A stretch of 64,000 nt of DNA from the NCBI GenBank assembly GCA_903928445.1, contig CAIYRB010000010.1, forward strand, positions 1 to 64,000, given 5' to 3'. The position numbers were made by a program, and so were the translations under genes. This document shows, piece after piece, positions 1 through 64,000 of this stretch. The notes beneath the pieces are model-generated. The model did no database searches, was not told where the DNA came from, and was given only the letters and a program-made list of their open reading frames with translations. Each line of letters starts with the position of its first letter. Within the stretch, counting starts at the first letter, position 1. This DNA is from an uncultured Pseudomonadota bacterium. Lineage in GTDB: Bacteria; Bdellovibrionota_B; Oligoflexia; Oligoflexales; CAIYRB01.

Positions 1-168
1 AATCCCCATAGAGGAAGCGCGTTTCGTTCAACGGGATCTTATCCGAACCGCCCACCGGTCGTAGGGGGCGCGAGAACTCGGTGTCGGGATGCCTGACAGT
101 GCCGACTCGGGTGCGCGCCTCTGATAAGACACTCTTCTTTTATCGCACTGTTCGGTGACAGCGCGTCG

Positions 169-1059
169 ATGGCGACCATGGCGGACGCCAAGATGGGCAA
201 CCCCAACGCCCATTTCTATGCCGACTATGTTGAGTCGATTACCAAGACCGCGCTCTATGATGCGACCATCGGCAAGCTCAATCCGCACCCGACCGAAGAC
301 CAACAGCATGAGTTGCTGCAAACCAATTTCGGCAACATGGCGCGGATCCCGCTGTCGCCCTATTTGGGTGTCCAGACCTACTCGCTGCCCGTTCTGATCA
401 AACAGCTGACCGGCTTTCAGCCCAAAGTCTACAACGGCGCGCAAATGGGTGGGCAGTATTACTTTGGCCACCTGTACCTGGACAAATTCGCGAAGTTCTA
501 CGAACGCAATCCGTTCCACAAAAAGCCTGATCTGGTTATCGTCAACTTCAATGCCATGGATTTCATGGAAAATCGCAGTCCTGAGCACTACCAACAATCC
601 GTGCGGGCGTTTTACTCGCGCCTGACCGCGATGGCTCCGTATGCGACTCTGGTGATCACCGGTATGGCGGACCCCATGCCCTTGCTGATGGCTCCGGACC
701 GGGTGGCGGTGCCTCACGGCCCCAATGGACCGATCAAATGCTCGGATCTGTATAGGATTGTCAAATTTGGCAATAGTACCGGCGTCTACCCAGGCGCTCC
801 CGAGTCCCAGCTTGAAGCCGCCCGCCAGCGCCTCGCCGTGCTGCGGGGAATTCTTGAGAACGAAACCCAGCTCCTGAACCACGACGAGAGCGTTTACCCG
901 CACTTCAAGGGGCAGGCCCACTATGTGCCGCCAGCCATGGGCGAAGACGCTAGCGCGATCGACCACGTCGCTGCCGACTGCATCCACCCGGATCAGATCG
1001 TGCATGCCGCCATTGGCCAGCGCATGTGGGGGGTGATTGAGCCGCTGATTCAGCAGTGA
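169..1059 (+). CDS. SGNH/GDSL-type hydrolase, N-terminus disrupted
   Basis: Probable esterase or lipase of the SGNH superfamily. The block I motif GDS is encoded at 154-162, in frame but five codons ahead of the first ATG (169). The C-terminal Asp-x-x-His pair is D270/H273 (context DCIHPD). Between the in-frame stop at 94-96 and the GDS motif there is no ATG, GTG or TTG, so the catalytic Ser has no normal start. Frame 3 stays open from 12 to 155 and gives protein-like sequence (TGRRGRENSVSG), so a single-base frameshift near 133-146 probably separates the N-terminal part from this frame. The true start lies left of the window or in frame 3. Either the gene is broken or the sequence has an indel. 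The superfamily call is good; the substrate is unknown. Confidence 0.6.
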   Translation: MATMADAKMGNPNAHFYADYVESITKTALYDATIGKLNPHPTEDQQHELLQTNFGNMARIPLSPYLGVQTYSLPVLIKQLTGFQPKVYNGAQMGGQYYFGHLYLDKFAKFYERNPFHKKPDLVIVNFNAMDFMENRSPEHYQQSVRAFYSRLTAMAPYATLVITGMADPMPLLMAPDRVAVPHGPNGPIKCSDLYRIVKFGNSTGVYPGAPESQLEAARQRLAVLRGILENETQLLNHDESVYPHFKGQAHYVPPAMGEDASAIDHVAADCIHPDQIVHAAIGQRMWGVIEPLIQQ

Positions 1060-1397
1060 GTCTCATCCCACCTCGACAAGGATCATCTTATGAAATTCCT
1101 GAACGTTCGCATTGTCACTGGCGTCCTAATCCTATGCAGATTCTGCTGAACCTAATAAGATGCACTCGACGAATATCAACAGTTGGGTGATGCGCTACTC
1201 CATGAACTTGTTTCGGCATGTGGTATTGATTTGTCAAATATATAAACAAAAATATACCGATCTACTCTTGTAATGCAGCCGTATTGGCGTGATTCATGCC
1301 AGGATGGCCGATATCGATGCATCGTGGCAGTGGAATACCTCTTGCAAAGCCTTGTTTTAGCCGATTGGCAAACAAAAACTGCGTAAGGGGGTCTCTT
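1060..1397 (+). promoter_or_regulatory. Intergenic region with signal-peptide relic and promoter for the DUF4360 pair
   Basis: No full gene. At 1090-1149 an SD-preceded ATG (AAGGA at 1079-1083) opens a 19-codon reading frame that looks like a signal peptide (MKFLNVRIVTGVLILC) and then stops, possibly the front of a lost secreted protein. A sigma-70-like promoter may lie at 1231-1236 (TTGTCA) and 1253-1258 (TATACC) with a 16-nt spacer. It would give an about 130-nt leader for the gene starting at 1398. The stretch 1200-1260 is AT-rich compared with the genes around it. Confidence 0.35.
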
Positions 1398-2030
1398 ATG
1401 TCCATTCGTCGATGTATTAAATTGTTGACCGTGTCGATGTCTATGGTCGCCACAAGCTACGGTGGATCAGCGCTTGCCGATGTCCCAAGCTATGTGCGGA
1501 TTATCGGCATTACTTACGCTGGGAGCGGCTGCCCTGCGGGTTCGGTTGGCAACAATGTGTCGCCAGATTTTCAAGCGTTCACCTTACTGTTTGATCAGTA
1601 TCAAGCGTCCGCTGGTCCGGGGGTTCCCTTCGGCCAGAAGCGCAAGAACTGTCAGGTCAACGTCAGTATGGATATCCCAAATGGCTGGTCCTATACTTTG
1701 TTTACGGTCGATACTCGTGGTTACGTGTCGTTGGAGCCGGGAGTGCGGGCGATGGAGCAATCATCGTATTACTTCCAGGGACAACAACTTACTGGGCGGG
1801 AACAAACGATTATTTATGGTCCAGTCGACCGTAACTACCAAGCTACGGATCAACTCACCATGGCCAACCTGGTATGGTCGCCTTGCGGCGTCATGCGCTC
1901 GCTGAATATCAACACCGAGGTCCGCGTTGATAACAGTGCAGCTCCTAACAGCCAGGGCATGATCACGGTTGATTCAATTGATGGCCAGTTCAAGTTGATC
2001 TACGGCATTCGGTGGCGCCGTTGTAGTTAG
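1398..2030 (+). CDS. Secreted DUF4360 family protein (copy 1)
   Basis: A 210-residue exported protein. The start at 1398 is chosen over an in-frame ATG at 1296 because GGGGG (1387-1391) precedes it and a clean signal peptide follows (MSIRRCIKLLTVSMSM, cleavage after SALA). The mature part matches the DUF4360 pattern: GSGCPAGSVG near the N-terminus, RKNCQV, the DTRGY block, WSPCG, then VDSIDG and a terminal WRRC. The paired Cys suggest disulfides outside the cytoplasm. Function of the family is unknown. A paralog follows directly downstream, separated by a hairpin. Confidence 0.8.
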   Translation: MSIRRCIKLLTVSMSMVATSYGGSALADVPSYVRIIGITYAGSGCPAGSVGNNVSPDFQAFTLLFDQYQASAGPGVPFGQKRKNCQVNVSMDIPNGWSYTLFTVDTRGYVSLEPGVRAMEQSSYYFQGQQLTGREQTIIYGPVDRNYQATDQLTMANLVWSPCGVMRSLNINTEVRVDNSAAPNSQGMITVDSIDGQFKLIYGIRWRRCS

Positions 2031-2039
2031 TGAGACACG

Positions 2040-2097
2040 GCGAGACCCGGGATCTTAAGACGGTCCGGGTCTCGCTTCTCTTCGCTTATTTTTGTTT
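2040..2097 (+). terminator. Hairpin between the two DUF4360 genes
   Basis: A perfect 11-bp inverted repeat, GCGAGACCCGG at 2040-2050 and CCGGGTCTCGC at 2065-2075, with a 14-nt loop. It is followed by a T-rich stretch (TATTTTTGTTT at 2087-2097) starting 12 nt after the stem. It may act as a terminator or attenuator that lowers expression of the second copy. The spacing of the T tract is not ideal. Confidence 0.5.
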
Positions 2098-2110
2098 AGG
2101 AGTCGACTTT

Positions 2111-2785
2111 ATGCTCGCTTTGCGCTGGATCTTTGCTGCCTTGATGGTGGTGTCCTTGCTATGTCCTCGGCTGCTGGCCGATGCCCCAAGCGCTCATCCA
2201 TCTGGCATCGAGAGTATCTCCTACCGCGGAACAGGCTGCCCCGAGGGAAGCGTCGCAGCAAATCTGGCGCCCGATGCGCAAACGATGACTCTACTTTTTA
2301 GCGGCTTCGCCGTGGATACCTCGACGCGCAGCGGCAGGCCCATGCGTAAGGTCTGTGCTATTAAGATTGCTATGCGCACCGAGCCAGGCTGGCAGTTTAC
2401 CCTCTTCGGAGTGGACGTTCGCGGCTACGCCAATATTCAAGCCGGTGCGGTTGGCGTGCAGCAGATCTTGCATTCCTTTGGCGAGGGTAGTGGGCAGGCC
2501 ATTGGACGCCAGCAGCTCATCGGACCCTTTGACAATAATTTCTCCAGCCATTCGGAGTTGCCACTAGCGGCCGTTGAATGGTCGCCATGCGACTCAGGGC
2601 GTCACCGCCGGTTCCATTTACGAGCATCGATTACGGTCAGGCCCCGACTTGGTTTTCGTGATAGCGACGGCGAGCAAGATGACGCTGGTAAGGGACCGAG
2701 CTTTCCCTATGGCTATATGACCATCGATTCGATCGACGGGGGGATGGTGCAGCAATATCAGGTAGCGTGGCGGCGATGCACTTGA
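2111..2785 (+). CDS. Secreted DUF4360 family protein (copy 2)
   Basis: A 224-residue paralog of the preceding protein. The start at 2111 has AGGAG at 2099-2103 and opens a signal peptide (MLALRWIFAALMVVSLL, cleavage near LLADA). An upstream in-frame ATG at 2030 would put untypical residues before the signal. Conserved landmarks are GTGCPEGSV, RKVCAI, DVRGYA, WSPCD, DSIDGG and the last WRRC. It carries an extra 15-20 residue Asp/Gly-rich segment before the final block, so the two copies have diverged clearly. It converges on the exonuclease/GIY-YIG gene. Confidence 0.78.
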   Translation: MLALRWIFAALMVVSLLCPRLLADAPSAHPSGIESISYRGTGCPEGSVAANLAPDAQTMTLLFSGFAVDTSTRSGRPMRKVCAIKIAMRTEPGWQFTLFGVDVRGYANIQAGAVGVQQILHSFGEGSGQAIGRQQLIGPFDNNFSSHSELPLAAVEWSPCDSGRHRRFHLRASITVRPRLGFRDSDGEQDDAGKGPSFPYGYMTIDSIDGGMVQQYQVAWRRCT

Positions 2786-2798
2786 CGCTAAGGACGAG

Positions 2799-2848
2799 TC
2801 GAGGTCAATCGGTTCTAGGGTTAAACAGGCTCTAGTACCGTACCTCGA
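2799..2848. terminator. Interrupted hairpin between convergent genes
   Basis: Three nested complementary blocks: TCGAGGT (2799-2805) with ACCTCGA (2842-2848), CGGT (2810-2813) with ACCG (2837-2840), and CTAG (2815-2818) with CTAG (2832-2835). They can form one long imperfect stem. It spans the stop codon of the minus-strand gene and lies 14 nt past the plus-strand stop. No U tract follows, so it may be a bidirectional 3'-end structure without classic terminator features. Confidence 0.35.
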
Positions 2849-4490
2849 CCGTTGCTCCCTCGGCTCGCAGCCGTTTGATCTCCGTAAGAAGAATTCTGAC
2901 TCTGTCATAGACCGCGATGTCGCTCGACCATTGGCACATTGGGTGAGACCGACTGTCGACTTTGCCCGCATAATATGCCGCAGATGTTAGCCAGCGTCGA
3001 TCAATCACTAGGCCATGTTCCAACGTAAGCTGACGCCAGCGCATGTCCGCCCCTTTCCCTTCACTCCAGGTGATTTGACAATTGAACAAGGCCTGTAGAC
3101 GCCGACCGCGCAGCCAGTCGCGCGCAGCAGACACAAGAGTTCGTTGTATCCGCGCGACAAGCAGCTCAGCTGTCAACGGTTGCTCGGTATCGATGTCAGC
3201 ATCAGCTTCGGTTTCTGTCTCCGTCGCCGTCTCTGACTCCGTTGTTGCAGCCAGCAACGACTCTGCCAACGACTCTGCCACCTCACGGCGCTGATTCCAG
3301 AATCCAAGGGCTAAAATCTGCCTTGCATTAGGTTCTTTTTCATCAAAGGCTTGGCGAAAGAGGTCAAGTGCAGCTCTGGTGAGGCAGTCGCCCTCGCTTT
3401 CGCGCAGCAGCTCAGCCAGCTTACCGAAAACCGGGTCGTCCGTAGGCGTCGATGTATTCATCGCGTCCGCAATCATGTGCGGTATGATCATCGGCTCGGG
3501 TCGTGGATACGGACCAAATAGCTTTGTTTGGCCTAGGTCGCTGCTTGGTCGCAATTGTTGATCGACAAAAGCAGCGCGACGATCCAGTCGGCGCAGCGCA
3601 ATGTTGTAGGGTGGGTCCAGTCGCTTGATCTCATCGCTTTCGAGCAGCGCCGCCTCTACTCCAGTCGCGGTCGCTTCGATATCGATAGAGGCGACTTGAG
3701 TGAGCATTTCGAGTTTATCCGCGCCGTGACCACGGCGGTGGCGAAAATAGCTATTCACGCGCGACTTTAGCGACAGGGCTTTGCCGATATAGAGAATGCG
3801 CCCCGAGGCGTCACACATCCGGTAGATCCCCGGTTGATCTGGTAAGCGTAAGCGCGCGTCACGCGCCATGGGATAGATCCGCGGCCTTTTAGCGCTTGGT
3901 TTGGCCTGCTTAAGCCAGTCTTGTAGTTCGCTAAGTGTTCGTACAGTGGTGTCTTGTTCTAAAAGCTCGCAGACTCGGCGCCAGACCGCCGCAGTAGCGA
4001 GCACGTGACCGGCCGAGCGCCGTTCGCGGTCAACACCGTAGCCACAGTGGCCAGCGACCGCGCGCAGACTCAAGCTTGGCAAGGTTGGAATGAGCCGCTG
4101 CGCTATTTGGTGGGTACACAAGATAGGCCATGCTAGCTCTAGCCCGAGATGCTCCCGCCACAGTGGCAACAAAAACGAGGCTTCATAGCGCGCCACGTGC
4201 GCGACCATCACGGTGGCCGACGGCGCATCGCGATGCAGTTGTTGGATGGCCTCGGCTGGGGTTAGGGCTTGCGCCAGCATCTCTTGATCGATGCCGGTGA
4301 CGCGACTGATCTGCCTAGGAATCGGTTGCTGGGGATCGACCAGTAAACTGCGCAGCGTCGCTGCATCGGTGCCGTCGTTGGCTGCGCTACCGAAGCACCA
4401 GCCTAGTTCTAGTAGGCGTCCGTGGGTTGGACTGGCACCCGTGGCTTGCAGATCGATAAACAGGCAGGTCATGTGGCGTAGAGTCGGCAT
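2832..4490 (-). CDS. DnaQ-like exonuclease domain fused to a GIY-YIG (UvrC/Cho-like) nuclease domain
   Basis: A 552-residue fusion. Residues 8-175 have the DnaQ/DEDDh fold pattern, but the catalytic acids are changed: Exo I reads D13-L-Q15 (Glu to Gln), Exo II HVARYE has E103 where Asp is expected, and Exo III has H162 but A167 where the final Asp should be. Residues 215-300 form a GIY-YIG domain with intact landmarks: GIY 221-223, YIG 234-236, K237, R244 and the Glu in ALLESDE. Exonuclease plus UvrC-N-like fusions are known in several phyla and resemble Cho in nucleotide excision repair. An acidic Thr/Glu/Asp repeat (around 420-440) separates a C-terminal region I do not recognise. The exonuclease half is probably inactive; the GIY-YIG half should cut DNA. 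Confidence 0.8.
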   Translation of the reverse strand: MPTLRHMTCLFIDLQATGASPTHGRLLELGWCFGSAANDGTDAATLRSLLVDPQQPIPRQISRVTGIDQEMLAQALTPAEAIQQLHRDAPSATVMVAHVARYEASFLLPLWREHLGLELAWPILCTHQIAQRLIPTLPSLSLRAVAGHCGYGVDRERRSAGHVLATAAVWRRVCELLEQDTTVRTLSELQDWLKQAKPSAKRPRIYPMARDARLRLPDQPGIYRMCDASGRILYIGKALSLKSRVNSYFRHRRGHGADKLEMLTQVASIDIEATATGVEAALLESDEIKRLDPPYNIALRRLDRRAAFVDQQLRPSSDLGQTKLFGPYPRPEPMIIPHMIADAMNTSTPTDDPVFGKLAELLRESEGDCLTRAALDLFRQAFDEKEPNARQILALGFWNQRREVAESLAESLLAATTESETATETETEADADIDTEQPLTAELLVARIQRTLVSAARDWLRGRRLQALFNCQITWSEGKGADMRWRQLTLEHGLVIDRRWLTSAAYYAGKVDSRSHPMCQWSSDIAVYDRVRILLTEIKRLRAEGATVEVRY

Positions 4491-4631
4491 AGGCGCCGAG
4501 CATAGCCGAAAGGTGTCCTTGCCGCTGCTCTGAATCCCTAGGTGCAGCGTCGCTTGGCGCTTTTGACCGAGGCCATTTTAGATTGCGACCGGTGTCACTC
4601 ATTATAATTATATTAGATAGTTATAAATATA

Positions 4632-4670
4632 TTGGCGAACCTGATTGGCTGGGTATATACTGGTATATAC
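4632..4670 (+). promoter_or_regulatory. Promoter with twin palindromic operator for the nucleotidyltransferase/CopG pair
   Basis: Two copies of the self-complementary octamer GTATATAC lie at 4653-4660 and 4663-4670, exactly 10 bp apart, so on the same helix face. A promoter can be read as TTGGCG (4632-4637), 16-nt spacer, TATATA (4654-4659), placing the -10 inside the first octamer. Short repeated palindromes one turn apart are the usual target of ribbon-helix-helix dimers. The second gene of this pair looks like such a protein. Autorepression is inferred. Confidence 0.55.
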
Positions 4671-4699
4671 CAGATGAGTGTGATCCTAGGTGGATGGCT

Positions 4700-5173
4700 A
4701 TGTCCCTTCTAGAGCGTATCGTTGCAGCCTTTGACCGCGATCAAGTTCCCTATGCTTTGGTCGGCGGCTTAGCCGTAGCTCTGCATGGGGCGCCGCGCGG
4801 CACGATGGATGTCGACTGTATTATCCGACACACGGAAGTGGACTTTATCGCCTGTGAGCGGGCCTTGAGATCGATCGGGCTAGTGCCGCGCTTGCCGGTC
4901 ACTGCGAGCGAGGTCTTTCAATTTCGCGCAGAGTATATTTCGAGGCGCAATTTGATCGCCTGGAGCTTCATCAATCTCAGTCATCCCATGGAGGTGGTTG
5001 ACGTGATCATCACCCATGACTTGGCAACTTTGTCGACTGTCAGCAAGCGGTTTAGACTAGGCAAGATTAAAGTATTATCCCCACGAGACCTTATAGAAAT
5101 GAAGCGTCTCAGCGGCAGACCGCAGGATATTGAAGACATTAAGATGCTTGAGGCACTGCTTGAAGAAACCTGA
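4700..5173 (+). CDS. Nucleotidyltransferase-fold protein, possible toxin of a two-gene module
   Basis: A 157-residue protein of the polymerase-beta nucleotidyltransferase superfamily. The motif LVGGLAVALHG (G22, G23) is followed by R33, T35 and D37-V-D39, the usual GG...G.R.T.D.D signature of metal-binding minimal nucleotidyltransferases. The C-terminal segment with DLIEMKRLSGRPQDIEDI is typical of DUF6036/AbiEii-like proteins. Start 4700 is preferred because AGGTGG (4688-4693) sits 6 nt upstream; ATG 4694 is too close. The reading frame is also open back to 4583, but this would translate through the operator. The downstream CopG-like gene overlaps its end. Toxin, antitoxin or tRNA-modifying role cannot be told from sequence. 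Confidence 0.65.
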   Translation: MSLLERIVAAFDRDQVPYALVGGLAVALHGAPRGTMDVDCIIRHTEVDFIACERALRSIGLVPRLPVTASEVFQFRAEYISRRNLIAWSFINLSHPMEVVDVIITHDLATLSTVSKRFRLGKIKVLSPRDLIEMKRLSGRPQDIEDIKMLEALLEET

Positions 5174-5480
5174 CAAAAAGAACATCCGAAGCAAAGCTAA
5201 ACCCAGCGCAGCTCCCCGTCCGGTTCAATTCGCCAACCGAGCGAACGTCATTGGCGCCCAGGAAGATGTCGGACCAATCCTGGAGTTTATCGAGATGTTC
5301 AAAGATTTAGCTGATCCGAGCGCGCAACATCCAAGCAGGCTGATTAGCATCAAGGTGCCGGTACCGCTTCTGACTGCATTTAAATTTAAGGCCAAGCACG
5401 CCGGCATACCTTACCAGACGATGATTAAACGGTTGATGACGCAGTGGTTGAAAGAACACCACACCATCCCACCCACCTAG
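5160..5480 (+). CDS. CopG/BrnA-like ribbon-helix-helix protein, likely antitoxin and autorepressor
   Basis: About 106 residues if it starts at TTG 5160, which has TTGAGG 7 nt upstream; an ATG at 5130 gives ten more residues. Either way it overlaps the nucleotidyltransferase stop, which implies translational coupling. The N-terminal 40 residues are Lys/Arg/Pro-rich and look disordered. The C-terminal segment SRLISIKVPVPLLTAF followed by KFKAKHAGIPYQTMIKRLM matches CopG/BrnA antitoxins (beta strand, helix, turn, helix, with YQT at the helix start). It most likely binds the twin GTATATAC operator upstream of the pair. Confidence 0.6.
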   Translation: MKKPDKKNIRSKAKPSAAPRPVQFANRANVIGAQEDVGPILEFIEMFKDLADPSAQHPSRLISIKVPVPLLTAFKFKAKHAGIPYQTMIKRLMTQWLKEHHTIPPT

Positions 5481-5509
5481 CGGACCTGACTAAACCGCCG
5501 CCAACGTCG

Positions 5510-6484
5510 TCACGGTACCCGGCAGCTGCCGCCGTTTGGGCCGCCGAGTTCTGGCTGCCAGCCAAAGCTGTTGCCAGTGTTGCTGCCGTTGGTGCAATAG
5601 GGAAAGCAAACGCCTGGCTTATATGGATCGCACCACTGCCCTCGAGTGCCGCCAGCCGGCGCAGCTGGGGTCACAATTGGCGCCGGAGACGACGGCGCGC
5701 TCGGCGTTGGCGAGGGAGACGGCGTGCTTGGGATTGGCGCGGCGCTGGGCTGCGCAAAACTCGATGTTGTGGCCATGCCCGCTCCGGCGCTTGGGGCACT
5801 CTGCGCGGTGGTAGCGCTGGGAGGCGTCTGCTGCGGTGCAACTGGCGGATTGCTTGGACCCGTGGCTGCAGTCTGAGCATTGGCTGGCCCTTGCTGCGCT
5901 GGACTAGTGGCGCTGTTGTTTGGGCCAAGTGGCGTGCTTGCATCGACGACTTGGTAGCGAACAGAAATATTGTCGTTGGCGTTGTGCATGAGCGCCCAGA
6001 TCGGCTTGCCAATATCAAAATGCGGACCGCCTTGGCAGGCGCCGCTGCGTTTGTTTTGGGCGTGATTCATTGGGCAGACATCGGTGATCATCGCCACGAC
6101 ATCTGGGGCGCCAGGTTTGCAGTTGGAGGCGCAGGACAGCTTGACCTTGACGCCGCACGTCGTCATCACCGCCGCGCAGCTTGGGGGACCGCCGTTGGGG
6201 TTTGCCGCGCACGGTGCGCCACTCCACAGGCGCTGGTCGCCAAAGGTGTCGCTGGGCGCGACATACCACTGGGTTTCGCCATTGAATTGGCTGCAGGAAA
6301 AGTGACCTGGGCCCATATTTTGGGCATCGGCGGCGTCGTAGGGGTAATAGGTGGTTTGTACTGCCCCAGGAGCATTGCTGCCGTAGTCCAAGACGATCGC
6401 GTTCGGGGTGCCGAATTTACAAGCCGCGGCCAGGCTGAACCCTGCGGTCGCCACGAGCCAAGCGGTCAAGCTTGATACACGCAT
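5510..6484 (-). CDS. Secreted expansin-like protein with double-psi beta-barrel domain
   Basis: A 324-residue exported protein. Signal peptide is residues 1-21 (LVATAGFSLAAAC). Residues about 30-175 resemble the double-psi beta-barrel of expansins, GH45-like and RlpA-like proteins: TYYPYD, several Cys that can pair, VVAMITDVCP, GPHFDIG and IWALM. The Asp in TDVCP and the HFD motif are in the usual place. A Pro/Ala/Ser/Thr-rich linker (about 185-275) leads to a Cys-containing tail (WCDPYKPGVCFPYC) that could bind carbohydrate. It may loosen or bind polysaccharide outside the cell. Neighbours give no metabolic hint. Confidence 0.65.
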   Translation of the reverse strand: MRVSSLTAWLVATAGFSLAAACKFGTPNAIVLDYGSNAPGAVQTTYYPYDAADAQNMGPGHFSCSQFNGETQWYVAPSDTFGDQRLWSGAPCAANPNGGPPSCAAVMTTCGVKVKLSCASNCKPGAPDVVAMITDVCPMNHAQNKRSGACQGGPHFDIGKPIWALMHNANDNISVRYQVVDASTPLGPNNSATSPAQQGPANAQTAATGPSNPPVAPQQTPPSATTAQSAPSAGAGMATTSSFAQPSAAPIPSTPSPSPTPSAPSSPAPIVTPAAPAGGTRGQWCDPYKPGVCFPYCTNGSNTGNSFGWQPELGGPNGGSCRVP

Positions 6485-6800
6485 GCTTTCATCCTGCTTT
6501 AAATGGACGCATTTCGGTCATGTAGAGACTTAGTCTGCAAGGATGATACCACGGATCTAGCGTCAATTCGCCCATCTATTCAGGAAGTTGTAATCCGTCG
6601 TGGTGTCGAAGCCTTGGTCGCCGAGACCCGGTAGGCCGCGCCGTTTCTGTTGGAGCCATCCGAAACAATTCGGCTTTTTATGTCCTGCCAAGGCCTCCGC
6701 CGCCGGCTAATCCTTGGTCAGCACTCGGCAATGGATCTGCCGATGGACTTTTTGCGCTTGGCATTATACTCAAGCAGCCTCGCCATAAGAGGTTTAGACC
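6485..6800 (+). promoter_or_regulatory. Divergent intergenic region upstream of mnmG
   Basis: No gene supported. It separates the expansin-like gene (minus) from mnmG (plus). The clearest signal is TATACT at 6765-6770, a good -10, with a weak -35 (TGGACT at 6744-6749, 15-nt spacer). It would start mnmG transcription about 25 nt before the ATG. AGAGG at 6787-6791 is the mnmG ribosome binding site. Confidence 0.35.
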
Positions 6801-8702
6801 ATGCCGCAGTCCGCCGAACATTTTGATATCATCGTCGTTGGCGGCGGCCACGCCGGCTGTGAAGCGGCTCTTGCTGCTGCCCGCACAGGGTCCAAGACCT
6901 TGCTGATCACCCTGGCGGTGGACAAGATCGGCGCGATGAGCTGCAATCCGGCGATCGGTGGGACCGCAAAGGGCCACCTGGTCAAGGAAATCGATGCTCT
7001 CGGTGGTGAGATGGCCAAGGCCATCGACGCTACGGGCATTCAGTTTCGCATCCTAAACCGCAAAAAGGGTCCGGCCATTTGGTCCTCACGGGCGCAGGCG
7101 GATATGGACCTGTACCGCCGCTATATGAAGCACAAGCTGGAGCAAACTCCGGGTTTACACCTGCGCCAAGATAGCGTCGAGGGTCTGCTGATCGCGCCCG
7201 GCGTCGATGGTGGACGGCCGCGTATCGAGGGTGTGGAAACCAAGAGCTTTGGGGCGTTTAGCGCCACCAAAGTGGTGATCACCAGCGGCACCTTTCTCAA
7301 TGGGCTCATCCATATGGGGCCGCTGAAAATCGCCGCGGGCCGAGCCGGTGATGCGCCGTCGATCGGTTTGGCTGAGTTCATTCGCGCCTTCGGCTTTCGC
7401 GTTGGGCGTCTAAAGACTGGGACGACGCCGCGGCTGGATGCACGTACGATCGACTGGAGTCAGCTTGAGGCGCAGCCGTCTGACGCCGAGATCATCCCGT
7501 TTAGCTTTGCCACTGAGCGCATCACGCAGCCGCAGCTGCCTTGCTATATCACCCATACGAATGCGCAGACGCATGCCGTCATTCGCAAGCACCTCAAAGA
7601 CTCGCCGCTATACAGCGGCGAGATCGTCGGCATCGGTCCGCGCTACTGCCCGTCGATCGAGGACAAGGTCGTTAAGTTTCCCGATCGGACCGGGCACCAG
7701 ATTTTTCTTGAACCGCAGGGGTACGATACCTGCGAGATCTACCCAAATGGTATTTCGACGTCCTTGCCGCTGCACTGTCAGCTCGAGTTCGTGCGCACGA
7801 TCGCCGGCTTGGAACGAGCTGAAATCATCCGTCCCGGCTATGCTATTGAATACGATTATGTCGATCCCACCGAGCTTGCCGCGAGCCTCGAGACCAAGCG
7901 TGTCGAGGGCCTCTATCTGGCGGGCCAAATCAACGGCACGACGGGCTATGAAGAGGCCGGAGCGCAAGGGTTGATGGCGGGGCTCAATGCCTCTCTCGCG
8001 GTGCACCGGCGGCCGGCGCTGGTGCTCAGTCGCGCGCAAGCCTACATCGGCGTGATGATCGATGACCTCATCACGCAGGGCACGGTCGAGCCCTACCGCA
8101 TGTTTACCTCGCGTGCCGAGCATCGGCTGTATCTGCGCGAAGACAATGCCGACGTGCGCTTGACGCCGCTTGGCCGCGATGCTGGTTTGGTCACGCCGGA
8201 GGCCTTCTCGCGCTTTTGCGAGCGCCATGCCCAGCTGCTTGAGGCGCTCAATTTTGCCCGGACCGCCGCCTGCGGCGCTTATCCTTTGCCGCCGGAGTTG
8301 TGTGAGGACAAGGACAACTCGGGCACCAAGCTGGCCGCCATACTTAGGCGCCCGGAGGTTTCCGCTGAGGCGTTGGCACCGTTTGTTCCAGAGTTGGCGC
8401 GGCTGCCGCTGCATATCCTGCGGCGAGTTGGTATCGAGCTGAAATATGAGGGATACATCGCCAGGGAGCTGCGGACCATCATGGACGCCGGCGAACTCGA
8501 GCGGATCCGGATTCCGGCAGGCTTCGTTTTTCACTCGCTGCCTGGCCTCCGCCGTGAGATCGTCGAGAAGTTGACCAAGCAGCAGCCAGAGACCTTGGCG
8601 CAGGCCTCGCGCATCAGCGGTGTCACGCCGGCGGCCTTGCAGCTGCTGCGGATCTTTATCAAGCAGTCCCAGTCACCTGGCACCCGGGAGTTGCTGACTT
8701 AG
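6801..8702 (+). CDS. mnmG: tRNA uridine-5-carboxymethylaminomethyl modification enzyme MnmG (GidA)
   Basis: A 633-residue FAD enzyme that, with MnmE, adds carboxymethylaminomethyl to U34 of tRNAs reading split codon boxes. The Rossmann motif is GGGHAG at 14-19. The family landmarks [45 protein letters not shown] and [17 protein letters not shown] are all intact, and the length is normal. The start is supported by AGAGG at 6787. First gene of an operon with thyA and folA. MnmG uses methylene-tetrahydrofolate, so the three products draw on one folate pool. Confidence 0.97.
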
Positions 8703-8724
8703 GCGAGGCCAAGGAGGGAAGCCG

Positions 8725-9582
8725 GTGAAGCAGTACTTAGACCTAGTCAAGGATGTCCTCGAGCACGGGGAAAGCATGAGCGACCGGACTGGTACGGGTA
8801 CAAAGTCGGTGTTTGGTCGGATGCTGCGCTTTGATTTGGCCGCGGGTTTTCCGCTGGTCACGACCAAGAGCGTGCATTTTAAGAGCGTGGTGCATGAGTT
8901 GCTGTGGTTTCTCCAAGGCACCGATGACACCTCCTATCTTGAGGCGCACAAAATCAATATTTGGCGGGCCTGGCAGACCCAGCTGCAGCATGTCGATGGC
9001 ACCAAGTATCCGAGCATTGGGCCACTCTACGGCGTCAATTGGCTGCGCTACAAAGCACCCGATGGCACCGAGATCAATCAGCTCGATCAAGTCATCAGCG
9101 AGATCAAGGCTCGTCCGGATAGTCGGCGTTTGGTCGTCAGCGCGTGGAACCCGGCGACTCTGCCCGATGCGTCGGTGTCGCCGCAGGACAACGTGCGCGC
9201 CGGCAAGGGGGCGTTGGCGCCCTGTCATGCTTTTTTTCAGTTTAGCGTACGCGACGGCAAATTATCCTGCATGCTGACGCAGCGCAGCGCTGATCTGTTC
9301 CTCGGTGTCCCGTTTAATATTGCGAGTTATGGCCTGCTGACAGCGATGATCGCCGCCCAGACCGGCTTGGGACTAGGCGAATTGATCTGGTCAGGTGGTG
9401 ATGTGCACATCTATCACAACCATGTCGAGCAGCTGCAGCTGCAGCTTGCGCGTACGCCACGAGCTCTGCCGCAACTCCTTTTGAAGCGTCTTCCCGAGTC
9501 GATCTACCATTATCAGTACGATGATATCGAGCTGCAAGGCTACGACCCGCATCCGGCGATCAAGGGTGCGGTTGCGGTTTAA
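8725..9582 (+). CDS. thyA: Thymidylate synthase
   Basis: A 285-residue protein that converts dUMP and methylene-THF to dTMP and dihydrofolate. The catalytic Cys is C167 in APCHAFFQF; other family blocks are RTGTGT, PLVTTK, RSADLFLGVPFN and GDVHIYHNH. It is about 20 residues longer than the E. coli enzyme, mostly from an insertion around 150-163. The start is GTG 8725 with AAGGAGGG at 8711-8718, 22 nt after mnmG. It is co-transcribed with folA, which recycles its dihydrofolate product. Confidence 0.96.
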   Translation: MKQYLDLVKDVLEHGESMSDRTGTGTKSVFGRMLRFDLAAGFPLVTTKSVHFKSVVHELLWFLQGTDDTSYLEAHKINIWRAWQTQLQHVDGTKYPSIGPLYGVNWLRYKAPDGTEINQLDQVISEIKARPDSRRLVVSAWNPATLPDASVSPQDNVRAGKGALAPCHAFFQFSVRDGKLSCMLTQRSADLFLGVPFNIASYGLLTAMIAAQTGLGLGELIWSGGDVHIYHNHVEQLQLQLARTPRALPQLLLKRLPESIYHYQYDDIELQGYDPHPAIKGAVAV

Positions 9583-9597
9583 CCCAGAGGGACGAGC

Positions 9598-10089
9598 GTG
9601 GAGCTAAGCCATATTGTCGCCATGTCCGCCAACCGGGTGATCGGGAGTATGGGCAAGATGCCTTGGCATATCCCGGAGGATTTTAAGATCTTCAAGCGGG
9701 TCACCATGGGTCATGCCATGATCATGGGTCGAAAGACCTATGAGTCGATCGGGCGACCATTGCCTGGTCGCTTAAATATCGTGATCACCAGACAATTAGA
9801 TTGGCCGGCACCCAGTGGTGTGGTGGTGTGCGGTTCGGTCGAGGCGGCTTTAGCCTGTGCTGGTGAGCGGGCTGCTGAGTGGGGGAGCGAGGTCTTTATC
9901 ATCGGGGGCGGTGAGCTTTACGCGCAAACCCTGGCCTCGGTCGTCACGGTCTATCAGACTGTGGTGGCTCAGGAAGTGGCTGGTGACACCTACTACCCGG
10001 AGCTACCGGAGCCCTTGTTTCGCATCGAGCGCGAAGAGGTGGGGGCGGGGAGCGTGCCGTTCACCTGGCGTGTGTGGAAACGCCGGTAG
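9598..10089 (+). CDS. folA: Dihydrofolate reductase
   Basis: A 163-residue NADPH-dependent reductase restoring tetrahydrofolate. Visible blocks are IVAMSANRVIG, the MPWHIPED substrate loop with the conserved acidic residue, MGRKTYESIGRPLPGR for NADPH, and FIIGGGELY. The start is GTG 9598 with AGAGGGA at 9585-9591, 15 nt after thyA, so the thyA-folA pair is coupled. The length is typical. A GC-rich hairpin region follows, but no clear U tract. Confidence 0.95.
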   Translation: MELSHIVAMSANRVIGSMGKMPWHIPEDFKIFKRVTMGHAMIMGRKTYESIGRPLPGRLNIVITRQLDWPAPSGVVVCGSVEAALACAGERAAEWGSEVFIIGGGELYAQTLASVVTVYQTVVAQEVAGDTYYPELPEPLFRIEREEVGAGSVPFTWRVWKRR

Positions 10090-10289
10090 CGAAGCAGGCC
10101 ACGTGGCTCTCGGTGCTCCAGGCGGCACCTTGCCATTGCAGTTGGCTTGTCGCCCAAAGAGGTCTGAAGAATACTAAAAAATGCTTTGCTTTTAAGCCAA
10201 ACTGCCATATAACTGGCCAGTCAGTCAGAGCAGAATCCCACCGTGCCGGTTAGGCCTATGCAATGACAGGTTTTTTAGAGGTATTGCCG

Positions 10290-12251
10290 ATGCGCTTGTC
10301 CACCGTCTTACCTGGTTTGACCAGGTCCCAATGGTCCCGCAAGTCCCTTGTTATGGGCCTGCCATTTCTATTGATTGGTGCAATTTGTTCGGCGTGTTCT
10401 TCGAAAAACTTATCCCAAACCAAGCATGACCTCAAAGCCCCGGTCCGTGACGACGGGTCGTGGAACTGGAGTAGCGCCACGGATGATGACTACGCCAACA
10501 TCATGGCGCCCCTGCTCGGATTGGATGCGAGTTCCATCCTGCCGGGGAGCAATCCGATCGTGCAGCGGACCCAGTTCTGGCTCGATCAGGTCGATGCGTC
10601 TTTGCGTAGCAAATACCCCGCGGCACTAGCCGCGGTGCCGAAGCCGCAGGCCAAGGTCCTCAAGGTTGGCGTGCCGAACGCCTTCGTCGCTCCAGTGCCA
10701 ACTTGCTATGATGTGCCGGTCCAGGTCGGTAGAGCAGGCTCGGGCAGGTCCGGGAAGATCTACATCGACGTTAAGACTGGCGCGCTCGCCGTTTGGCCAG
10801 CGGAGTTCCATTGCAAGAGCGGTGATGCCACTCGCTCAGGCCTAGCCATCGCCAATGCCTTCGTCACTAAATTCAATGCTAGCGCGAATGCTTGTAAGTT
10901 TGTGGTGTCTGCCAGTGGGGCGATTCAGCCAAACAGCTCCTGCGAGGTTGATCCCGATGTTTATGGGGTCGGCGTGTCCTCTGGTGTGGTGTTGATGGAG
11001 ACCGCTAACTTTATCACGGTCCATTCCGGTATCTTGACGATCATGCCTGAGGCGGATTTCGTCTCGGTCCTGGCGCATGAGCTCGGTCATTACTATCGGT
11101 CGCATGCGACTGCCTCGAAAGGCGACTACGATTACTTCTACACCCTGACGCAGGATGAACCCGATCACAAGCCGCTTCCAGAGGCTGACAAGACCGATCT
11201 AGGTCAATCCGCAGTCGTTGCCAGCGGCATGTTGAGCGCTGCGGATAGCTTCCCGGTCGTCTCGCCAGATCAGCGTCTGCGCACTGATTTGTTCGAGACT
11301 GCCGGCTCCCTCGTCACGCAAGTGGCCGGGCAGGACGGCGCTCCCGGCGCGTGTACGACCGCAGCGGCCTTTATAACCACTCCGTCCTATAAGTCGACGA
11401 TGGGACTGTTTCCCTTCGTCAAGGCGCCCTCGGCCAAGGTTGTCCAGACCTACCTAGCCAGCGAGCAGCAATTGCTGGCGTGTTTGGCGACGCTCGCATT
11501 CAGCTCGGACGGTAGTTTGGATGCGACGACCGTTGGCTTCGATGCGATCCGTGCTCTCGCTGCGCACCCGACTTGGCCGGACTTCTTAACCTCTGTGACG
11601 CCGTCGCGTCAGGCTCGCCTCAGTCAGGTTAACGGCATAGTCGCGGCGCGACTTGGTAGCCAAGCGCCTCAGGCGACTACGGCTCTTGATGCGATGTTGG
11701 CACTCAGCCAGGGGTTCGTGGCGCAAGATGACCAAAGCCGCACGATCTTAAAGCTGGTGCACGATCAGCACATCGGTGAATACACCACCGAGCAGGAAGC
11801 CGATGATGAGTCTGCTGAATGGATCTCTGATCTTGGCATCGATCCCGCTGCCAGCGTTGACAGCATGCGCAGCTTAGGCAAGGGCATGAAGACGGGTCTG
11901 GCTGGTAACATCTTGTCCCAAGATGATTGCGAGCGCCTCTGGCAGGCCGGCTGGCTGGGGGCTGACGGCAACTACAGCTTCATCCCTGTCGGCAACTTTA
12001 CCGACCCGCACCACAGCGTGTGCTACCGCATGTTTAATATCGACCGTGAGATCAAAGCGCACAAGTTGGTGGCGCAAGGTGTTGCGCCAACCGCCACTGG
12101 CCCGGCCTGGTCGGACCTGCAGGCGATGGCAGCGGCTCTCGTGCCGGCTCCGGCGTTGGACCTTAGCTTCACGACCCAGAGCGTGGTGAGTCCCTTTGTC
12201 GCTAAGACCGGGGCTATGAGCTGCTCCTACTCCTACATGTATCAGCCATAA
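10290..12251 (+). CDS. M48-like zinc metalloprotease lipoprotein
   Basis: A 653-residue envelope protein. The start at 10290 has AGAGG at 10277-10281; the in-frame ATG at 10263 has no SD. The N-terminus is a lipoprotein-type signal (LLIGAICSACSS), with the modified Cys ambiguous between two candidates. The zinc motif is HELGH at residues 263-267. The third ligand is likely the first Glu of EQEADDES (around 502), as in M48 proteases, where this helix lies far downstream of HExxH. Long unrecognised segments fill the rest. It probably acts in envelope protein quality control. The gene ends inside the convergent gene's 3' end. Confidence 0.7.
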   Translation: MRLSTVLPGLTRSQWSRKSLVMGLPFLLIGAICSACSSKNLSQTKHDLKAPVRDDGSWNWSSATDDDYANIMAPLLGLDASSILPGSNPIVQRTQFWLDQVDASLRSKYPAALAAVPKPQAKVLKVGVPNAFVAPVPTCYDVPVQVGRAGSGRSGKIYIDVKTGALAVWPAEFHCKSGDATRSGLAIANAFVTKFNASANACKFVVSASGAIQPNSSCEVDPDVYGVGVSSGVVLMETANFITVHSGILTIMPEADFVSVLAHELGHYYRSHATASKGDYDYFYTLTQDEPDHKPLPEADKTDLGQSAVVASGMLSAADSFPVVSPDQRLRTDLFETAGSLVTQVAGQDGAPGACTTAAAFITTPSYKSTMGLFPFVKAPSAKVVQTYLASEQQLLACLATLAFSSDGSLDATTVGFDAIRALAAHPTWPDFLTSVTPSRQARLSQVNGIVAARLGSQAPQATTALDAMLALSQGFVAQDDQSRTILKLVHDQHIGEYTTEQEADDESAEWISDLGIDPAASVDSMRSLGKGMKTGLAGNILSQDDCERLWQAGWLGADGNYSFIPVGNFTDPHHSVCYRMFNIDREIKAHKLVAQGVAPTATGPAWSDLQAMAAALVPAPALDLSFTTQSVVSPFVAKTGAMSCSYSYMYQP

Positions 12252-14209
12252 TGACCTGAAAGATCTGACTCTGCAGGCGTCCTACCAGGTAGGGCGCCTG
12301 TTTCGTTTAGGTCTGGCGGCGCCCAAGTCAGCACGATGGGGTAGGGGCCATCCAGAGCTGGCAAGACGCTGAGAGATATGTGAAAGGGTGCCAGCATCGC
12401 GCGGGAGATCTCCAGGTGATAAGCCTGCCTTTCGCTGCGCTGCGGTAGGTGCTTGCCGTCGGTGCTCGACACTTGGATGACCAACAGTGTCTTAGTGCCG
12501 CTGCCCCGCAGGCGAGTCACCACCTGCGCGCGCTCGCCTTTGGCTAATTCGGCCAGTGCAATATAAACATGATACAGCGAGGAAATCCAAATCGGTTTAG
12601 GTACCGCCGGTAGGCTACGTTCTAAATCCTCGACCTCCGGATTGATAAAGCATGCGGCGAGCAGATCGGGCTCGAGCTGGACCAGTGCCTGCGCCTCTTC
12701 GATCGGTGCCAGTAGGCTTTCGCAGGGCTCGGCGTCATGCGACTTCAGCGCCAAACCGTGCCACAATGCCGCCAAACGTGCGGCAAAACTCGCCGTTTGC
12801 TGCAACTGCCCGGTGATGCGCTGGGTGGTGATCGCAAGGTCGCTCAGCTGCAGACTGTGCTGATAGTAATCCGCTAACTGCGCGTCGAGTTCGCTGAAGG
12901 CGTCTAGGTCTGACATCGCGCCGACCTGGGGGCTAGCGGCCGGGTCATGGGGTGTTTCGGCGAGGCTACGGATAAACTTACGTGAACCGCGCGCGGCGAT
13001 GCCGTGTTGCCACTGCGTCGCTAGTCGCAGCAGGGCACTGCCCTCGTGTCCCATTTGTTTAGCGGCGATTTGGTCGAGGTCATCGACGTCGCTATGAAAG
13101 CTGTCCATGCGCTGCAAAAAGATCGCCGTGGTGCGTTTGAGTTGAACCGCGAGCGAGTCGAGTTCGGCGAGTTCGGCTAGGCGCACTTTTACTTTCTGTA
13201 GCTCGTCTTCTTTGGTCTTGAGTTGGGTCTCTAATGTTTGGCGCTTATGCCTGAGCCCGTGCATCGCTTCGTTCTTGACCTGGAGCGCGTGGTTGACCAG
13301 ACCCCGCGCGATGGGCAGGCCAAGGCTGAGTTCTGCTAGGCCCCCCTCAGCGGTCACTGGCGACGGTGCGATCGCTGCTGAACTGCTGGCGAGGCCCCGG
13401 CACCACGCGGTGAAATCCACCACCTGCGTGTTGGTGCGTTGCGCCGCAGCAGCTTCGCGCCACAGCACATATAAGCCCCAGCCCAGGGTCAGCAGGAAGC
13501 ACGGCCAGACCAAGGAGGTGTGAAAGAACCAGCGCTGCACAGCGCGGCTATAGATCAACTTATCGCTCACTTGGTCGCTGCGCAGCGTCGCGACGTCGCC
13601 ACCTGGGGTGTTGGCCGGTTCAACTAAGGCGATCCCGCCGCCTTGGCCAAAGCGCAGGCCCAGGTTCTGGATGATGGGATGGAGTCCGGATTGCAGGCTT
13701 AGCCATTGCTCGTCAAGGGAGACGACGCCAACCGCAGCGACTAAGTTGACCTCGGTGCCGTCGAGCGGGGTCATCAGGGCCATGGTGGTGGCGCCTTGCG
13801 TGCTCGACCACTGGAAGGAGGTTCCTTTGCCACGAAGGGATTCGGCGCTTGGGCACTGGACGGCGAGTGCGGCGGCTCCGGCGCGGCCGAGGTCGCTGCA
13901 CCCCTGGCCGTATAGCGCAATGAGGTCCAATTGGCCTTTTTCCAGCATTCCGTCCAGAGTGGCTTTGACGGAGTGGCTGAGCTTCCACTTGAGGTTTTGC
14001 GCCAAGGCGGCGTCGCCGCCCACACGTGACATCAGGTGGGTGAGCTTGAGCTGGGTGTCGGCGATTGCTAGAAGATAGGCACTGCGGGCGGCTTGCAGGT
14101 TTTGCCAGCGCTGATGCAGCGCCGCTTCGGTCAAGGCGACACTGCCTAGCAGCGCGCAAAGTCCGAGCCAGACGGTAAACGGAGTCAGTCGCCGAGCAAA
14201 TCCCATCAT
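12242..14209 (-). CDS. Two-TM membrane protein with periplasmic sensor-like domain and cytoplasmic coiled coil
   Basis: A 655-residue protein of unrecognised family. ATG 14209 is chosen because AGGAGGGG precedes it by a few bases; an upstream in-frame start lacks this. TM1 is near residues 9-28 (VWLGLCALLGSVAL) and TM2 near 233-253 (SLVWPCFLLTLGWGLYVLW). The roughly 200 residues between should be periplasmic and resemble CACHE/CHASE-type sensors in layout. After TM2 comes a coiled coil around 315-350 (RQTLETQLKTKEDELQKVK), then about 300 residues with no kinase, GGDEF, EAL or methyl-accepting signature. The last codons overlap the convergent gene and contain its terminator. Confidence 0.5.
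   Translation of the reverse strand: MMGFARRLTPFTVWLGLCALLGSVALTEAALHQRWQNLQAARSAYLLAIADTQLKLTHLMSRVGGDAALAQNLKWKLSHSVKATLDGMLEKGQLDLIALYGQGCSDLGRAGAAALAVQCPSAESLRGKGTSFQWSSTQGATTMALMTPLDGTEVNLVAAVGVVSLDEQWLSLQSGLHPIIQNLGLRFGQGGGIALVEPANTPGGDVATLRSDQVSDKLIYSRAVQRWFFHTSLVWPCFLLTLGWGLYVLWREAAAAQRTNTQVVDFTAWCRGLASSSAAIAPSPVTAEGGLAELSLGLPIARGLVNHALQVKNEAMHGLRHKRQTLETQLKTKEDELQKVKVRLAELAELDSLAVQLKRTTAIFLQRMDSFHSDVDDLDQIAAKQMGHEGSALLRLATQWQHGIAARGSRKFIRSLAETPHDPAASPQVGAMSDLDAFSELDAQLADYYQHSLQLSDLAITTQRITGQLQQTASFAARLAALWHGLALKSHDAEPCESLLAPIEEAQALVQLEPDLLAACFINPEVEDLERSLPAVPKPIWISSLYHVYIALAELAKGERAQVVTRLRGSGTKTLLVIQVSSTDGKHLPQRSERQAYHLEISRAMLAPFHISLSVLPALDGPYPIVLTWAPPDLNETGALPGRTPAESDLSGHYG
12274..12308 (+). 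terminator. Rho-independent terminator of the metalloprotease gene, inside the convergent gene
   Basis: CAGGCGTCCTACC (12274-12286) pairs with GGTAGGGCGCCTG (12288-12300): 13 bp with one G-U wobble, closing to a small loop, followed by TTTCGTTT. It lies 22 nt after the protease stop and within the last codons of the minus-strand gene. Confidence 0.7.
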
Positions 14210-14270
14210 GGGTCCCCTCCTAGGCGCGATTGGGCCTAGGGTCCACTTGAGACCAGGCTGCTCGCTTCGT

Positions 14271-14306
14271 ATCATGCAAGGTAAGTTATGGAAATCCTTG
14301 CATGAT
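14271..14306. repeat. 11-bp inverted repeat upstream of the sensor-like gene
   Basis: ATCATGCAAGG at 14271-14281 and CCTTGCATGAT at 14296-14306, perfect arms with a 14-nt spacer. It lies about 60-100 nt upstream of the start at 14209. No U tract is seen on either strand, so an operator or mRNA leader hairpin is more likely than a terminator. Confidence 0.45.
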
Positions 14307-14407
14307 CCTATAAGGATGGAAGCTAAGTGTCAATCCGTCGGGCGGCCTTGGGCCGTAGCCCAGTCGTCCACCGTCGTCCACCGTGTCAGGGAACACTCGC
14401 AAATGAT

Positions 14408-14854
14408 TTAGATGTTGTCGCCGATGCCGATCGCATCGATGGCGTCCTTCAGGTCCTTTTTCTGTGGGGCCTTCAGAATCGTCTTGTTTTGGTACAAAAC
14501 AATCAGCGATTGCTTTGCATTAGCTGTGATGTTGGGGTACTCGGTGGCGTCCAGCTCGTTGAAGCGGCGCATGAGTTTGACGAAGACCTCTTCGCGGTCG
14601 ATATCGGCACCAGTGGACCACTTACCTTTGCGCAGCGCATTTGCGGCCAGCGCGACGATCCGACTGAAACGGGCCCCGCTGGTGCCGGAACGCCGCGATT
14701 TGCCGGCGCGGCCTTTGGCCTTCAAGCGCAGCAGTAACTCGTCGTAGCTATAGGCAAACTTTGATTCGACTTCTTTGACACCAAGGGGGGTGTCTTGGAC
14801 GGAGCTCCAGATGATGTTGAGCGTGTCACCTGGGCGGAGTTCAACCGATGCCAT
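14408..14854 (-). CDS. Hypothetical basic protein, 148 aa
   Basis: I do not recognise this family. A soluble-looking protein with no signal peptide or TM segment. Its middle is strongly basic (RLKAKGRAGKSRRSG) and its C-terminal half helical and Lys/Asp-rich. It begins with MASVELRPGDTLNI, which reads like a beta-rich start. A good ribosome site (AAGAAGGGA) lies 6 nt upstream of the ATG at 14854. It is upstream of the two-TM sensor-like gene on the same strand, about 200 nt away. Confidence 0.5.
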   Translation of the reverse strand: MASVELRPGDTLNIIWSSVQDTPLGVKEVESKFAYSYDELLLRLKAKGRAGKSRRSGTSGARFSRIVALAANALRKGKWSTGADIDREEVFVKLMRRFNELDATEYPNITANAKQSLIVLYQNKTILKAPQKKDLKDAIDAIGIGDNI

Positions 14855-15186
14855 GGAATGTCCCTTCTTGCCGGCATTAAACGACCGGGTTACTAAATTT
14901 CGTCCGCGTGGTGATGGCGCCGAACCAGACTAATAAAAGCCCGTTCTCACCATCTAATGGACGATGCCAATTGAAAACTCTCAATCCAGACCAAATCAGT
15001 AGGCACAATCTACAGAAGACTGCTTTCTACTGCTACAAAATTATTAGCGACTTCTATAATTATTTTAAAATAGAGTCAATGTTAATCGATTAATGAAAAT
15101 TTAAGATAATATACATCATCAATGCTCAATTTTAAATTTTTCAGCCCTATGGTTGCAAAGACTGAAAACCGTTATAGTTTTAAAGA
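14855..15186. other. AT-rich divergent intergenic region
   Basis: No gene supported. The stretch 15040-15180 is far richer in A/T than the surrounding genes. It contains a perfect 12-bp palindrome TTAATCGATTAA (15082-15093), a candidate operator. It separates the 148-aa gene (minus) from the polytopic membrane protein (plus), so both promoters should be here. No single -35/-10 pair stands out. Confidence 0.3.
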
Positions 15187-16716
15187 ATGGGGGCAACGAT
15201 GGGGAGCAGCAGTCAGAAGGGACGAGTACGCTCGGCGTTGCCGATTGTATTATTGATCATGATTTTGATGCGCCTGGTATGGATGCAGCTGCGGTCCTAT
15301 CCGGTTCAGCTCGATCCCAGGGCCCTTATGTCCCTGGAAACCCTGATAAGTCTGCCCATGGGCGGCAACTGCGATACGCTGCGCAGCAGCTACCGCCAGG
15401 GTTTGGCGCCGCTGCAGGCCAATATAGCGGCGGCGGCGACCACCTTTCCCCCGCTCACTTTGTCCCGGACGCTGAGTCCAAGCCCACCGGCCCTGGTCGC
15501 AGCGAGAGCCTATGCCACGTCGCCGGGTTACGTCGCCCTTGGGTTTGCCGCCTGCAGCTACGACCTGCTCGATGATCGGTGGGCGCTCAAGCTAAACCAG
15601 TTTCTATTTGTGCTGACGGTGCTTTGTGCGGCGGTGATGACGCGGATGATTACCAGTTCGTGGCCTATTGCTTTGACCTGTGCCACCGTGGTCCTGAGTC
15701 GCGGCCGCTTGCTTGCCGGGATCGGCCTTATCTCGCCCGACTATATGGTCATGTTCTGGCTGACAGTCGGGCTTATGGCGGCGACGCATATGCTGCGGAC
15801 CGGCGCCAGACTGAGCACCGGGGTGATGGCGGCGGCGTTCTTGATCGGCGCGATGTTCGAGCGAACCCTTGTGGTCTTGTTCTTGGCTGTGCCGCTGCTG
15901 CTCGGCCTCGGATCCTTGGCTAGAGGCATCTTGACCCGGCCGATGATTAGCCACCTGCGCGGCACTAACCGCCGGCTCAGGGCTTTCAACCGTAGCAGTT
16001 CAGCGGGGGGCACGCGTAGCGTGGGTGGCAGGCTGGAGCAGCTGGGCGAGGAAGGTGGGGCTTTTTTCGTCCGTTTGACGCATTCGGTGCGCGACGTGTT
16101 GGGGTTGGAATTCCCAGAGCAGGCCGTTGCCAGTTGGCGCTTGAACTATGAGCGTGGGTCGCTGTTTCGCACCATCAGTTTACCGTTTATGCTGTGGGCC
16201 TATTGGCAACGGCGATGGCTCAGAGTTAGCGCAGTTTGGCTGGGCGCGGCCTTGCTGTCCTTGGCGGCATTGGTGGCGCTGCAATGGTCGCTGAGTGGCC
16301 GCCAAGAGGTGCAGCAGCTGTTACAGTTCCACCTCTTTGCTTGGCCCGGAGTTCAGTTCCTGGAACCGTGGTCGTTGGCCCTCTGGAGCGTGCTCGATCT
16401 ACATATTTTGGTGAGCCTTGGCGTTTTGCTGCTGTGCTCTTTGCAAGCGCCCTGGACCGGGCTGCCAAGCTTCTTCGAGTGGAGCTGGCTGCTACTTATC
16501 GTCATGGTTCTACTGCTCGGCGCTGCTTTTATCGCCGACAGCGGCGATGTTCGGCTCGTCCATGAGCTGGCTGCGCGCGGCCTGCGCATGCCAGCCCTAT
16601 TACCATTGCTGCCAAGGCGAGTCCTGCTCTGGTTAGAGCCAACCATCTTGAGTTGCGGCATTGCCTGTGCTTACAATTTGATGAAAGTTCTCGATACCCG
16701 GATCAGCAGTCGCTAG
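15187..16716 (+). CDS. Polytopic membrane protein, function unknown
   Basis: A 509-residue integral membrane protein with about 9-10 hydrophobic helices: one near 17-33, a periplasmic-looking loop to about 135, a cluster 135-260, a cytoplasmic basic loop around 260-310 (GTNRRLRAFNRSS), then helices 335-500. The layout resembles GT-C/ArnT-like glycosyltransferases, but I see no clear acidic catalytic motif in the first loop, so this is only an analogy. A second ATG four codons in (MGSSSQKG) is an equally possible start. It stands alone between an AT-rich gap and a lipoprotein gene. Confidence 0.5.
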   Translation: MGATMGSSSQKGRVRSALPIVLLIMILMRLVWMQLRSYPVQLDPRALMSLETLISLPMGGNCDTLRSSYRQGLAPLQANIAAAATTFPPLTLSRTLSPSPPALVAARAYATSPGYVALGFAACSYDLLDDRWALKLNQFLFVLTVLCAAVMTRMITSSWPIALTCATVVLSRGRLLAGIGLISPDYMVMFWLTVGLMAATHMLRTGARLSTGVMAAAFLIGAMFERTLVVLFLAVPLLLGLGSLARGILTRPMISHLRGTNRRLRAFNRSSSAGGTRSVGGRLEQLGEEGGAFFVRLTHSVRDVLGLEFPEQAVASWRLNYERGSLFRTISLPFMLWAYWQRRWLRVSAVWLGAALLSLAALVALQWSLSGRQEVQQLLQFHLFAWPGVQFLEPWSLALWSVLDLHILVSLGVLLLCSLQAPWTGLPSFFEWSWLLLIVMVLLLGAAFIADSGDVRLVHELAARGLRMPALLPLLPRRVLLWLEPTILSCGIACAYNLMKVLDTRISSR

Positions 16717-16821
16717 GACCGCAGCTGTTGGCTGGCAGAAAAAAGCTGAGCGTAAAAGTCCGCCGATGCAAGTAAGCTAGTGGGATGATTTGGTGGTCCG
16801 AGCGACGGGAGTGTTTAATCG

Positions 16822-17676
16822 ATGATTCGCTATCTCTTCCTCTGTGTGGCGCTTTCGGGGTGTAGTCACAGTGCTGCATCGGATGAACATGAAGTCGTGG
16901 CAGCAGACACCAAGGTGGTGCGGGAGCATGGCGTCGCGCCGGCGCTGGCAGCCCCGGTTGCCAAGGTAGGCCCGACGCCGGCCCAGGGCGCGGCAAAGGC
17001 ACCGGCGCTACCGCCCTCGACCTGCCAAGCGCTGGCCAAGCTGCCGAACGATCCGCCCGTGGCCTTGCCGGGTAAAAATGTCGTGTTAACCCGGTTCTTA
17101 AAGCCTTGCATCACCCCGGAAGGACAGCGCGGTTATGAAAAAACCACGCCGTATTTGGCCATGGGCTTTCCGTGCTCAGGCGGCGGTGGCCGGATCGAGA
17201 TCAAAGGCCACTACGCCAATCCGAAGATGGTGACGTTTTTGCTCGGCACCGATTGCCCGCTTGCACCGAGCAGTCGGGATAGCGTGCAGCAGTTGATCGG
17301 CTCCACCTTTGGCCTGCCGCAGGGGGTCAAACTCGTCGCCTACACCCCCTTTGTCGTGCAGTACTGGGAAGTACCAGCGATGGAGGACGCCGATATCGGC
17401 TATGCCTTGGAGCTACGCTCGGCGCCGGCGGTCGAGGGCCTATGGCGTCGTTTTCTCAAGCATGAACCCGTTCGCGTCCACCTGTTTGGCAGGGAAAATA
17501 CCTGGGTCCCAGGCGACAGCTTTTATGCGGTTGAGGCGGACCTGACGCAGACGGGGCGGACCTCGTTTCAGCTCCAGGTGGTGCAGGTCAAAGCGCTGCC
17601 CAAGGAGCAAATGGCCGTGGTCAAGCAGCGCTGTGAGGCGCTTAGGCCAAGCCGCAATTGCAGCGAGGTGTTTTAG
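16822..17676 (+). CDS. Predicted lipoprotein, function unknown
   Basis: A 284-residue lipoprotein. The signal MIRYLFLCVALSGC has a clear lipobox LSGC, with the lipid-modified Cys at residue 14. An Ala/Pro/Val-rich linker runs to about residue 65 and then a compact domain with several Cys (FPCSGGGG, GTDCPL, RCEALRPSRNC). The start has GGGAG at 16809-16813. No family recognised. Same strand as, and about 100 nt ahead of, the next membrane-anchored gene. Confidence 0.6.
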   Translation: MIRYLFLCVALSGCSHSAASDEHEVVAADTKVVREHGVAPALAAPVAKVGPTPAQGAAKAPALPPSTCQALAKLPNDPPVALPGKNVVLTRFLKPCITPEGQRGYEKTTPYLAMGFPCSGGGGRIEIKGHYANPKMVTFLLGTDCPLAPSSRDSVQQLIGSTFGLPQGVKLVAYTPFVVQYWEVPAMEDADIGYALELRSAPAVEGLWRRFLKHEPVRVHLFGRENTWVPGDSFYAVEADLTQTGRTSFQLQVVQVKALPKEQMAVVKQRCEALRPSRNCSEVF

Positions 17677-17773
17677 CGCGGCAAGATTCGCCGAGCCTTT
17701 TCTGCCCATTTTTTCTCGACACGGCCTTGGCTAGACTTGGAGAAGCACCTTCGCTTCACCAAAGGACCGTTCC

Positions 17774-18319
17774 ATGGGCGTGTTTCGAATTAAACAGACC
17801 CGCGACAACGTCTTCCAGGATCCCCCTTTTGATCCGTACAACTTGACTGCGCCTGGAGCGCCGCTCATCGTGGTGCGATCAAGCCGGATGCGGTGGTTGC
17901 TGTTATGTGCTGGCCTGGCGCTGGCGATTGGCTGCGGCGCTTGGTGGCGGGCGCACCTGGCGCGAGAGGTGGCGGCGGTGGATCCCTATGTCTATTTTGA
18001 AATCAAAGCCATCGGACCGGACGGTCGCGCCGTCGCTGGCGCCACCGTAACGTCAGCAGGAACGCAGGTTGGCGTGACCGATAGCTTTGGCGAGTGGCGC
18101 CGCTTCGTCCGGGTTAAACTGGGCCGCAGTCTGCCCCTGCAGCTGGGCAAATTGCAGAATGGAGAGGCCATTGCGGCGTCGCGGCAGCTGCAGATTCCCG
18201 CGACTATGCCAGAGACGGGTGCCCTGTCGATCAAAGGGCGGATCGAAATGGTTCGCGTCGCGTCTGGGCCGATCAGTAAGGCGAAAAAATCTGCGCTTCC
18301 GTCCGCTGTCACCCGCTGA
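17774..18319 (+). CDS. Single-pass membrane protein with carboxypeptidase-regulatory-like (Ig-fold) domain
   Basis: A 181-residue protein. It has an unusual 38-residue polar N-terminus (MGVFRIKQTRDNVFQ), one TM helix at about 40-58 (WLLLCAGLALAIGCGAWW), then a periplasmic beta-sandwich-like domain with GPDGRAVAGATVTSAG and VTDSFGEWRRF, a pattern of CarboxypepD_reg/DUF4198-like folds. The tail is Ser/Lys-rich. AAAGGAC lies 7 nt upstream of the ATG. Function unknown. The MGVFR opening recurs at 47182. Confidence 0.5.
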   Translation: MGVFRIKQTRDNVFQDPPFDPYNLTAPGAPLIVVRSSRMRWLLLCAGLALAIGCGAWWRAHLAREVAAVDPYVYFEIKAIGPDGRAVAGATVTSAGTQVGVTDSFGEWRRFVRVKLGRSLPLQLGKLQNGEAIAASRQLQIPATMPETGALSIKGRIEMVRVASGPISKAKKSALPSAVTR

Positions 18320-18330
18320 AGCGTTGACAA

Positions 18331-18409
18331 AAAGGAGGCGAGGTTCGACAGTAAAGGCTTCCCGCGGGACCACTGGGTGCCGGCGTCGGATGGCCTTTAC
18401 CACTCCTTT
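18331..18409 (+). promoter_or_regulatory. Foldable leader upstream of serA
   Basis: Two nested long-range stems fit the same stretch: AAAGGAG (18331-18337) with CTCCTTT (18403-18409), and inside it GTAAAGGC (18351-18358) with GCCTTTAC (18393-18400). The interior holds a further palindrome, CCCGCGGG (18361-18368). TTGACA at 18324-18329 could be a -35 element, but no good -10 follows, so the element may instead be transcribed from upstream. It ends 8 nt before the serA start codon region and could control serA translation. Confidence 0.4.
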
Positions 18410-18417
18410 ATCCGCGG

Positions 18418-20031
18418 ATGATGCGCATGTCCAATTCGAGTCTGATTCAGGTGCTGATCACCGGTCATTTGCATGATTCAGCGATCGCCGGCTTTCGCGC
18501 CAACAAGACCATGCAGATCGTCTATGCGCCTGATTGCGAACGCTCGGAGTTGCTGCGTTTGGTCGCTACGGCCCAAGTCCTGGTGACGCGCAGCGAAACC
18601 GATGTCGATCGCGAGGTCATCGACCGTGCGCCCGACTTGAAGGTGATCGCCCGCGCCGCCGTCGGCGTCGGTAACATCGCCATCGATTATGCCACCGAAA
18701 AGGGCATTTTGGTCATCAACTGCCCAGGTAAGAATACCAACTCCGCCGCCGAGTTGACCCTCGGCATGCTGCTCGCGATGCTGCGCAACGTGCCGCAAGC
18801 ACATCAGACCATGAAAGGCGGCGGTTGGGACCGCCACCGCTTTACCGGTCACGAACTGCGCGGTAGACGCATCGGTATCATCGGCCTCGGCAATGTCGGC
18901 CACCGCGTGGCGAAATTCGCCCATGGCTTTGACATGGAGGTTTATGCTTACGATCCCTACGTCGCGCCGCAGGTCTTTGAGCGCAATCAAGCCAAGCCGT
19001 TTAGCGATTTGGCGGCGATGCTGCGGCAGACCGATGTGCTGACCGTCCATGTGCCGCTCAACAAAGAGACCAAGAACATGATCGACGCGAGCATGCTGGA
19101 TCTCATGCCCAAGGGCAGCTATGTGCTGAATATCGCGCGCGGTGGCATCATCAACGAGAAGCACCTGATGGAGCGCCTGGAAAGCGGCCATATCGCTGGC
19201 GCTGGAATCGACACCTGGGAGTCAGAGCCAAAGCCATTGTCCGGCTTGCTGCAGCATCCCCACGTGTGGGCCTCGCCGCATATCGGCGCCTCAACGGTCG
19301 AAGCGCAGATCGCCATCGGCGATACCATCTTGACCCAGGTCGTCAAGGCCGTTGCCGGCGGCGTCGTCGACTATCCCGTCAACCTGCCTCAGGTTGGTCT
19401 GATCGACAGTCCGTTGTTGAATGCCTACGCTGTTTTGGCGGAAAAACTAGGCGCCTTAATCGGTCAGATCCTCGACTTCAACCCGACGACGATCAATCTC
19501 AATTATCGCGGCGACCTGGCCTCGCTCGATCACGCCATGGTACGCCTCAGCTTGATGAAGGGCTTTGCCGGTCAAGTCGTCGATGGCTATGTGTCCTTTG
19601 TCAATGTCCAGTCGCACATCGAAAAGATGGGCATCGTCCTCAGCGAAAAGCAGGACCCGAGCTTTGATAGCTATAAATCCGCATTAAAAGTCCGTGTCAG
19701 CGGCCCTGATGGCAAAGAGTTGACCGTCGGCGGCATCGTCTTTGATGATCGTTACGCGCGGATTTCCCTGCTCAACGGCTTTTACTTTGAGCTCGAACCG
19801 AGCGGTGAAATCATCATCGTCGAGAACAGCGACCGTCCTGGGGTGATCGGCGACGTCGGACACTTCCTGGCGCAGCGCGGAGTCAACATCGACAGCTTTG
19901 CCCTCAGTCGCAATCGCAAAGGTGGTCGTGCCCTGGCGCTGGTGCGCATCGACTCGCCTTTGAGTAGCGATGCCGTTGAGGCGATGATGCGCATTGATAA
20001 TGTGATCAGCGTTCACGCCGTCAACCTGTAA
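18418..20031 (+). CDS. serA: D-3-phosphoglycerate dehydrogenase
   Basis: A 537-residue first enzyme of serine synthesis. Long-form architecture: substrate and NAD domains (GLGNVGHR Rossmann motif; active-site Arg in NIARGGI, Glu in DTWESEP and His in SPHIGAS), an intervening allosteric domain about 330-455, and a C-terminal ACT domain (RPGVIGDVGHFLAQRGVNI) for serine feedback. The start is uncertain: ATG at 18418, 18421 and 18427 are all in frame and none has a strong SD. Weak SD plus a structured leader suggest translational control. Confidence 0.95.
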   Translation: MMRMSNSSLIQVLITGHLHDSAIAGFRANKTMQIVYAPDCERSELLRLVATAQVLVTRSETDVDREVIDRAPDLKVIARAAVGVGNIAIDYATEKGILVINCPGKNTNSAAELTLGMLLAMLRNVPQAHQTMKGGGWDRHRFTGHELRGRRIGIIGLGNVGHRVAKFAHGFDMEVYAYDPYVAPQVFERNQAKPFSDLAAMLRQTDVLTVHVPLNKETKNMIDASMLDLMPKGSYVLNIARGGIINEKHLMERLESGHIAGAGIDTWESEPKPLSGLLQHPHVWASPHIGASTVEAQIAIGDTILTQVVKAVAGGVVDYPVNLPQVGLIDSPLLNAYAVLAEKLGALIGQILDFNPTTINLNYRGDLASLDHAMVRLSLMKGFAGQVVDGYVSFVNVQSHIEKMGIVLSEKQDPSFDSYKSALKVRVSGPDGKELTVGGIVFDDRYARISLLNGFYFELEPSGEIIIVENSDRPGVIGDVGHFLAQRGVNIDSFALSRNRKGGRALALVRIDSPLSSDAVEAMMRIDNVISVHAVNL

Positions 20032-20056
20032 CAGCGCTGCGTTTAAGTAAACTGGA

Positions 20057-21097
20057 TCATTCCGGTTCTTCGACTTCGCCGCCCTCGATGAGGAACAGCT
20101 GCTCTTTTAAATCGTGCAGTTGTCCCTCCCAGTAGCGTGGCATACCAAAATGCGGAAAGGCGCGTGGAAAAGCTGGGTCCTGCCAGCGGCGACCAATCCA
20201 GGCGCTAAAGTGGATAAAGCGTAAGGCGCGCAGCGGCTCAATGAGGCGCAGGCTGCTGCGGTCAAAGGCGCGCATCGTCTCATAGGCTTCGAGCATGACT
20301 TGGAGTTGGCGTTGGGCATAGCGGTCGCGACCCGGGATGAGTAGCCACAAGTCTTGCACCGATGGTCCAGTGACCATGTCGTCAAAGTCGACAAAGAAGA
20401 GTTGTTCGCGACCGAGCAAGTTGCCCAGGTGGCAATCGCCGTGTAGCCGATGCCGCGTGGTTGCTTGAAACCACGGCTCACTCAGCTCGCAGATGCGTTC
20501 GACGACGCTGCTGTAGGCGTGGACCAAGTTGCTCGGTAGAATTTTGGCGTCGACCAGGTGGCGCAGGTTGGCGAGCCCGTAGGTTTGCGGTGATAGGACC
20601 AGGCGGTGGCGCGCTGGTTGACTCGCGCCGACGTTATGGATCCGCGCGAGGAGTCGTCCGGCTTGGGCGAGCTGCTCGTCGTTTAGCTCATCGGGCGACC
20701 TACCGCCGATCTTTGGAAACACTGCATACCAGAGGTCGGCATCGTGGAGTTTATGCAGGGTTTGGCCGTCGATAAAAGGGCGGGGTGCGACGACGGGGAT
20801 TTCGCTCTCCTGCAGCTCTTGCAAAAAGGCGTGCTCGTCGAGGATCTGCGCCTGGCTCCAGCGGCCCGGGCGGTAGAACTTGGCGATGAGAAAACGCCCG
20901 GGAGCATTGCGCGGCGCGTCGTCATCATCCAGTTCAATCTCGATGTCGTAGACGCGGTTTTCCATACTGTTTAAGGCCAAGGCGCGGCCGGTGCAGCGCA
21001 GGCCGGTCGATGTCTCGACAGCGCCGAGGATGCGCTCGGGGGTTAGCTCGTAGAAGTAGCGGGTGTTGGCGTCGCCCCAGACCGATGTCGTGCTCAA
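20057..21097 (-). CDS. srkA: Stress response kinase A (YihE/RdoA family)
   Basis: A 346-residue Ser/Thr kinase of the APH/choline-kinase fold. Catalytic landmarks are HGDCHLGNLL (Brenner motif, catalytic Asp) and FVDFDDMVTGP (metal-binding Asp). The N-terminal lobe has MENRVYDIEIE and a Lys in LIAKFYRPGRW. The length matches SrkA (about 328 in E. coli), where it counters envelope and oxidative stress signalling. It converges with serA, with a 25-nt gap. Its promoter lies at the left border of the accessory region. Confidence 0.88.
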   Translation of the reverse strand: MSTTSVWGDANTRYFYELTPERILGAVETSTGLRCTGRALALNSMENRVYDIEIELDDDDAPRNAPGRFLIAKFYRPGRWSQAQILDEHAFLQELQESEIPVVAPRPFIDGQTLHKLHDADLWYAVFPKIGGRSPDELNDEQLAQAGRLLARIHNVGASQPARHRLVLSPQTYGLANLRHLVDAKILPSNLVHAYSSVVERICELSEPWFQATTRHRLHGDCHLGNLLGREQLFFVDFDDMVTGPSVQDLWLLIPGRDRYAQRQLQVMLEAYETMRAFDRSSLRLIEPLRALRFIHFSAWIGRRWQDPAFPRAFPHFGMPRYWEGQLHDLKEQLFLIEGGEVEEPE

Positions 21098-21265
21098 TCG
21101 TTTGTCCTCCGTTGAGGCGCAGCATAGCGTTGCTAGACCTTAGGTAGCAAGCGCTGGGGGGTGCGGTGGAACGATTTGTTATGATTAGATTTTTGGGGTG
21201 GAATGGTGGATGCACCGATGGCATCGGGGTGGGGCAGTGGAGGAAGGTCGGCCGGCGTTGATAGT

Positions 21266-21295
21266 ACATAGTATGTAGTGTACTACATACTATGT
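21266..21295. promoter_or_regulatory. 30-bp palindrome, likely operator
   Basis: ACATAGTATGTAGT (21266-21279) and ACTACATACTATGT (21282-21295) are perfect 14-bp arms around GT. Inside each half is a TACATA-N-TATGT-type subpalindrome, reminiscent of TACA/TGTA half-sites bound by BlaI/MecI/CopY repressors. It stands 32 nt upstream of a short reading frame that resembles the N-terminus of such a repressor. Confidence 0.5.
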
Positions 21296-21326
21296 CTGAT
21301 CGAAGCGAATAAGCTCGGTGATTTGA

Positions 21327-21536
21327 ATGGGTTATCAACTTATCTTGGGGACATCGTTGACCGATGCGCAGCAGCGAGTCTTGGACGCTGTGGTTCGTCT
21401 AGGCAGTGCGAGTCCGCACCAAATTTGGGACATGCTGCCCATCCATCCCTTAAGATTTATGCCTTTGCTGTCGTGGGTTCCTTCAAGGGCTTTGATGTCA
21501 TTCGGGATATCTAGTTTGAGTCGCTGCGGGCCTTGA
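21327..21536 (+). pseudogene. Possible remnant of a BlaI/MecI-type winged-helix repressor
   Basis: Only the first 40 residues look meaningful: LTDAQQRVLDAVVRLGSASPH followed by QIWDML. This follows the BlaI/MecI pattern of an N-terminal winged helix (LT..E..VL..LW.LG....EI...L). The frame then goes into unlike sequence and stops at residue 69, where intact family members reach about 120. The adjacent 30-bp palindrome supports the reading. No beta-lactam sensor gene is nearby. The similarity is short, so confidence is low. Confidence 0.3.
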
Positions 21537-22046
21537 CAACTCATGAGGTCGACACACCTTAAGCGCCTTTCTCTTGTGTTAAAACTCTCTAAACCAATCT
21601 GAGGACAGGCTTTAGAGCTAGCGGCGAGGTGTCAAGTGTGACGGGAATTTTGGTCTCAACGGGTAGGCCCGTCGGATGAGGTGCGCGAACGAGCGGCATC
21701 GATGCTGATCGCGTTCGGCAGGCTGATAACAGTGATCAACTCGTCAGGCGGCATGAATTTCTAATTTCGTTCCGGTGGCCGCGATAATCTTAAACAGCAA
21801 ACCCATAGATACCGATGCGGTCGCTCCATTCTTAACGGCCACTCCCGGGTGGCATGAACGATCCCGATTTCGTCAGTGGGGTCGGCCTTGGTGGCTTTAT
21901 TGCGCAGGAGCTGCCATAAATAAGACTAGTCAAACCTGATCATCAAGATCTACATTTCCCTTTGATTTAGCCACCAAGGTGGTCCCCATGCTTCTTACAA
22001 TTGGTGAACTGTCCATGGCAATTGAATGTAAGCTGCTATCAGCCCC
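21537..22046. other. Gene-poor stretch with decayed sequence
   Basis: No intact gene. The minus strand at 21656-21850 holds an HPr-like relic (separate entry). An inverted pair CCTTGGTGGC/GCCACCAAGG lies about 80 nt apart near 21887-21977. The rest shows nothing I can assign. Interrupted frames and mixed composition fit an eroding accessory border. Confidence 0.4.
21656..21850 (-). pseudogene. Frameshifted relic resembling phosphocarrier protein HPr
   Basis: Reading the minus strand from about 21850, one frame gives VAVKNGATASVSMGLLFKII and then AATGTKLEIHA up to a stop at 21744. A second frame continues from 21754 with PPDELITVISL to a stop at 21656. Joined, they match the second half of HPr (K.IMGLL.LAA..GT.LEI.A.GPDE..A). 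The active-site His region would lie further upstream, where HATREW is the only faint trace. At least one frameshift is present. Confidence 0.4.
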
Positions 22047-22643
22047 ATGAGCCCCAAGGTAGAGTCAGCTCAACCGGGTCCAGGCCCTAGGCGGCAGGCC
22101 TTGACGCTATGGCTTACAGGTCTTTCTGGAGCCGGTAAGAGCACCGTCGCTTACGCGCTGGAAGGGCGTTTTCGTGACGCTGGTATCAGTGCTCTGGTAC
22201 TCGACGGCGACGCCGTGCGCGCTGGTTTATGTCGTGACCTCGGGTTTACGCCAGAAGACCGAGCGGAGAGCGCCAGGCGCGTTGCGGAGGTTGCCAGGCT
22301 GCTTAACGAAGCAGGCGTGGTCGCGATCTGTGCGTTGATCTCGCCGTTTGCGGTTGATCGCAAGCGGGCGCGCGATATCATCGGGGCGCAGCGCTTTATT
22401 GAAATCTTCGTCGATACCCCGCTGGCGGTTTGTGCCGAGCGCGATACTAAGGGCCTCTACGCTATGGCTAGGAAGGGGGCGCTGGGATCGTTGACGGGTG
22501 TGCACCAAGCCTACGAGCCGCCTGCGGCGCCAGACCTGCGGGTGACGACCGTTGATCAGACGGTGGCACAGTCGGCTGATCGAGTCTTTGCCGCCGTGCA
22601 GCCAAGGCTGGCGCCAAATCTGGGCTTTGCCGCGACCGATTGA
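22047..22643 (+). CDS. cysC: Adenylylsulfate (APS) kinase
   Basis: A 198-residue kinase that phosphorylates APS to PAPS. Walker A is GLSGAGKST (about 25-33). DGDAVRAGLCRDLGF matches the APS-binding DGDNxRxGLxxDLGF block with Ala for Asn. FIEIFVDTPLAVCAERDTKGLY and KGALGSLTGV are the mobile-lid blocks. The length is standard. No cysD/cysN or PAPS reductase is beside it; the neighbours are decayed or mobile DNA, so it may supply PAPS for sulfotransfer or be part of the island. No strong SD is visible before the ATG. Confidence 0.9.
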   Translation: MSPKVESAQPGPGPRRQALTLWLTGLSGAGKSTVAYALEGRFRDAGISALVLDGDAVRAGLCRDLGFTPEDRAESARRVAEVARLLNEAGVVAICALISPFAVDRKRARDIIGAQRFIEIFVDTPLAVCAERDTKGLYAMARKGALGSLTGVHQAYEPPAAPDLRVTTVDQTVAQSADRVFAAVQPRLAPNLGFAATD

Positions 22644-22890
22644 GCATGAGTAGGACCAGATTGATCCATGGCGTTGGCGCCAAATTAATCCATGGTCACG
22701 TTCTTGGCGCAAAGCGTTACCCATTACCACTTCCATCACCCTCTTAAGCGTTGCGGGAAATGGAGACGGGTAACGCTGGTAAATTTGCCACTCCGGCGGT
22801 CTATGTGGATTGAGCGCTGGATTTGGGTTTCTGGCTGTAGACTAAGCGAAAGCCGCTCATCATTCGCGGAGCTCGCCAGATAGCGATACC
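22644..22890. mobile_element. Repeats resembling an IS21-type element end (debris)
   Basis: Two 16-nt direct repeats, CCAGATTGATCCATGG (22656-22671) and CCAAATTAATCCATGG (22680-22695), match at 14 of 16 positions. A 10-bp inverted pair AGCGTTACCC (22713-22722)/GGGTAACGCT (22768-22777) lies just beyond. Multiple short terminal repeats of the TGGATYAATYTGG kind are typical of IS21-family ends. No transposase gene is present, so this is at most a solo end. Confidence 0.3.
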
Positions 22891-23940
22891 TCACTTTAGG
22901 CCATACCACGCGCCGCGCCCGCTGCCGTGCTGCTCCAAGTGCCCGCGCTCGATCAGGTCGCGGAAATGCTGTTTGAGCGTGTTGCGGTTGCTCCCGGTGA
23001 GTTTAATGGCGGCCGCCATTGTGATGCGCCCATGCTCACGGACGAACTCGACGATCTGCAATGACAACGCTGGCAACACGGCCAGAACGACTTTTTCGCG
23101 CTCGACCTTCTGTTCCAAGCGCCGCATCTGCTCGACCAGCGAGCGCAGGAAGAATACCAGCCATGGCTGCCAGTTGGGCGCGTCGCTGCGAATCGTACCC
23201 TGCGTTTGCCGTAGGGCAAGGTAGTAGCCTTCCTTGTTCGCCTCGATCACGCTTTCTAGCGAGGTGTACGGCACGTAGGCATAGCCTGCTTGCAGCAGCA
23301 GCAATGTCGTCAGAATACGACTGAGGCGCCCATTGCCGTCCTGAAATGGATGGATTTCCAGAAACACGACGACGAAGATAGCGATGACCAACAGCGGATG
23401 CAGTCGTGTCGTCTCGCGTTCGTCGCTTACCCACGCCACCAACTCGGACATCAAGCGCGGCGTATCGAACGGCGTCGCCGTCTCGAACACGATGCCAATC
23501 TGCGCGCCGTTGTCGTCGAAGGCCGCGACGCTGTTGGAGCTGGTCTTATAGTGGCCCCGGTGCCGTTCGTCCTTCTGGCTGTGCTCCAGCAGAATCTGGT
23601 GCATCTGCTTGAGATGGTTTTCGTTGAATGGGAAATCCTGCCAAGAGGCAAAGACCAAATCCATTAACTTGGCGTAGCCCGCCACCTCCTGCTCGTCACG
23701 GGTCTCGAAGTTCTGGATGGCGAGGTTGGACAGCAGGCGCTCGACCTCCCGGTCGCTGAGTCTACTACCTTCAATGCGGGTGGAGGAACCGATGCTCTCG
23801 ATGGTCGCTACTCGCCGCAGAGCCGAGAGACGATCGGGCGCGAGCATACCCAGAGCGCGCCATGCGCCCTTAAACTCGTCAATTCGGGCGATTAGGCCCA
23901 AGACCTCTGGCGTAATGTGGAGGCTATCAGTTCGCATCAT
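22891..23940 (-). CDS. Fic family protein (AMPylase type, autoinhibited) with winged helix
   Basis: About 350 residues. The Fic core motif is HPFQDGNGR, fully intact, with the preceding flap region present. The N-terminal inhibitory helix has the (S/T)xxxE(G/N) motif in SSTRIEGS (around residue 55), so it is a class II Fic protein kept off by its own helix. The C-terminal 60 residues form a winged helix (AAAIKLTGSNRNTLKQHF). Such proteins usually AMPylate other proteins and may repress their own gene. The start is ATG 23940 or 23937; a GTG at 23953-23955 falls inside the inverted repeat. The gene stands alone in the island. Confidence 0.88.
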   Translation of the reverse strand: MMRTDSLHITPEVLGLIARIDEFKGAWRALGMLAPDRLSALRRVATIESIGSSTRIEGSRLSDREVERLLSNLAIQNFETRDEQEVAGYAKLMDLVFASWQDFPFNENHLKQMHQILLEHSQKDERHRGHYKTSSNSVAAFDDNGAQIGIVFETATPFDTPRLMSELVAWVSDERETTRLHPLLVIAIFVVVFLEIHPFQDGNGRLSRILTTLLLLQAGYAYVPYTSLESVIEANKEGYYLALRQTQGTIRSDAPNWQPWLVFFLRSLVEQMRRLEQKVEREKVVLAVLPALSLQIVEFVREHGRITMAAAIKLTGSNRNTLKQHFRDLIERGHLEQHGSGRGAWYGLK

Positions 23941-23950
23941 GAACCAATCA

Positions 23951-24010
23951 TACACCCATTTACACCCATTTGACGAGGGCGAAATGGGTGTAAATGGGTG
24001 TAAATGGGTG
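23951..24010. repeat. 21-bp perfect inverted repeat built from AAATGGGTGT decamers, upstream of fic
   Basis: The left arm 23951-23971 and right arm 23982-24002 are exact reverse complements, separated by GACGAGGGCG. Each arm is two tandem copies of the decamer AAATGGGTGT (or its complement), and a third copy continues to 24010. It begins 11 nt upstream of the fic start. The likely use is an operator, perhaps for the winged helix of the Fic protein. Confidence 0.6.
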
Positions 24011-24145
24011 CCACCCGCGGCGGCAAGGGTAAACCTGGTACTGCAACGGCTGCCTGGAATGAATATAGCGCCATGGTTGATTGCCCTACTATCGCGCGTT
24101 CATCTCATCTACATATTAAGGAACTATTTATTCCCTATCGTGTAT

Positions 24146-24208
24146 TTGACTTTGATCCTTTTCGTGGTAATCTCGTAGGTGCGATAAGGAGATAATTTAT
24201 CTCTATCG
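24146..24208 (+). promoter_or_regulatory. Promoter and palindromic operator of the AbiE-like pair
   Basis: TTGACT (24146-24151), 16-nt spacer, TAATCT (24168-24173). Just downstream lies an imperfect palindrome 24182-24208: CGATA, AG, GAGATAA, T, TTATCTC, TATCG. AbiEi proteins are known to repress their operons by binding inverted repeats, so this is the expected operator. It touches the GTG start at 24208. Confidence 0.5.
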
Positions 24209-24858
24209 TGTCTGGGATAAAATTGAAAAAACACCTTATAATCAGTATGTTAAGAGGTTGTCTTCCGCCAATTTTTGAGGTTAGCGAGGCCAAGGCATTA
24301 TTGTCGCCCCACTACCGGGCACCGCTGAAGATTCTGGCCGCACTAGAAGAGGACCATGCGGTCATTCGCCTCAAACGGGGGACCTATGCTTTCCTTGACG
24401 GCTTTGATCCGCTCGCGGCAACCTCGCTGCTTCACGGCCCATCCTACGTGTCATTCGAAACGGCACTCGGCCACTACGGCATGGTCCCGGAGAGAGTTCA
24501 CCAGATCCTCGCGGTCGTTGACGGACGTTCCGCTACTTTCAACACACCCGTGGCCCAATACGTTTATCGCTCCCAACATCGAGAGCTTTTTGCTCTTGGA
24601 ATGAATCTTGAAGTACGGACCCATGACACGTTGGCGATCGCCAATCGGGAAAAGGCACTTCTCGACACGCTCTCTAGCGCCAAGCTCCAGGCCGCGGTGA
24701 GTTCCCCACGCCAGATCTTGGAGTATGTCATCGACGGACTGCGGGTCGATGAGGATGCTCTGGCACGTCTTTCCTTAAAAAAAATCGATACAATGGCCAC
24801 ACTCTATCGAAACCACGCTCCCATGAGATTGGCTGAGGCCCTCGCATCTTTACGTTGA
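24208..24858 (+). CDS. AbiEi-like antitoxin of a type IV toxin-antitoxin system
   Basis: Up to 216 residues. Typical AbiEi layout: an N-terminal winged helix (FEVSEAKALLSPHYRA, then LKRGTYAFLDGFDPLAATSLL) followed by an antitoxin domain with YVSFETALGHYGMVPE and TLAIANREKALLDTL. The start is not settled: GTG 24208 has AAGGAG 14-19 nt away, and the ATG at 24247 would shorten the N-terminus by 13 residues. The next gene, 12 nt downstream, encodes the cognate nucleotidyltransferase. Base use is more AT-rich than in the core genes. Confidence 0.75.
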   Translation: MSGIKLKKHLIISMLRGCLPPIFEVSEAKALLSPHYRAPLKILAALEEDHAVIRLKRGTYAFLDGFDPLAATSLLHGPSYVSFETALGHYGMVPERVHQILAVVDGRSATFNTPVAQYVYRSQHRELFALGMNLEVRTHDTLAIANREKALLDTLSSAKLQAAVSSPRQILEYVIDGLRVDEDALARLSLKKIDTMATLYRNHAPMRLAEALASLR

Positions 24859-24870
24859 AGAGGAATGAGA

Positions 24871-25740
24871 ATGAATGATGCCATTGACGCCATGCTGCGG
24901 ACTTATGGTCGGATCGAGACAAGAAGGGATGAAGACAACGCTCTGAAAGAGGTGATCCAGCGCATTGTACTTCTGGGGCTACATCGCGGAGCGTTTTTTG
25001 CCGTAGCTTGCTTCTATGGCGGCACAGCGCTTCGCCTGCTCTACAGTTTGGATCGATTTTCGGAAGATATGGATTTTTGCCTGATCACCCCAGATCCGCA
25101 TTTCAGACTGAAGGATTATTTTGCTCACATTCAGAGTGAACTTGAGCGCTTCGGTTTTGTCGCTCACCTAGAGGAGAAGAGAACCGGAATCGACGTGGCC
25201 ATTGAATCCGCCTTTGTCAAACAGGACACCAATTCAGGACTGCTGCTCATTGGCAAGGATAACAAGCGAGCGCAAAAGGGCCAGGTGGTTAAGATCAAAA
25301 TTGAGGTGGACAAAACGAATCCCCCTGGATTCAAAATCGAAAGAAAGCTGATTAAACTGCCAACGCCATTTCTCGTGACGACCCTATCCGAGGGATCACT
25401 GTTTGCCGGCAAACTCCATGCCTTAATCGCTCGCGCCTACCTCAATCGGGTGAAAGGACGCGACTACTACGATCTTATGTTCTATGCGGCGCGTGGCACC
25501 AAGGTAAACATCGCCTATTTGGAAGCGAAGCTGCGTGATTCGGGCCACTATGTGCAGAAAACGCCACTCGATCGCGTCACGATGATCCACCTGCTCAAGG
25601 AAAAGTTTCTCAGCGTGGATTTTACAAAGGCCAAAAGTGACGTCATGCCATTTATCTCGGTAGAGCGCCAACGCGACCTGCAGGACTGGGGGGCTGAACT
25701 CTTCATCGAGATGGCGAAAGAGCTCGAAGTCGAGGCGTGA
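24871..25740 (+). CDS. AbiEii-like nucleotidyltransferase toxin
   Basis: A 289-residue DUF1814/AbiEii protein. Signature blocks are FYGGTALRLLY, the DRFSEDMDF nucleotidyltransferase motif (metal-binding Asp), KIKIEVDKTNPP, and KGRDYYDLMFY. The start is decided by AGAGGA (24859-24864), which directly abuts ATG 24865 but lies 6 nt before ATG 24871. In studied systems the toxin uses GTP or other NTPs and stops growth reversibly, giving phage defence. The pair appears intact and probably functional. Confidence 0.85.
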   Translation: MNDAIDAMLRTYGRIETRRDEDNALKEVIQRIVLLGLHRGAFFAVACFYGGTALRLLYSLDRFSEDMDFCLITPDPHFRLKDYFAHIQSELERFGFVAHLEEKRTGIDVAIESAFVKQDTNSGLLLIGKDNKRAQKGQVVKIKIEVDKTNPPGFKIERKLIKLPTPFLVTTLSEGSLFAGKLHALIARAYLNRVKGRDYYDLMFYAARGTKVNIAYLEAKLRDSGHYVQKTPLDRVTMIHLLKEKFLSVDFTKAKSDVMPFISVERQRDLQDWGAELFIEMAKELEVEA

Positions 25741-26301
25741 AACACCTAGAGTTCATCGGATCGGAAATCCTGCACTTTCGATGGTGAACGTTAACCGCCG
25801 AGTCGGCGCCTCGGCCACAGCAATCAGGATTAGTTTTGCGGGTGTCTTTTTCTTTAGCCCGTCGCGCCAATAATAGTAACTTTTAAGCGAAAGGCCGTTT
25901 CGATTTGCATAAGCTGCAGCGCTTATACCCAGCTCACACCCGTGACCGGCACGCTGACCTCAACAGCCAGCCTCCTTCTCACCGGCTCACGGGAGGATCC
26001 GATGGCCGGTGTGCCGCTGCCACTGCCAGCCAGAACTTCTACTCCGCGTTAAGGAGCGTTCGCTGAGTACCAAGCAGTCGCTGGCGCTGCGTGAGTTTGC
26101 TCTCGGCCTTGAAGGCTTAGAGCGCTTTGTACGGCGAGACAGTTTGCGGCGTGTGCATGAGTGCGTATTTGCTATCCTGGCGCTGGAGAGTCAGCGAGTG
26201 GACGGGAGGTTGTAGGACAGGAAAAATTTAAGGCGTTGCGGTGCTCGCAAGGACAAGCTGGGGTGCCGATAGCACAGTGATCGGTTCGTGGTATTGGCCA
26301 T
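25741..26301. other. Gene-poor stretch with IS66 debris
   Basis: Contains the IS66-type fragment at 25753-25959 (separate entry). On the plus strand a frame at 26009-26215 opens with GTG and could encode KQSLALREFALGLEGLERFV-like helical sequence. It has no recognised family and only doubtful coding character. I see no other gene, tRNA or clear terminator. Confidence 0.35.
25753..25959 (-). mobile_element. Truncated IS66-family accessory gene (TnpA-like)
   Basis: The minus-strand frame gives SAAAYANRNGLSLKSYYYW followed by RDGLKKKTPAKLILIAVAE and ends at TGA 25753-25755. This is the pattern of IS66 first-ORF proteins (A...G.S...LY.WR..L), which have a helix-turn-helix start. An in-frame stop at 25960 cuts off the N-terminal part, and no TnpB or TnpC follows. 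A relic, not an active element. Confidence 0.5.
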
Positions 26302-26619
26302 TTAGGCAACTCTCAAAACAACCTTCGGATTCAATTTTTCTAAATGGCTCAACAACCGATCGACGGTAAACTTTTCGATCCTATAGTGAACGATCTCACT
26401 GACTCTTGTCTCGGGGACGCCGATCTTTTTCGCCAAATCCCGTTGTGAAAGATCCTTCGCATGCATGAAGATAACGATCTGCCGGCACAGCTCGTACTTG
26501 GTCCGAGCCACGGCATCAGCGTCCGGCGGTAAGAGAAAGGATGCTTGGCCCTTTTTTAACTTCTTGTCCATCACGCGCATCGTCTTTTTCGATGGCATTT
26601 TTATCTTACTTCCTGACAT
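26302..26619 (-). CDS. XRE/HigA-like helix-turn-helix antitoxin
   Basis: A 105-residue DNA-binding protein. A basic N-terminal tail (KIKMPSKKTMRVMDKKLKKG) precedes an XRE-type HTH at about 52-90: LSQRDLAKKIGVPETRVSEI. Its start overlaps the end of the upstream gene by 14 nt, so the two are co-translated with the toxin-like gene first, as in HigBA systems. The operator-like palindrome ahead of the pair is its probable target. Confidence 0.7.
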   Translation of the reverse strand: MSGSKIKMPSKKTMRVMDKKLKKGQASFLLPPDADAVARTKYELCRQIVIFMHAKDLSQRDLAKKIGVPETRVSEIVHYRIEKFTVDRLLSHLEKLNPKVVLRVA

Positions 26620-26908
26620 AAGGTCTCCTGTAGCAATTGACGATCCCTAAATAGTCACCTTTTTCTGGAAGCAGCCAAATCAGGCGGTATGGTTTGCCAG
26701 AATAGAAATGAGGCTCCGTTGCATAATATTCAAAACCTCCTTCGATCGACTTGGCGATAAAATCCATGCCGTCCAATCGATCCACGAGAGCTACAATGAT
26801 TGCGTCGGAAACGGACGATGCGTGTTTTTTCTCATAGTGCGGATCAATCACAATCGTATTTATGCGCCGGCCGTTAATCAACAAGTTGGTATCATAAATA
26901 CGCCGCAT
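26606..26908 (-). CDS. Putative toxin paired with the HTH protein
   Basis: A 100-residue protein, family not recognised with certainty. Lys, Arg and Tyr are frequent; the core INTIVIDPHYEKKHASSVSD and YRLIWLLPEKGDYLGIVNCYR suggests a small alpha/beta domain. Identification as toxin rests on size, overlap with an HTH antitoxin-like gene and the autoregulatory promoter. AGGGGATCA lies immediately ahead of the ATG at 26908. It could be a RelE/HigB-like RNase, but no catalytic set is clear to me. Confidence 0.5.
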   Translation of the reverse strand: MRRIYDTNLLINGRRINTIVIDPHYEKKHASSVSDAIIVALVDRLDGMDFIAKSIEGGFEYYATEPHFYSGKPYRLIWLLPEKGDYLGIVNCYRRPYVRK

Positions 26909-26918
26909 TGATCCCCTA

Positions 26919-26953
26919 ACTTACATAATAATGTAAGTAACTCATTTCGTCAA
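26919..26953 (-). promoter_or_regulatory. Promoter with overlapping operator for the HTH toxin-antitoxin-like pair
   Basis: On the minus strand: TTGACG (26953-26948), 17-nt spacer, TATTAT (26930-26925). A perfect inverted repeat ACTTACAT (26919-26926), AATA, ATGTAAGT (26931-26938) sits exactly over the -10 element, so a bound repressor would block RNA polymerase. It is 10 nt upstream of the toxin-like start. Confidence 0.65.
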
Positions 26954-27376
26954 CCTATTCCTGGTTCTTACTCCTCCCACCCCCCTGACATTGTTGATAC
27001 TCTTACAATAAGAATCAGCTTTGCGCGGTGGAGTCGTCTGCTTTTGACCCAACAGGAAGTAGGGGACTACGTCGTCGCGCAGAGCATGGTCGGCACGAGT
27101 GCGGGTATTCTTTATGCCGTAGCCGCGCTTCTCCCTAAAGGCAACCCAGCTAGTGGCTAGCGCCTCAAGACGGCTGTCAGATAGCTGCAGCCCTAGCGGC
27201 ACCCCCGCCGAAGCCTCCCACCGCGCCTCGTTGCTGGCTATCCAGGCTTGGACGTTGTGCGGCGGTTCGTTGTCGAGGTGTTCGACGTAGTGGCGCGGCA
27301 CGGTTTTGATACTGCCGTCCGATGCAGTATAATAGACCGTGATGCCCTTGCGATTTTTCGGCCGCTGAAAATACAT
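26942..27376 (-). pseudogene. Truncated tyrosine-recombinase (integrase) N-terminus
   Basis: A 144-residue frame reading away from the 3' end of tRNA-Gly, the usual place and direction of an island integrase. It starts after GGGGGG (4 nt before the ATG). Residues 1-120 look like the arm-type and core-binding N-terminal part of phage-type integrases (RLEALATSWVAFREKRGYG). The catalytic domain with R...HxxR...Y is missing. The last about 24 residues are read from the neighbouring module's promoter region. Probably what remains after a deletion. Confidence 0.5.
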
Positions 27377-27479
27377 AAGCCCCCCAAACCGTAATCGGTC
27401 TGAGAGGCGGCATCTTCAGCCATTCTAGCCATTTTAATCTAGCCACTTTGGTTTTCACCGCCGTAACCTACTGACTTCA

Positions 27480-27556
27480 TGGAGCGGGTGAAGGGATTCG
27501 AACCCTCGACCTTCGCGATGGCAACGCGACGCTCTAGCCAACTGAGCTACACCCGC
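27480..27556 (-). tRNA. tRNA-Gly (anticodon GCC)
   Basis: The minus strand folds as a full cloverleaf: acceptor GCGGGTG/CACCCGC, D arm GCTCAGTTGGCTAGAGC, anticodon stem TCGCG/CGCGA around loop TTGCCAT (anticodon GCC), T arm GAGGG-TTCGAAT-CCCTT. Discriminator T is followed by an encoded CCA (27482-27480). Its 3' end faces the accessory region, and it is a likely integration site. Confidence 0.95.
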
Positions 27557-27619
27557 ACAATTCGCTCCAGAAGTGAGAAAGTAATTAAGGTTTCTGCCTC
27601 TGACTGTCAAGAGTGTTTC

Positions 27620-28189
27620 ATGAAAGAGTTTTCAAAACAGGTCTTCGCGGGCTTACACCACGGGCTGAAAGCCTTGGAGGGCCAAGTATTCAAGCTGTTG
27701 GACAAAAATCCGGAGGCCGCGGAGGCGAGCGTGAGGCCGCCGCCGCCGGCGGTGAAGCCGCGGCCGGTGTCCCTGGAGCAGCGCTACCAGCTACTCGACT
27801 ATGCCTCCTTGGCCGATGAGGTGTTCAAACGGCTGCAGTTGCGTATTTTTGGCGCGATCAGGGAGCAGGAGCGCAAGGATCGGGGGCCGACGGTGTTTCG
27901 CGAGACGGGGCGGCTGCATCCGGGGCGGCCCTACTTCTTTGTCAAACCGCAAAATCAAAAGGGCTGGCTGTTTGAGCGCTCGGGAGCGGGATGGCTCGTG
28001 ACTCCAGCCGAAAAGATCGTGGCGCGCGATCTGTTCTTGCGCGAGGAGGCTCCGGTGGACTCGGTCCAGCTGTTCATGGCCCGCGATCAGCCGACCATGC
28101 CCCGGGTCAAATCGCGGGCACTCGGCGAGGACCTGCTGGCCTTTAGCTACTACGAGCAAAAGCTGCTGCAACAACTCGGTCTGCCCTAA
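27620..28189 (+). CDS. Hypothetical protein, 189 aa
   Basis: No recognised family. It starts at ATG 27620; longer upstream frames only read through the antisense of the tRNA. An amphipathic N-terminus (FSKQVFAGLHHGLKALE) and a Pro-rich linker (RPPPPAVKPRP) lead to a soluble domain with YFFVKPQNQKGWLFERSG and ALGEDLLAFSYYEQK. No signal peptide or TM segment. It lies just outside the tRNA-Gly border, so it is probably a core gene. Confidence 0.55.
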   Translation: MKEFSKQVFAGLHHGLKALEGQVFKLLDKNPEAAEASVRPPPPAVKPRPVSLEQRYQLLDYASLADEVFKRLQLRIFGAIREQERKDRGPTVFRETGRLHPGRPYFFVKPQNQKGWLFERSGAGWLVTPAEKIVARDLFLREEAPVDSVQLFMARDQPTMPRVKSRALGEDLLAFSYYEQKLLQQLGLP

Positions 28190-28366
28190 GTTGCTTGCAG
28201 CTCGGGTTGGTAAAGCCGGCTCGACTTTAGTATCCTACTCAGGCAAGACCATCAGGGTTGGTGTTCCTTCGGCTACAGTCGGTTTAGGCCGGTAGCTTAG
28301 GGACTTACGTGGTGCCAGCGGCGAGCGCCGCGCGGCAACCTGGGGGCTCATCATAGCGGAGCGTGC

Positions 28367-28996
28367 ATGGAATTCAATATCGTCGACAAACTGCTTGGCT
28401 TGACTCTCATCGGCACCGCTTGGGTCCTCTGGTTGCTGGTCGCATTGAGCGTCGTCTCGATCACCATCATGCTGGAGCGCACCTTGTTTTTCCTACGCAT
28501 GCGCCTAAACTTTCCCGAATTTACCCAGCAGCTGACCAAGCGCCTGATCGACGGCGATATCGAGGGCGCCAAGCAGCTGTGCGCCAATCGTCCGGCGATC
28601 GAGGCGCAGGTCGTCATGCGCGGCTTTGAGTACCGCGAGCGCGGGCCAAAGGCGATGCGCGAGAGCATGGAAGGCTTTCTCATCGGCAACAAGCAAATCC
28701 TCGATCGCGGCTTGATGGTGCTGGGAACACTGGGTAACAATGCGCCGTTTATCGGCCTGTTCGGCACAGTGGTCGGGATCATCATGGCCTTTAAGGACCT
28801 CGCCACCAATCCGGCGGGCGGGCCCTCGGTGGTCATGGCGGGTATTTCTGAGTCGTTGGTGTCCACGGCGATTGGCCTGGTGGTCGCGATCCCGGCGGTC
28901 ATCGCCTACAATGCTTTTAACCGCGTCGTGAAGCGGCGGATCGCCAATAGTGAAGCGGTGATGAAGCTGGTGCTGTCTACCTACGACGACGCCTGA
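28367..28996 (+). CDS. exbB: MotA/TolQ/ExbB proton-channel family protein
   Basis: A 209-residue inner-membrane protein with three TM helices: about 17-37, 120-145 and 168-190. The family motif region GLFGTVVGIIMAFKDLA and LVSTAIGLVVAIPAVIAYN is intact. With ExbD it forms a proton-driven motor that energises outer-membrane transport (TonB) or envelope constriction (Tol). No TonB, TolA or TolB gene is nearby, so Exb and Tol roles cannot be separated. GCGGAG lies ahead of the ATG. Confidence 0.9.
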   Translation: MEFNIVDKLLGLTLIGTAWVLWLLVALSVVSITIMLERTLFFLRMRLNFPEFTQQLTKRLIDGDIEGAKQLCANRPAIEAQVVMRGFEYRERGPKAMRESMEGFLIGNKQILDRGLMVLGTLGNNAPFIGLFGTVVGIIMAFKDLATNPAGGPSVVMAGISESLVSTAIGLVVAIPAVIAYNAFNRVVKRRIANSEAVMKLVLSTYDDA

Positions 28997-29056
28997 GGGA
29001 CTTAGGCCGCGGGTATTGCTGGTTGGTTTGTGGTGGCGCTTTGAGGAGGTCGCAAC

Positions 29057-29479
29057 ATGGCGGGTGGAGCTAGCGATAGCGACGATGAAATCACCGGGAT
29101 CAACGTCACGCCGTTGGTCGATGTGATGCTGGTTCTCCTGATTATCTTCATGGTTACAGCGACTTACATCACAAATAAGTCGATCAACGTCAACTTGCCC
29201 AAAGCCGACACGGCGGACAACGCCGACAAGACGAAAAACCTCGCCTTTGTCCTCGATGCCAAAAGCCAACTCTATTTGGATGGCAAGGCCCTCAGCTTTG
29301 ACGAGGTCGCTGGACGGATCAAAGAGGAGCAGGCCAAGGCCAATGGTGCACCGCTCAATGCCGTCATTTCTGCGGATAAGGAGACGCCGCATGGAGCCGT
29401 GGTAAAATTGATTGATACGGTGAGAAAACACGGTATAACCGACTTCGCCATTAACGTCGAGGCTGGTAGTAGCGGCTAA
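29057..29479 (+). CDS. exbD: ExbD/TolR family protein
   Basis: A 140-residue partner of the ExbB-like protein. Short cytoplasmic N-terminus, one TM helix about 20-42 that contains the essential Asp in VTPLVDVMLVLLIIFMV, then a periplasmic domain ending with KHGITDFAINVE. A strong ribosome site (GAGGAGG) precedes the ATG. It lies 60 nt after exbB and 12 nt before the glutamate-cysteine ligase gene. Confidence 0.93.
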   Translation: MAGGASDSDDEITGINVTPLVDVMLVLLIIFMVTATYITNKSINVNLPKADTADNADKTKNLAFVLDAKSQLYLDGKALSFDEVAGRIKEEQAKANGAPLNAVISADKETPHGAVVKLIDTVRKHGITDFAINVEAGSSG

Positions 29480-29491
29480 TTTATACCAGTC

Positions 29492-31015
29492 ATGCTTCCC
29501 CCCAATCATGCCTCGCCCGAGTTTAGCCATGTCGCTATCACAGGAGCTGCCTTGCCGGTTGACCTGCCTAAGGATGTCACTCCGCTAGATCGAGCGGCCT
29601 GCCGTGCTTACCTAGACCAAAACACCTTTCGTCTGCAGCCGATCGACTACGGCAAGAAGTACCCGAAGTGGCCAGGCTCCGTCGGCTTAGAGATTGAGAT
29701 GCTGCCGGTTATCGTCGCGCCTGCGGCTGGCCTGGATTATCCAGGCAGCGTGCCGCTGCAGGATCCCGGCTTTTCCAGCGCGACCATTCTGCGTGCCGAA
29801 GCCGCGCGCCATGGCTGGAGTATCGAGGAGACCATCGGCGATCATGGGCAGCCGCTTCTGCTGAAACTGGGGCTGGAGGAGCAAGACAACATCAGCTTTG
29901 AGCCCGGTGGCCAGGTTGAGTTCTCGTCGCGTCCGTATCCATGCCTCGGTGATGCCGTGCGTCGCATGCAGCAGATGCAAGGACTCCTCGACCAGGCTTT
30001 TGCCGCGCATGGCGTCAAGTTCGTGCAGGTCGGCATCGATCCGTGGCACACCGTGCCAGAGATCGGCCTACAGATGCCCAAAGGGCGCTACCGGGCGATG
30101 GATCAGCACTACCAGGCGATCGGCGAATACGGCCAGCGGATGATGCGGCAAACCTGCACGCTGCAGGTCAACCTCGACTTTGGTGCCACCGAAGCGACGA
30201 TGGTGAAGCGCTATCTTGCTAGCCAGCTGTTTGCGCCGATGGCTACGGCGACCTTTGCTTATTCGCCGGTGGTGGATCGCAAGGACCAAGGGGTGCGCAG
30301 TTTCCGCTCGCGGATCTGGCGGCATACCGATCCGACGCACACCGGCTTTGTCGGCATCGACCATCCGTTGATCGAACGTGGGGCGATGACGCGGCAGGCT
30401 TGGGTGGATGCGTATTTGGAGTTCGCCCTTAACGCCACCGTGGTCTTTGTTGCAGCCCTCGATTATTACGTGCCCAGAGGCACGATCACCTTTGGTGAAT
30501 GGCTGACGACGCCGATTCAGGGCGTCAGCCCGACGGCGGCTGATCTAGCGACGCACCTGTCGCTGCTGTTCCCTGAAGTCCGGCCGCGCGGCTTTCTTGA
30601 GGTGCGGTCGATCGACTGTCAGCCGCGGGCCTTTCAGAATGTTCCCGCTGCCTATGTGACGGGCCTGCTTTACGACGACAAGACCCTAGACGGTTTATTG
30701 GATTTATTACTACCTGTGCGGGCACAGTTACCCGAGCTGATTCGTCGCGCTGAGGGCGGCCTTGCCGACCCACAGCTCGCGGCATTGGCCAAAGCGGTGA
30801 TGGCGCTAGCATGTGAGGGCTTTGCGGCGTTGCCTGGTTGCTTTAAAGCTACCGGCGGCGAACGCGAGCTAGCGGTGTTTGCAGACACCTTCACGGCGCG
30901 AAGCTTGACCCCGGCCGATGCGGTCATTGCGCAATTGAAGGCAACCCAGGCTCCCTACCTGCCCCTGTCAGGGTATCAAGCCCTCGAAGACCGCTGGGCG
31001 GCACAACTCACTTAA
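29492..31015 (+). CDS. gshA: Glutamate-cysteine ligase (GCS2/EgtA type)
   Basis: A 507-residue ATP-dependent ligase making gamma-glutamylcysteine. Family blocks are GLEIEML, FEPGGQVEFSSRPYPCL, QTCTLQVNLDFG and RGFLEVRSIDCQPR, as in plant-type GshA and actinobacterial EgtA. It probably serves glutathione synthesis; no gshB or other egt gene is in view. The start at 29492 lacks an SD but is only 12 nt after exbD, so translational coupling is plausible. Confidence 0.88.
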   Translation: MLPPNHASPEFSHVAITGAALPVDLPKDVTPLDRAACRAYLDQNTFRLQPIDYGKKYPKWPGSVGLEIEMLPVIVAPAAGLDYPGSVPLQDPGFSSATILRAEAARHGWSIEETIGDHGQPLLLKLGLEEQDNISFEPGGQVEFSSRPYPCLGDAVRRMQQMQGLLDQAFAAHGVKFVQVGIDPWHTVPEIGLQMPKGRYRAMDQHYQAIGEYGQRMMRQTCTLQVNLDFGATEATMVKRYLASQLFAPMATATFAYSPVVDRKDQGVRSFRSRIWRHTDPTHTGFVGIDHPLIERGAMTRQAWVDAYLEFALNATVVFVAALDYYVPRGTITFGEWLTTPIQGVSPTAADLATHLSLLFPEVRPRGFLEVRSIDCQPRAFQNVPAAYVTGLLYDDKTLDGLLDLLLPVRAQLPELIRRAEGGLADPQLAALAKAVMALACEGFAALPGCFKATGGERELAVFADTFTARSLTPADAVIAQLKATQAPYLPLSGYQALEDRWAAQLT

Positions 31016-31033
31016 GACCAGCAAGGACCTGTC

Positions 31034-34000
31034 ATGCCCCAGTCCCCTCAGTACAAGGGCTTCAGCAAAAGCAAAGCCAACCTCGACGTCGACGAGGACC
31101 TACTTGAAGACACGCCGCCGAGTTTAGAAAGCCGCGCGGCGTCGTGGGAGGAGATCAAAACCGGCGATGAGCTCGAGAGCTACATCGAGGACATCGCCGA
31201 CACCGTGCGTATCGGTCTAGATCAGAGTATCGCCATCCTGACGCCATGGTTCTTCAACAACATGCCGCGCACCTATTATCAGACGACGCCTAGGCCCGAA
31301 AAGGTGCGGCACCTATCGGCCGTTATCACCGGTCACGTCTTCGAGACCAAGCAGACCGTCGAACTCTGGGACCGCGACCGCGCCAAGGTCACCTATATCG
31401 GCCCGGGTGGCGACCGCGCCATTTTGATCGACATGGCCAGACGCCTTGCACCCAACCCACTACGCATGGGCTCGCTGTACTTCTCCCGCGATAAACTGCT
31501 GTTCTTGTCGACCTTTCACTGCAAAGACCACAAGCAGCTCGATCGTGAAAATCGTCGCATCATGGAGAAGATCAAGGTCTCGCGCGCCCTGATCGCCGAG
31601 GATTTTCCGAACGAACAAGAGCGCATCGACCATTATCTAAAGAACCTCGATAACGACTTCGTCATGTATGCCACGGCCAACCGGGTGCATCTCATGTACC
31701 GCATGGTTCGCCATATGCTCGATCACGAAGGTGCCCACACCTTCTTTGAGCCGATCGAAAATACCCAGACCGCCCGCTTGATGCTCGGCATGAAGAACGT
31801 CAATCCCTCGGAGGTGCTAGAGTCGATCCTGCACCTGGTAAACAGATACGAATTTAACGTGATCCGTGCCTTCTTGGTCAAGTTTTCGCAAGGCTATGAT
31901 GAGCCGATCTCCGTGGTGCACATCATCGTGGCGCGTGAGGACGAGGTCAAAGTCGAAGAGAACAGCATTCCAGTCCTGCGCCTCAATAAAGCGCTGCGGA
32001 CCCTGGGTTGGGTCGATGTCGACGAGTACGGTGACCTGACCAAAGAGCCCTACGGCTTCTCCATCAACGCCGCCAACTTAATCCGCGCCGTGGCGACGTG
32101 GACCCACATCATGCTCGGCAAGGAAAACCCTTATTACTATTCGCAGTATAAGATCCGTACGACGTTCTTTAAGTACGGCGAGTTTACCCGCGAATTGATC
32201 GCGCTGTTTCGCTTGCGCTTTGATCCCCTCAAGGCAGAAGAGCGCAAGCAAGACGGCTACGATCAGACGAAGGCCGTCTTGATGGCGATGACCAAAGAGG
32301 TGATCGACGAGGTCGAGAAGAACATCCTGCTTGAGTCGATCAACCTGATCGAACACACCCTGAAGACCAACTATTTCTTGGCGACGAAGACCGGCCTGGC
32401 CTTTCGCATCGCTCCCGAAGCGCTTAATCCCAAGTATTACCCGCTGCGGCCCTTTGGCATATTCTTTATCGTCGGCAAGGACTTTCGCTTCTTCCACCTG
32501 CGCTGGAAGGATATCTCACGCGGTGGGCTCCGCGTGGTCATGTCGCGCAACTCCTCGGACTTCGACTATGCCTTGGCCGGACTATTCGACGAGGTTTACG
32601 GCCTAAGCCATGCCCAGCAGCTTAAGAATAAAGATATTCCCGAAGGCGGTTCGAAAGCCGTGCTGGTGCTCAGGCCAACCGGCCACCGCCAGCAGGCCGT
32701 GCGCGGCGCAGTCAATGCCTTGCTTGATCTACTGGTACCATTTAATAGCAGCGACGAGCCAAATATCGGTGAGCCGATTAGCTACTACGACAAAGAGGAG
32801 ATCATCTACCTCGGGCCTGACGAAAACATCACCAACGACCTGATCGAATGGATCCCGCTGCAGGCAGCACGCCGCGGCTATCGCTATGCCGCAGCCTTTA
32901 TGTCGTCAAAGCCAGGTGCCGGGATCAACCACAAGGAATACGGCGTGACGTCGGAAGGGCTCAACGTCTTTCTCGACAATATGCTGCGCCACCTCGGCAT
33001 CAATCCATTGACCGAGCGCTTTACCATTAAGATGACCGGCGGCCCAGATGGCGACGTTGCCGGTAACGAACTTAAGATCCTGCACCGCGAATACGGCGAG
33101 CTTGCCCGCTTGGTGGCCATCGCCGACGGCTATGGTGCGGCGCGGGACCCGAACGGTCTCAACTGGAGCGAGCTGCTGCGCCTGTGCGAGGAGGGTAAGC
33201 CAGCCTCCGAATTTAATCCGGCCCTGCTCAGTAGCAGCAAGGACGCTTTTGTCGTCAAAGCGGACAGCGCCGAGAATATCCGCATCCGCAATAATCTGCA
33301 CTTCACGGTCTACGCGGACGTCTTTATCCCCGCCGGAGGCCGCCCCTACACGGTCAACGAAAAGAACTGGAATCAGTTCATGGGGCCCGACCACGTGCCA
33401 ACGACTAGAGCGGTGGTCGAGGGTGCCAACATCTTCTTCACCACCGAGGCGCGGACCGAACTGCAAAAGCATGGCGTCTTGTTTATCAAGGACTCCAGCG
33501 CCAACAAGACCGGTGTTATCTGCTCGTCCTACGAGATCATTGCCAGCTTGACGCTATCCAGCGAAGAATTCCTCGCCATCAAAAACCTCTATGTGCAGCA
33601 GGTCATCGAGATCCTCCGGCACAAGGCCGACCAAGAGGCGAAGCTGCTGTTTCAGGAATACAGCCTGCAGGGCGGCCGCAAGACCTTGGTCGAGCTATCG
33701 ATGGCGATCTCGCGGCAGATCAGCGACGTCACCGATGTCATCTTAGAAAACCTGACGGCGCGCGAAGACGAGGTGCTCGCCAGCACGCTCTATCAAGAGA
33801 TGATCTATCGTCATTGCCCAAAGGTCCTGGTCGAACGCTATCAAGACCGCTTGCTCAACCGGCTACCTCGGCCGCACCAGCTCGCCATCTTGTCGGCCTA
33901 TATGGCGAGCTATATCGTCTACCGCGAGGGCCTCGGCTGGCTCGATGGGATCCCGTCGGATGGCCGCTTTGAAGCCGCCAGAACCTACATGGATCAGGAT

Positions 34001-34177
34001 AACTTTACCGGCAAATTGATTCATGCCGTGGAGGTTTCTACCCTGCCGGACAAAGAGAAGATCGCCTCGATCCTGCGCATGAGTGCGACCAGGGACTTGA
34101 CGATTTTGGAGCTGGAACGGCGCCTCAACGAGAGCCTGCCAGCGCTCAGCGCCAAGCGTCCCATCACGGTGGGCTAG
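31034..34177 (+). CDS. NAD-specific glutamate dehydrogenase, large (115-kDa class)
   Basis: A 1047-residue enzyme that oxidises glutamate to 2-oxoglutarate and ammonia. A long N-terminal regulatory part (about 1-480) precedes the catalytic core with HLRWKDISRGGLRVVMSR, the KDIPEGGSKAVLVL glutamate-site block (active Lys in GGSKA), TGGPDGDVAGN and EGANIFFTTEAR. The length matches the yeast Gdh2 class (about 115 kDa), not the hexameric 50-kDa or the 180-kDa type. AAGGA lies 6 nt ahead of the start, 18 nt after gshA. The pairing with gshA puts two glutamate-consuming enzymes in one operon. Confidence 0.9.
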   Translation: MPQSPQYKGFSKSKANLDVDEDLLEDTPPSLESRAASWEEIKTGDELESYIEDIADTVRIGLDQSIAILTPWFFNNMPRTYYQTTPRPEKVRHLSAVITGHVFETKQTVELWDRDRAKVTYIGPGGDRAILIDMARRLAPNPLRMGSLYFSRDKLLFLSTFHCKDHKQLDRENRRIMEKIKVSRALIAEDFPNEQERIDHYLKNLDNDFVMYATANRVHLMYRMVRHMLDHEGAHTFFEPIENTQTARLMLGMKNVNPSEVLESILHLVNRYEFNVIRAFLVKFSQGYDEPISVVHIIVAREDEVKVEENSIPVLRLNKALRTLGWVDVDEYGDLTKEPYGFSINAANLIRAVATWTHIMLGKENPYYYSQYKIRTTFFKYGEFTRELIALFRLRFDPLKAEERKQDGYDQTKAVLMAMTKEVIDEVEKNILLESINLIEHTLKTNYFLATKTGLAFRIAPEALNPKYYPLRPFGIFFIVGKDFRFFHLRWKDISRGGLRVVMSRNSSDFDYALAGLFDEVYGLSHAQQLKNKDIPEGGSKAVLVLRPTGHRQQAVRGAVNALLDLLVPFNSSDEPNIGEPISYYDKEEIIYLGPDENITNDLIEWIPLQAARRGYRYAAAFMSSKPGAGINHKEYGVTSEGLNVFLDNMLRHLGINPLTERFTIKMTGGPDGDVAGNELKILHREYGELARLVAIADGYGAARDPNGLNWSELLRLCEEGKPASEFNPALLSSSKDAFVVKADSAENIRIRNNLHFTVYADVFIPAGGRPYTVNEKNWNQFMGPDHVPTTRAVVEGANIFFTTEARTELQKHGVLFIKDSSANKTGVICSSYEIIASLTLSSEEFLAIKNLYVQQVIEILRHKADQEAKLLFQEYSLQGGRKTLVELSMAISRQISDVTDVILENLTAREDEVLASTLYQEMIYRHCPKVLVERYQDRLLNRLPRPHQLAILSAYMASYIVYREGLGWLDGIPSDGRFEAARTYMDQDNFTGKLIHAVEVSTLPDKEKIASILRMSATRDLTILELERRLNESLPALSAKRPITVG

Positions 34178-34205
34178 GGGTAGCTGTTGATGGTTGCAAA
34201 GGCAA

Positions 34206-34835
34206 CTAGGGAAGGTGGCTTTGCCCGGAGTACTTTTGACAGGCCTCGGGTAAGCCTCCTTCGATCTTCAGCGCGGTAAGGGCCTCGCGGTCTTTGGCCG
34301 GGAGCGGACAAAGAGCCCGGTATTTTGGGCAAGGGGAGCGGTAGGCCAGCTGGGTCGGGTAGCCGCCGTCTTTGAGGTCGCCGGTCCTGGTGAACTGAAA
34401 GACCGTTTCGATCGCGGCGCGCAGGCGCTTTTCGGCTGCAGCCTTGGCTTCGATCTCAGGCGCGTTTTTAGCCATCATCTGCTGATAGTCGGCCATCTGT
34501 AGCGTGAGTGTCTTGACCACGACAGCGGTATCGTCGCGCTTTGCCGCGAGCGTGGCATCAAAGTCGTGACCCGCTGCCTGCGTGGCCGCGGCCTTGGCCG
34601 CGGTCTGAGCCGTCGTCAAGGCCTCCTTAAGCGACGCCACCTGCTCCTTGAGCGCGGCTTGATAGGACGCAGTTCGCTCTTTCTCGTCGTAGGCCTTCAA
34701 GTAAGCACCGGCGACTGCTTGGCGACAGCCCTCGCGGACGTTGACCTGATATTCCGGTGGCATAGCCCAGGCCGGTGGGGCGACTGTGAGCGCGATGAGT
34801 GCGAGGACGCTGAGCTTTGGACTTTTTTGTTTCAT
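34206..34835 (-). CDS. Secreted hypothetical protein with helical core
   Basis: About 209 residues. ATG 34835 begins a signal peptide (MKQKSPKLSVLALIALTVA, cleavage after AWA); an upstream in-frame ATG adds an unlikely tail. The mature protein is Ala/Lys/Glu-rich and helical, probably coiled coil at about 45-130 (EQVASLKEALTTAQTAAKAA). Cys pairs occur in CPKYRALCPL and EACQKYSG. Family and function unknown. Divergent from the acyl-CoA dehydrogenase gene. Confidence 0.55.
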   Translation of the reverse strand: MKQKSPKLSVLALIALTVAPPAWAMPPEYQVNVREGCRQAVAGAYLKAYDEKERTASYQAALKEQVASLKEALTTAQTAAKAAATQAAGHDFDATLAAKRDDTAVVVKTLTLQMADYQQMMAKNAPEIEAKAAAEKRLRAAIETVFQFTRTGDLKDGGYPTQLAYRSPCPKYRALCPLPAKDREALTALKIEGGLPEACQKYSGQSHLP

Positions 34836-34965
34836 TGTTCCAATTTTTTTTCGCAGAGTGGAATCCATGAACAAGTCACTGTGAACTTGCTCCTTGGGGC
34901 CAAAACACTACAATCGGCAGTGGTTCAATAAGCATCCGACCGCGTCGTTAGAGGGAGCGTTTGCC

Positions 34966-36873
34966 ATGAAGCAAAAAGAAAATTTCGTCACCGACAACCC
35001 CGATATTCGCTATCACCTCACCCGGCGTGTCGACCTTAAGGGCATCTTCGAGGGCCTCTCGCCGGAGGAGCGCGAGGTCGCTGGTTGCTCTACCTTTGAA
35101 GAATACCGCGATATGCTCCTGGTGGCACTAGAGACCCTTGGCGACGTCTGCGGCTCCGAGCTAGCCGGCAATGCCGCCCAGGTCGAGAAGGAGCCCATCT
35201 ATCTCAAGGACGGCGAGGTCATCTTGCCACCGTCGATCGTTAGCAACCTCGAAAAGCTGGTGCAAGTCGGCGCCTCCAGTATGTCGGTCGAGCCAAAATA
35301 CGGCGGCATGGGCCTGCCCTTCCTGCTGGAGGCCGCCGCCAACGAAGTCATCATGCGCGCCTGCCCTTCGACCGGACTCAACATCGTCTGGTACAGCGCC
35401 ATCGCCGCTATCGTCGAGAAGTTCGGCAGCGATAAGATCAAAGACTTTGTCGTACCGCGCATCGCCTCGGGCGAGTGGTCTGGCAGCATGGCGCTGACCG
35501 AGCCGGATGCGGGTAGCGATTTGGCGGCACTTAGGACCTATGGCCAATTGCAAGACGATGGCACGTGGCGCCTCTACGGGAGCAAGCGCTTTATCTCCAA
35601 CGGCGCTAGCCAGGTGTCGCTGGTTTTGGCGATGAATGCCAAGGGAGTCCAGGGTCTAAACAATCTCAATTTGTTCCTTTGTCTACGCAAGCCACCCTTC
35701 ACCCTCGACGGCTCTGAAGCCCCCGGCACCAAGTTTAACTACACCGTCACGAAAATCGAAGACAAGCTGGGTCTGCACGGGTCGGCCACCTGTGAGCTCA
35801 ACTTTGACGGGTCCGTCGCCTACTTGCTCGGCGAAAACGGCAAGGGCTTTCAGCATATGCTCAACCTGATGAACGATGCGCGCATCGCCGTCGGCTTCCA
35901 AGCGCTCGGCTACTGTGAGGCGATCCTGCGCCTGGCCACCGAGTTCTGCTCGCAGCGCCAGACCTGGGGCAAGCCGATCTCGCAGCACGAGATGATCGCC
36001 GAAAAGCTGTTAGACATGGAGGTTGAGGTCAAAGCCCTGCGCAGCCTTTCCTATCAGGCGGCGATCAATCAATCGGTCCTCTACCAAGGCGAGCGCAATC
36101 TAAAGCACGACAAGACGCTGAGCGAAGAGGCTCGCACCAAGCTGGAGCGCAAGGTCGCCAAGGCGCGTAAGCGGGTGCGCAAATGGACCCCGCTGATCAA
36201 ATGGTACGGCGCCGAGAAGGCGGTCGAGATGGCCCGCATTGGCCTGCAGCTGCATGGTGGTTACGGCTATACCAAAGAATACCGCGCGGAGTGGTGGGTG
36301 CGCGAGAGTCTGATCTTGCCGCTGTACGAAGGGACCTCGCAGATTCAAGCTCTGATGTGCGTCAAGGATACCTTGAAGGAAGTGATCCGGCAGCCCGGTC
36401 GGTTTATCGAGACCGCGCTCGGACTGCGCGTGCAGACTCTGCGCGCTGGTGAGCCGCTGCGCAAGAAGCTCTACCGCGCCAAGCAGCTGGAGAGCGGAGC
36501 CGTCATATCGATCCTCCTTAGCTTGCTAAAGACCAACGTCCGCGCCTCGATCTCCGAGGTCAAGCCTTCGGACTTGCGGCAGATGGTCAAGCTGCTGAGT
36601 CGCGACTTGATCAAAATGGAGAATGTCGGCCCAGCATTGCTGCATGCCGAGCGGCTTTGTGAGATCAAGGCGATCGTCAGCCTGTCGCAGTGCCTAGTGT
36701 GGGACGCCGAGGATGATGAATCCCGCGCCCCTTACGCCGAGCGCTTCCTCAACAAGACCTGGCCGCGACTAAACATGCTCAAGGCCGAAATCGAGATGCA
36801 CGATCCGGTGCTCACGCGCCGCCTCGCCGGATTTGAAACCGTACCCGGAGAGACTGCGGCGGTGAACGCTTAG
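34966..36873 (+). CDS. Acyl-CoA dehydrogenase
   Basis: A 635-residue FAD enzyme for the first step of beta-oxidation. ATG 34966 has GAGGGAG 8 nt upstream. FAD and substrate blocks: MALTEPDAGSDLAALRT, GSKRFISNG, ENGKGFQHMLNLMNDARIAV, LHGGYGYTKEYRAEWW and the catalytic-base region LPLYEGTSQIQAL. The 60-residue N-terminal extension and about 130-residue C-terminal helical extension mark the long FadE/DmdC-type subfamily. Chain-length preference cannot be told. It converges on the aminotransferase gene with only 14 nt between stops. Confidence 0.92.
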   Translation: MKQKENFVTDNPDIRYHLTRRVDLKGIFEGLSPEEREVAGCSTFEEYRDMLLVALETLGDVCGSELAGNAAQVEKEPIYLKDGEVILPPSIVSNLEKLVQVGASSMSVEPKYGGMGLPFLLEAAANEVIMRACPSTGLNIVWYSAIAAIVEKFGSDKIKDFVVPRIASGEWSGSMALTEPDAGSDLAALRTYGQLQDDGTWRLYGSKRFISNGASQVSLVLAMNAKGVQGLNNLNLFLCLRKPPFTLDGSEAPGTKFNYTVTKIEDKLGLHGSATCELNFDGSVAYLLGENGKGFQHMLNLMNDARIAVGFQALGYCEAILRLATEFCSQRQTWGKPISQHEMIAEKLLDMEVEVKALRSLSYQAAINQSVLYQGERNLKHDKTLSEEARTKLERKVAKARKRVRKWTPLIKWYGAEKAVEMARIGLQLHGGYGYTKEYRAEWWVRESLILPLYEGTSQIQALMCVKDTLKEVIRQPGRFIETALGLRVQTLRAGEPLRKKLYRAKQLESGAVISILLSLLKTNVRASISEVKPSDLRQMVKLLSRDLIKMENVGPALLHAERLCEIKAIVSLSQCLVWDAEDDESRAPYAERFLNKTWPRLNMLKAEIEMHDPVLTRRLAGFETVPGETAAVNA

Positions 36874-36887
36874 GACTGAAGCCTGGG

Positions 36888-38378
36888 TTAGGCCTTTTTC
36901 AGCCGAGGACCTGAAACAAACGCCGCTGCCAAAGCGGCGGTGATCAGGTCAATCTCTTGGCTGGTGATGGCAAAGTGCGGGGTGAAGCGCAGCGAATTGG
37001 TTCCGCCGTGGATCACGCCGATGCCGTGGTGACGCAGGTACTCCTCGAGTTGCCCTTTGCCGATGACATGGAAGGCGTCGGGATAGAGGTCGATCGAGAC
37101 GATGAGTCCTGTACCCTGGACCTTGCGCACCACCTGCGGGTGCTGCTGGGCGAGGACCTGGAACTTCTGCAAAAACTCGCGGCCTTTGTCCTGGATGTTC
37201 TGGCGTAAGGCCGGCGTCACCAGATCGAGCACGGCCACGGCGACGTCGAGTGCCCGTGGATTGGCGGTCTTGGTGTTGCCGTAAACGCCGCGCACGTAGA
37301 TCTTCGCGGCGGACTTCGTCAGCGCCAGGATCGACAACGGAAACTGACCAGCGTTTACCGCCTTGGAATAGGTCTCCATATCCGGTGGTGGGAGGGCTTC
37401 AAAACCTGGGTAATCGGTGATGCTCAAACAGCCTTGGGCACGGATTCCCGCCTGGATCGAGTCGATGACTAAAAGCGTTCCGGCCGCGGCCGTCAATTGC
37501 CGGGCCAAGGCGTAGAACTGCGGCGTGATCGCCTTACCGGGATCACCTTCGCCCATGACCGGCTCTAAGTACATGCTCTCGAAATACACCGCTTGCTGAT
37601 CGGCCCACTCAAATGCGGCTTTCAGTTCGGCGAGGTTGTTTGGCTCGATGGTGTAGTTGACGTTTAAGTTGCGAAAGGAGGCCAGATTGGTGCGGTAGTT
37701 CTTCGCCGATGAGTCCGACAGGATCGCCGGCTTTTCCGTACGACCGTGGAAGCCGCCCTTGAGCGTCAGGTACATCAGGCGTTTACCGGTATGCCGCCCA
37801 CCTGGATCGGTCATCGTCTTGGCGTTGATGTCGGAGATCCGGGTTGCCACCGTCACCGCTTCGGAGCCGCTGTTCATACAGATGAAACGATCGAAGGGAC
37901 AGCTACCCCCGCGGCGAAAGCCGATCTCCTGTTTGAGGCGTTGGCCGAGGCGCAATTGGCTGAAGCTCGGGGTCATGACGTTGGCCATCACCTGCGGTGC
38001 GGCGAGGGCTTTGATCACGGTATCTGGGCCGTGGCCGAAGCCGATCATACCGTAGCCACCCGAATCGTGGATCACCGCGCCGTGAAAGCTCACCAGCCAC
38101 GGGCCACGGCCGGACACGGGCAGGTAGGGGGTGCGTTGGTCCTCAGCGTAAAAGTTGACGAAGTCAGCTTGGACGAGGTCCATCAGTCGCTCTTCGCTTT
38201 CTTTAGCGAGCGCCGGGAATTCTTTGAGGAGTCGCTGTTGGGCCGCGTCGCCTTCGGCAACTGCCTGAACCAGCTGGGGATCTTGCAGGAAGGGCTGCAG
38301 TTGTGAGGTGCTGAGTCCGAGGGTCGCGTGGGCGCCGACGCGGGCTTGCATGGATGCTAATTGCTTCAGTATGTCCAT
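36888..38378 (-). CDS. Class III PLP-dependent aminotransferase
   Basis: A 496-residue fold-type I aminotransferase. Landmarks: MNSGSEAVTVATRI (phosphate cup), KGGFHGRTEKPA, LLVIDSIQAGIRAQG (Asp to the pyridine N) and the region around DMETYSKAV with the likely Schiff-base Lys. The last 40 residues, GIGVIHGGTNSLRFTPHFAIT, are typical of class III. Substrate is unclear; the extended N-terminus and overall pattern fit lysine-6- or GABA-type enzymes. AAAGGA lies 7 nt ahead of the start. Confidence 0.82.
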   Translation of the reverse strand: MDILKQLASMQARVGAHATLGLSTSQLQPFLQDPQLVQAVAEGDAAQQRLLKEFPALAKESEERLMDLVQADFVNFYAEDQRTPYLPVSGRGPWLVSFHGAVIHDSGGYGMIGFGHGPDTVIKALAAPQVMANVMTPSFSQLRLGQRLKQEIGFRRGGSCPFDRFICMNSGSEAVTVATRISDINAKTMTDPGGRHTGKRLMYLTLKGGFHGRTEKPAILSDSSAKNYRTNLASFRNLNVNYTIEPNNLAELKAAFEWADQQAVYFESMYLEPVMGEGDPGKAITPQFYALARQLTAAAGTLLVIDSIQAGIRAQGCLSITDYPGFEALPPPDMETYSKAVNAGQFPLSILALTKSAAKIYVRGVYGNTKTANPRALDVAVAVLDLVTPALRQNIQDKGREFLQKFQVLAQQHPQVVRKVQGTGLIVSIDLYPDAFHVIGKGQLEEYLRHHGIGVIHGGTNSLRFTPHFAITSQEIDLITAALAAAFVSGPRLKKA

Positions 38379-38423
38379 GAGACGGTCCTTTAATGGGGCG
38401 GCTATGGTCAGACTATAGCACCG

Positions 38424-38446
38424 AAAAAAGGGGCTAATAACCCCCT
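38424..38446 (-). terminator. Terminator after the SDR-SRPBCC gene
   Basis: On the minus strand GGGG, a 7-nt loop TTATTAG, CCCC, then TTTTTT (38429-38424). The stem is short, but the U tract is perfect. It would end transcription of the gene finishing at 38504 before the aminotransferase start. Confidence 0.5.
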
Positions 38447-38503
38447 GGGGGTGGGCTTATGGAAAATTCATGGGGGCTGACAGCAGCTAGACCTGGGGGC
38501 CAA

Positions 38504-39880
38504 TCACATCGCCTCACCAAAGCGCTTCGCCACTGCCGTCCGCCGATAAGCAAAGATCCGCGCCACATCATGCTCGACTAAAAATCCCCCAGTAAGTCCC
38601 CCCAGCTTGCCAAGCGGCACCGCAAAATGCACCAGGTCCGTCACTAAGGTGCCGCCACCGAGTGGCTCGAATGTATGTCGATGATGCCACGACTTAAACG
38701 GGCCCTGCGCCTGCTCATCGACAAAGCTGCTCGGGGGCACCCATTCGCTGATCAAGCTCTCCCAGTGCAGCGGGAGGCCGTGCAGGCTTAAGCGGTAGCG
38801 GATCTTCGACCCTTTGGTGATGTGCGGTGTGGACATCGACTTGACCTGGAAGTTTAGCCAAGGCGGCGTGATCGACTCCAGATTGCGCGCTTCGGCGAAG
38901 AATTCCGCGACGACATCTAATGGCGCCGGGATCCACTGTGCGGCTTTGATGTAGTCCTGAGTCCGCCTAGGGCCGCTGCCGAGCAGCGATTCCAATGCCG
39001 CCTCCAGAGTGGGATATTTAAACTTAAAATTGATTTGTTCAGCTTTTTGCGGCGCAACCCGCAGGCTCGCCAGCAGCATACTCGCCCCTTCACCGACCGC
39101 AGCTCGCATCAGCAACGACGGTGCTTTGAGGACCCACCCCTGACGGCGCCCGGTGAAGGCGCGATGCAGCTCTTCATAACGAACAGCTCCTGGAGCAACG
39201 GCATTGATCGGCCCGATGATTGTTTTATCCTCTAGCGCTCGAATCAGCAGCTGCACCAAGTCATCCAGGTGAATCCAACTAAACCACTGCTTCCCACTCC
39301 CTGGTGCTGCGCCAACGCCAAGGCGATACAGACGACACAGTTGCGGCAACGCGCCTCCTTCAAGTCCGAGCACGACACCGATGCGCGGCATGACGACGCG
39401 CACGCCGAGGTCGCTAAGCGGCTTGGCCGCTGCTTCCCAGTCAACGCAGAGTTTGGCGAGAAAGTTGTCACCGCTTGGCGCATCCTCAGCGACCACGCTA
39501 TCACCGGTGTCGCCGTAATAGCCGATCGCCGACGCTTGCACGACGACCGCAAGACGTTCAGACCGCGCTTTAAGCGCTTCTACCAAGGCCGCCGCCGGAC
39601 CAAGCCGCGATGTGCGAAAGCGCGCTTTTCGCGCCGTGGTCCAGCGGCCGTCGGCGATGCTTTCTCCGGCCAGATTGATGACGCCCGTGACGCCTTCTAA
39701 AGCGGCGGCGGGTATCTTGTTAGCGTCGCCCTTCCAGGCAAAGATCTGGCATGGAAACGTCAGTTTTTCGCGGCTAATCCCACGGCTGAGTAGGTTGATG
39801 TCATAGCCACGCCTTATTAATTCAACTCCCAAGGCCTGGCCGATAAAGCCGCTAGCGCCAATCAATAGAATACGAGGCAT
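38504..39880 (-). CDS. TIGR01777-type SDR epimerase fused to an SRPBCC domain
   Basis: A 458-residue fusion. Residues 1-300 are a YfcH/TIGR01777 NAD(P)-binding epimerase: LLIGASGFIGQALG, GVINLAGESIADGRW, ASAIGYYGDTGD, then a DUF1731 tail (APSLLMRAAVGEGASMLLAS). Residues about 310-458 are an SRPBCC ligand-binding domain (SLHWESLI-like strands, FEPLGGGTLVTDLVHF). In many bacteria the two are neighbouring genes. GGAGAG lies 6 nt ahead of the start. Substrate unknown. Function may involve a lipid or cell-division-linked metabolite, but sequence does not say. Confidence 0.82.
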   Translation of the reverse strand: MPRILLIGASGFIGQALGVELIRRGYDINLLSRGISREKLTFPCQIFAWKGDANKIPAAALEGVTGVINLAGESIADGRWTTARKARFRTSRLGPAAALVEALKARSERLAVVVQASAIGYYGDTGDSVVAEDAPSGDNFLAKLCVDWEAAAKPLSDLGVRVVMPRIGVVLGLEGGALPQLCRLYRLGVGAAPGSGKQWFSWIHLDDLVQLLIRALEDKTIIGPINAVAPGAVRYEELHRAFTGRRQGWVLKAPSLLMRAAVGEGASMLLASLRVAPQKAEQINFKFKYPTLEAALESLLGSGPRRTQDYIKAAQWIPAPLDVVAEFFAEARNLESITPPWLNFQVKSMSTPHITKGSKIRYRLSLHGLPLHWESLISEWVPPSSFVDEQAQGPFKSWHHRHTFEPLGGGTLVTDLVHFAVPLGKLGGLTGGFLVEHDVARIFAYRRTAVAKRFGEAM

Positions 39881-40121
39881 AAAAACTCTCCATAAAAGTG
39901 GCTTCTGGCAGGGGGTTTAGCGATTTTGAGCCAGTTTCGACTCTATGTCAAATTGACCTATTTCATAGATAAACCACTAAAAGTACTACATCATTATATA
40001 ATGCTATTGATTTATTATCAGAATAGTTTAAAAGATATTTGCAGGTGACGACTGTGTGTTCAAAAAATTAGCAACAAGAGGGGCCCCAGACCCTCACCCA
40101 ACCCATCCCGGAGGATAGTCT

Positions 40122-40664
40122 ATGCGTTTCGTGACCCCCATGTTTATCGCTGGCTTCTTGGCTACCGCTTGCGGCACCCAGCACAAGGACAACAGCAGCC
40201 CGGCAGCTCCAGTCGCGCCTATGAGCGCTGACCAGGCCGCCAAGGCTGACAAGTTGCCCGCAGCTGCTGTTGTTCGCGTCCAACTCGATGCTAGTGGTAA
40301 CCCAGTTGGTAGCCCCGACATGCGTACCACGGCTGTTGGTAAAGACAAGCTGACTGGCGACGCTCTGGCCGCAGCTTTTGACAGCGGCACGGCGCCACAA
40401 AGCATCGTTAGCGCAGGCAGCGAGCTCGACAAGAGCAGCTCGACCCAGTCTTGGGGTTGGGGATATAGCCGCAACAACTACGGCTACGGTGGCTACAACA
40501 ACTACGGCGGCTACAACAACTACAGCTACGGTTACAGCAACTACAACAGCAACTACGGCTACGGCTACGGCTACACCGTGTACTACGGTGGCTACAACTA
40601 CGGTTACGGCTACAACAGCTACTACAGCAACGGTGGCTACGGCTACTACTCCTACTGCCGCTAA
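40122..40664 (+). CDS. Lipoprotein with Gly/Tyr/Asn-rich prion-like tail
   Basis: A 180-residue surface lipoprotein. The signal MRFVTPMFIAGFLATAC has lipobox LATAC. Residues 20-110 are an Ala/Ser/Asp-rich stalk. Residues about 115-180 are nearly all Gly, Tyr, Asn and Ser in repeats such as YGGYNNYGG and YGYGY, ending in Cys-Arg. This composition resembles adhesive or self-assembling low-complexity domains. GGAGG lies 8 nt before the ATG. A strong terminator follows, and the 240-nt upstream gap is AT-rich, suggesting an own, well-expressed unit. Confidence 0.7.
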   Translation: MRFVTPMFIAGFLATACGTQHKDNSSPAAPVAPMSADQAAKADKLPAAAVVRVQLDASGNPVGSPDMRTTAVGKDKLTGDALAAAFDSGTAPQSIVSAGSELDKSSSTQSWGWGYSRNNYGYGGYNNYGGYNNYSYGYSNYNSNYGYGYGYTVYYGGYNYGYGYNSYYSNGGYGYYSYCR

Positions 40665-40692
40665 TCTCGTGCTTTAAGAGTCAGCTGGAATG

Positions 40693-40729
40693 ACCGGAGG
40701 AGCGTCGCGCTTCTCCGGTTATTCTTTTC
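40693..40729 (+). terminator. Rho-independent terminator of the Gly/Tyr-rich lipoprotein gene
   Basis: ACCGGAGGAGCG (40693-40704) pairs with CGCTTCTCCGGT (40708-40719) around loop TCG: 12 bp with one G-U wobble, then TATTCTTTT. Confidence 0.8.
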
Positions 40730-40796
40730 ACAAGAGTCCGTGTCATCGATTGGAACCAGCTGCAGTGAAATCGCTACAGGCACTGAACATCGTCGG

Positions 40797-41630
40797 CTAG
40801 CTTGAACTTTCACCCTGGCCGCTATGGTGACGTCCTGCGCCCGCCGCGGTGTGGAGGCCAAGGCCTTCTTGCCAGCGATCTAGCAAGCCGCGGTAATACA
40901 CTGTCAAGTCGCTTGCAAAGCTGGCGCCAAGCTCGTCGGGATCGTAAGGCGGAGCCTTTTCGATATCGTCGCGCCGCAGATGCACGTCGATGTCATGAGC
41001 CGCCCAGTCGATCCCTGTGATCCAGCTGCGGTCGATGACCACCGGGCGACGGGCATACCAGTACCCTGTATCCACCACCAGATATTTGATCTGCCAGTCG
41101 CTGGCGTCGATGAGCAGGTCCCTGACGTGCCCGACTTCGCCGTCCTCGGCCCGCAGGGCATAGCCGGCGATCTCCGCGGCACTTTGCAGGTGCGGGTCAC
41201 GAGCCAGAGCCACCCCAGGCCTGGGGTGATAGGGCAGGCCCTGGCCGGCGTAAAAGATCCCCGGCATCATCATACCGAAGGGACCAAAAGACGGGTCAAT
41301 CGGCATCGCCCAGTAGGGCTCCCAGGCGTAGTGCTCCGCCAGGCTTTCTTCATAGCGGCGAGCGACGGGAGCATCGACCTCTAGCGGGGGGCTCGCTTCG
41401 ATGTCCTTTCTGCTCAAGTTTGACACGAGCACACCGCTTTCGGGATGAATGCCCTTAATCGCCTGCGGCGCAATCAATACGGGACGCTCATCGAGCCAGC
41501 CTCCGGTCTTCACCACAAAGTAGCGGACCACCATGGCGAGGTCGTCAAACAGGACGTCCTGGACGACACCAAAATTTTGATCGGTCGCAGCAACTTTTAA
41601 GCCTTTGAGGTCTTTTAAGATATGCAGCAT
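40797..41630 (-). CDS. Protein with two PRC-barrel domains
   Basis: About 277 residues. ATG 41630 is chosen because GAGG precedes it closely and it opens directly into domain 1; the frame continues 72 codons upstream without signals. Domain 1, about 1-80: LKGLKVAATDQNFGVVQDVLFDD and YFVVKTGGWLDERPVLI. Domain 2, about 150-225: AGYALRAEDGEVGHVRDLLID and YLVVDTGYWYARRPVVI. A Met/Pro/Gly-rich linker joins them (FGPFGMMMPGIF). PRC barrels act in RNA maturation and in stress-linked proteins. Cytoplasmic. Confidence 0.8.
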   Translation of the reverse strand: MLHILKDLKGLKVAATDQNFGVVQDVLFDDLAMVVRYFVVKTGGWLDERPVLIAPQAIKGIHPESGVLVSNLSRKDIEASPPLEVDAPVARRYEESLAEHYAWEPYWAMPIDPSFGPFGMMMPGIFYAGQGLPYHPRPGVALARDPHLQSAAEIAGYALRAEDGEVGHVRDLLIDASDWQIKYLVVDTGYWYARRPVVIDRSWITGIDWAAHDIDVHLRRDDIEKAPPYDPDELGASFASDLTVYYRGLLDRWQEGLGLHTAAGAGRHHSGQGESSS

Positions 41631-41748
41631 GAAGAGCCTCCCGTTGGAGTGAAAGCGCACACCTGCATACAAGAATGCAAGCTGCATGCCAGTTTTGGCG
41701 CAGCCTGTTCGTACCCATGATGCCTCGGGTGCCGACGATTTGGGATGA

Positions 41749-43110
41749 TTAGGCCCCGATGAGATTCTGTCCGCACACGCGCAGCACCTCGCCGCTGACG
41801 CTAGCCGCACCTGGCAGGGCGAGAAACACCGCAGCTTGCGCCACATCCTCTGGTTGTCCCGACTGCTTGAGAGAATTAAAGCGCCGCGCCACTTCGCGCA
41901 TCGCGATCGGCATGGTTTGCGTCATGCGGGTTTCGATAAAGCCAGGGGCTAGGGCGTTAATCGTGATCTCGCGCTCAGCGTGAGCAGCTGCTGCGGCTTT
42001 GACGTAGCTGGCCAAGCCGGCTTTGGCGGCGGCGTAGTTGGTCTGACCAGCGTTGCCCGCGAGGCCGGCAATCGATGACATAAAGACGATGCGGCCACCG
42101 TTCTTAATCGCTGAACCCTTGGCCAGCAGTGCTTCGGTTACGCCCAACGGCACTCCGAGATTGACCGCCAAGGTGTCGTCCCAAAAATCGCGCGGCATGT
42201 TGCCAAGCATCTTGTCGCGGGTGATCCCGGCATTGTTGATCAAGATGTCGAGGGGGCCGACGGTGGATTCGATTTGTTCCAGCAGGATGCGTGTGCCATG
42301 TGGATCGAGCAGATCGGCAAGCAGGCTGGTGCCGCGCACCTCCTCCATCACGGCTGCTAGCGCGTCTTTTTCTTGGGGACGGTCATGCCCGTAGACCTCG
42401 ACGCCTTCAGCGGCCAATTGGCGGCAGATCGCAGCGCCGATGCCATGCGCTGCACCGGTGACTAGCGCGGTGCGTTTGGCCAGCGAGCGGCCCAGAGCCG
42501 TGATCCCGTCGAGCGGTGCCACGCCCAGGCGCAGGACCTGTCCCGTGATAAAGGCGCTTCGCGCCGACAGAAAAAATACCACTGGAGCCGTCAACGCTGC
42601 TGCATGATCGGCCTGCTCACGCAGCAGCAGAATCTGGCATGTGGCCCCTTTGCGGCCGATCTCCTTAGCCAGACTTTTGCCAAATCCGATCAGCGCGCCG
42701 CTGCACGCGGCGGCTTCGGGTGACGCCGCACTGCCCTGATCGACGCCGATCAGCAGCACGCGGCCACCGGTCGCAAGCATGCGCAGCCTGGGTTTGATCA
42801 AATCATAGAGGGCGCCGAGGTCGGCACTCTGGGTCAGATCGCTGCCATCAAAGACGATCGCATGGAGTGGAGTGGTCGGCAGGCCTTCGGTCAGCTCTGC
42901 CCCGGCGGCTTTGACGAGGTGTTTTAGCAGCGGTGTCAGCGGTGCTTGCCGGCCACCGCCGATGGCGCAGTGGACGCCGCGTAAATCCTGATCACCCCAG
43001 GGTGCATCGCTACGCCGCAGCAGCTCCGGGATGGGGAGCGGCAGATGGAGCTGACGCAGGAGCTTGCGGGCTAAGGGGCGGCGGCCAAGTTCCAACAGAT
43101 AATCGCTCAA
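41749..43110 (-). CDS. fabG: 3-oxoacyl-ACP reductase-like SDR, two-Rossmann (FabG4/HMwFabG) type
   Basis: A 453-residue protein about twice the usual FabG length. The N-terminal 200 residues form a second, degenerate Rossmann-like domain. The C-terminal 245 are a full SDR: TGAAHGIGAAI cofactor loop, NNAGITRDKML, catalytic Ser in MSSIAGLAGN and Y-x-x-x-K in NYAAAKAG, then PGFIETRM. This matches high-molecular-weight FabG, which reduces 3-oxoacyl-CoA/ACP. It lies 86 nt downstream of the phosphotransacylase gene on the same strand. Confidence 0.88.
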   Translation of the reverse strand: MSDYLLELGRRPLARKLLRQLHLPLPIPELLRRSDAPWGDQDLRGVHCAIGGGRQAPLTPLLKHLVKAAGAELTEGLPTTPLHAIVFDGSDLTQSADLGALYDLIKPRLRMLATGGRVLLIGVDQGSAASPEAAACSGALIGFGKSLAKEIGRKGATCQILLLREQADHAAALTAPVVFFLSARSAFITGQVLRLGVAPLDGITALGRSLAKRTALVTGAAHGIGAAICRQLAAEGVEVYGHDRPQEKDALAAVMEEVRGTSLLADLLDPHGTRILLEQIESTVGPLDILINNAGITRDKMLGNMPRDFWDDTLAVNLGVPLGVTEALLAKGSAIKNGGRIVFMSSIAGLAGNAGQTNYAAAKAGLASYVKAAAAAHAEREITINALAPGFIETRMTQTMPIAMREVARRFNSLKQSGQPEDVAQAAVFLALPGAASVSGEVLRVCGQNLIGA

Positions 43111-43196
43111 CGCGTACTCCTTGCCGCGTCTCGCGGCCGTGGGGGTGGCACCTGCGGCGCAATCCTACCGCAGTCGTGTCCAGCCTGCCCGAGGTT

Positions 43197-44123
43197 CTAG
43201 CCGCGTGCCAGCGTCATATAGGCACTGGTGATGATGTCTGCTGGCGTCGCCCCGCGCGACAAATCGTTCATCGGCTTTTTGAGTCCTTGCAGTACCGGGC
43301 CGTAGGCTTCATAGCCACCGAGCCTTTGGCTGATTTTATAGGCGATGTTGCCGGCATTGAGGTCGGGGAAGATAAGGCAATTGGCCTGGCCTGGCACCTT
43401 GCTGCCAGGGGCTTTGCGCTGGCCGATCGCGACGTCAAAGGCGGCGTCAAACTGTAGCTCGCCATCGCTGATCACCGTCGGAAAGCGCTGCTGGAAGAGG
43501 CGCGCGGCCTCGGCCATGGCGGCTTGGGCCGGATGATGCGCCGAGCCCTTAGTGGAAAACGACAAGAAGGCCACCACCGGTGGCCGTTCGGGCTGCAGGA
43601 AGCCCCAGGTGCGTACGGCTTCGGCCGCGATATCGACGAGCTGCTCCACCGTCGGTTGAATGACGACGCTGCAGTCGGCGTAGAGATAGCTGTCTTGGCC
43701 CTGCGGTGCGCCGGGTTTGTGCATCAAAAAGGCGCCGCTGACGGTGCGCACTCCTGGTGTGATGCCGACGATTTTGATGCCCGGGCGGATCACCTCGGCA
43801 GTGGTTGCGATGTTGCCGGCGAGGACGGCGTCCAAGCGACCGTCGGCTAGTTGCTGCGCCGCAAGGCCGACGCGCTCGGCGGAGCTTAGGTCGTCTTGGC
43901 ACACCCAGCGCAGCTTCGCGGCGACTGGTGCCAGGTCGATGTTGGCGCTGCTTGCGAGCTTGCGCGTGGCGGTTTCGGGACTGAAAAAGGAGATTTCTCG
44001 GACGCTTCCTTCGAGCAACATGGTCCTGGCGACCGCCAGGATGCGGACGTCGGCGCTGTCAGGTAGGCCGAGACGACCTGGGGCGGTCTGGCAACGTTGC
44101 TTCAAGCGATTTTTTATGTCCAT
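43197..44123 (-). CDS. pta: Phosphate acetyl/butyryltransferase
   Basis: About 308 residues from ATG 44123; an in-frame TTG at 44147 is the alternative. It is the catalytic PTA/PTB domain alone, without the DRTGG regulatory part of long Pta. Blocks: AGNIATTAEVIRPGIKIVG, VAFLSFSTKGSAHHP, GSKVPGQANCLIFPDLNAGN and YGPVLQGLKKPMNDLSRG. It moves an acyl group between CoA and phosphate. No acetate or butyrate kinase is adjacent. Together with the FabG-type reductase it may serve acyl-CoA metabolism rather than acetate overflow. Confidence 0.85.
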   Translation of the reverse strand: MDIKNRLKQRCQTAPGRLGLPDSADVRILAVARTMLLEGSVREISFFSPETATRKLASSANIDLAPVAAKLRWVCQDDLSSAERVGLAAQQLADGRLDAVLAGNIATTAEVIRPGIKIVGITPGVRTVSGAFLMHKPGAPQGQDSYLYADCSVVIQPTVEQLVDIAAEAVRTWGFLQPERPPVVAFLSFSTKGSAHHPAQAAMAEAARLFQQRFPTVISDGELQFDAAFDVAIGQRKAPGSKVPGQANCLIFPDLNAGNIAYKISQRLGGYEAYGPVLQGLKKPMNDLSRGATPADIITSAYMTLARG

Positions 44124-44243
44124 CGTAGGGCGCGCCTTAGACAGCAAGTTTTAATATATTTTACGAATATTCCAAGCTAGTTATCCTGGCAAGCCTAACT
44201 TTTTTTGGTGACGGGCCGATGTATCTTAGGATGTTGCGGAACG

Positions 44244-46016
44244 ATGCATTGGATGCCCATGATTGCGCTTTTGACCACCAACGCCGACCTCGCCAAGGAG
44301 CTGACCGAGCTGCTTCGCGGTCAGGCTTTGCAGGCGCGCGAGATCAAGCCAGTCGGTAAGGCCTCGCTTGAAGCACTTTATGCACCAGATGTCGTCGCGG
44401 TTGTGGTCGACGGTACCGTTCCTGTACTACCGGATCACGCTTGGCTCGATCTATTGACCAGCCTTGGGCGGCGCGTGCCTGTTGTGGTCATGGGGACAAC
44501 GGAGCAAGCGCGCGGTTTAGGTCATCAGGCCGCTGCATTGGGCAGTGTCACTTGGCTGACAAATCCGAGCCCAGTGGATATTCTAGCAGTGCTGCAAGCC
44601 TGCGGTGCAATCGGTCTCGACAATCGCAAGGTCAACCGCGAGTCCATTCCGACCTATAACCCGCAAGTTCCCTTGCACATGCTGCAAAACAATCATGCTC
44701 TCAGCCTGATGGTGGTGGATGTCAGCAGCTTTCGCAAAATCGCCATCGAGTACGGCACCGAGGCCTACCTGCGCATGCAGGTGTGCTTTAGCCAACTGTT
44801 GTTTGACCTGTGGGGCCAGCCCGGGTGCTTTCGTGCTGCGGATATCCTCTGTCGTCGGTCTTTGCATAGCAACTTATACTACATCTTTCTCGAACAATCG
44901 CGCTCCGCCAGCGCGGTGCCCGCGCCCGGTGCTTTGGAGCTTTTGGCCGACCGCCTAGTCTCGCGCTTGCAAAACGCCTTTTGGGGCGAAATCTTTGTGC
45001 CGCCCGCGAAGCGCCTCGTCCCGGACTGTATCCAAGTGGTGCCCGACATTGCGATGGGCTTTGGCACGGTCCTATACAACCCATGCGTCGATGCTTTGGA
45101 ATCGATCGAGCGTCTTCTTGAGACGGCCACGGAAGTCTCAAAGATTCAGCTCAAGCGTTCACGCGACCGGCAACGCGAGCTCATGCAGACGCTGATTCAA
45201 ACCCCTGGACTCTTAGAGCCGCACTACCAGGCGGTGTTTACCCTGCCGGACTTGACCAAAAAGCAAGTGGATGAGGCACATCGTCACCAATCGATTAAGC
45301 CTTTGCGCGGCAATCTCTATGGCTTTGAATCGTTGATTCGTGTCCGCACACATGCGGTAGAAGCTTTGTTTCAAGCCTCCGGACCCGCCTACCTTGATCC
45401 AAAATACCTTCGTCCAGACACCCTATTTGCGCTGGCCCATGCCGCCAAGATCGGCCTTGAACTAGATCAGGCTTGTCTGCAGCAGGCCGTGCTCAACTCC
45501 AGTCAACTGCCCGGCACGCTGCTGCTAAATATCCTGCCGCGCAACCTTTATAACATCAGCAAGCTGCAGCATTTGATTATGGACCGCAAGGATCTGATGT
45601 TTGAGGTGTCAGAAACCGAGGCGATCAACAACTTTGATCTGATGCTCAAGGTGCGCCAGAGCCTTGAGCAAATGCAGATGCGCATCGCCACCGATGACTT
45701 CGGGCGCGGCTATTCTGGACTCGAGCAGATTATCAAAATCAAGCCTGACTTGATCAAGCTCGATCGTTCGCTGATTCAAGACATTCACTGCGATCTCCCT
45801 AAACAAGAATTCGTTAGTGGCTTAGTGCGGGCGGCGAAGATCTCCAAGGCGACGATCTTGGCGGAGGGTGTTGAACTCTGGGACGAGGCCGTCGTCTTGC
45901 AGGCCATGGGTATCGACTTGATCCAAGGCTACTTGCTGCATCGGCCGCAGGCCTCTATGGTCATCGAGATGGACCTTGAAGAACATCCTGAGGCACTGCT
46001 CGACTCCGTTGCCTAG
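44244..46016 (+). CDS. EAL-domain c-di-GMP phosphodiesterase with degenerate REC-like and GGDEF-like domains
   Basis: About 590 residues; ATG 44244 is the working start, with others nearby and no decisive SD. Residues 1-115 resemble a receiver fold without a clear phosphoacceptor Asp. About 145-310 resembles a GGDEF fold (MVVDVSSFRKIAIEYG) lacking GGDEF. The EAL domain (about 330-585) reads GFESLIRV in place of EALLR, with NILPRNL, FEVSETEA, TDDFGRGYSGL, KLDRSL, AEGVE and QGYLLHRP present. Metal- and substrate-binding residues are thus kept, and it is probably an active c-di-GMP hydrolase. Its TAG stop overlaps the stop of the DUF503 gene. Confidence 0.85.
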   Translation: MHWMPMIALLTTNADLAKELTELLRGQALQAREIKPVGKASLEALYAPDVVAVVVDGTVPVLPDHAWLDLLTSLGRRVPVVVMGTTEQARGLGHQAAALGSVTWLTNPSPVDILAVLQACGAIGLDNRKVNRESIPTYNPQVPLHMLQNNHALSLMVVDVSSFRKIAIEYGTEAYLRMQVCFSQLLFDLWGQPGCFRAADILCRRSLHSNLYYIFLEQSRSASAVPAPGALELLADRLVSRLQNAFWGEIFVPPAKRLVPDCIQVVPDIAMGFGTVLYNPCVDALESIERLLETATEVSKIQLKRSRDRQRELMQTLIQTPGLLEPHYQAVFTLPDLTKKQVDEAHRHQSIKPLRGNLYGFESLIRVRTHAVEALFQASGPAYLDPKYLRPDTLFALAHAAKIGLELDQACLQQAVLNSSQLPGTLLLNILPRNLYNISKLQHLIMDRKDLMFEVSETEAINNFDLMLKVRQSLEQMQMRIATDDFGRGYSGLEQIIKIKPDLIKLDRSLIQDIHCDLPKQEFVSGLVRAAKISKATILAEGVELWDEAVVLQAMGIDLIQGYLLHRPQASMVIEMDLEEHPEALLDSVA

Positions 46017-46327
46017 TCGTCCTCGTCGCTGGCAAAGTCGGCTAGGGCATCGATATGGTCCATCAGCGTTTGCTCGGAGGCGATGCGGCCAAAGCCCGAG
46101 GCCTCGCAAAACTCGCTGATAGCATCCAGGGTATTGGTTAAGCGCTCCTCGCTGCTACCGAGCGCGGCGATGGCGAGGACGGTATCCGAGCTTTCGTCGC
46201 CGCCCGCGGCCGCGGCGCAGACCTTAAAACGAGCTCGGATCTTCTCGCTGAGCGAGCGCAAAGCCTTACGGTCGAAGCCTGGATCGGTGGCGGCCTCGAA
46301 GGAAATTTTGACCACGGCGAAGTACAT
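46013..46327 (-). CDS. DUF503 family protein
   Basis: A 104-residue small ferredoxin-like-fold protein. It begins with the family pattern VVKISFEAATD, followed by RKALRSLSEKIRARFKVCAAA, and ends in an acidic tail. DUF503 proteins (YlxP-like) often lie near translation or ribosome-maturation genes, but here it follows the prepilin pair, 9 nt after the upstream gene. Role unknown. Confidence 0.8.
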   Translation of the reverse strand: MYFAVVKISFEAATDPGFDRKALRSLSEKIRARFKVCAAAAGGDESSDTVLAIAALGSSEERLTNTLDAISEFCEASGFGRIASEQTLMDHIDALADFASDEDD

Positions 46328-46336
46328 CAGTCCACT

Positions 46337-46726
46337 CTAGCGGAAGACTGTCGCACTGAGCAAGGGAAGCCGTAAGCCTAGCCCATAAAGCGCTAAGGTA
46401 CAGGTCATGGTGGCGCGGTAGCGCCGCGGGGACGCTAAGTTTAGTCCGACGGCGCCAGCGGCGATGTCGGCGCAGATCTCATGGGCGACGCCACGCTCGC
46501 GCCACCAGTGCAGGTCGATGCGGCAAGGAGTCCAGCGCTCAGGAGGCTCGTTGTTGTGATCCTGCAAGCTGCAATGCGCCGTACATGCGGTCAGGGGCTC
46601 GTCAAGCAGAGCTAATCGCAGTTGCAGGAATTGGTGATAGCTGCGTTGGAAGCTATGGGTCGCCTGATTCAATAAGGTCGCTTGCAACCACAGCAGCGCC
46701 ACCATCAACCACCTCATCATGGTCAT
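46337..46726 (-). CDS. Hypothetical protein of the prepilin operon
   Basis: A 129-residue protein. The start at 46726 has GGAGG 6 nt upstream; the frame is open further upstream but only as the shadow of the prepilin gene. An N-terminal hydrophobic helix (MMRWLMVALLWLQATLL) is followed by a polar domain with Cys (CTAHCSL, WTPCRIDLHWW). It looks like a membrane-anchored or exported partner, possibly a minor pilin or TadE-like protein, but lacks a convincing prepilin cleavage site. Confidence 0.5.
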   Translation of the reverse strand: MTMMRWLMVALLWLQATLLNQATHSFQRSYHQFLQLRLALLDEPLTACTAHCSLQDHNNEPPERWTPCRIDLHWWRERGVAHEICADIAAGAVGLNLASPRRYRATMTCTLALYGLGLRLPLLSATVFR

Positions 46727-46739
46727 CTGCAGCCTCCGA

Positions 46740-46961
46740 TCAAGGGCTGGAGGGGTAGGGGAGTGGCATCTCCGGTACTTCGCTGATACCCAGCTTAGTG
46801 GCCATGGTCGTGAGCTGTTGGCGCACCACCTTGCCAATGAACCCGAGAGCAGCGAGGGCGACGACGGCGGCAAAGGTGCTGACGAGGATATACTCCAAGG
46901 CAGCTGCACCGCGTTGATGGTGGCCATTCGTCTGGGCGGTTTTGGTCGGTTGCTTTGGCAT
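46740..46961 (-). CDS. Type IVb (Flp-like) prepilin
   Basis: A 73-residue protein. A hydrophilic leader MPKQPTKTAQTNGHHQRG ends with Gly, followed by AAALEYILVSTFAAVVALAAL: a prepilin peptidase site with Glu at +5 and a hydrophobic helix. The short size and AALEY fit Flp/TadE-type pilins. AGGAC precedes the ATG at 46961. No tad/rcp secretion genes or peptidase are in the window, so the assembly machinery must be elsewhere. Two genes follow in the same operon. Confidence 0.65.
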   Translation of the reverse strand: MPKQPTKTAQTNGHHQRGAAALEYILVSTFAAVVALAALGFIGKVVRQQLTTMATKLGISEVPEMPLPYPSSP

Positions 46962-47181
46962 GGGGCGTCCTTTTTGGTCTGTAGGGATGAGGGGGAATCA
47001 CCATGCATGGGAACATCTCAGGTCGATTGGGCTGGTACCAGCGACATGCGGCGCGTCCGGCGCGTCGGGAGGTGACTTGAAAGAGCCGCCGAGTTCGCTT
47101 TAGATGATTGGAATGATCGAACTTTTATGTCCGGGTGGCGGCACCCTCAAGTTCCAGTGAGAAGCGACCGATAAGGACGAT

Positions 47182-47265
47182 ATGGGTGTCTTTCGCTACA
47201 ACCCCGTCACTGCAGGTCACTTATGCGCATCAACAGCAACTATTTGGCCATCTTCGTCGGTGTGA
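47182..47265 (+). CDS. Possible leader peptide upstream of the lipoprotein gene
   Basis: ATG 47182 with AAGGAC 5-10 nt upstream is the best ribosome site in this interval. It opens a 27-codon frame (MGVFRYNPVTAGHL) overlapping the lipoprotein gene in another frame and stopping inside its signal peptide. It could couple translation to the lipoprotein start at 47223, which has only a weak SD. The first five residues are the same as those of the protein at 17774. Confidence 0.3.
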   Translation: MGVFRYNPVTAGHLCASTATIWPSSSV

Positions 47266-48194
47266 CAATCGGTCTAGCCGCGGGATGCTCGACGAAGAAA
47301 ACTAGCGCTGGCGGTGCTGGAGGTGGCAACGACGGTGGGTCTGGCGGTGCACCCGCCGCTCCAAGCGGCCCCGCGACTCCTGTGTGCACGCCGACGGGTT
47401 CATCGAGCAACCAGACAGCTAGTACCACGCCGGCTGCAAGCGGCACCCCTGCTGTCAGCTCGGCCACACCGGCTCCGACTGCTGCCGCTACCAGTGCATC
47501 GGGTGGCGTCATCGCTCAAACAACTCTGAATTTAGCTGGCCCGGGGAGCACCACGACCACCGGCGACGCCGTGCCGATCGCAGCGACAACTAGCGGCACG
47601 GGCGCGGTTGCTGGTACTGCTGGTGGTACCACGGCTGGGGCAGCAACCGCCGCAGCGCCTAGCACCTGTGTCGGTAGCAACACCACTCCGACGCCTGATC
47701 CTGCAGCTACCGCTAACAGCACCGGCAGTGCCAACGCCGGCGGCACCGATGCCACGCAAGCTGGGACCATATCGCCGATTGTTACGCCGACTGGTCCCGC
47801 GAACTTTGGCTCAACGGTGACTTTAACCTCTTGCATGGCATTGAAAAAGGCCTGGATTCCCGCCAGTGACGGCAGCGCCATGTGCGGCGATCCATTGGTG
47901 AGCTGGTGCTGCAACGCGCAAACCGTGGCGCAGGAATTTCCTGGTTCAGCTGCTGCGCTGCAGCAGGCCTTTGACAAGTACACGAGCGCGGGTAGCGTGA
48001 TGTACCAATGTTCGCTTGGCACTGGCATGGATCAAAGCGGAAAGAGCGTGCCGCAGTATAACTTCTACTTTTTCAAATCTAGCTCGGCCGGCTTTAATAT
48101 GGGGTCGGTGTTTATCCAAAGTGCGACGCCGGCGCAGCCAAATGCCGCGGCTTGCCCACCGGTGACTCCGGCGCAGATAGGCCTGAAACAGTAG
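47223..48194 (+). CDS. Lipoprotein with long Ala/Gly/Ser/Thr/Pro linker
   Basis: A 323-residue protein. Lipobox LAAGC in MRINSNYLAIFVGVTIGLAA(G)C. Residues 25-185 are low-complexity Gly/Ala/Ser/Thr/Pro, a flexible stalk. The C-terminal about 135 residues form a Cys-containing domain (LTSCMALKKAWIPASDG, CGDPLVSWCCNAQ, YQCSLGTG) that I do not recognise. Likely displayed at the outer surface. An AT-rich spacer precedes the next operon. Confidence 0.6.
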   Translation: MRINSNYLAIFVGVTIGLAAGCSTKKTSAGGAGGGNDGGSGGAPAAPSGPATPVCTPTGSSSNQTASTTPAASGTPAVSSATPAPTAAATSASGGVIAQTTLNLAGPGSTTTTGDAVPIAATTSGTGAVAGTAGGTTAGAATAAAPSTCVGSNTTPTPDPAATANSTGSANAGGTDATQAGTISPIVTPTGPANFGSTVTLTSCMALKKAWIPASDGSAMCGDPLVSWCCNAQTVAQEFPGSAAALQQAFDKYTSAGSVMYQCSLGTGMDQSGKSVPQYNFYFFKSSSAGFNMGSVFIQSATPAQPNAAACPPVTPAQIGLKQ

Positions 48195-48512
48195 GCTGCT
48201 AGGCGTCTTTGGTGCCGGCACCTGGACTGGTCCCTGACCTTGCTTGAACTATGTCAAACAATATTCAATTATGGTTAAAAAGACTTCTTAACATATCGGA
48301 AATACTAGGAAAAATGTCGTCAGTACTGCTGCTTGGTGGGCGCGGCGTGGGTAAAACGGCTGTCTCACTGAATGGACTTGGCTGGAACCCACCGACGGCA
48401 CCCGCACACTATTTTTTATCCAATAAAGCCGCGCATCGCCGCCCCTTTCGCGCTAGAATCCTTGTTGACTACCCGACTTAGTTCTCGCGCCAACCCAGAG
48501 GAGCCGCTGCTC

Positions 48513-49556
48513 ATGACGACTGCGTTGTTGTCCTTCCAAAACGCGACGGATCTTGCCGCTCGCTTGCGGGCGCATGTCGCCGAAGCCGTCTTTGGCCAAG
48601 AGGAACTCATCACCGAGGCGCTTTGCTGCCTCTTGGCTGGTGGCCATATCCTCATGACCGGCGCTCCTGGTTTGGCTAAGACGACCTTGGTACGCGTCTT
48701 TGCGCGGCACCTCGGCCTGGAGTTTGGCAGGGTGCAGTTCACCCCTGATCTACTACCTGCCGATATCGTCGGCACCGACCTGCTGCACGTTGATCAGGTG
48801 ACGGGTCGGCGGCATTTTGAATTCGCCAAGGGGCCAGTATTCACCAATCTGCTGCTGGCCGATGAAATCAACCGCGCGTCACCGCGTACCCAGTCGGCGC
48901 TGCTGGAAGCGATGCAGGAGCGTGCCGTCACGGCTGGTGGTAAGCAGCATGTCTTGCCGCAGCCGTTTATGGTGTTCGCCACGCAGAATCCTTTTGAGTC
49001 CGAAGGGACCTTTCCTTTGCCTGAGGCTCAGCTCGACCGCTTTCTTTTGCATGCCTTGGTCGGTTACCCGGACGAGGCGGCGGAAAGCCGCATCCTAAAG
49101 GAGCATGCGGCAGGACAATTGGTCGGCGAGCAATTCGGCGCCTCCACCATCAAGCATGAACAGATCGGTGCTGAGCAGATCACCGCTCTCATCGAGCGGA
49201 CAAAGGCGGTGCGGGTCGATGATGCGATCTTAGGTGGCATCCGTGATCTGGTGCGCTCGACCAGGCCGGATGACGAGCTTTGTCCGGCTAATGTCCGGCC
49301 CCATCTTTGGTACGGGGCCGGGCCGCGCGCTGGGCTCAGTTTGATTTCGGTCGGTCGTGCCTTAGCTTTGATCGAGCAGCAGGAGGCGGTGCGCTGGACG
49401 CATATTCGTCGCTTGGCCAAGCCGGTGCTGCGTCATCGCCTGCGTCTCACGTCCCAGGGCGGGCGCGAGGGGCTAGACAACGATGCTTTGATCGATGGCT
49501 TGATCAGTCGCTGCGAAGAGCGGCATAAACACCTGGCTAAAGGTTTGGCGGGTTAG
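48513..49556 (+). CDS. MoxR-type AAA+ ATPase
   Basis: About 347 residues from ATG 48513, with AGAGGAG 9-15 nt upstream. Walker A GAPGLAKTT, Walker B LLLADEINRA, sensor region FATQNPFESEGTFPLPEAQLDRF and the C-terminal lid typical of MoxR. It is a chaperone ATPase that usually matures vWA-domain partners; the next three genes encode such partners. First gene of a tightly packed four-gene operon (gaps 3, -4 and -4 nt). Confidence 0.93.
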   Translation: MTTALLSFQNATDLAARLRAHVAEAVFGQEELITEALCCLLAGGHILMTGAPGLAKTTLVRVFARHLGLEFGRVQFTPDLLPADIVGTDLLHVDQVTGRRHFEFAKGPVFTNLLLADEINRASPRTQSALLEAMQERAVTAGGKQHVLPQPFMVFATQNPFESEGTFPLPEAQLDRFLLHALVGYPDEAAESRILKEHAAGQLVGEQFGASTIKHEQIGAEQITALIERTKAVRVDDAILGGIRDLVRSTRPDDELCPANVRPHLWYGAGPRAGLSLISVGRALALIEQQEAVRWTHIRRLAKPVLRHRLRLTSQGGREGLDNDALIDGLISRCEERHKHLAKGLAG

Positions 49557-49559
49557 CCG

Positions 49560-50513
49560 ATGGCCGAAGCCTCGCCAAAAGATCCTGCGACCCTTGCGGC
49601 GCTGCATCCAGCGCGGACGCGCGAGGTGCAGTACCGCGACTACAAGAACAGCCTGCAGCTGTTTGGTAGCCAGTTCATGTCGCTCAAGCGCCCGACCAGA
49701 TTGCCTGAAGCCGGGCGTGAGTATGCTCCCGGCGATCCGGTCAACCTCATCGACTGGAAGGCCTACGGCCGCCTCGGCCAGCTCATCGTCCGCGAGGTCC
49801 GCGATCAATCAACCAGCCGCGTCATGATTGGCGTCGACGTTTCGGCGACGATGCAGTGGCCGAGCAGCGATGTGCCGCAGGGAGTCGCCGCGACCAAGGC
49901 CGAAGTGGCGCTGCGTTTGGCGCTGCACCTGGCGCATCTGCACCTGCGCATGGGCGACCTCGTCGAGGTGTGGTTGCTGACCGACGCCCGGGCGGCCTAT
50001 CCCGAGTTGGTGTTTAAGCCGCGGCGTGGCGCCGAGATCATCGCCTTGTATGAACATTGGGTAGGGCAGGACTGCGCGGTCCAGGCCGTTCGTGACGAGT
50101 TTCACGCGGCGCCGTGGCCGCAGGCCAAGCGCGACCGGGTGTTTTGGCTGGGTGATGCGCTTGGCGGGGCCAAGGTCGCCGACGTGTTGCTCGTGGGTAA
50201 AAAGTCCATGTTTATACATGTGCTGAGCAGCTTGGAGCTGCAAATCGATTGGCTGCAGTCCAGCACCTCGTATTTTGACCAGGAAGGTGGGCGGGAGCTG
50301 CGCGAATATCAAGGGCCCGTGCTCAAGCGCCCTGGCAACTACCTAGCGCAGCTGAGCGCTTGGTGTGATGACTGGCGCCAGCGGCTACAAAAGCAAGGGT
50401 GCGACTATATGCGTCTGACTGAGACGACCCAGGTCGCCTCGTATCTGTCCTCACTGGAAGACTTCATCCAAAGCTCTGGGGCGGGCCCAGAGACCGGAGC
50501 ATCGCGGCGATGA
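49560..50513 (+). CDS. DUF58 protein
   Basis: A 317-residue DUF58 protein with a vWA-like core. The signature region is AGREYAPGDPVNLIDWKAYGRLG followed by MIGVDVSATMQWPSS, where DVSAT is the MIDAS-like DxSxS site with Thr for Ser. It starts 3 nt after the MoxR stop with no clear SD, and its stop overlaps the next start by ATGA. It should interact with the MoxR ATPase. Confidence 0.85.
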   Translation: MAEASPKDPATLAALHPARTREVQYRDYKNSLQLFGSQFMSLKRPTRLPEAGREYAPGDPVNLIDWKAYGRLGQLIVREVRDQSTSRVMIGVDVSATMQWPSSDVPQGVAATKAEVALRLALHLAHLHLRMGDLVEVWLLTDARAAYPELVFKPRRGAEIIALYEHWVGQDCAVQAVRDEFHAAPWPQAKRDRVFWLGDALGGAKVADVLLVGKKSMFIHVLSSLELQIDWLQSSTSYFDQEGGRELREYQGPVLKRPGNYLAQLSAWCDDWRQRLQKQGCDYMRLTETTQVASYLSSLEDFIQSSGAGPETGASRR

Positions 50514-53128
50514 ACTTTGGCAACCTGATGCTCACCCCGACATGGACGGTCTTGGCTGCTTCTGCACTCGCATTGATCGGGCTGGTGTTATGGTGGTTGC
50601 TGCGCAAGCGGCAACAGCGGGTCTGGTTGCCGACGGTGCGGATCTTGCGCCTAGAGGCTCACCTGCTGCCTCAGCTGGTGTTGCGCCCCCCGCCGCTGCT
50701 GGCGTTTCTTTGCTTTCTCGCCTGCGCTTTGGCTCTGATAGGGTTGACGCTGCGGCCGCGCACGCAGATCTACACGCCGTTTGAGCCGAATCAGACGCAC
50801 CTGCATCTGTTTTGCGACCTCAGTCCATCGGTGTCGGCGCAGCTTGGTCTGGAGGAATATGCGGAACGGATGGCGGTGTTTTATGACACCCTGAAGCAGC
50901 AGGGGCGGGTGAGTCTATCCACGTCGCACAGCCATGAAGTGGTGCAGCCACAGTCGGCCGACGAAGTGCGTCAGCTGATCCTCCAGCGTGGCTTTCATCG
51001 CAGCGGCCTCAACCTAGGTAATGCCATGAAGGAGTTGCTTAAAGAGACCACCGATATCGATCGGCTGTTCATCGTGTCAGACCGCGATCAACACTCTTGG
51101 ACCGGATTTAACTGGCGCTATCTCCTGGAGGAGATGGACGTCCAATGGTATGACCTGAGCAATGAGGGGCGCAGCGGGCGGACCAACATCTTTATCAACG
51201 ACGCGCGCTACCTCTCGACGGCGGAGGCGCAGACCATGGAGTGGGATGTCGAGATCGGCCGCGGCGGCGGCAGCGATGACACCTCCGGCACGATCGAGGC
51301 TGTGTACATGGGACGTAGCCTTGGCTCCTTCGCTTGGCGCTTACCCGAGGGGAAACAGCGGCTGAATGTCCACTTGAGCTGGCCAGTCCAGGCCGTGGCC
51401 GGTGTTTCGGCTCAAGACGCGCAGGGCATTCCTTTGATCTTTCGGCTGCACCCGGGCAGCGGCGACGCCATGGCCCTCGACGACGAGTTTCGCACGCCGC
51501 TCAAGGGACTCAAGCAGGACGTCATCCTCATCGGCGAATCCAGTGGCGAGCGCCTGCTTGAGGATCCTGCCGGGCAGCTCGAGGTCGCACTGGAAATCCA
51601 AGGCTTTCGCGTCAAGCGCTATGATTTTATCAGCGGTGCTGGGCCAAAGACTTTAGAGGCGCCGCTCATCGTCTTACTCGGAGGAGGTGGGTCGGGGGTG
51701 GACCGCTTTTGTCCGCGGTCTTTGGCCACCATGCGCCTAGCGCGCCAAAATGCCGGTCGGTCGTTGGCTGGCGAGCGCTTGCCGAAGATCTGGCTGGCGC
51801 CGCAAGGTGAGGCCGCAGATTACCGCGAACTTTGCCGCTGCTACGCGCGCCTGCTGCTGACGCCCGACGCCGCAGCCACTGAACCTAGCTACTGCGATAG
51901 TATTGAAAGTCGCAGTCAGTGGGTCGGGCTTTTACCATCGCTCGGCGCGAAGCAGGTGGGCGGCAGCCTCGGCGACGTCGCGCACACCCTGGCCTTTCAC
52001 CAGCGCGACCAACGCTCCGGTTTCGAGGTCTTGGCCTTCACCGTGCCGCTGGCGCCGACTCCAGGGAGTGGCATCAACCATGCGCAGATGCCGATCTTGG
52101 TGAAGGAACTGATTGCCTGGCAAGGTCTGACCCATGGGCAGGGCGCGCAAGGCGGTCAGTGGCCGCGTAGTGGGGATATCGTTCAAGCGCTGTGGAACCA
52201 CCAGCCGCCGCTTGACGCCGAGGCTCTGGCCCAGCTGCGCGTGAGCAATGTGCCGCTTGGCGAGAGTTTACTGGCCGAGGTGGACCTGCAAAGTCTGCCG
52301 CCGCGTTGGGCGGCGGAGTTGCGCAGCAGCAGTAAACAGCTGCCGAGTAAAAAGGATCGTGAGGATCCGCTGCCGTGGTTGCGACTTGCTGCCTACCTGT
52401 GCATCGGCGCGGGCTTCTTGGAGGGTATTGTGGCGTTATCCGTGCGTCTTCGCAGCTTCCTCAAGGCTGGTGCCCAAGTCGCCTTGGTGCTGACGCTGCT
52501 GCACGGGGGCAAGGCGGAGGCGCGCATCGAGTTCAATGTACTTGGCTCTGGTTTGGTCGAAGGCGCCAGCTTTAGCACCTTAGCCCGAGAGGTGTCGCGG
52601 CGGACCAGCATCGAGCTTGCCGCTAAACCTGAACTATTTACCAAGCTGTCGCCAGAAGCCTTGGCCGAACCCTGGCTTTGGACCTCTGGAAGCGGCGCGG
52701 TGGCGAATCAGTCGGGCGAGCTAAAGACGGAGGTCGCGACGTGGCTTCGACGCGGCGGCTTTTTGATCATCGAGGCGCCGTGGCAAGCATTGCAGCTGAA
52801 TAAGTTGACCAGGCCGCTAAACGGCAGCTGGCAGCCCTTGCCGCCGGATCACGAGGTGATGCGCAGTTTTTACCTGCTCGATGCCCTGCCCAGCTGCAAC
52901 GGCGAGATCTGGCGTGGCTACTCCTTTGACGGACGCTTGGCGATCTTGGCCGTGCCTTACGGCTTTCTCGACGCGCTGAAGGATCACGGTGCGGCCCCCG
53001 CGTGCAAGGACCCGCCGGACCAGGAGCGAGGGACCCGGGTGTTTATCAATCTGATCATGGTAGCGTTGGCGACCGACTATAAGCGCGATCAAATCCATTT
53101 GCCTGAGATATTGAAGCGGCTGAGGTGA
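50510..53128 (+). CDS. BatA-like membrane protein with C-terminal DUF4159
   Basis: 872 residues. Two N-terminal TM helices (about 12-30 and 60-82) as in BatA/aerotolerance proteins, then a vWA-like domain in which the metal site is altered (LFCDLSPSVSAQ). A middle amidotransferase-like fold contains IVLLGGGGSGVDRF. A third TM pair lies at about 625-665. The last about 190 residues are DUF4159: VATWLRRGGFLIIEAP, HEVMRSFYLLDALP and the final NLIMVALATDYK. The start overlaps the DUF58 stop by ATGA. Confidence 0.75.
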   Translation: MNFGNLMLTPTWTVLAASALALIGLVLWWLLRKRQQRVWLPTVRILRLEAHLLPQLVLRPPPLLAFLCFLACALALIGLTLRPRTQIYTPFEPNQTHLHLFCDLSPSVSAQLGLEEYAERMAVFYDTLKQQGRVSLSTSHSHEVVQPQSADEVRQLILQRGFHRSGLNLGNAMKELLKETTDIDRLFIVSDRDQHSWTGFNWRYLLEEMDVQWYDLSNEGRSGRTNIFINDARYLSTAEAQTMEWDVEIGRGGGSDDTSGTIEAVYMGRSLGSFAWRLPEGKQRLNVHLSWPVQAVAGVSAQDAQGIPLIFRLHPGSGDAMALDDEFRTPLKGLKQDVILIGESSGERLLEDPAGQLEVALEIQGFRVKRYDFISGAGPKTLEAPLIVLLGGGGSGVDRFCPRSLATMRLARQNAGRSLAGERLPKIWLAPQGEAADYRELCRCYARLLLTPDAAATEPSYCDSIESRSQWVGLLPSLGAKQVGGSLGDVAHTLAFHQRDQRSGFEVLAFTVPLAPTPGSGINHAQMPILVKELIAWQGLTHGQGAQGGQWPRSGDIVQALWNHQPPLDAEALAQLRVSNVPLGESLLAEVDLQSLPPRWAAELRSSSKQLPSKKDREDPLPWLRLAAYLCIGAGFLEGIVALSVRLRSFLKAGAQVALVLTLLHGGKAEARIEFNVLGSGLVEGASFSTLAREVSRRTSIELAAKPELFTKLSPEALAEPWLWTSGSGAVANQSGELKTEVATWLRRGGFLIIEAPWQALQLNKLTRPLNGSWQPLPPDHEVMRSFYLLDALPSCNGEIWRGYSFDGRLAILAVPYGFLDALKDHGAAPACKDPPDQERGTRVFINLIMVALATDYKRDQIHLPEILKRLR

Positions 53129-55536
53129 GTGTGCAGGTGAGTTGGTTCCAGGTTCATGAGGTGTTGCCCTGGCTGCTCGTCGCGGCGCTTGGGTCCTTGC
53201 TGCTGTTGTGGCTGGCTTGGCTTGGTACGCTTGGGTTGATCCGAGCGACGCTCGCCACTTGCTGCCGGGCGGCGTGGCTGGCGCCATTATTCCTCTGCTT
53301 TTTTCCCGTCACCGAGACGCAGCAGCTACCGCGTGCTTTGGCACTTAAGCCGGTCCATATCCTGCTCGACGATTCAACCAGCATGCAAGGAGTCGGCGCC
53401 GGTAGCGGCCCGCTGCAGCGCAGTGAAGGGCTGATCAAAGAGATCGACGAGCGCTGCGCGCGTCTTGGCTGTTTGCCTAAGGTCCTTCGTTTGAGCGAGC
53501 AGGATCACGATACCAAAGAGGGTTACACGCCGCTGAGTCATGTCCTTGAGTCTTGGCTCTACCGAACGAGCGGGGAGCCTTGGCTGCTGCTGAGCGACGG
53601 TGGCGACTACATGCCGACGCAGCGCTGGCCCAGTACCTTGCGCGGTAGTGGCGGTCCCAGTAGCGGTGGACTGGCCAGTGCAGGGGGCCATGGTTTGGCC
53701 AAAGGCGAGGCACCGCGCGGTTTGATCATCGGCTTTGGCGGCGATCAGCGGCCGAATATCTCGGTCAAAGAAGCCGATATTGCGCCCTTTGCCTTCGACC
53801 ACAAGCCGCTGTCCTTGAACGTCACCTTGAAACGTTCCGCGGCGCATCAGGACTACGAGCGAGTGCAAGTCCAGGTGCTCGACGGCACGGTGTCTTTGAT
53901 GACGGTGAATGCGGAATTCGCCGCTGGTGCACAGCAGGCCCAAGTCAGCACGATGGTCCCCCCGCTGCCGCGCGGCCAGCACCTGTTGACGGTGCGTGCT
54001 CTGCCGATTCCGGGTGAGACCGCCTTGTGGGATAACACCGTGCATGTCCAAACCGAGGTCCTGCCAAACACCGTCGGGGTGCTGCATCTGCTTGGGGCGC
54101 CGAGTTGGGACGGGCGCTTTCTGCGGCGCTACTTGAAGTCCGAGCCGAAGTACGATCTGATCAGCTTTTTTATTTTGCGCGACCCTTGGGATAGTCAACA
54201 GGTCAATGAGCGTGAGTTGAGCCTCATACCCTTTCCCGTCGAGCGCTTGTTTCGCGATGAGTTGCCAAACTTTCGCGTCGTGGTGTTGCAGAACTTCACC
54301 TTGTTTCAATTTCTGTTGCCAGAATATCAAAATAACCTGGTGAAATTTGTTCAAGACGGCGGCGGCCTGCTGTTTATCGGTGGCCCTCGCGCCTTGACCC
54401 CGGCGGATCTGAGTAGTTCGCCGCTGAAGGCGATTCTACCATTTGAGCTGGCTGGCAAAGATGCTGCGCCGGCGCCAAGTGACCAGATGCCGTTTGACGG
54501 GGATCTGAATCCCTTGATGAACGGTGGAATGCCCTCTCAAGGTGATAACGGCGTTGGTCCAGCTTACGATCCGACGCGCGCCTTTCTAGTCGAGTTGGCC
54601 AAGCCAGATCCAGCCAAGCGAGCCTTAGCCAACGTCTACGAAGACTGGGAGGCGCTGGCTGGTCCGTTGACCGCATGGAAAACGGCAAAGGGTTTACATC
54701 ATATGGAACGCGTCAAGATGAAGGAGGGGAGTACGACGGTGCTGCTCAACGCGCGCAGCGAGGGTGCCGCGATTCCTCTGGCGGTGGCTTCTTATCCCGG
54801 CAAGGGCCGGGCCTTGTGGATCTTTAGCGATGCCTTTAATCGACTGGCTTTGACCGCTAGCGAAGATACCTCGCGCCAGGTTTATAATAAGTTCATGCAA
54901 GGAGCGATGACCTGGTTGATGCGCCAAGACCTGCGCCGTCCCCTGGTTGCCACCGGCTTTAACTTGTTTGGTGGTCGCAAGCAGACGGCGCGTTGGCGGG
55001 TGACCTTGCAAGGCCCGGCGGCAAGGTATTACCAGCCCGCGGCGGAGTGGCCGCTGACGGTGTGCGGGCAACAGATCGCGGCTGGCGACGTCGTCGCGAC
55101 GCAACATAGCGATGACGAGTGGGAACTGCGCGGCACTTTGCCCACGGCATTTGCCGGCGGCGAGCGTTGCACCCTGGAGATCAACGGCAATCATCCGGCC
55201 TTTGGCTCGGTCAAGGCCAGCGTGACCGCGGTCTTCCCCGCTGTTTACAAAGATAGCGACATCGGTGCGGCGCCACAAAAGCTTGAGGATCTAGCGCAGC
55301 TCACCCAGGCGGCCTTGACGATGTGGCCCGATGCGGCGGAGCTTGGCACTGCAGGTATGGAGAGCCTCGATCGGTGGCTGGCAGGGGCGACGGGTCAAGA
55401 TGGGATGCCCTTGCCGAGTCGCTTCAAGACGCTGCGCAATTTCTTTTGGATCCTGGACACGCCGTGGTTCTGGCTGCTGCTGCTGGGGTTACCGTTGGAG
55501 GTTGTGGTCAGGCGCTGGGACCAAATTCAAGGCTGA
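53125..55536 (+). CDS. Membrane protein with vWA-like and glutamine-amidotransferase-like domains
   Basis: 803 residues from GTG 53125, which overlaps the previous stop (GTGA). Two N-terminal TM helices (about 12-35, 40-58) and one near the C-terminus (about 777-793, FWLLLLGLPLEVVV). The vWA-like stretch has ILLDDSTSMQGVG (MIDAS-type DxSxS). A class-I-amidotransferase-like fold without catalytic Cys/His follows (VVVLQNFTLFQF, VQDGGGLLFIGGPRAL). It completes the MoxR operon, which probably builds one membrane complex. Confidence 0.75.
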   Translation: MSVQVSWFQVHEVLPWLLVAALGSLLLLWLAWLGTLGLIRATLATCCRAAWLAPLFLCFFPVTETQQLPRALALKPVHILLDDSTSMQGVGAGSGPLQRSEGLIKEIDERCARLGCLPKVLRLSEQDHDTKEGYTPLSHVLESWLYRTSGEPWLLLSDGGDYMPTQRWPSTLRGSGGPSSGGLASAGGHGLAKGEAPRGLIIGFGGDQRPNISVKEADIAPFAFDHKPLSLNVTLKRSAAHQDYERVQVQVLDGTVSLMTVNAEFAAGAQQAQVSTMVPPLPRGQHLLTVRALPIPGETALWDNTVHVQTEVLPNTVGVLHLLGAPSWDGRFLRRYLKSEPKYDLISFFILRDPWDSQQVNERELSLIPFPVERLFRDELPNFRVVVLQNFTLFQFLLPEYQNNLVKFVQDGGGLLFIGGPRALTPADLSSSPLKAILPFELAGKDAAPAPSDQMPFDGDLNPLMNGGMPSQGDNGVGPAYDPTRAFLVELAKPDPAKRALANVYEDWEALAGPLTAWKTAKGLHHMERVKMKEGSTTVLLNARSEGAAIPLAVASYPGKGRALWIFSDAFNRLALTASEDTSRQVYNKFMQGAMTWLMRQDLRRPLVATGFNLFGGRKQTARWRVTLQGPAARYYQPAAEWPLTVCGQQIAAGDVVATQHSDDEWELRGTLPTAFAGGERCTLEINGNHPAFGSVKASVTAVFPAVYKDSDIGAAPQKLEDLAQLTQAALTMWPDAAELGTAGMESLDRWLAGATGQDGMPLPSRFKTLRNFFWILDTPWFWLLLLGLPLEVVVRRWDQIQG

Positions 55537-55577
55537 GGCGCCTCCCACTGGTGCCAGAGCTCTAGAACCGCATTGGC

Positions 55578-56294
55578 TCAATGCACGTCGACCGAGACCT
55601 TTTGGATCCCGCTACCGCGGCGGATATCGACGTCGATATGATCGGCCCCCTTGAGTCCCTTAAGGGTGTTGATCGCGCCAGCAATGCTGTTCATCTCCAG
55701 GCCGTTGATCGCCGAGACGATATCGCCGTCTTTGAGACCGGACTTCTGGAAGATGCTGCCGTCGTCGATCTGCGACAGTTTGAAGCCGGCGATGGCACCG
55801 TTTTCAAAGTAGGGTTCGGCAGTGGCCTGCATCATCACTTTGGCCAGGTCCTCTTTGACCAGCTTGTCGCGGTAGCTGCCAGTCATGACGACCTTGCCGT
55901 TGGCGCGCTCGAAGCCGTCTTCATGATAGGTTTCGCCGAGGGCAGCGACACTGCTGGTGCTGGTACTCTTAGTCGGCGAGCTGCCACTACCGTCGAATTT
56001 GGCCTGATAGATATGCAGGCGCTTGGCGTCGCGGGTGATGACGTCGATATAGCCGGCATAAACTCCGATCACTTTAAAGCGGTCGACGATGATCATGTCG
56101 CGTTTGACCGCTCTGACTGTGCCCGAGGCTTCCTTGATCAAGGCGACGCCGTCGTCGTTGTTGGCCTGGACGATTTGACCCATGATGGTAAAGCCCTGCT
56201 CGCTGTCCTCAGCTCGCGTCGCCTCACCGGCGCGGACTAACGCCGGCAGTAGCGCTAGCAGGACGAGGCTTAGGATGTGTGCGTGCAGTCTCAT
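55578..56294 (-). CDS. GspC-like periplasmic PDZ protein
   Basis: About 238 residues from ATG 56294, with a signal peptide (MRLHAHILSLVLLALLPAL, cleavage near VRAGE). Residues about 35-100 resemble the GspC HR domain (FTIMGQIVQANNDDGVALIKE, TVRAVKRDMIIVDRF). Residues about 165-238 are a PDZ domain with GAIAGFKLSQIDDGSIFQKSGL and KDGDIVSAINGLEM. In type II secretion GspC couples the inner-membrane platform to the GspD secretin. No other gsp gene is here, so it may act alone or with a distant cluster. Confidence 0.75.
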   Translation of the reverse strand: MRLHAHILSLVLLALLPALVRAGEATRAEDSEQGFTIMGQIVQANNDDGVALIKEASGTVRAVKRDMIIVDRFKVIGVYAGYIDVITRDAKRLHIYQAKFDGSGSSPTKSTSTSSVAALGETYHEDGFERANGKVVMTGSYRDKLVKEDLAKVMMQATAEPYFENGAIAGFKLSQIDDGSIFQKSGLKDGDIVSAINGLEMNSIAGAINTLKGLKGADHIDVDIRRGSGIQKVSVDVH

Positions 56295-56465
56295 CGAACG
56301 ACGGGCCTCGGTCAGCCGGGGGTACGTGGGATCCTCTAAGAGGCTATCGGCAGACCGTGGCGGAGGTTTAGTCCGCAAGCCGAGGCGACTGCTGGCGGCA
56401 GTTTGCCAAGACCAGGAAACTCTGCGATCTTTGACAGGAAATGCAGCGTTTTGGAGCAGCGGTCA

Positions 56466-57176
56466 ATGGCGGTCAAACAGAAGCGGGTTCGCAAGGTATT
56501 AAATAGTAAAATCAGGCAGTTATACGATATCGTGGCGGATATCGACGGACTTCTGACAGATATGGAAACGGATTTTTACCGGGTCTGTATCTTTGGCTCG
56601 GCGCGGATCGCCGCTGATTCGCCGATCTACCATCAGGCGGAACAGCTGGCTGAGGGCCTAGCGCGCATCGGCGTCGACATCGTCACCGGAGGCGGGCCTG
56701 GTCTGATGGAGGCGGCAAATAAAGGCGCCAAAGCTGGCAGTCAAGGCTCGTGGTCGATTGGCTTGCCGATCGATCTACCGTTTGAATCCGATGCCAACTC
56801 GCACTTGGACGTGAAGAGCCAGCACCGGCGCTTCTCCAGCCGGCTCGATGAATTCATGCGCATTACCCACGCCGTCGTGGTTGTGCCTGGAGGCATCGGT
56901 ACGATCTTGGAGCTGTTCTACACCTGGCAACTGATGCAGGTGAACCATATCAAGCCAAGGCCAGTGATCTTGCTGTCGGCCGATGACACCTGGACCACCT
57001 TTCTCAGCTGGCTGCGAGATCATCCTCTGAAGGACGCCTTGATGGCCGAACGGGACTTCAGCATGCTCCAGGTGGTGCACTCGGTCGACCAGGTGGTGCG
57101 GCTTTTAGAGCCTGACATCCAACGCTTTCGTGCCGCCAACAAGCTCGTCGGCAAGGGTCCGGCTGATAACACCTAA
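56466..57176 (+). CDS. LOG family protein (cytokinin riboside 5'-monophosphate phosphoribohydrolase-like)
   Basis: About 236 residues from ATG 56466, preceded by GGAG. Rossmann-like fold with FGSARIAADSP, VTGGGPGLMEAANKGA and the signature VVVPGGIGTILELFYTW (PGGxGTxxE). LOG proteins cleave nucleoside 5'-monophosphates at the N-glycosidic bond; many were once misnamed lysine decarboxylases. The 40-residue N-terminal helical extension is common in proteobacterial members. Confidence 0.85.
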   Translation: MAVKQKRVRKVLNSKIRQLYDIVADIDGLLTDMETDFYRVCIFGSARIAADSPIYHQAEQLAEGLARIGVDIVTGGGPGLMEAANKGAKAGSQGSWSIGLPIDLPFESDANSHLDVKSQHRRFSSRLDEFMRITHAVVVVPGGIGTILELFYTWQLMQVNHIKPRPVILLSADDTWTTFLSWLRDHPLKDALMAERDFSMLQVVHSVDQVVRLLEPDIQRFRAANKLVGKGPADNT

Positions 57177-57296
57177 AGTCCAAGGCCGAAGCTGCCGAGG
57201 CGTCCCTATCACCCAGCTATTTGTTCGCGGGCGCGCTGAGCTTCCCCCTGAAGCTTAGGCCCTGGGTCTTATCTAGCTGACTAGAAAGGGGTATTT

Positions 57297-57707
57297 ATGT
57301 CCAGGCGGTCCACCTTCGAAGTCGACACCTATGTCCGGGCCAAGCGCATCGACCTTAAGCGTGCGGTTCGGATCGAGGCTAAAACCCTAGGCACGCGGAT
57401 CGAGTATCATATGGCGATGGCCAACTTCTCCCGCAGTGGCCTGTACATGACTAGCGTCAGACCGCAGCATATTCCGTATCAGATTAATACCCTGATCGAG
57501 TTGACCGTCGACCCTGCAGGCGAGGTGCTGGAGCATCCGGTGCGTTGTCTTGGCAAGGTCGTCCGCGCCCCGCAGGGGGAGGGGCCACAGTTTGGCGTCC
57601 AGCTCATCATGATGGAGAGCCGCGACGAAGCCGAATGGGCCAAGGCCATCGTCGCCCTAGAGCGCGCCCAGAGCCAGGACCCTGAGTTCTTAATCAGCGC
57701 CGCGTGA
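57297..57707 (+). CDS. PilZ-domain protein
   Basis: A 136-residue single PilZ domain. RAKRIDLKRAVRIEA carries the basic N-terminal element, although the spacing differs from the canonical RxxxR. NFSRSGLYM matches (D/N)xSxxG. It ends with EWAKAIVALE, as in many PilZ effectors. It probably binds c-di-GMP, perhaps weakly. AAAGGGG lies 5 nt before the ATG. With the EAL protein at 44-46 kb it shows c-di-GMP signalling in this organism. Confidence 0.75.
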   Translation: MSRRSTFEVDTYVRAKRIDLKRAVRIEAKTLGTRIEYHMAMANFSRSGLYMTSVRPQHIPYQINTLIELTVDPAGEVLEHPVRCLGKVVRAPQGEGPQFGVQLIMMESRDEAEWAKAIVALERAQSQDPEFLISAA

Positions 57708-57833
57708 GGCTTCGAGGGAGCGGGAAGCCGCGTCCCTCGGGCAAAAATCACCTGATCCCCCCTTGACCGCCCCCCCTGGCTGACTTACTGATAGCTCGTA
57801 CATAAAACTCTTTATGCGAGGCTGATCAGGACT

Positions 57834-59696
57834 ATGGAAGCCGGTCACATTTCCATCCATGCAGAAAATATCCTTCCGATCATCAAACGCTGGCTCTACT
57901 CGGAGAAGGAGATCTTTATCCGCGAGCTGGTGTCTAACGCCGCCGACGCGATTTTAAAATTGCAAAAACTGGCGCTACTGGGCGAGGTCAAACGCGAGGT
58001 CCCCGAGGCTGAGATCACGTTGGCGATCGATAAAGAGAAAGGCCAGGTCATCATCACCGACACTGGTTTGGGGATGACCGCAGACGAGATCAAAAAGTAC
58101 ATCAACCAGGTGGCTTTTTCCGGCCTGCATGACTTTCTTGATAAATACAAAGACAAAGACGACACCCAGCAGGTCATCGGCCATTTTGGTTTAGGCTTTT
58201 ACTCCTCCTTCATGGTCGCCAGCAAGGTCGAGATCGATACCTTGTCGTATCAAGAAGGTGCTGTGGCCGCCCACTGGAGCTGCGATGGCTCGACGGCCTT
58301 TGAACTGACGGAGTCCAAGCGCACTGCCGTTGGTACGTCCATCATTCTGCACATCGCCGATGACTCCAAGGAGATGCTCGAGGAGCATACCCTGAAGGAT
58401 CTGATTCATCGCTACTGCGCCTTTATTCGCTATCCAGTCAAGATGGGCAGCGAAGTCCTCAACGACACCCGGCCGCTGTGGACGCGTTCCCCGACGGAGC
58501 TGAGCGATCAAGACTACCAAGAGTTTTTTCGCAAGCTGTTCCCAGGTACGCCCGATCCCTTGTTTTGGATCCATCTCAACGTCGACTATCCCTTTAACCT
58601 TAAGGGCGTACTCTACTTCCCTAAACTGAAGCATGAACTCGATGCCTCGCAAGGGGAGGTCAAGCTTTACTGCAACCAAGTCTACGTCGCCGACAACACC
58701 AAGGAACTGATTCCGGAATTCCTGACGCTGCTCAAGGGCGTCATCGACTGTCCTGATCTACCGCTCAATGTCTCGCGTAGCTACCTGCAGAGCGATCCAA
58801 CGGTGCGGCGCATCTCGGAGCACATCACCAAAAAGGTCGCCGACAAGCTCACCGGCATGGCCAAGACGGAGCGCGAGACCTATGCCAAGTTTTGGGATGA
58901 CATCCATCCCTTTATCAAATTCGGCATGCTGCGCGATCACAAGTTCTTTGAGCGGATGCAAGACCACCTGTTGTTCAAGACGGCTGGCGGTGAGCATCTG
59001 ACCTTGGAGCAATATAAAGAGAAGATGCTCGGCAAGGTGGAGGACGGCACCGTCATCTACGCCAGCGATCCCACCTCGCAGGTAGCCTATCTGCGTCTTT
59101 TGCAAGACGAGGGTATGGAGGCGGTCATCGCCGATACCATGATCGACCAACACTTCATCCCGTACTTCGAGATGCAGACCGGTCGCAAATGGAAGTTCAA
59201 GCGTATCGACGCTGATATCTCCGCGCAGTTGCTCGATAGCTCGAAGTCGCAGATCGTCGTTGATGCCAACGACTCGGCGACTGCGGCCGAGAAGCTCGAC
59301 AAGATCTTTCGCGACAACCTCGACAAGACCGGCGTCAAGATCCGCGTCGAGAGCTTTAAGTCCGACAAGGTCCCGGCCATGCTGCTGGTCGACGAAAACG
59401 TGCGGCGCATGAAGGACATGGTTCGTGGCAACGGGGCCATGGCGGCGTACACCGCTGGCTTGCCAGATGACTACACGCTGGTCGTCAACCAGACCTCGCC
59501 GGCGATTAAAAACCTGCTGAAATTGTCGCAGACCTTCAACCGCTTGGAGGAGGTCAAGCTGGTCGTCAACCAGATCCACGATCTGGCTTGGTTGCAGCAG
59601 GGTGATTTCTCGGCGCAGATGATGCAGAGCTTTATCGACCGCAGTGCCGCCATCCTGGGTCGGCTTGGCGGTAGCGACACCTTGTTGGCACAGTAA
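57834..59696 (+). CDS. htpG: Chaperone HtpG (Hsp90)
   Basis: A 620-residue Hsp90. N-terminal GHKL ATPase: ELVSNAADAILKLQKLAL (catalytic Glu, Mg-binding Asn), DTGLGMT and GHFGLGFYSSFMVA. Middle domain has GVIDCPDLPLNVSRSYLQ with the catalytic-loop Arg. The length is normal. Upstream, TCCCCCCTTGACC (57757-57769) is close to a heat-shock -35, but I find no convincing CCCCAT-type -10, so heat-shock control is only suggested. Confidence 0.97.
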   Translation: MEAGHISIHAENILPIIKRWLYSEKEIFIRELVSNAADAILKLQKLALLGEVKREVPEAEITLAIDKEKGQVIITDTGLGMTADEIKKYINQVAFSGLHDFLDKYKDKDDTQQVIGHFGLGFYSSFMVASKVEIDTLSYQEGAVAAHWSCDGSTAFELTESKRTAVGTSIILHIADDSKEMLEEHTLKDLIHRYCAFIRYPVKMGSEVLNDTRPLWTRSPTELSDQDYQEFFRKLFPGTPDPLFWIHLNVDYPFNLKGVLYFPKLKHELDASQGEVKLYCNQVYVADNTKELIPEFLTLLKGVIDCPDLPLNVSRSYLQSDPTVRRISEHITKKVADKLTGMAKTERETYAKFWDDIHPFIKFGMLRDHKFFERMQDHLLFKTAGGEHLTLEQYKEKMLGKVEDGTVIYASDPTSQVAYLRLLQDEGMEAVIADTMIDQHFIPYFEMQTGRKWKFKRIDADISAQLLDSSKSQIVVDANDSATAAEKLDKIFRDNLDKTGVKIRVESFKSDKVPAMLLVDENVRRMKDMVRGNGAMAAYTAGLPDDYTLVVNQTSPAIKNLLKLSQTFNRLEEVKLVVNQIHDLAWLQQGDFSAQMMQSFIDRSAAILGRLGGSDTLLAQ

Positions 59697-59723
59697 TTTT
59701 TGTTTAGATGGGTGGAGGTCTCT

Positions 59724-61160
59724 GTGCTAGACGGGCGGATCAAGAAGCTGTTTAACGAGACGCAGCCGCAGGTGGATTTCGCTAGCCTGCGCTACCACCG
59801 CGACTCTGAAGACAGCGCGACGGTGCGTCAAGATGTCCTGCAGCCGCTGGCGACGCGCCGCGACGAAGGCGTCATGGTAACGGTACATCACCGCGGCGGC
59901 ACCGGCTATGGGGCCACCTCGGAGCTGACCGAAACCGGTATTCGTGCGGCTTTTGCCCGGGCCACGGCTTGGGCTGAACGCACCGCAGCCGCCACGGTCA
60001 CCGACTTCTCGCGGCTGCAGATGCCCCACCTCCAGGGGACCTTTCGCAGTCCCATCAAACAGCCTTGGGACAGCCTCAGCCTCGGCGCCAAAGTGGAACT
60101 GCTGACGACGCTATCTCGCGGACTCAAGGCCTCGGCCAAGATCGTCGATTGGAGCGCGTCGCTGTGGCATCAGCGCAGTGAGCGGCTCTATCTGACCAGC
60201 GGCGGTGGTGAGATCTACCAGGACTTTGATCGACTGATGCCGATGCTATCGGTCACTGCCAACGATGGCACGGAGACTGCAACTCGCACCTTCGGCCGCA
60301 TGGCGATTTGCCGCCAGCAGGGTCTTGAGCTGCTTGATCAAAGCGGCTTTCGCACCGCCGGTCAGCAGATCGCCGAGGAGGCTCTGGCGCTGCTGGTCGC
60401 GCCTAACTGCCCGGCCGGACCGCGCGATCTGCTGCTGTCACCGGATCAAATGGTGCTGCAGATCCACGAGTCGATCGGTCATCCCTTGGAGCTCGACCGC
60501 ATCTTGGGCGACGAGCGCAACTATGCTGGCACCAGCTTTGTGACACCTGAGATGTTTGGCTCGTATCAATATGGCTCCAAGCTGCTGAATGTTACCTTTG
60601 ATCCGAGTCGGGCCGAGCAGACGGCTAGTTTTGCCTTTGACGATGAAGGCCGGCCGGCCGAGCGCGCGCATCTGATCAAAGACGGTCTGTTGTTACGTCC
60701 CCTCGGCGGGACGGTGTCGCAGGCTCGCTCGGGCATGCCAGGGGTGGCCAATTCCCGTGCCGACAGTTGGCGGAGACCGGCGATCGACCGGATGGCTAAC
60801 CTGAATATCGAACCGGGCAGCTCGACTCTGGCGGACATGATTGCTGGCGTTGAACGCGGCGTCTATATGCGCACCAATTGCTCTTGGTCGATCGATGATT
60901 CGCGCAACAAATTCCAGTTTGGTTGCGAGTGGGCTCAGCTGATCGAGGATGGGCGCTTGACGCAGGTGGTCAAAAAGCCGAACTACCGCGGCATCTCCGC
61001 AAGTTTTTGGCGCAGCCTAAAGCAAGTCGGCGACGCTGCTAGCTTTGAGGTGCTCGGGACTCCCTACTGCGGTAAGGGCGAGCCAAACCAAGCGGTGTTT
61101 GTCGGTCATGCGACGCCCGCGTGTTTGTTCAGCGATGTCGACGTCTTTGGAGGCGAGTAA
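59724..61160 (+). CDS. tldD: TldD-type metalloprotease subunit
   Basis: About 478 residues. GTG 59724 with GGAGG five bases upstream fits better than the frame's earlier start. The zinc motif HESIGHPLELDR (HExxxH) is present, as are GGTVSQARSGMPG and NLNIEPGSSTLADMI. TldD/TldE heterodimers degrade unfolded peptides and mature some peptide antibiotics. The partner gene begins 4 nt after the stop, consistent with a heterodimer. Confidence 0.88.
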   Translation: MLDGRIKKLFNETQPQVDFASLRYHRDSEDSATVRQDVLQPLATRRDEGVMVTVHHRGGTGYGATSELTETGIRAAFARATAWAERTAAATVTDFSRLQMPHLQGTFRSPIKQPWDSLSLGAKVELLTTLSRGLKASAKIVDWSASLWHQRSERLYLTSGGGEIYQDFDRLMPMLSVTANDGTETATRTFGRMAICRQQGLELLDQSGFRTAGQQIAEEALALLVAPNCPAGPRDLLLSPDQMVLQIHESIGHPLELDRILGDERNYAGTSFVTPEMFGSYQYGSKLLNVTFDPSRAEQTASFAFDDEGRPAERAHLIKDGLLLRPLGGTVSQARSGMPGVANSRADSWRRPAIDRMANLNIEPGSSTLADMIAGVERGVYMRTNCSWSIDDSRNKFQFGCEWAQLIEDGRLTQVVKKPNYRGISASFWRSLKQVGDAASFEVLGTPYCGKGEPNQAVFVGHATPACLFSDVDVFGGE

Positions 61161-61164
61161 GACC

Positions 61165-62487
61165 ATGCAGCAATATTTTAATCAGCTCGCTGCGACCGCC
61201 ACCGCGGCACTGCGTCCGCGCGAAGTGTTCACCGCCTTTGTGTCGGGAGAGGACTCGGACTTTTGTCGGTTTAATGGCGCCAAGGTGCGCCAAGCTGGCA
61301 GTGTCAAACAGTGCAAGCTGGAGCTGCGCCTGATCGACGGCCGCCGCAACGCCCAGGGCGAGCTGTCCTTGTCGGGTGTGCGTGGCGAAGATGAGCAGCG
61401 TGTCTTGCACATGCTCGGGCTGCTGCGCGAGCAACTCAAACAGCTACCCGAAGACCCCTACCTGCTCTATGCAACCGAGGTCCATTCGAGTGAACGGCGG
61501 CAAATCAGCGATATCCCCGACAGCGCCGAAGTCGTCAGCCGCATCGTCGACCAAGCCAAAGGCGTCGATTTAGTCGGGATCTATGCCTCCGGTAGTTTAT
61601 ACCGCGGCTTTGCCAATTCGCTCGGTCAACGCAATTGGTTTGAGACCGCCAATTTTAACTTCGACTTCAGCCTCTACCTACGCGCCGACAAGGCGGTCAA
61701 GACTGGTTACGCTGGATTTGCTTGGGATGAGTCGGCGTTTGCCGCCAAGCTGGCGACGGCCAAAGCACAGCTGGCCGTGCTCGACCAACCGGTGCGGTCG
61801 ATCACGCCTGGACAATACCGCGTGTATCTCGCCCCACAAGCCCTGGCCGAGGTGGCTGAGATGCTCAGCTGGGGTGGCTTTAGTCTGAAGGCCCAGAAGA
61901 CCAAACAGACACCACTGTTGAAGATGATCGAAGCTGGTGTGCGCATGGCCCCCAGCGTGACGATGATCGAGGACACGGCTGGTGGCAGCGCCGCGGACTT
62001 TAATGATTTAGGCTACACCAAGCCGGCTCAGGTGAAGCTGATCGATGCTGGCGTCTACCGCGATGCCTTGATCTCACCGCGTTCGGCGCAGGAATACGGC
62101 GTCGCCACCAACGGTGCTGGCAGCGACGAAAGTCCGCAGTCGCTGTCGCTTGCGGCCGGTAGCCTCAGCGACGAGCAGATCTTGCCGACCCTAGGCGACG
62201 GCATCTATCTAAACAATCTTTGGTATCTAAACTTCTCTGATCGACCCGCTGGGCGGGTGACGGGGATGACGCGCTTTGCCTCGTTTTGGGTGGATCACGG
62301 CGAGATCAAGCAGCCGCTGAACGTCATGCGGTTTGACGAGTCGATCCTGCGTCTGTTCGGCGACAAGTTGGTGGGGCTGACGGCCAAGCGCGAATTGTTG
62401 CCGAGCTCGAGGACCTATGGGCAGCGGTCGTTGGAAGGGGTGCACTTGCCGGGAGCGGTGATTGACGACTTTAGCTTGACGCTTTGA
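61165..62487 (+). CDS. TldE/PmbA-type partner subunit
   Basis: About 440 residues from ATG 61165. The sequence follows the TldD/PmbA fold but lacks HExxxH, as expected for the non-catalytic TldE partner. Blocks include VGIYASGSLYRGFANSLGQ, GQYRVYLAPQALAEV, GDGIYLNNLWYLNFSDR and the end HLPGAVIDDFSL. The start is 4 nt after tldD with GGAGG at 61149-61153, so the pair is translated as a unit. Confidence 0.82.
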   Translation: MQQYFNQLAATATAALRPREVFTAFVSGEDSDFCRFNGAKVRQAGSVKQCKLELRLIDGRRNAQGELSLSGVRGEDEQRVLHMLGLLREQLKQLPEDPYLLYATEVHSSERRQISDIPDSAEVVSRIVDQAKGVDLVGIYASGSLYRGFANSLGQRNWFETANFNFDFSLYLRADKAVKTGYAGFAWDESAFAAKLATAKAQLAVLDQPVRSITPGQYRVYLAPQALAEVAEMLSWGGFSLKAQKTKQTPLLKMIEAGVRMAPSVTMIEDTAGGSAADFNDLGYTKPAQVKLIDAGVYRDALISPRSAQEYGVATNGAGSDESPQSLSLAAGSLSDEQILPTLGDGIYLNNLWYLNFSDRPAGRVTGMTRFASFWVDHGEIKQPLNVMRFDESILRLFGDKLVGLTAKRELLPSSRTYGQRSLEGVHLPGAVIDDFSLTL

Positions 62488-62602
62488 GGCGTGAAACTCG
62501 TTGCAAACGGATGACTGCGGCGATGGGGAAGGTCGAGAGTCCGCCCTCGGATGCGTAACCGGGGGCGGCAATCTGTGCTGTCTTCCAGCTACTTCGCAAC
62601 GG

Positions 62603-64000
62603 CTAGTTAGACTCCGCCATTTTTAGTTCTACTTCGCGACGAAGCGTCTCTTCGGCTGCCTTTTCGCCCGCGCCGATCGGCTTCACGTCGACGACGACTT
62701 TAAATATCTTGCCCGTAAACGCATTGTCGCCTTCCTTGTAGTCTGCCGACACGGGAGTGGCGTCGTCTAGGCCAACACCGGCCGTTTCATCAGCAGAGAA
62801 GGCAATCGGTTGCGTGCGCTCGACGCGCCCCTCAGCCACTTTCTTACCATTGACCCTGATCGTCGCCACGCCACCTTTGCCAAGACCGCCACCGTCGTAG
62901 GCAAAGTCGAGCTGGACCTGAGCCTTGCCGGCCGGCAGGGCGTCTTGGGCCGCCACCTTGAATTGTTCAAGGCCGAGGAAGTTATAGTGATAGACCGGTT
63001 TGCCTTGGTCCATGTACAGGGTCCAACCGCCAAAGCGACCACCCTGCGCCAGAATGACGCCTTTGGCTTCAGCGTCTGGCAGTTCAACGTCGGCCGTGAT
63101 CGTCAGGGAGCGGTTTTTAACATTGATGAAGACATTTTCGCTCATTCCGGTCATTCCCGGATACAGCGTCAGGGAGTTGCGCCCTTCCATAAGGTCGGGG
63201 CGGCCGACTAGCGCGGCGTTTAGTCTTTCGATGCCGCGGTCGTCAATCGGCAGGACACGGTTTTTGATGGCCTCCTGCAAAAATAGATCCTGCATGGCTT
63301 TGAGCTTGGCGGGATCCTTCGACGCCAAGTCGCGAGCCAGGCTGAAGTCGGTCCGTGTGTCGTAGAGTTCCCACTGGTCATTGGCGATCGTCGCGCGTGG
63401 TTGCGCCTCCCACGGCGCCCGGTGAATGGTGCCGGCGAACCAGCCGTCGGAATAAATGCCGCGGTTGCCAAATATTTCGAAGTACTGCGTCTTATGCCGG
63501 CTGACGGCCTTGGGCTGAGCGAAGGAGTAAAGCATGCTGACGCCCTCGATCGGCTCCTGAACCGTGCCGTTGACGGCCTTGGGCTGAGGCAAGGTCGCCG
63601 CCTCTAAGATCGTCGGCGCCACATCGATGACATGGTGGAACTGCGAGCGGACCTCGTTGGTGGCTTTGACATGCTGCGGCCAGTGGACGATCATGCCGTT
63701 GCGCGTCCCGCCGTAATTCGATGCAATTTGTTTGGTCCAGGCGAACGGTGTGTCGCCGGCAACCGCCCACCCTGCCGCCATGTGCGGATAAGTCGTGGGG
63801 CCGCCGAGCTCGTCATAGTGTTTCATGATGTCGGCGACGGTTTCCGGAACCCCGTTGAAATAGGTCATCTCGTTGAACATCCCCACCATGCCGCCTTCGG
63901 CGCTGGTGCCGTTGTCGCCGAGGATATAAAAGACCAGCGTGTTGTCGAGCTGGCCAAGGTCGGCAATGCTGTCGACCAATCGTCCGATCTCGGTGTCCGC
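62603..64000 (-). CDS. Arylsulfatase-type sulfatase (5' part outside window)
   Basis: The frame stays open through the right edge, where codons read ADTEIGRLVDSIADLGQL, so the N-terminus with the Cys/Ser formylglycine site is not visible. The present 466 residues hold the second half of a type I sulfatase: YILGDNGTSAEGG (metal-binding Asp/Asn), TKQIASNYGGTRNGMIVHWP and the VIDVAPTILEAA block. A C-terminal about 150-residue beta-sandwich-like domain follows. It may hydrolyse sulfated glycans or aryl sulfates. Confidence 0.85.
   Translation of the reverse strand, partial: ADTEIGRLVDSIADLGQLDNTLVFYILGDNGTSAEGGMVGMFNEMTYFNGVPETVADIMKHYDELGGPTTYPHMAAGWAVAGDTPFAWTKQIASNYGGTRNGMIVHWPQHVKATNEVRSQFHHVIDVAPTILEAATLPQPKAVNGTVQEPIEGVSMLYSFAQPKAVSRHKTQYFEIFGNRGIYSDGWFAGTIHRAPWEAQPRATIANDQWELYDTRTDFSLARDLASKDPAKLKAMQDLFLQEAIKNRVLPIDDRGIERLNAALVGRPDLMEGRNSLTLYPGMTGMSENVFINVKNRSLTITADVELPDAEAKGVILAQGGRFGGWTLYMDQGKPVYHYNFLGLEQFKVAAQDALPAGKAQVQLDFAYDGGGLGKGGVATIRVNGKKVAEGRVERTQPIAFSADETAGVGLDDATPVSADYKEGDNAFTGKIFKVVVDVKPIGAGEKAAEETLRREVELKMAESN

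Follow-up and report, generated by a model that had tools for sequence, protein, structure and literature searches.

A clade of exonuclease-GIY-YIG fusion proteins with a replaced DEDDh site and a candidate EndoDinG-type helicase partner

The stretch of DNA analysed in this study, referred to as the window, comprises 64,000 nucleotides of a contig from an uncultured bacterium of the class Oligoflexia. A gene on its minus strand (P0001; positions 2832-4490) encodes a protein of 552 amino acids in which a pseudo-exonuclease, a GIY-YIG nuclease and an uncharacterised C-terminal domain are fused. The DnaQ/DEDDh-fold domain, assigned by alignments, AlphaFold2 and Foldseek, spans residues 8-180 (positions 3951-4469, minus strand) and has a replaced catalytic site; the UvrC-N/Cho-type GIY-YIG domain, with its key residues complete, spans residues 214-300 (positions 3591-3851, minus strand), and the C-terminal domain spans residues 305-552 (positions 2835-3578, minus strand). 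The Pfam search matched RNase_T (DnaQ-like) at residues 11-147 (E-value 5.7e-5) and GIY-YIG at residues 220-285 (E-value 1.5e-4), and returned nothing for residues 305-552. Among PDB entries, phmmer identified UvrC-N (1yd6, E-value 5e-15) and the PolC exonuclease (2p1j) as relatives. The nearest NCBIfam models were those of PRK07883, 'DEDD exonuclease domain-containing', with a best score of 189.9 bits against a cut-off of 495.

A DUF6036 nucleotidyltransferase gene and a CopG-antitoxin-like gene adjoin the fusion gene (positions 4583-5480, plus strand); all that the sister species retains of these two is a 180-bp remnant of the second. A CTGG-TATATA-CCAG palindrome is found near positions 4666-4682. 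On the other side, two tandem genes encode secreted DUF4360-type proteins (positions 1296-2030 and 2030-2785, plus strand), the first of which matches Pfam at 3.5e-62, while the second is a homolog with 40% identity.

The residues at the Exo I-III columns of the window protein were D13 (positions 4452-4454), Q15 (4446-4448), E103 (4182-4184), R157 (4020-4022) and H162 (4005-4007, all on the minus strand), and the DEDDh set is absent. D13 is the Exo I Asp, and Q15 and E103 occupy the columns of the Exo I Glu and the Exo II Asp. At Exo III, four comparisons agreed that R157 occupies the column of the catalytic His and H162 that of the Asp: the phmmer alignment to 2p1j, a MAFFT alignment of 49 sequences including 28 intact exonuclease-GIY-YIG sequences, a 51-row alignment with DEDDh exonucleases from phage contigs, and a profile-profile comparison by hhalign with a profile of intact fusions (E-value 3e-49). 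The near-invariant columns of the phage-contig exonucleases were D13, E15, D103, H157 and D162 in the numbering of the window protein.

The preliminary description had read the same open reading frame and the same letters at positions 13, 15, 103, 162 and 167, all of which were recovered on re-reading, and its replacements of Glu by Q15 and of the Exo II Asp by E103 fell in the same columns of the alignments. Its view that D13 and H162 alone remain of five catalytic residues held for D13 and failed for H162, which stands in the Asp column and is not the catalytic His. Likewise, the Exo III Asp was not replaced by A167, an ordinary variable column of no relevance to the site. With R157 in the His column and H162 in the Asp column, one of the five catalytic residues (D13) is left, not two. 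No intact acids were seen at shifted positions: within the exonuclease domain, acidic residues reach a conservation of 70% or more of the clade in three columns only, D13, E28, which is the usual Glu of the 'IE.G' motif, and E103.

The clade was defined as 20 sequences (alignment A1), comprising copies from 17 of 58 species genomes of the class and from three Legionella plasmids, with 24-87% identity to the window protein. In an unrooted tree calculated without the catalytic columns, a branch supported at 100/100 separates it from the other sequences. The Legionella copies are nested inside the clade, so horizontal transfer is likely. A scan of the genome contigs with the window protein alone as query returned one near copy. 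The sequence patterns used detected no clade members on viral contigs, and tblastn of phage and plasmid collections found them on Legionella plasmids only.

As the preliminary description had asked, the loss was examined across relatives, and replacement was seen in all 20 clade sequences. D13, Q15 and H162 were invariant (20/20), as was H98; position 103 was Glu in 16 sequences and Lys in four, and position 157 was Lys in 15, Arg in two and Asn in three. Only seven of the 172 columns of the exonuclease domain are invariant, three of them being D13, Q15 and H162, and the finding that Q15 and H162, half of the four replaced columns, are invariant corresponds to a hypergeometric p of 0.006. Between the window gene and its sister-species copy, dN/dS was 0.15 for the exonuclease domain, 0.17 for the GIY-YIG domain and 0.51 for the C-terminal part. 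The exonuclease domain is under purifying selection. The word 'eroded', previously applied to this site, does not suit it, because the invariance of Q15 and H162 at identities as low as 24% indicates replacement rather than decay. Apparently, the catalytic site was swapped for a new set in one event in the clade ancestor and conserved thereafter.

The GIY-YIG domain of the window protein contains the tyrosines of both the GIY and YIG motifs together with the Lys, Arg, metal-binding Glu and Asn. Seven catalytic-type positions (Y223, Y234, G236, K237, R244, E284 and N296) were each invariant in 20/20 relatives, which bears out the preliminary statement that this half keeps all key residues.

The structure of residues 1-200 was predicted by AlphaFold2 with a 51-row alignment of phage-contig exonucleases and these residues, giving a pLDDT of 93.3 and a pTM of 0.89. 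In the model, residues 13 and 15 lie in the strand 8-16, residue 103 in the helix 100-115, and residues 157 and 162 in the helix 155-180, which is where DEDDh residues normally lie. The top Foldseek match by E-value was 2p1j; DnaQ and RNase T exonucleases were also matched, and full-length PolC (9qpc) gave a TMq of 0.84 and an rmsd of 2.4. A DnaQ/RNase H-like exonuclease fold is thus predicted for residues 1-200. A prediction of the full protein on a two-row alignment (pLDDT 36) was set aside. The confident fold, the dN/dS of its domain and the invariant GIY-YIG residues agree with the earlier proposal that an exonuclease fold was retained without its DEDDh site beside an active-looking GIY-YIG half.

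A second exonuclease-GIY-YIG fusion is encoded in the genome of the window (L002, positions 796-2691, minus strand, contig C39). It belongs to the same wider family as the window protein (hhalign, 98% over the GIY-YIG domain), but it keeps the DEDDh residues and loses those of GIY-YIG, whereas the window protein does the reverse. The DEDDh set was intact in 21/21 of the class members examined, comprising the paralog and its orthologs, and the dead GIY-YIG pattern was common to all 21: Tyr was replaced by Phe or Leu, Gly by Ser, Lys by Ser and Arg by Glu or Asp, and the Asn was also gone. In fusions from other groups, both sites were intact (7/7). The two lineages are accordingly predicted from their residues to split the exonuclease and GIY-YIG activities reciprocally. 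The paralog lineage forms its own branch (100/100) in the unrooted tree. Since the clade occurs in Legionella, two separate histories of the clade and the paralog lineage are rather suggested than the duplication of one ancestor in this class. On a Legionella israelensis plasmid (L092, positions 2888-4656), a fusion with both sites intact lies beside two stand-alone genes, one for an exonuclease and a small one for a GIY-YIG protein.

The gene next to the fusion codes, in several relatives, for an XPD/DinG-type helicase that carries a PD-(D/E)XK domain at its N-terminus. The helicase gene of the window's genome was found on contig C197 (positions 7113-9485; L055, 7032-9527, plus strand), and the L055 helicase matched Helicase_C_2 (2.8e-36) and DEAD_2 (1.5e-8). 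Its N-terminal PD-(D/E)XK nuclease shows the conserved His, GR.DG and ExK, and a four-Cys FeS motif and a Rad3/XPD helicase core are also present; the nuclease, Walker and four-Cys motifs, compared as motifs only, were aligned in the copy of the window's genome and in most of ten copies. In the N-terminal PD-(D/E)XK domain and its motifs, the four Cys and the Rad3/XPD core, the partner helicase matches the description of EndoDinG (PMC11981726). The main text of that review mentions neither GIY-YIG nor UvrC.

Among the 58 genomes of the class, both genes were present in 14, the nuclease alone in three, the helicase alone in three and neither in 38, with a Fisher p of 3.7e-8 in a test that counts related genomes as independent. 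After collapse to genera, the counts were nine with both, one with the nuclease only, two with the helicase only and 18 with neither (p = 3.5e-5). Once relatedness was removed by means of independent pairs, for which a UvrC tree covering 30 of the 58 genomes offered only six, the association was not significant (p = 0.125); of the six pairs, 3.6 agreed, 0.1 disagreed and 2.3 were uninformative, and a test on these pairs cannot reach significance. A single gene was found in 6 of the 20 genomes having either, some of which may be explained by the draft state of the assemblies.

The two genes are adjacent on the same contig in six genomes (G004, G011, G021, G026, G033 and G038), and they lie on different contigs in 8 of the 14 genomes with both, the window's genome among them. 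A single operon of the window nuclease gene and the helicase gene in this genome was therefore rejected (contig C10 versus C197). Within the window's genus, two species have both genes, unlinked to each other, and the remaining four, whose gene neighbourhoods differ, have neither. On three Legionella plasmids (L052-L054) the nuclease and helicase genes overlap within DNA-repair islands, and their neighbours include umuD and a Y-family polymerase gene, with dinB, Ku, a UdgX-family gene or an SOS peptidase on some. The helicase homologs of Listeria and Enterococcus were not adjoined by such a nuclease. A literature search, with most subscription journals outside its reach, returned no paper on the clade or on the nuclease-helicase pairing. 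The co-occurrence of the clade with EndoDinG suggests a two-part DNA repair machine, hitherto undescribed.

UvrC-N and Cho incise 3' of lesions, DNA is opened by XPD-type helicases, and DEDDh enzymes use two metals in binding 3' ends. On balance, by a small measure, we favour the reading that the window protein is a repair endonuclease of the GIY-YIG type, that its pseudo-exonuclease is non-catalytic and binds DNA ends or a partner, and that the protein acts with EndoDinG. A digesting half that is presumably non-catalytic and yet strongly selected argues for a further function of this half, for instance in recognising ends or in docking. The clade ancestor would have swapped its metal-binding acids for the conserved D-Q-(E/K)-(K/R)-H set and so abandoned two-metal hydrolysis while keeping the pocket, in which basic residues would occupy the former places of the metal ions. 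The N-terminal domain has presumably lost its exonuclease activity, and its pocket may bind DNA, most likely gripping a 3' end, a single strand or the phosphate backbone without cleavage; such gripping would position the GIY-YIG domain for incision. EndoDinG, an iron-sulphur XPD-type helicase with its own PD-(D/E)XK nuclease, would open or track the DNA, and the two proteins may cooperate physically in a DNA-damage pathway and so serve repair.

Alternatively, the pseudo-exonuclease could serve protein docking alone, its partner being EndoDinG, a UvrB-like factor or the C-terminal domain of the same protein, with a pocket free of nucleic acid. Conservation of the domain despite the missing catalytic site and the recurrent association with one helicase would both fit such a role, and in MrfAB, two-hybrid data show that the exonuclease core contacts the helicase (PMC10889028). 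Docking alone, however, needs no invariance of Q15 and H162 in the former active site, whose positions, judged from the canonical fold, would be buried in DnaQ folds, and we hold this reading to be a minority one.

We consider it unlikely, and somewhat more so, that mobile elements carry the nuclease-helicase pair as an accessory or defence cassette with no part in repair. Its patchy distribution and its presence on Legionella plasmids point that way, as do the position of the L055 helicase gene in the window's genome, flanked by genes for a PIN-domain protein and a serine resolvase, and a distant score to type IV CRISPR DinG models; yet the plasmid neighbours are SOS and repair genes, and the fusion matched nothing among the PADLOC models beyond the generic DEDDh model.

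Improbable is a site that was rebuilt rather than lost, with D13, E103 and H98/H162 forming a different metal site for another hydrolytic activity: D13, Q15, H98 and H162 are invariant and position 103 is acidic in 16/20, but four members have Lys there and a single invariant acid is left. A degenerating or artefactual gene (decay, frameshift or mis-assembly), to which only the missing catalytic acids would point, is so improbable as to be negligible, and decay to a pseudogene was ruled out by the conservation and the low dN/dS, the frame being open in every clade member used and the type of replacement identical in 20 sequences.

Under the favoured reading of a GIY-YIG endonuclease steered by a non-catalytic partner domain, the clade makes the second job of the exonuclease half testable, the paralog and the window protein constitute a natural separation-of-function pair within the same genomes, and the EndoDinG group gains a candidate partner through the link to an XPD-type helicase-nuclease. 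More tentatively, and rather doubtfully as a whole, EndoDinG and a GIY-YIG nuclease steered by a metal-free, 3'-end-gripping pseudo-exonuclease may form a two-component excision or junction-processing system, in organisms in which an ancestral exonuclease-GIY-YIG enzyme was split into reciprocal half-dead paralogs.

The window protein has the same order of domains, a DnaQ-type exonuclease followed by a UvrC/Cho-type GIY-YIG domain, as the Cho-like+Exo or Cho+Exo fusions (PRK07883; PMC1564403), which match it in profile over both domains and for which cutting followed by digestion through the lesion has been proposed (PMC1564403). It differs from them in that both active sites were intact in the known fusions examined (7/7), whereas the window clade is without the DEDDh site; moreover, it scored below every PRK07883 cut-off (best 190 versus 495 bits), and its C-terminal part (residues 305-552) was not matched in profile by that of any of the seven intact fusions. 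An exonuclease fold without a working DEDD site has precedents in pExoDinG (PMC11981726) and PML PXL (PMC12934764), although these are different proteins with different partners and without a GIY-YIG fusion. PML PXL keeps one of the four DEDD residues and is without nuclease activity, shows phosphate-like density in its pseudo-site and binds G-rich single-stranded DNA or RNA (PMC12934764). In the repair of mitomycin damage by MrfAB, a helicase and a DnaQ-fold protein are paired outside UvrABC, as is proposed here, but MrfB lacks GIY-YIG and is active as a DEDDh exonuclease (PMC10889028). The window clade is a new form within a known family of fusions, with a replaced exonuclease site and a probable new partner.
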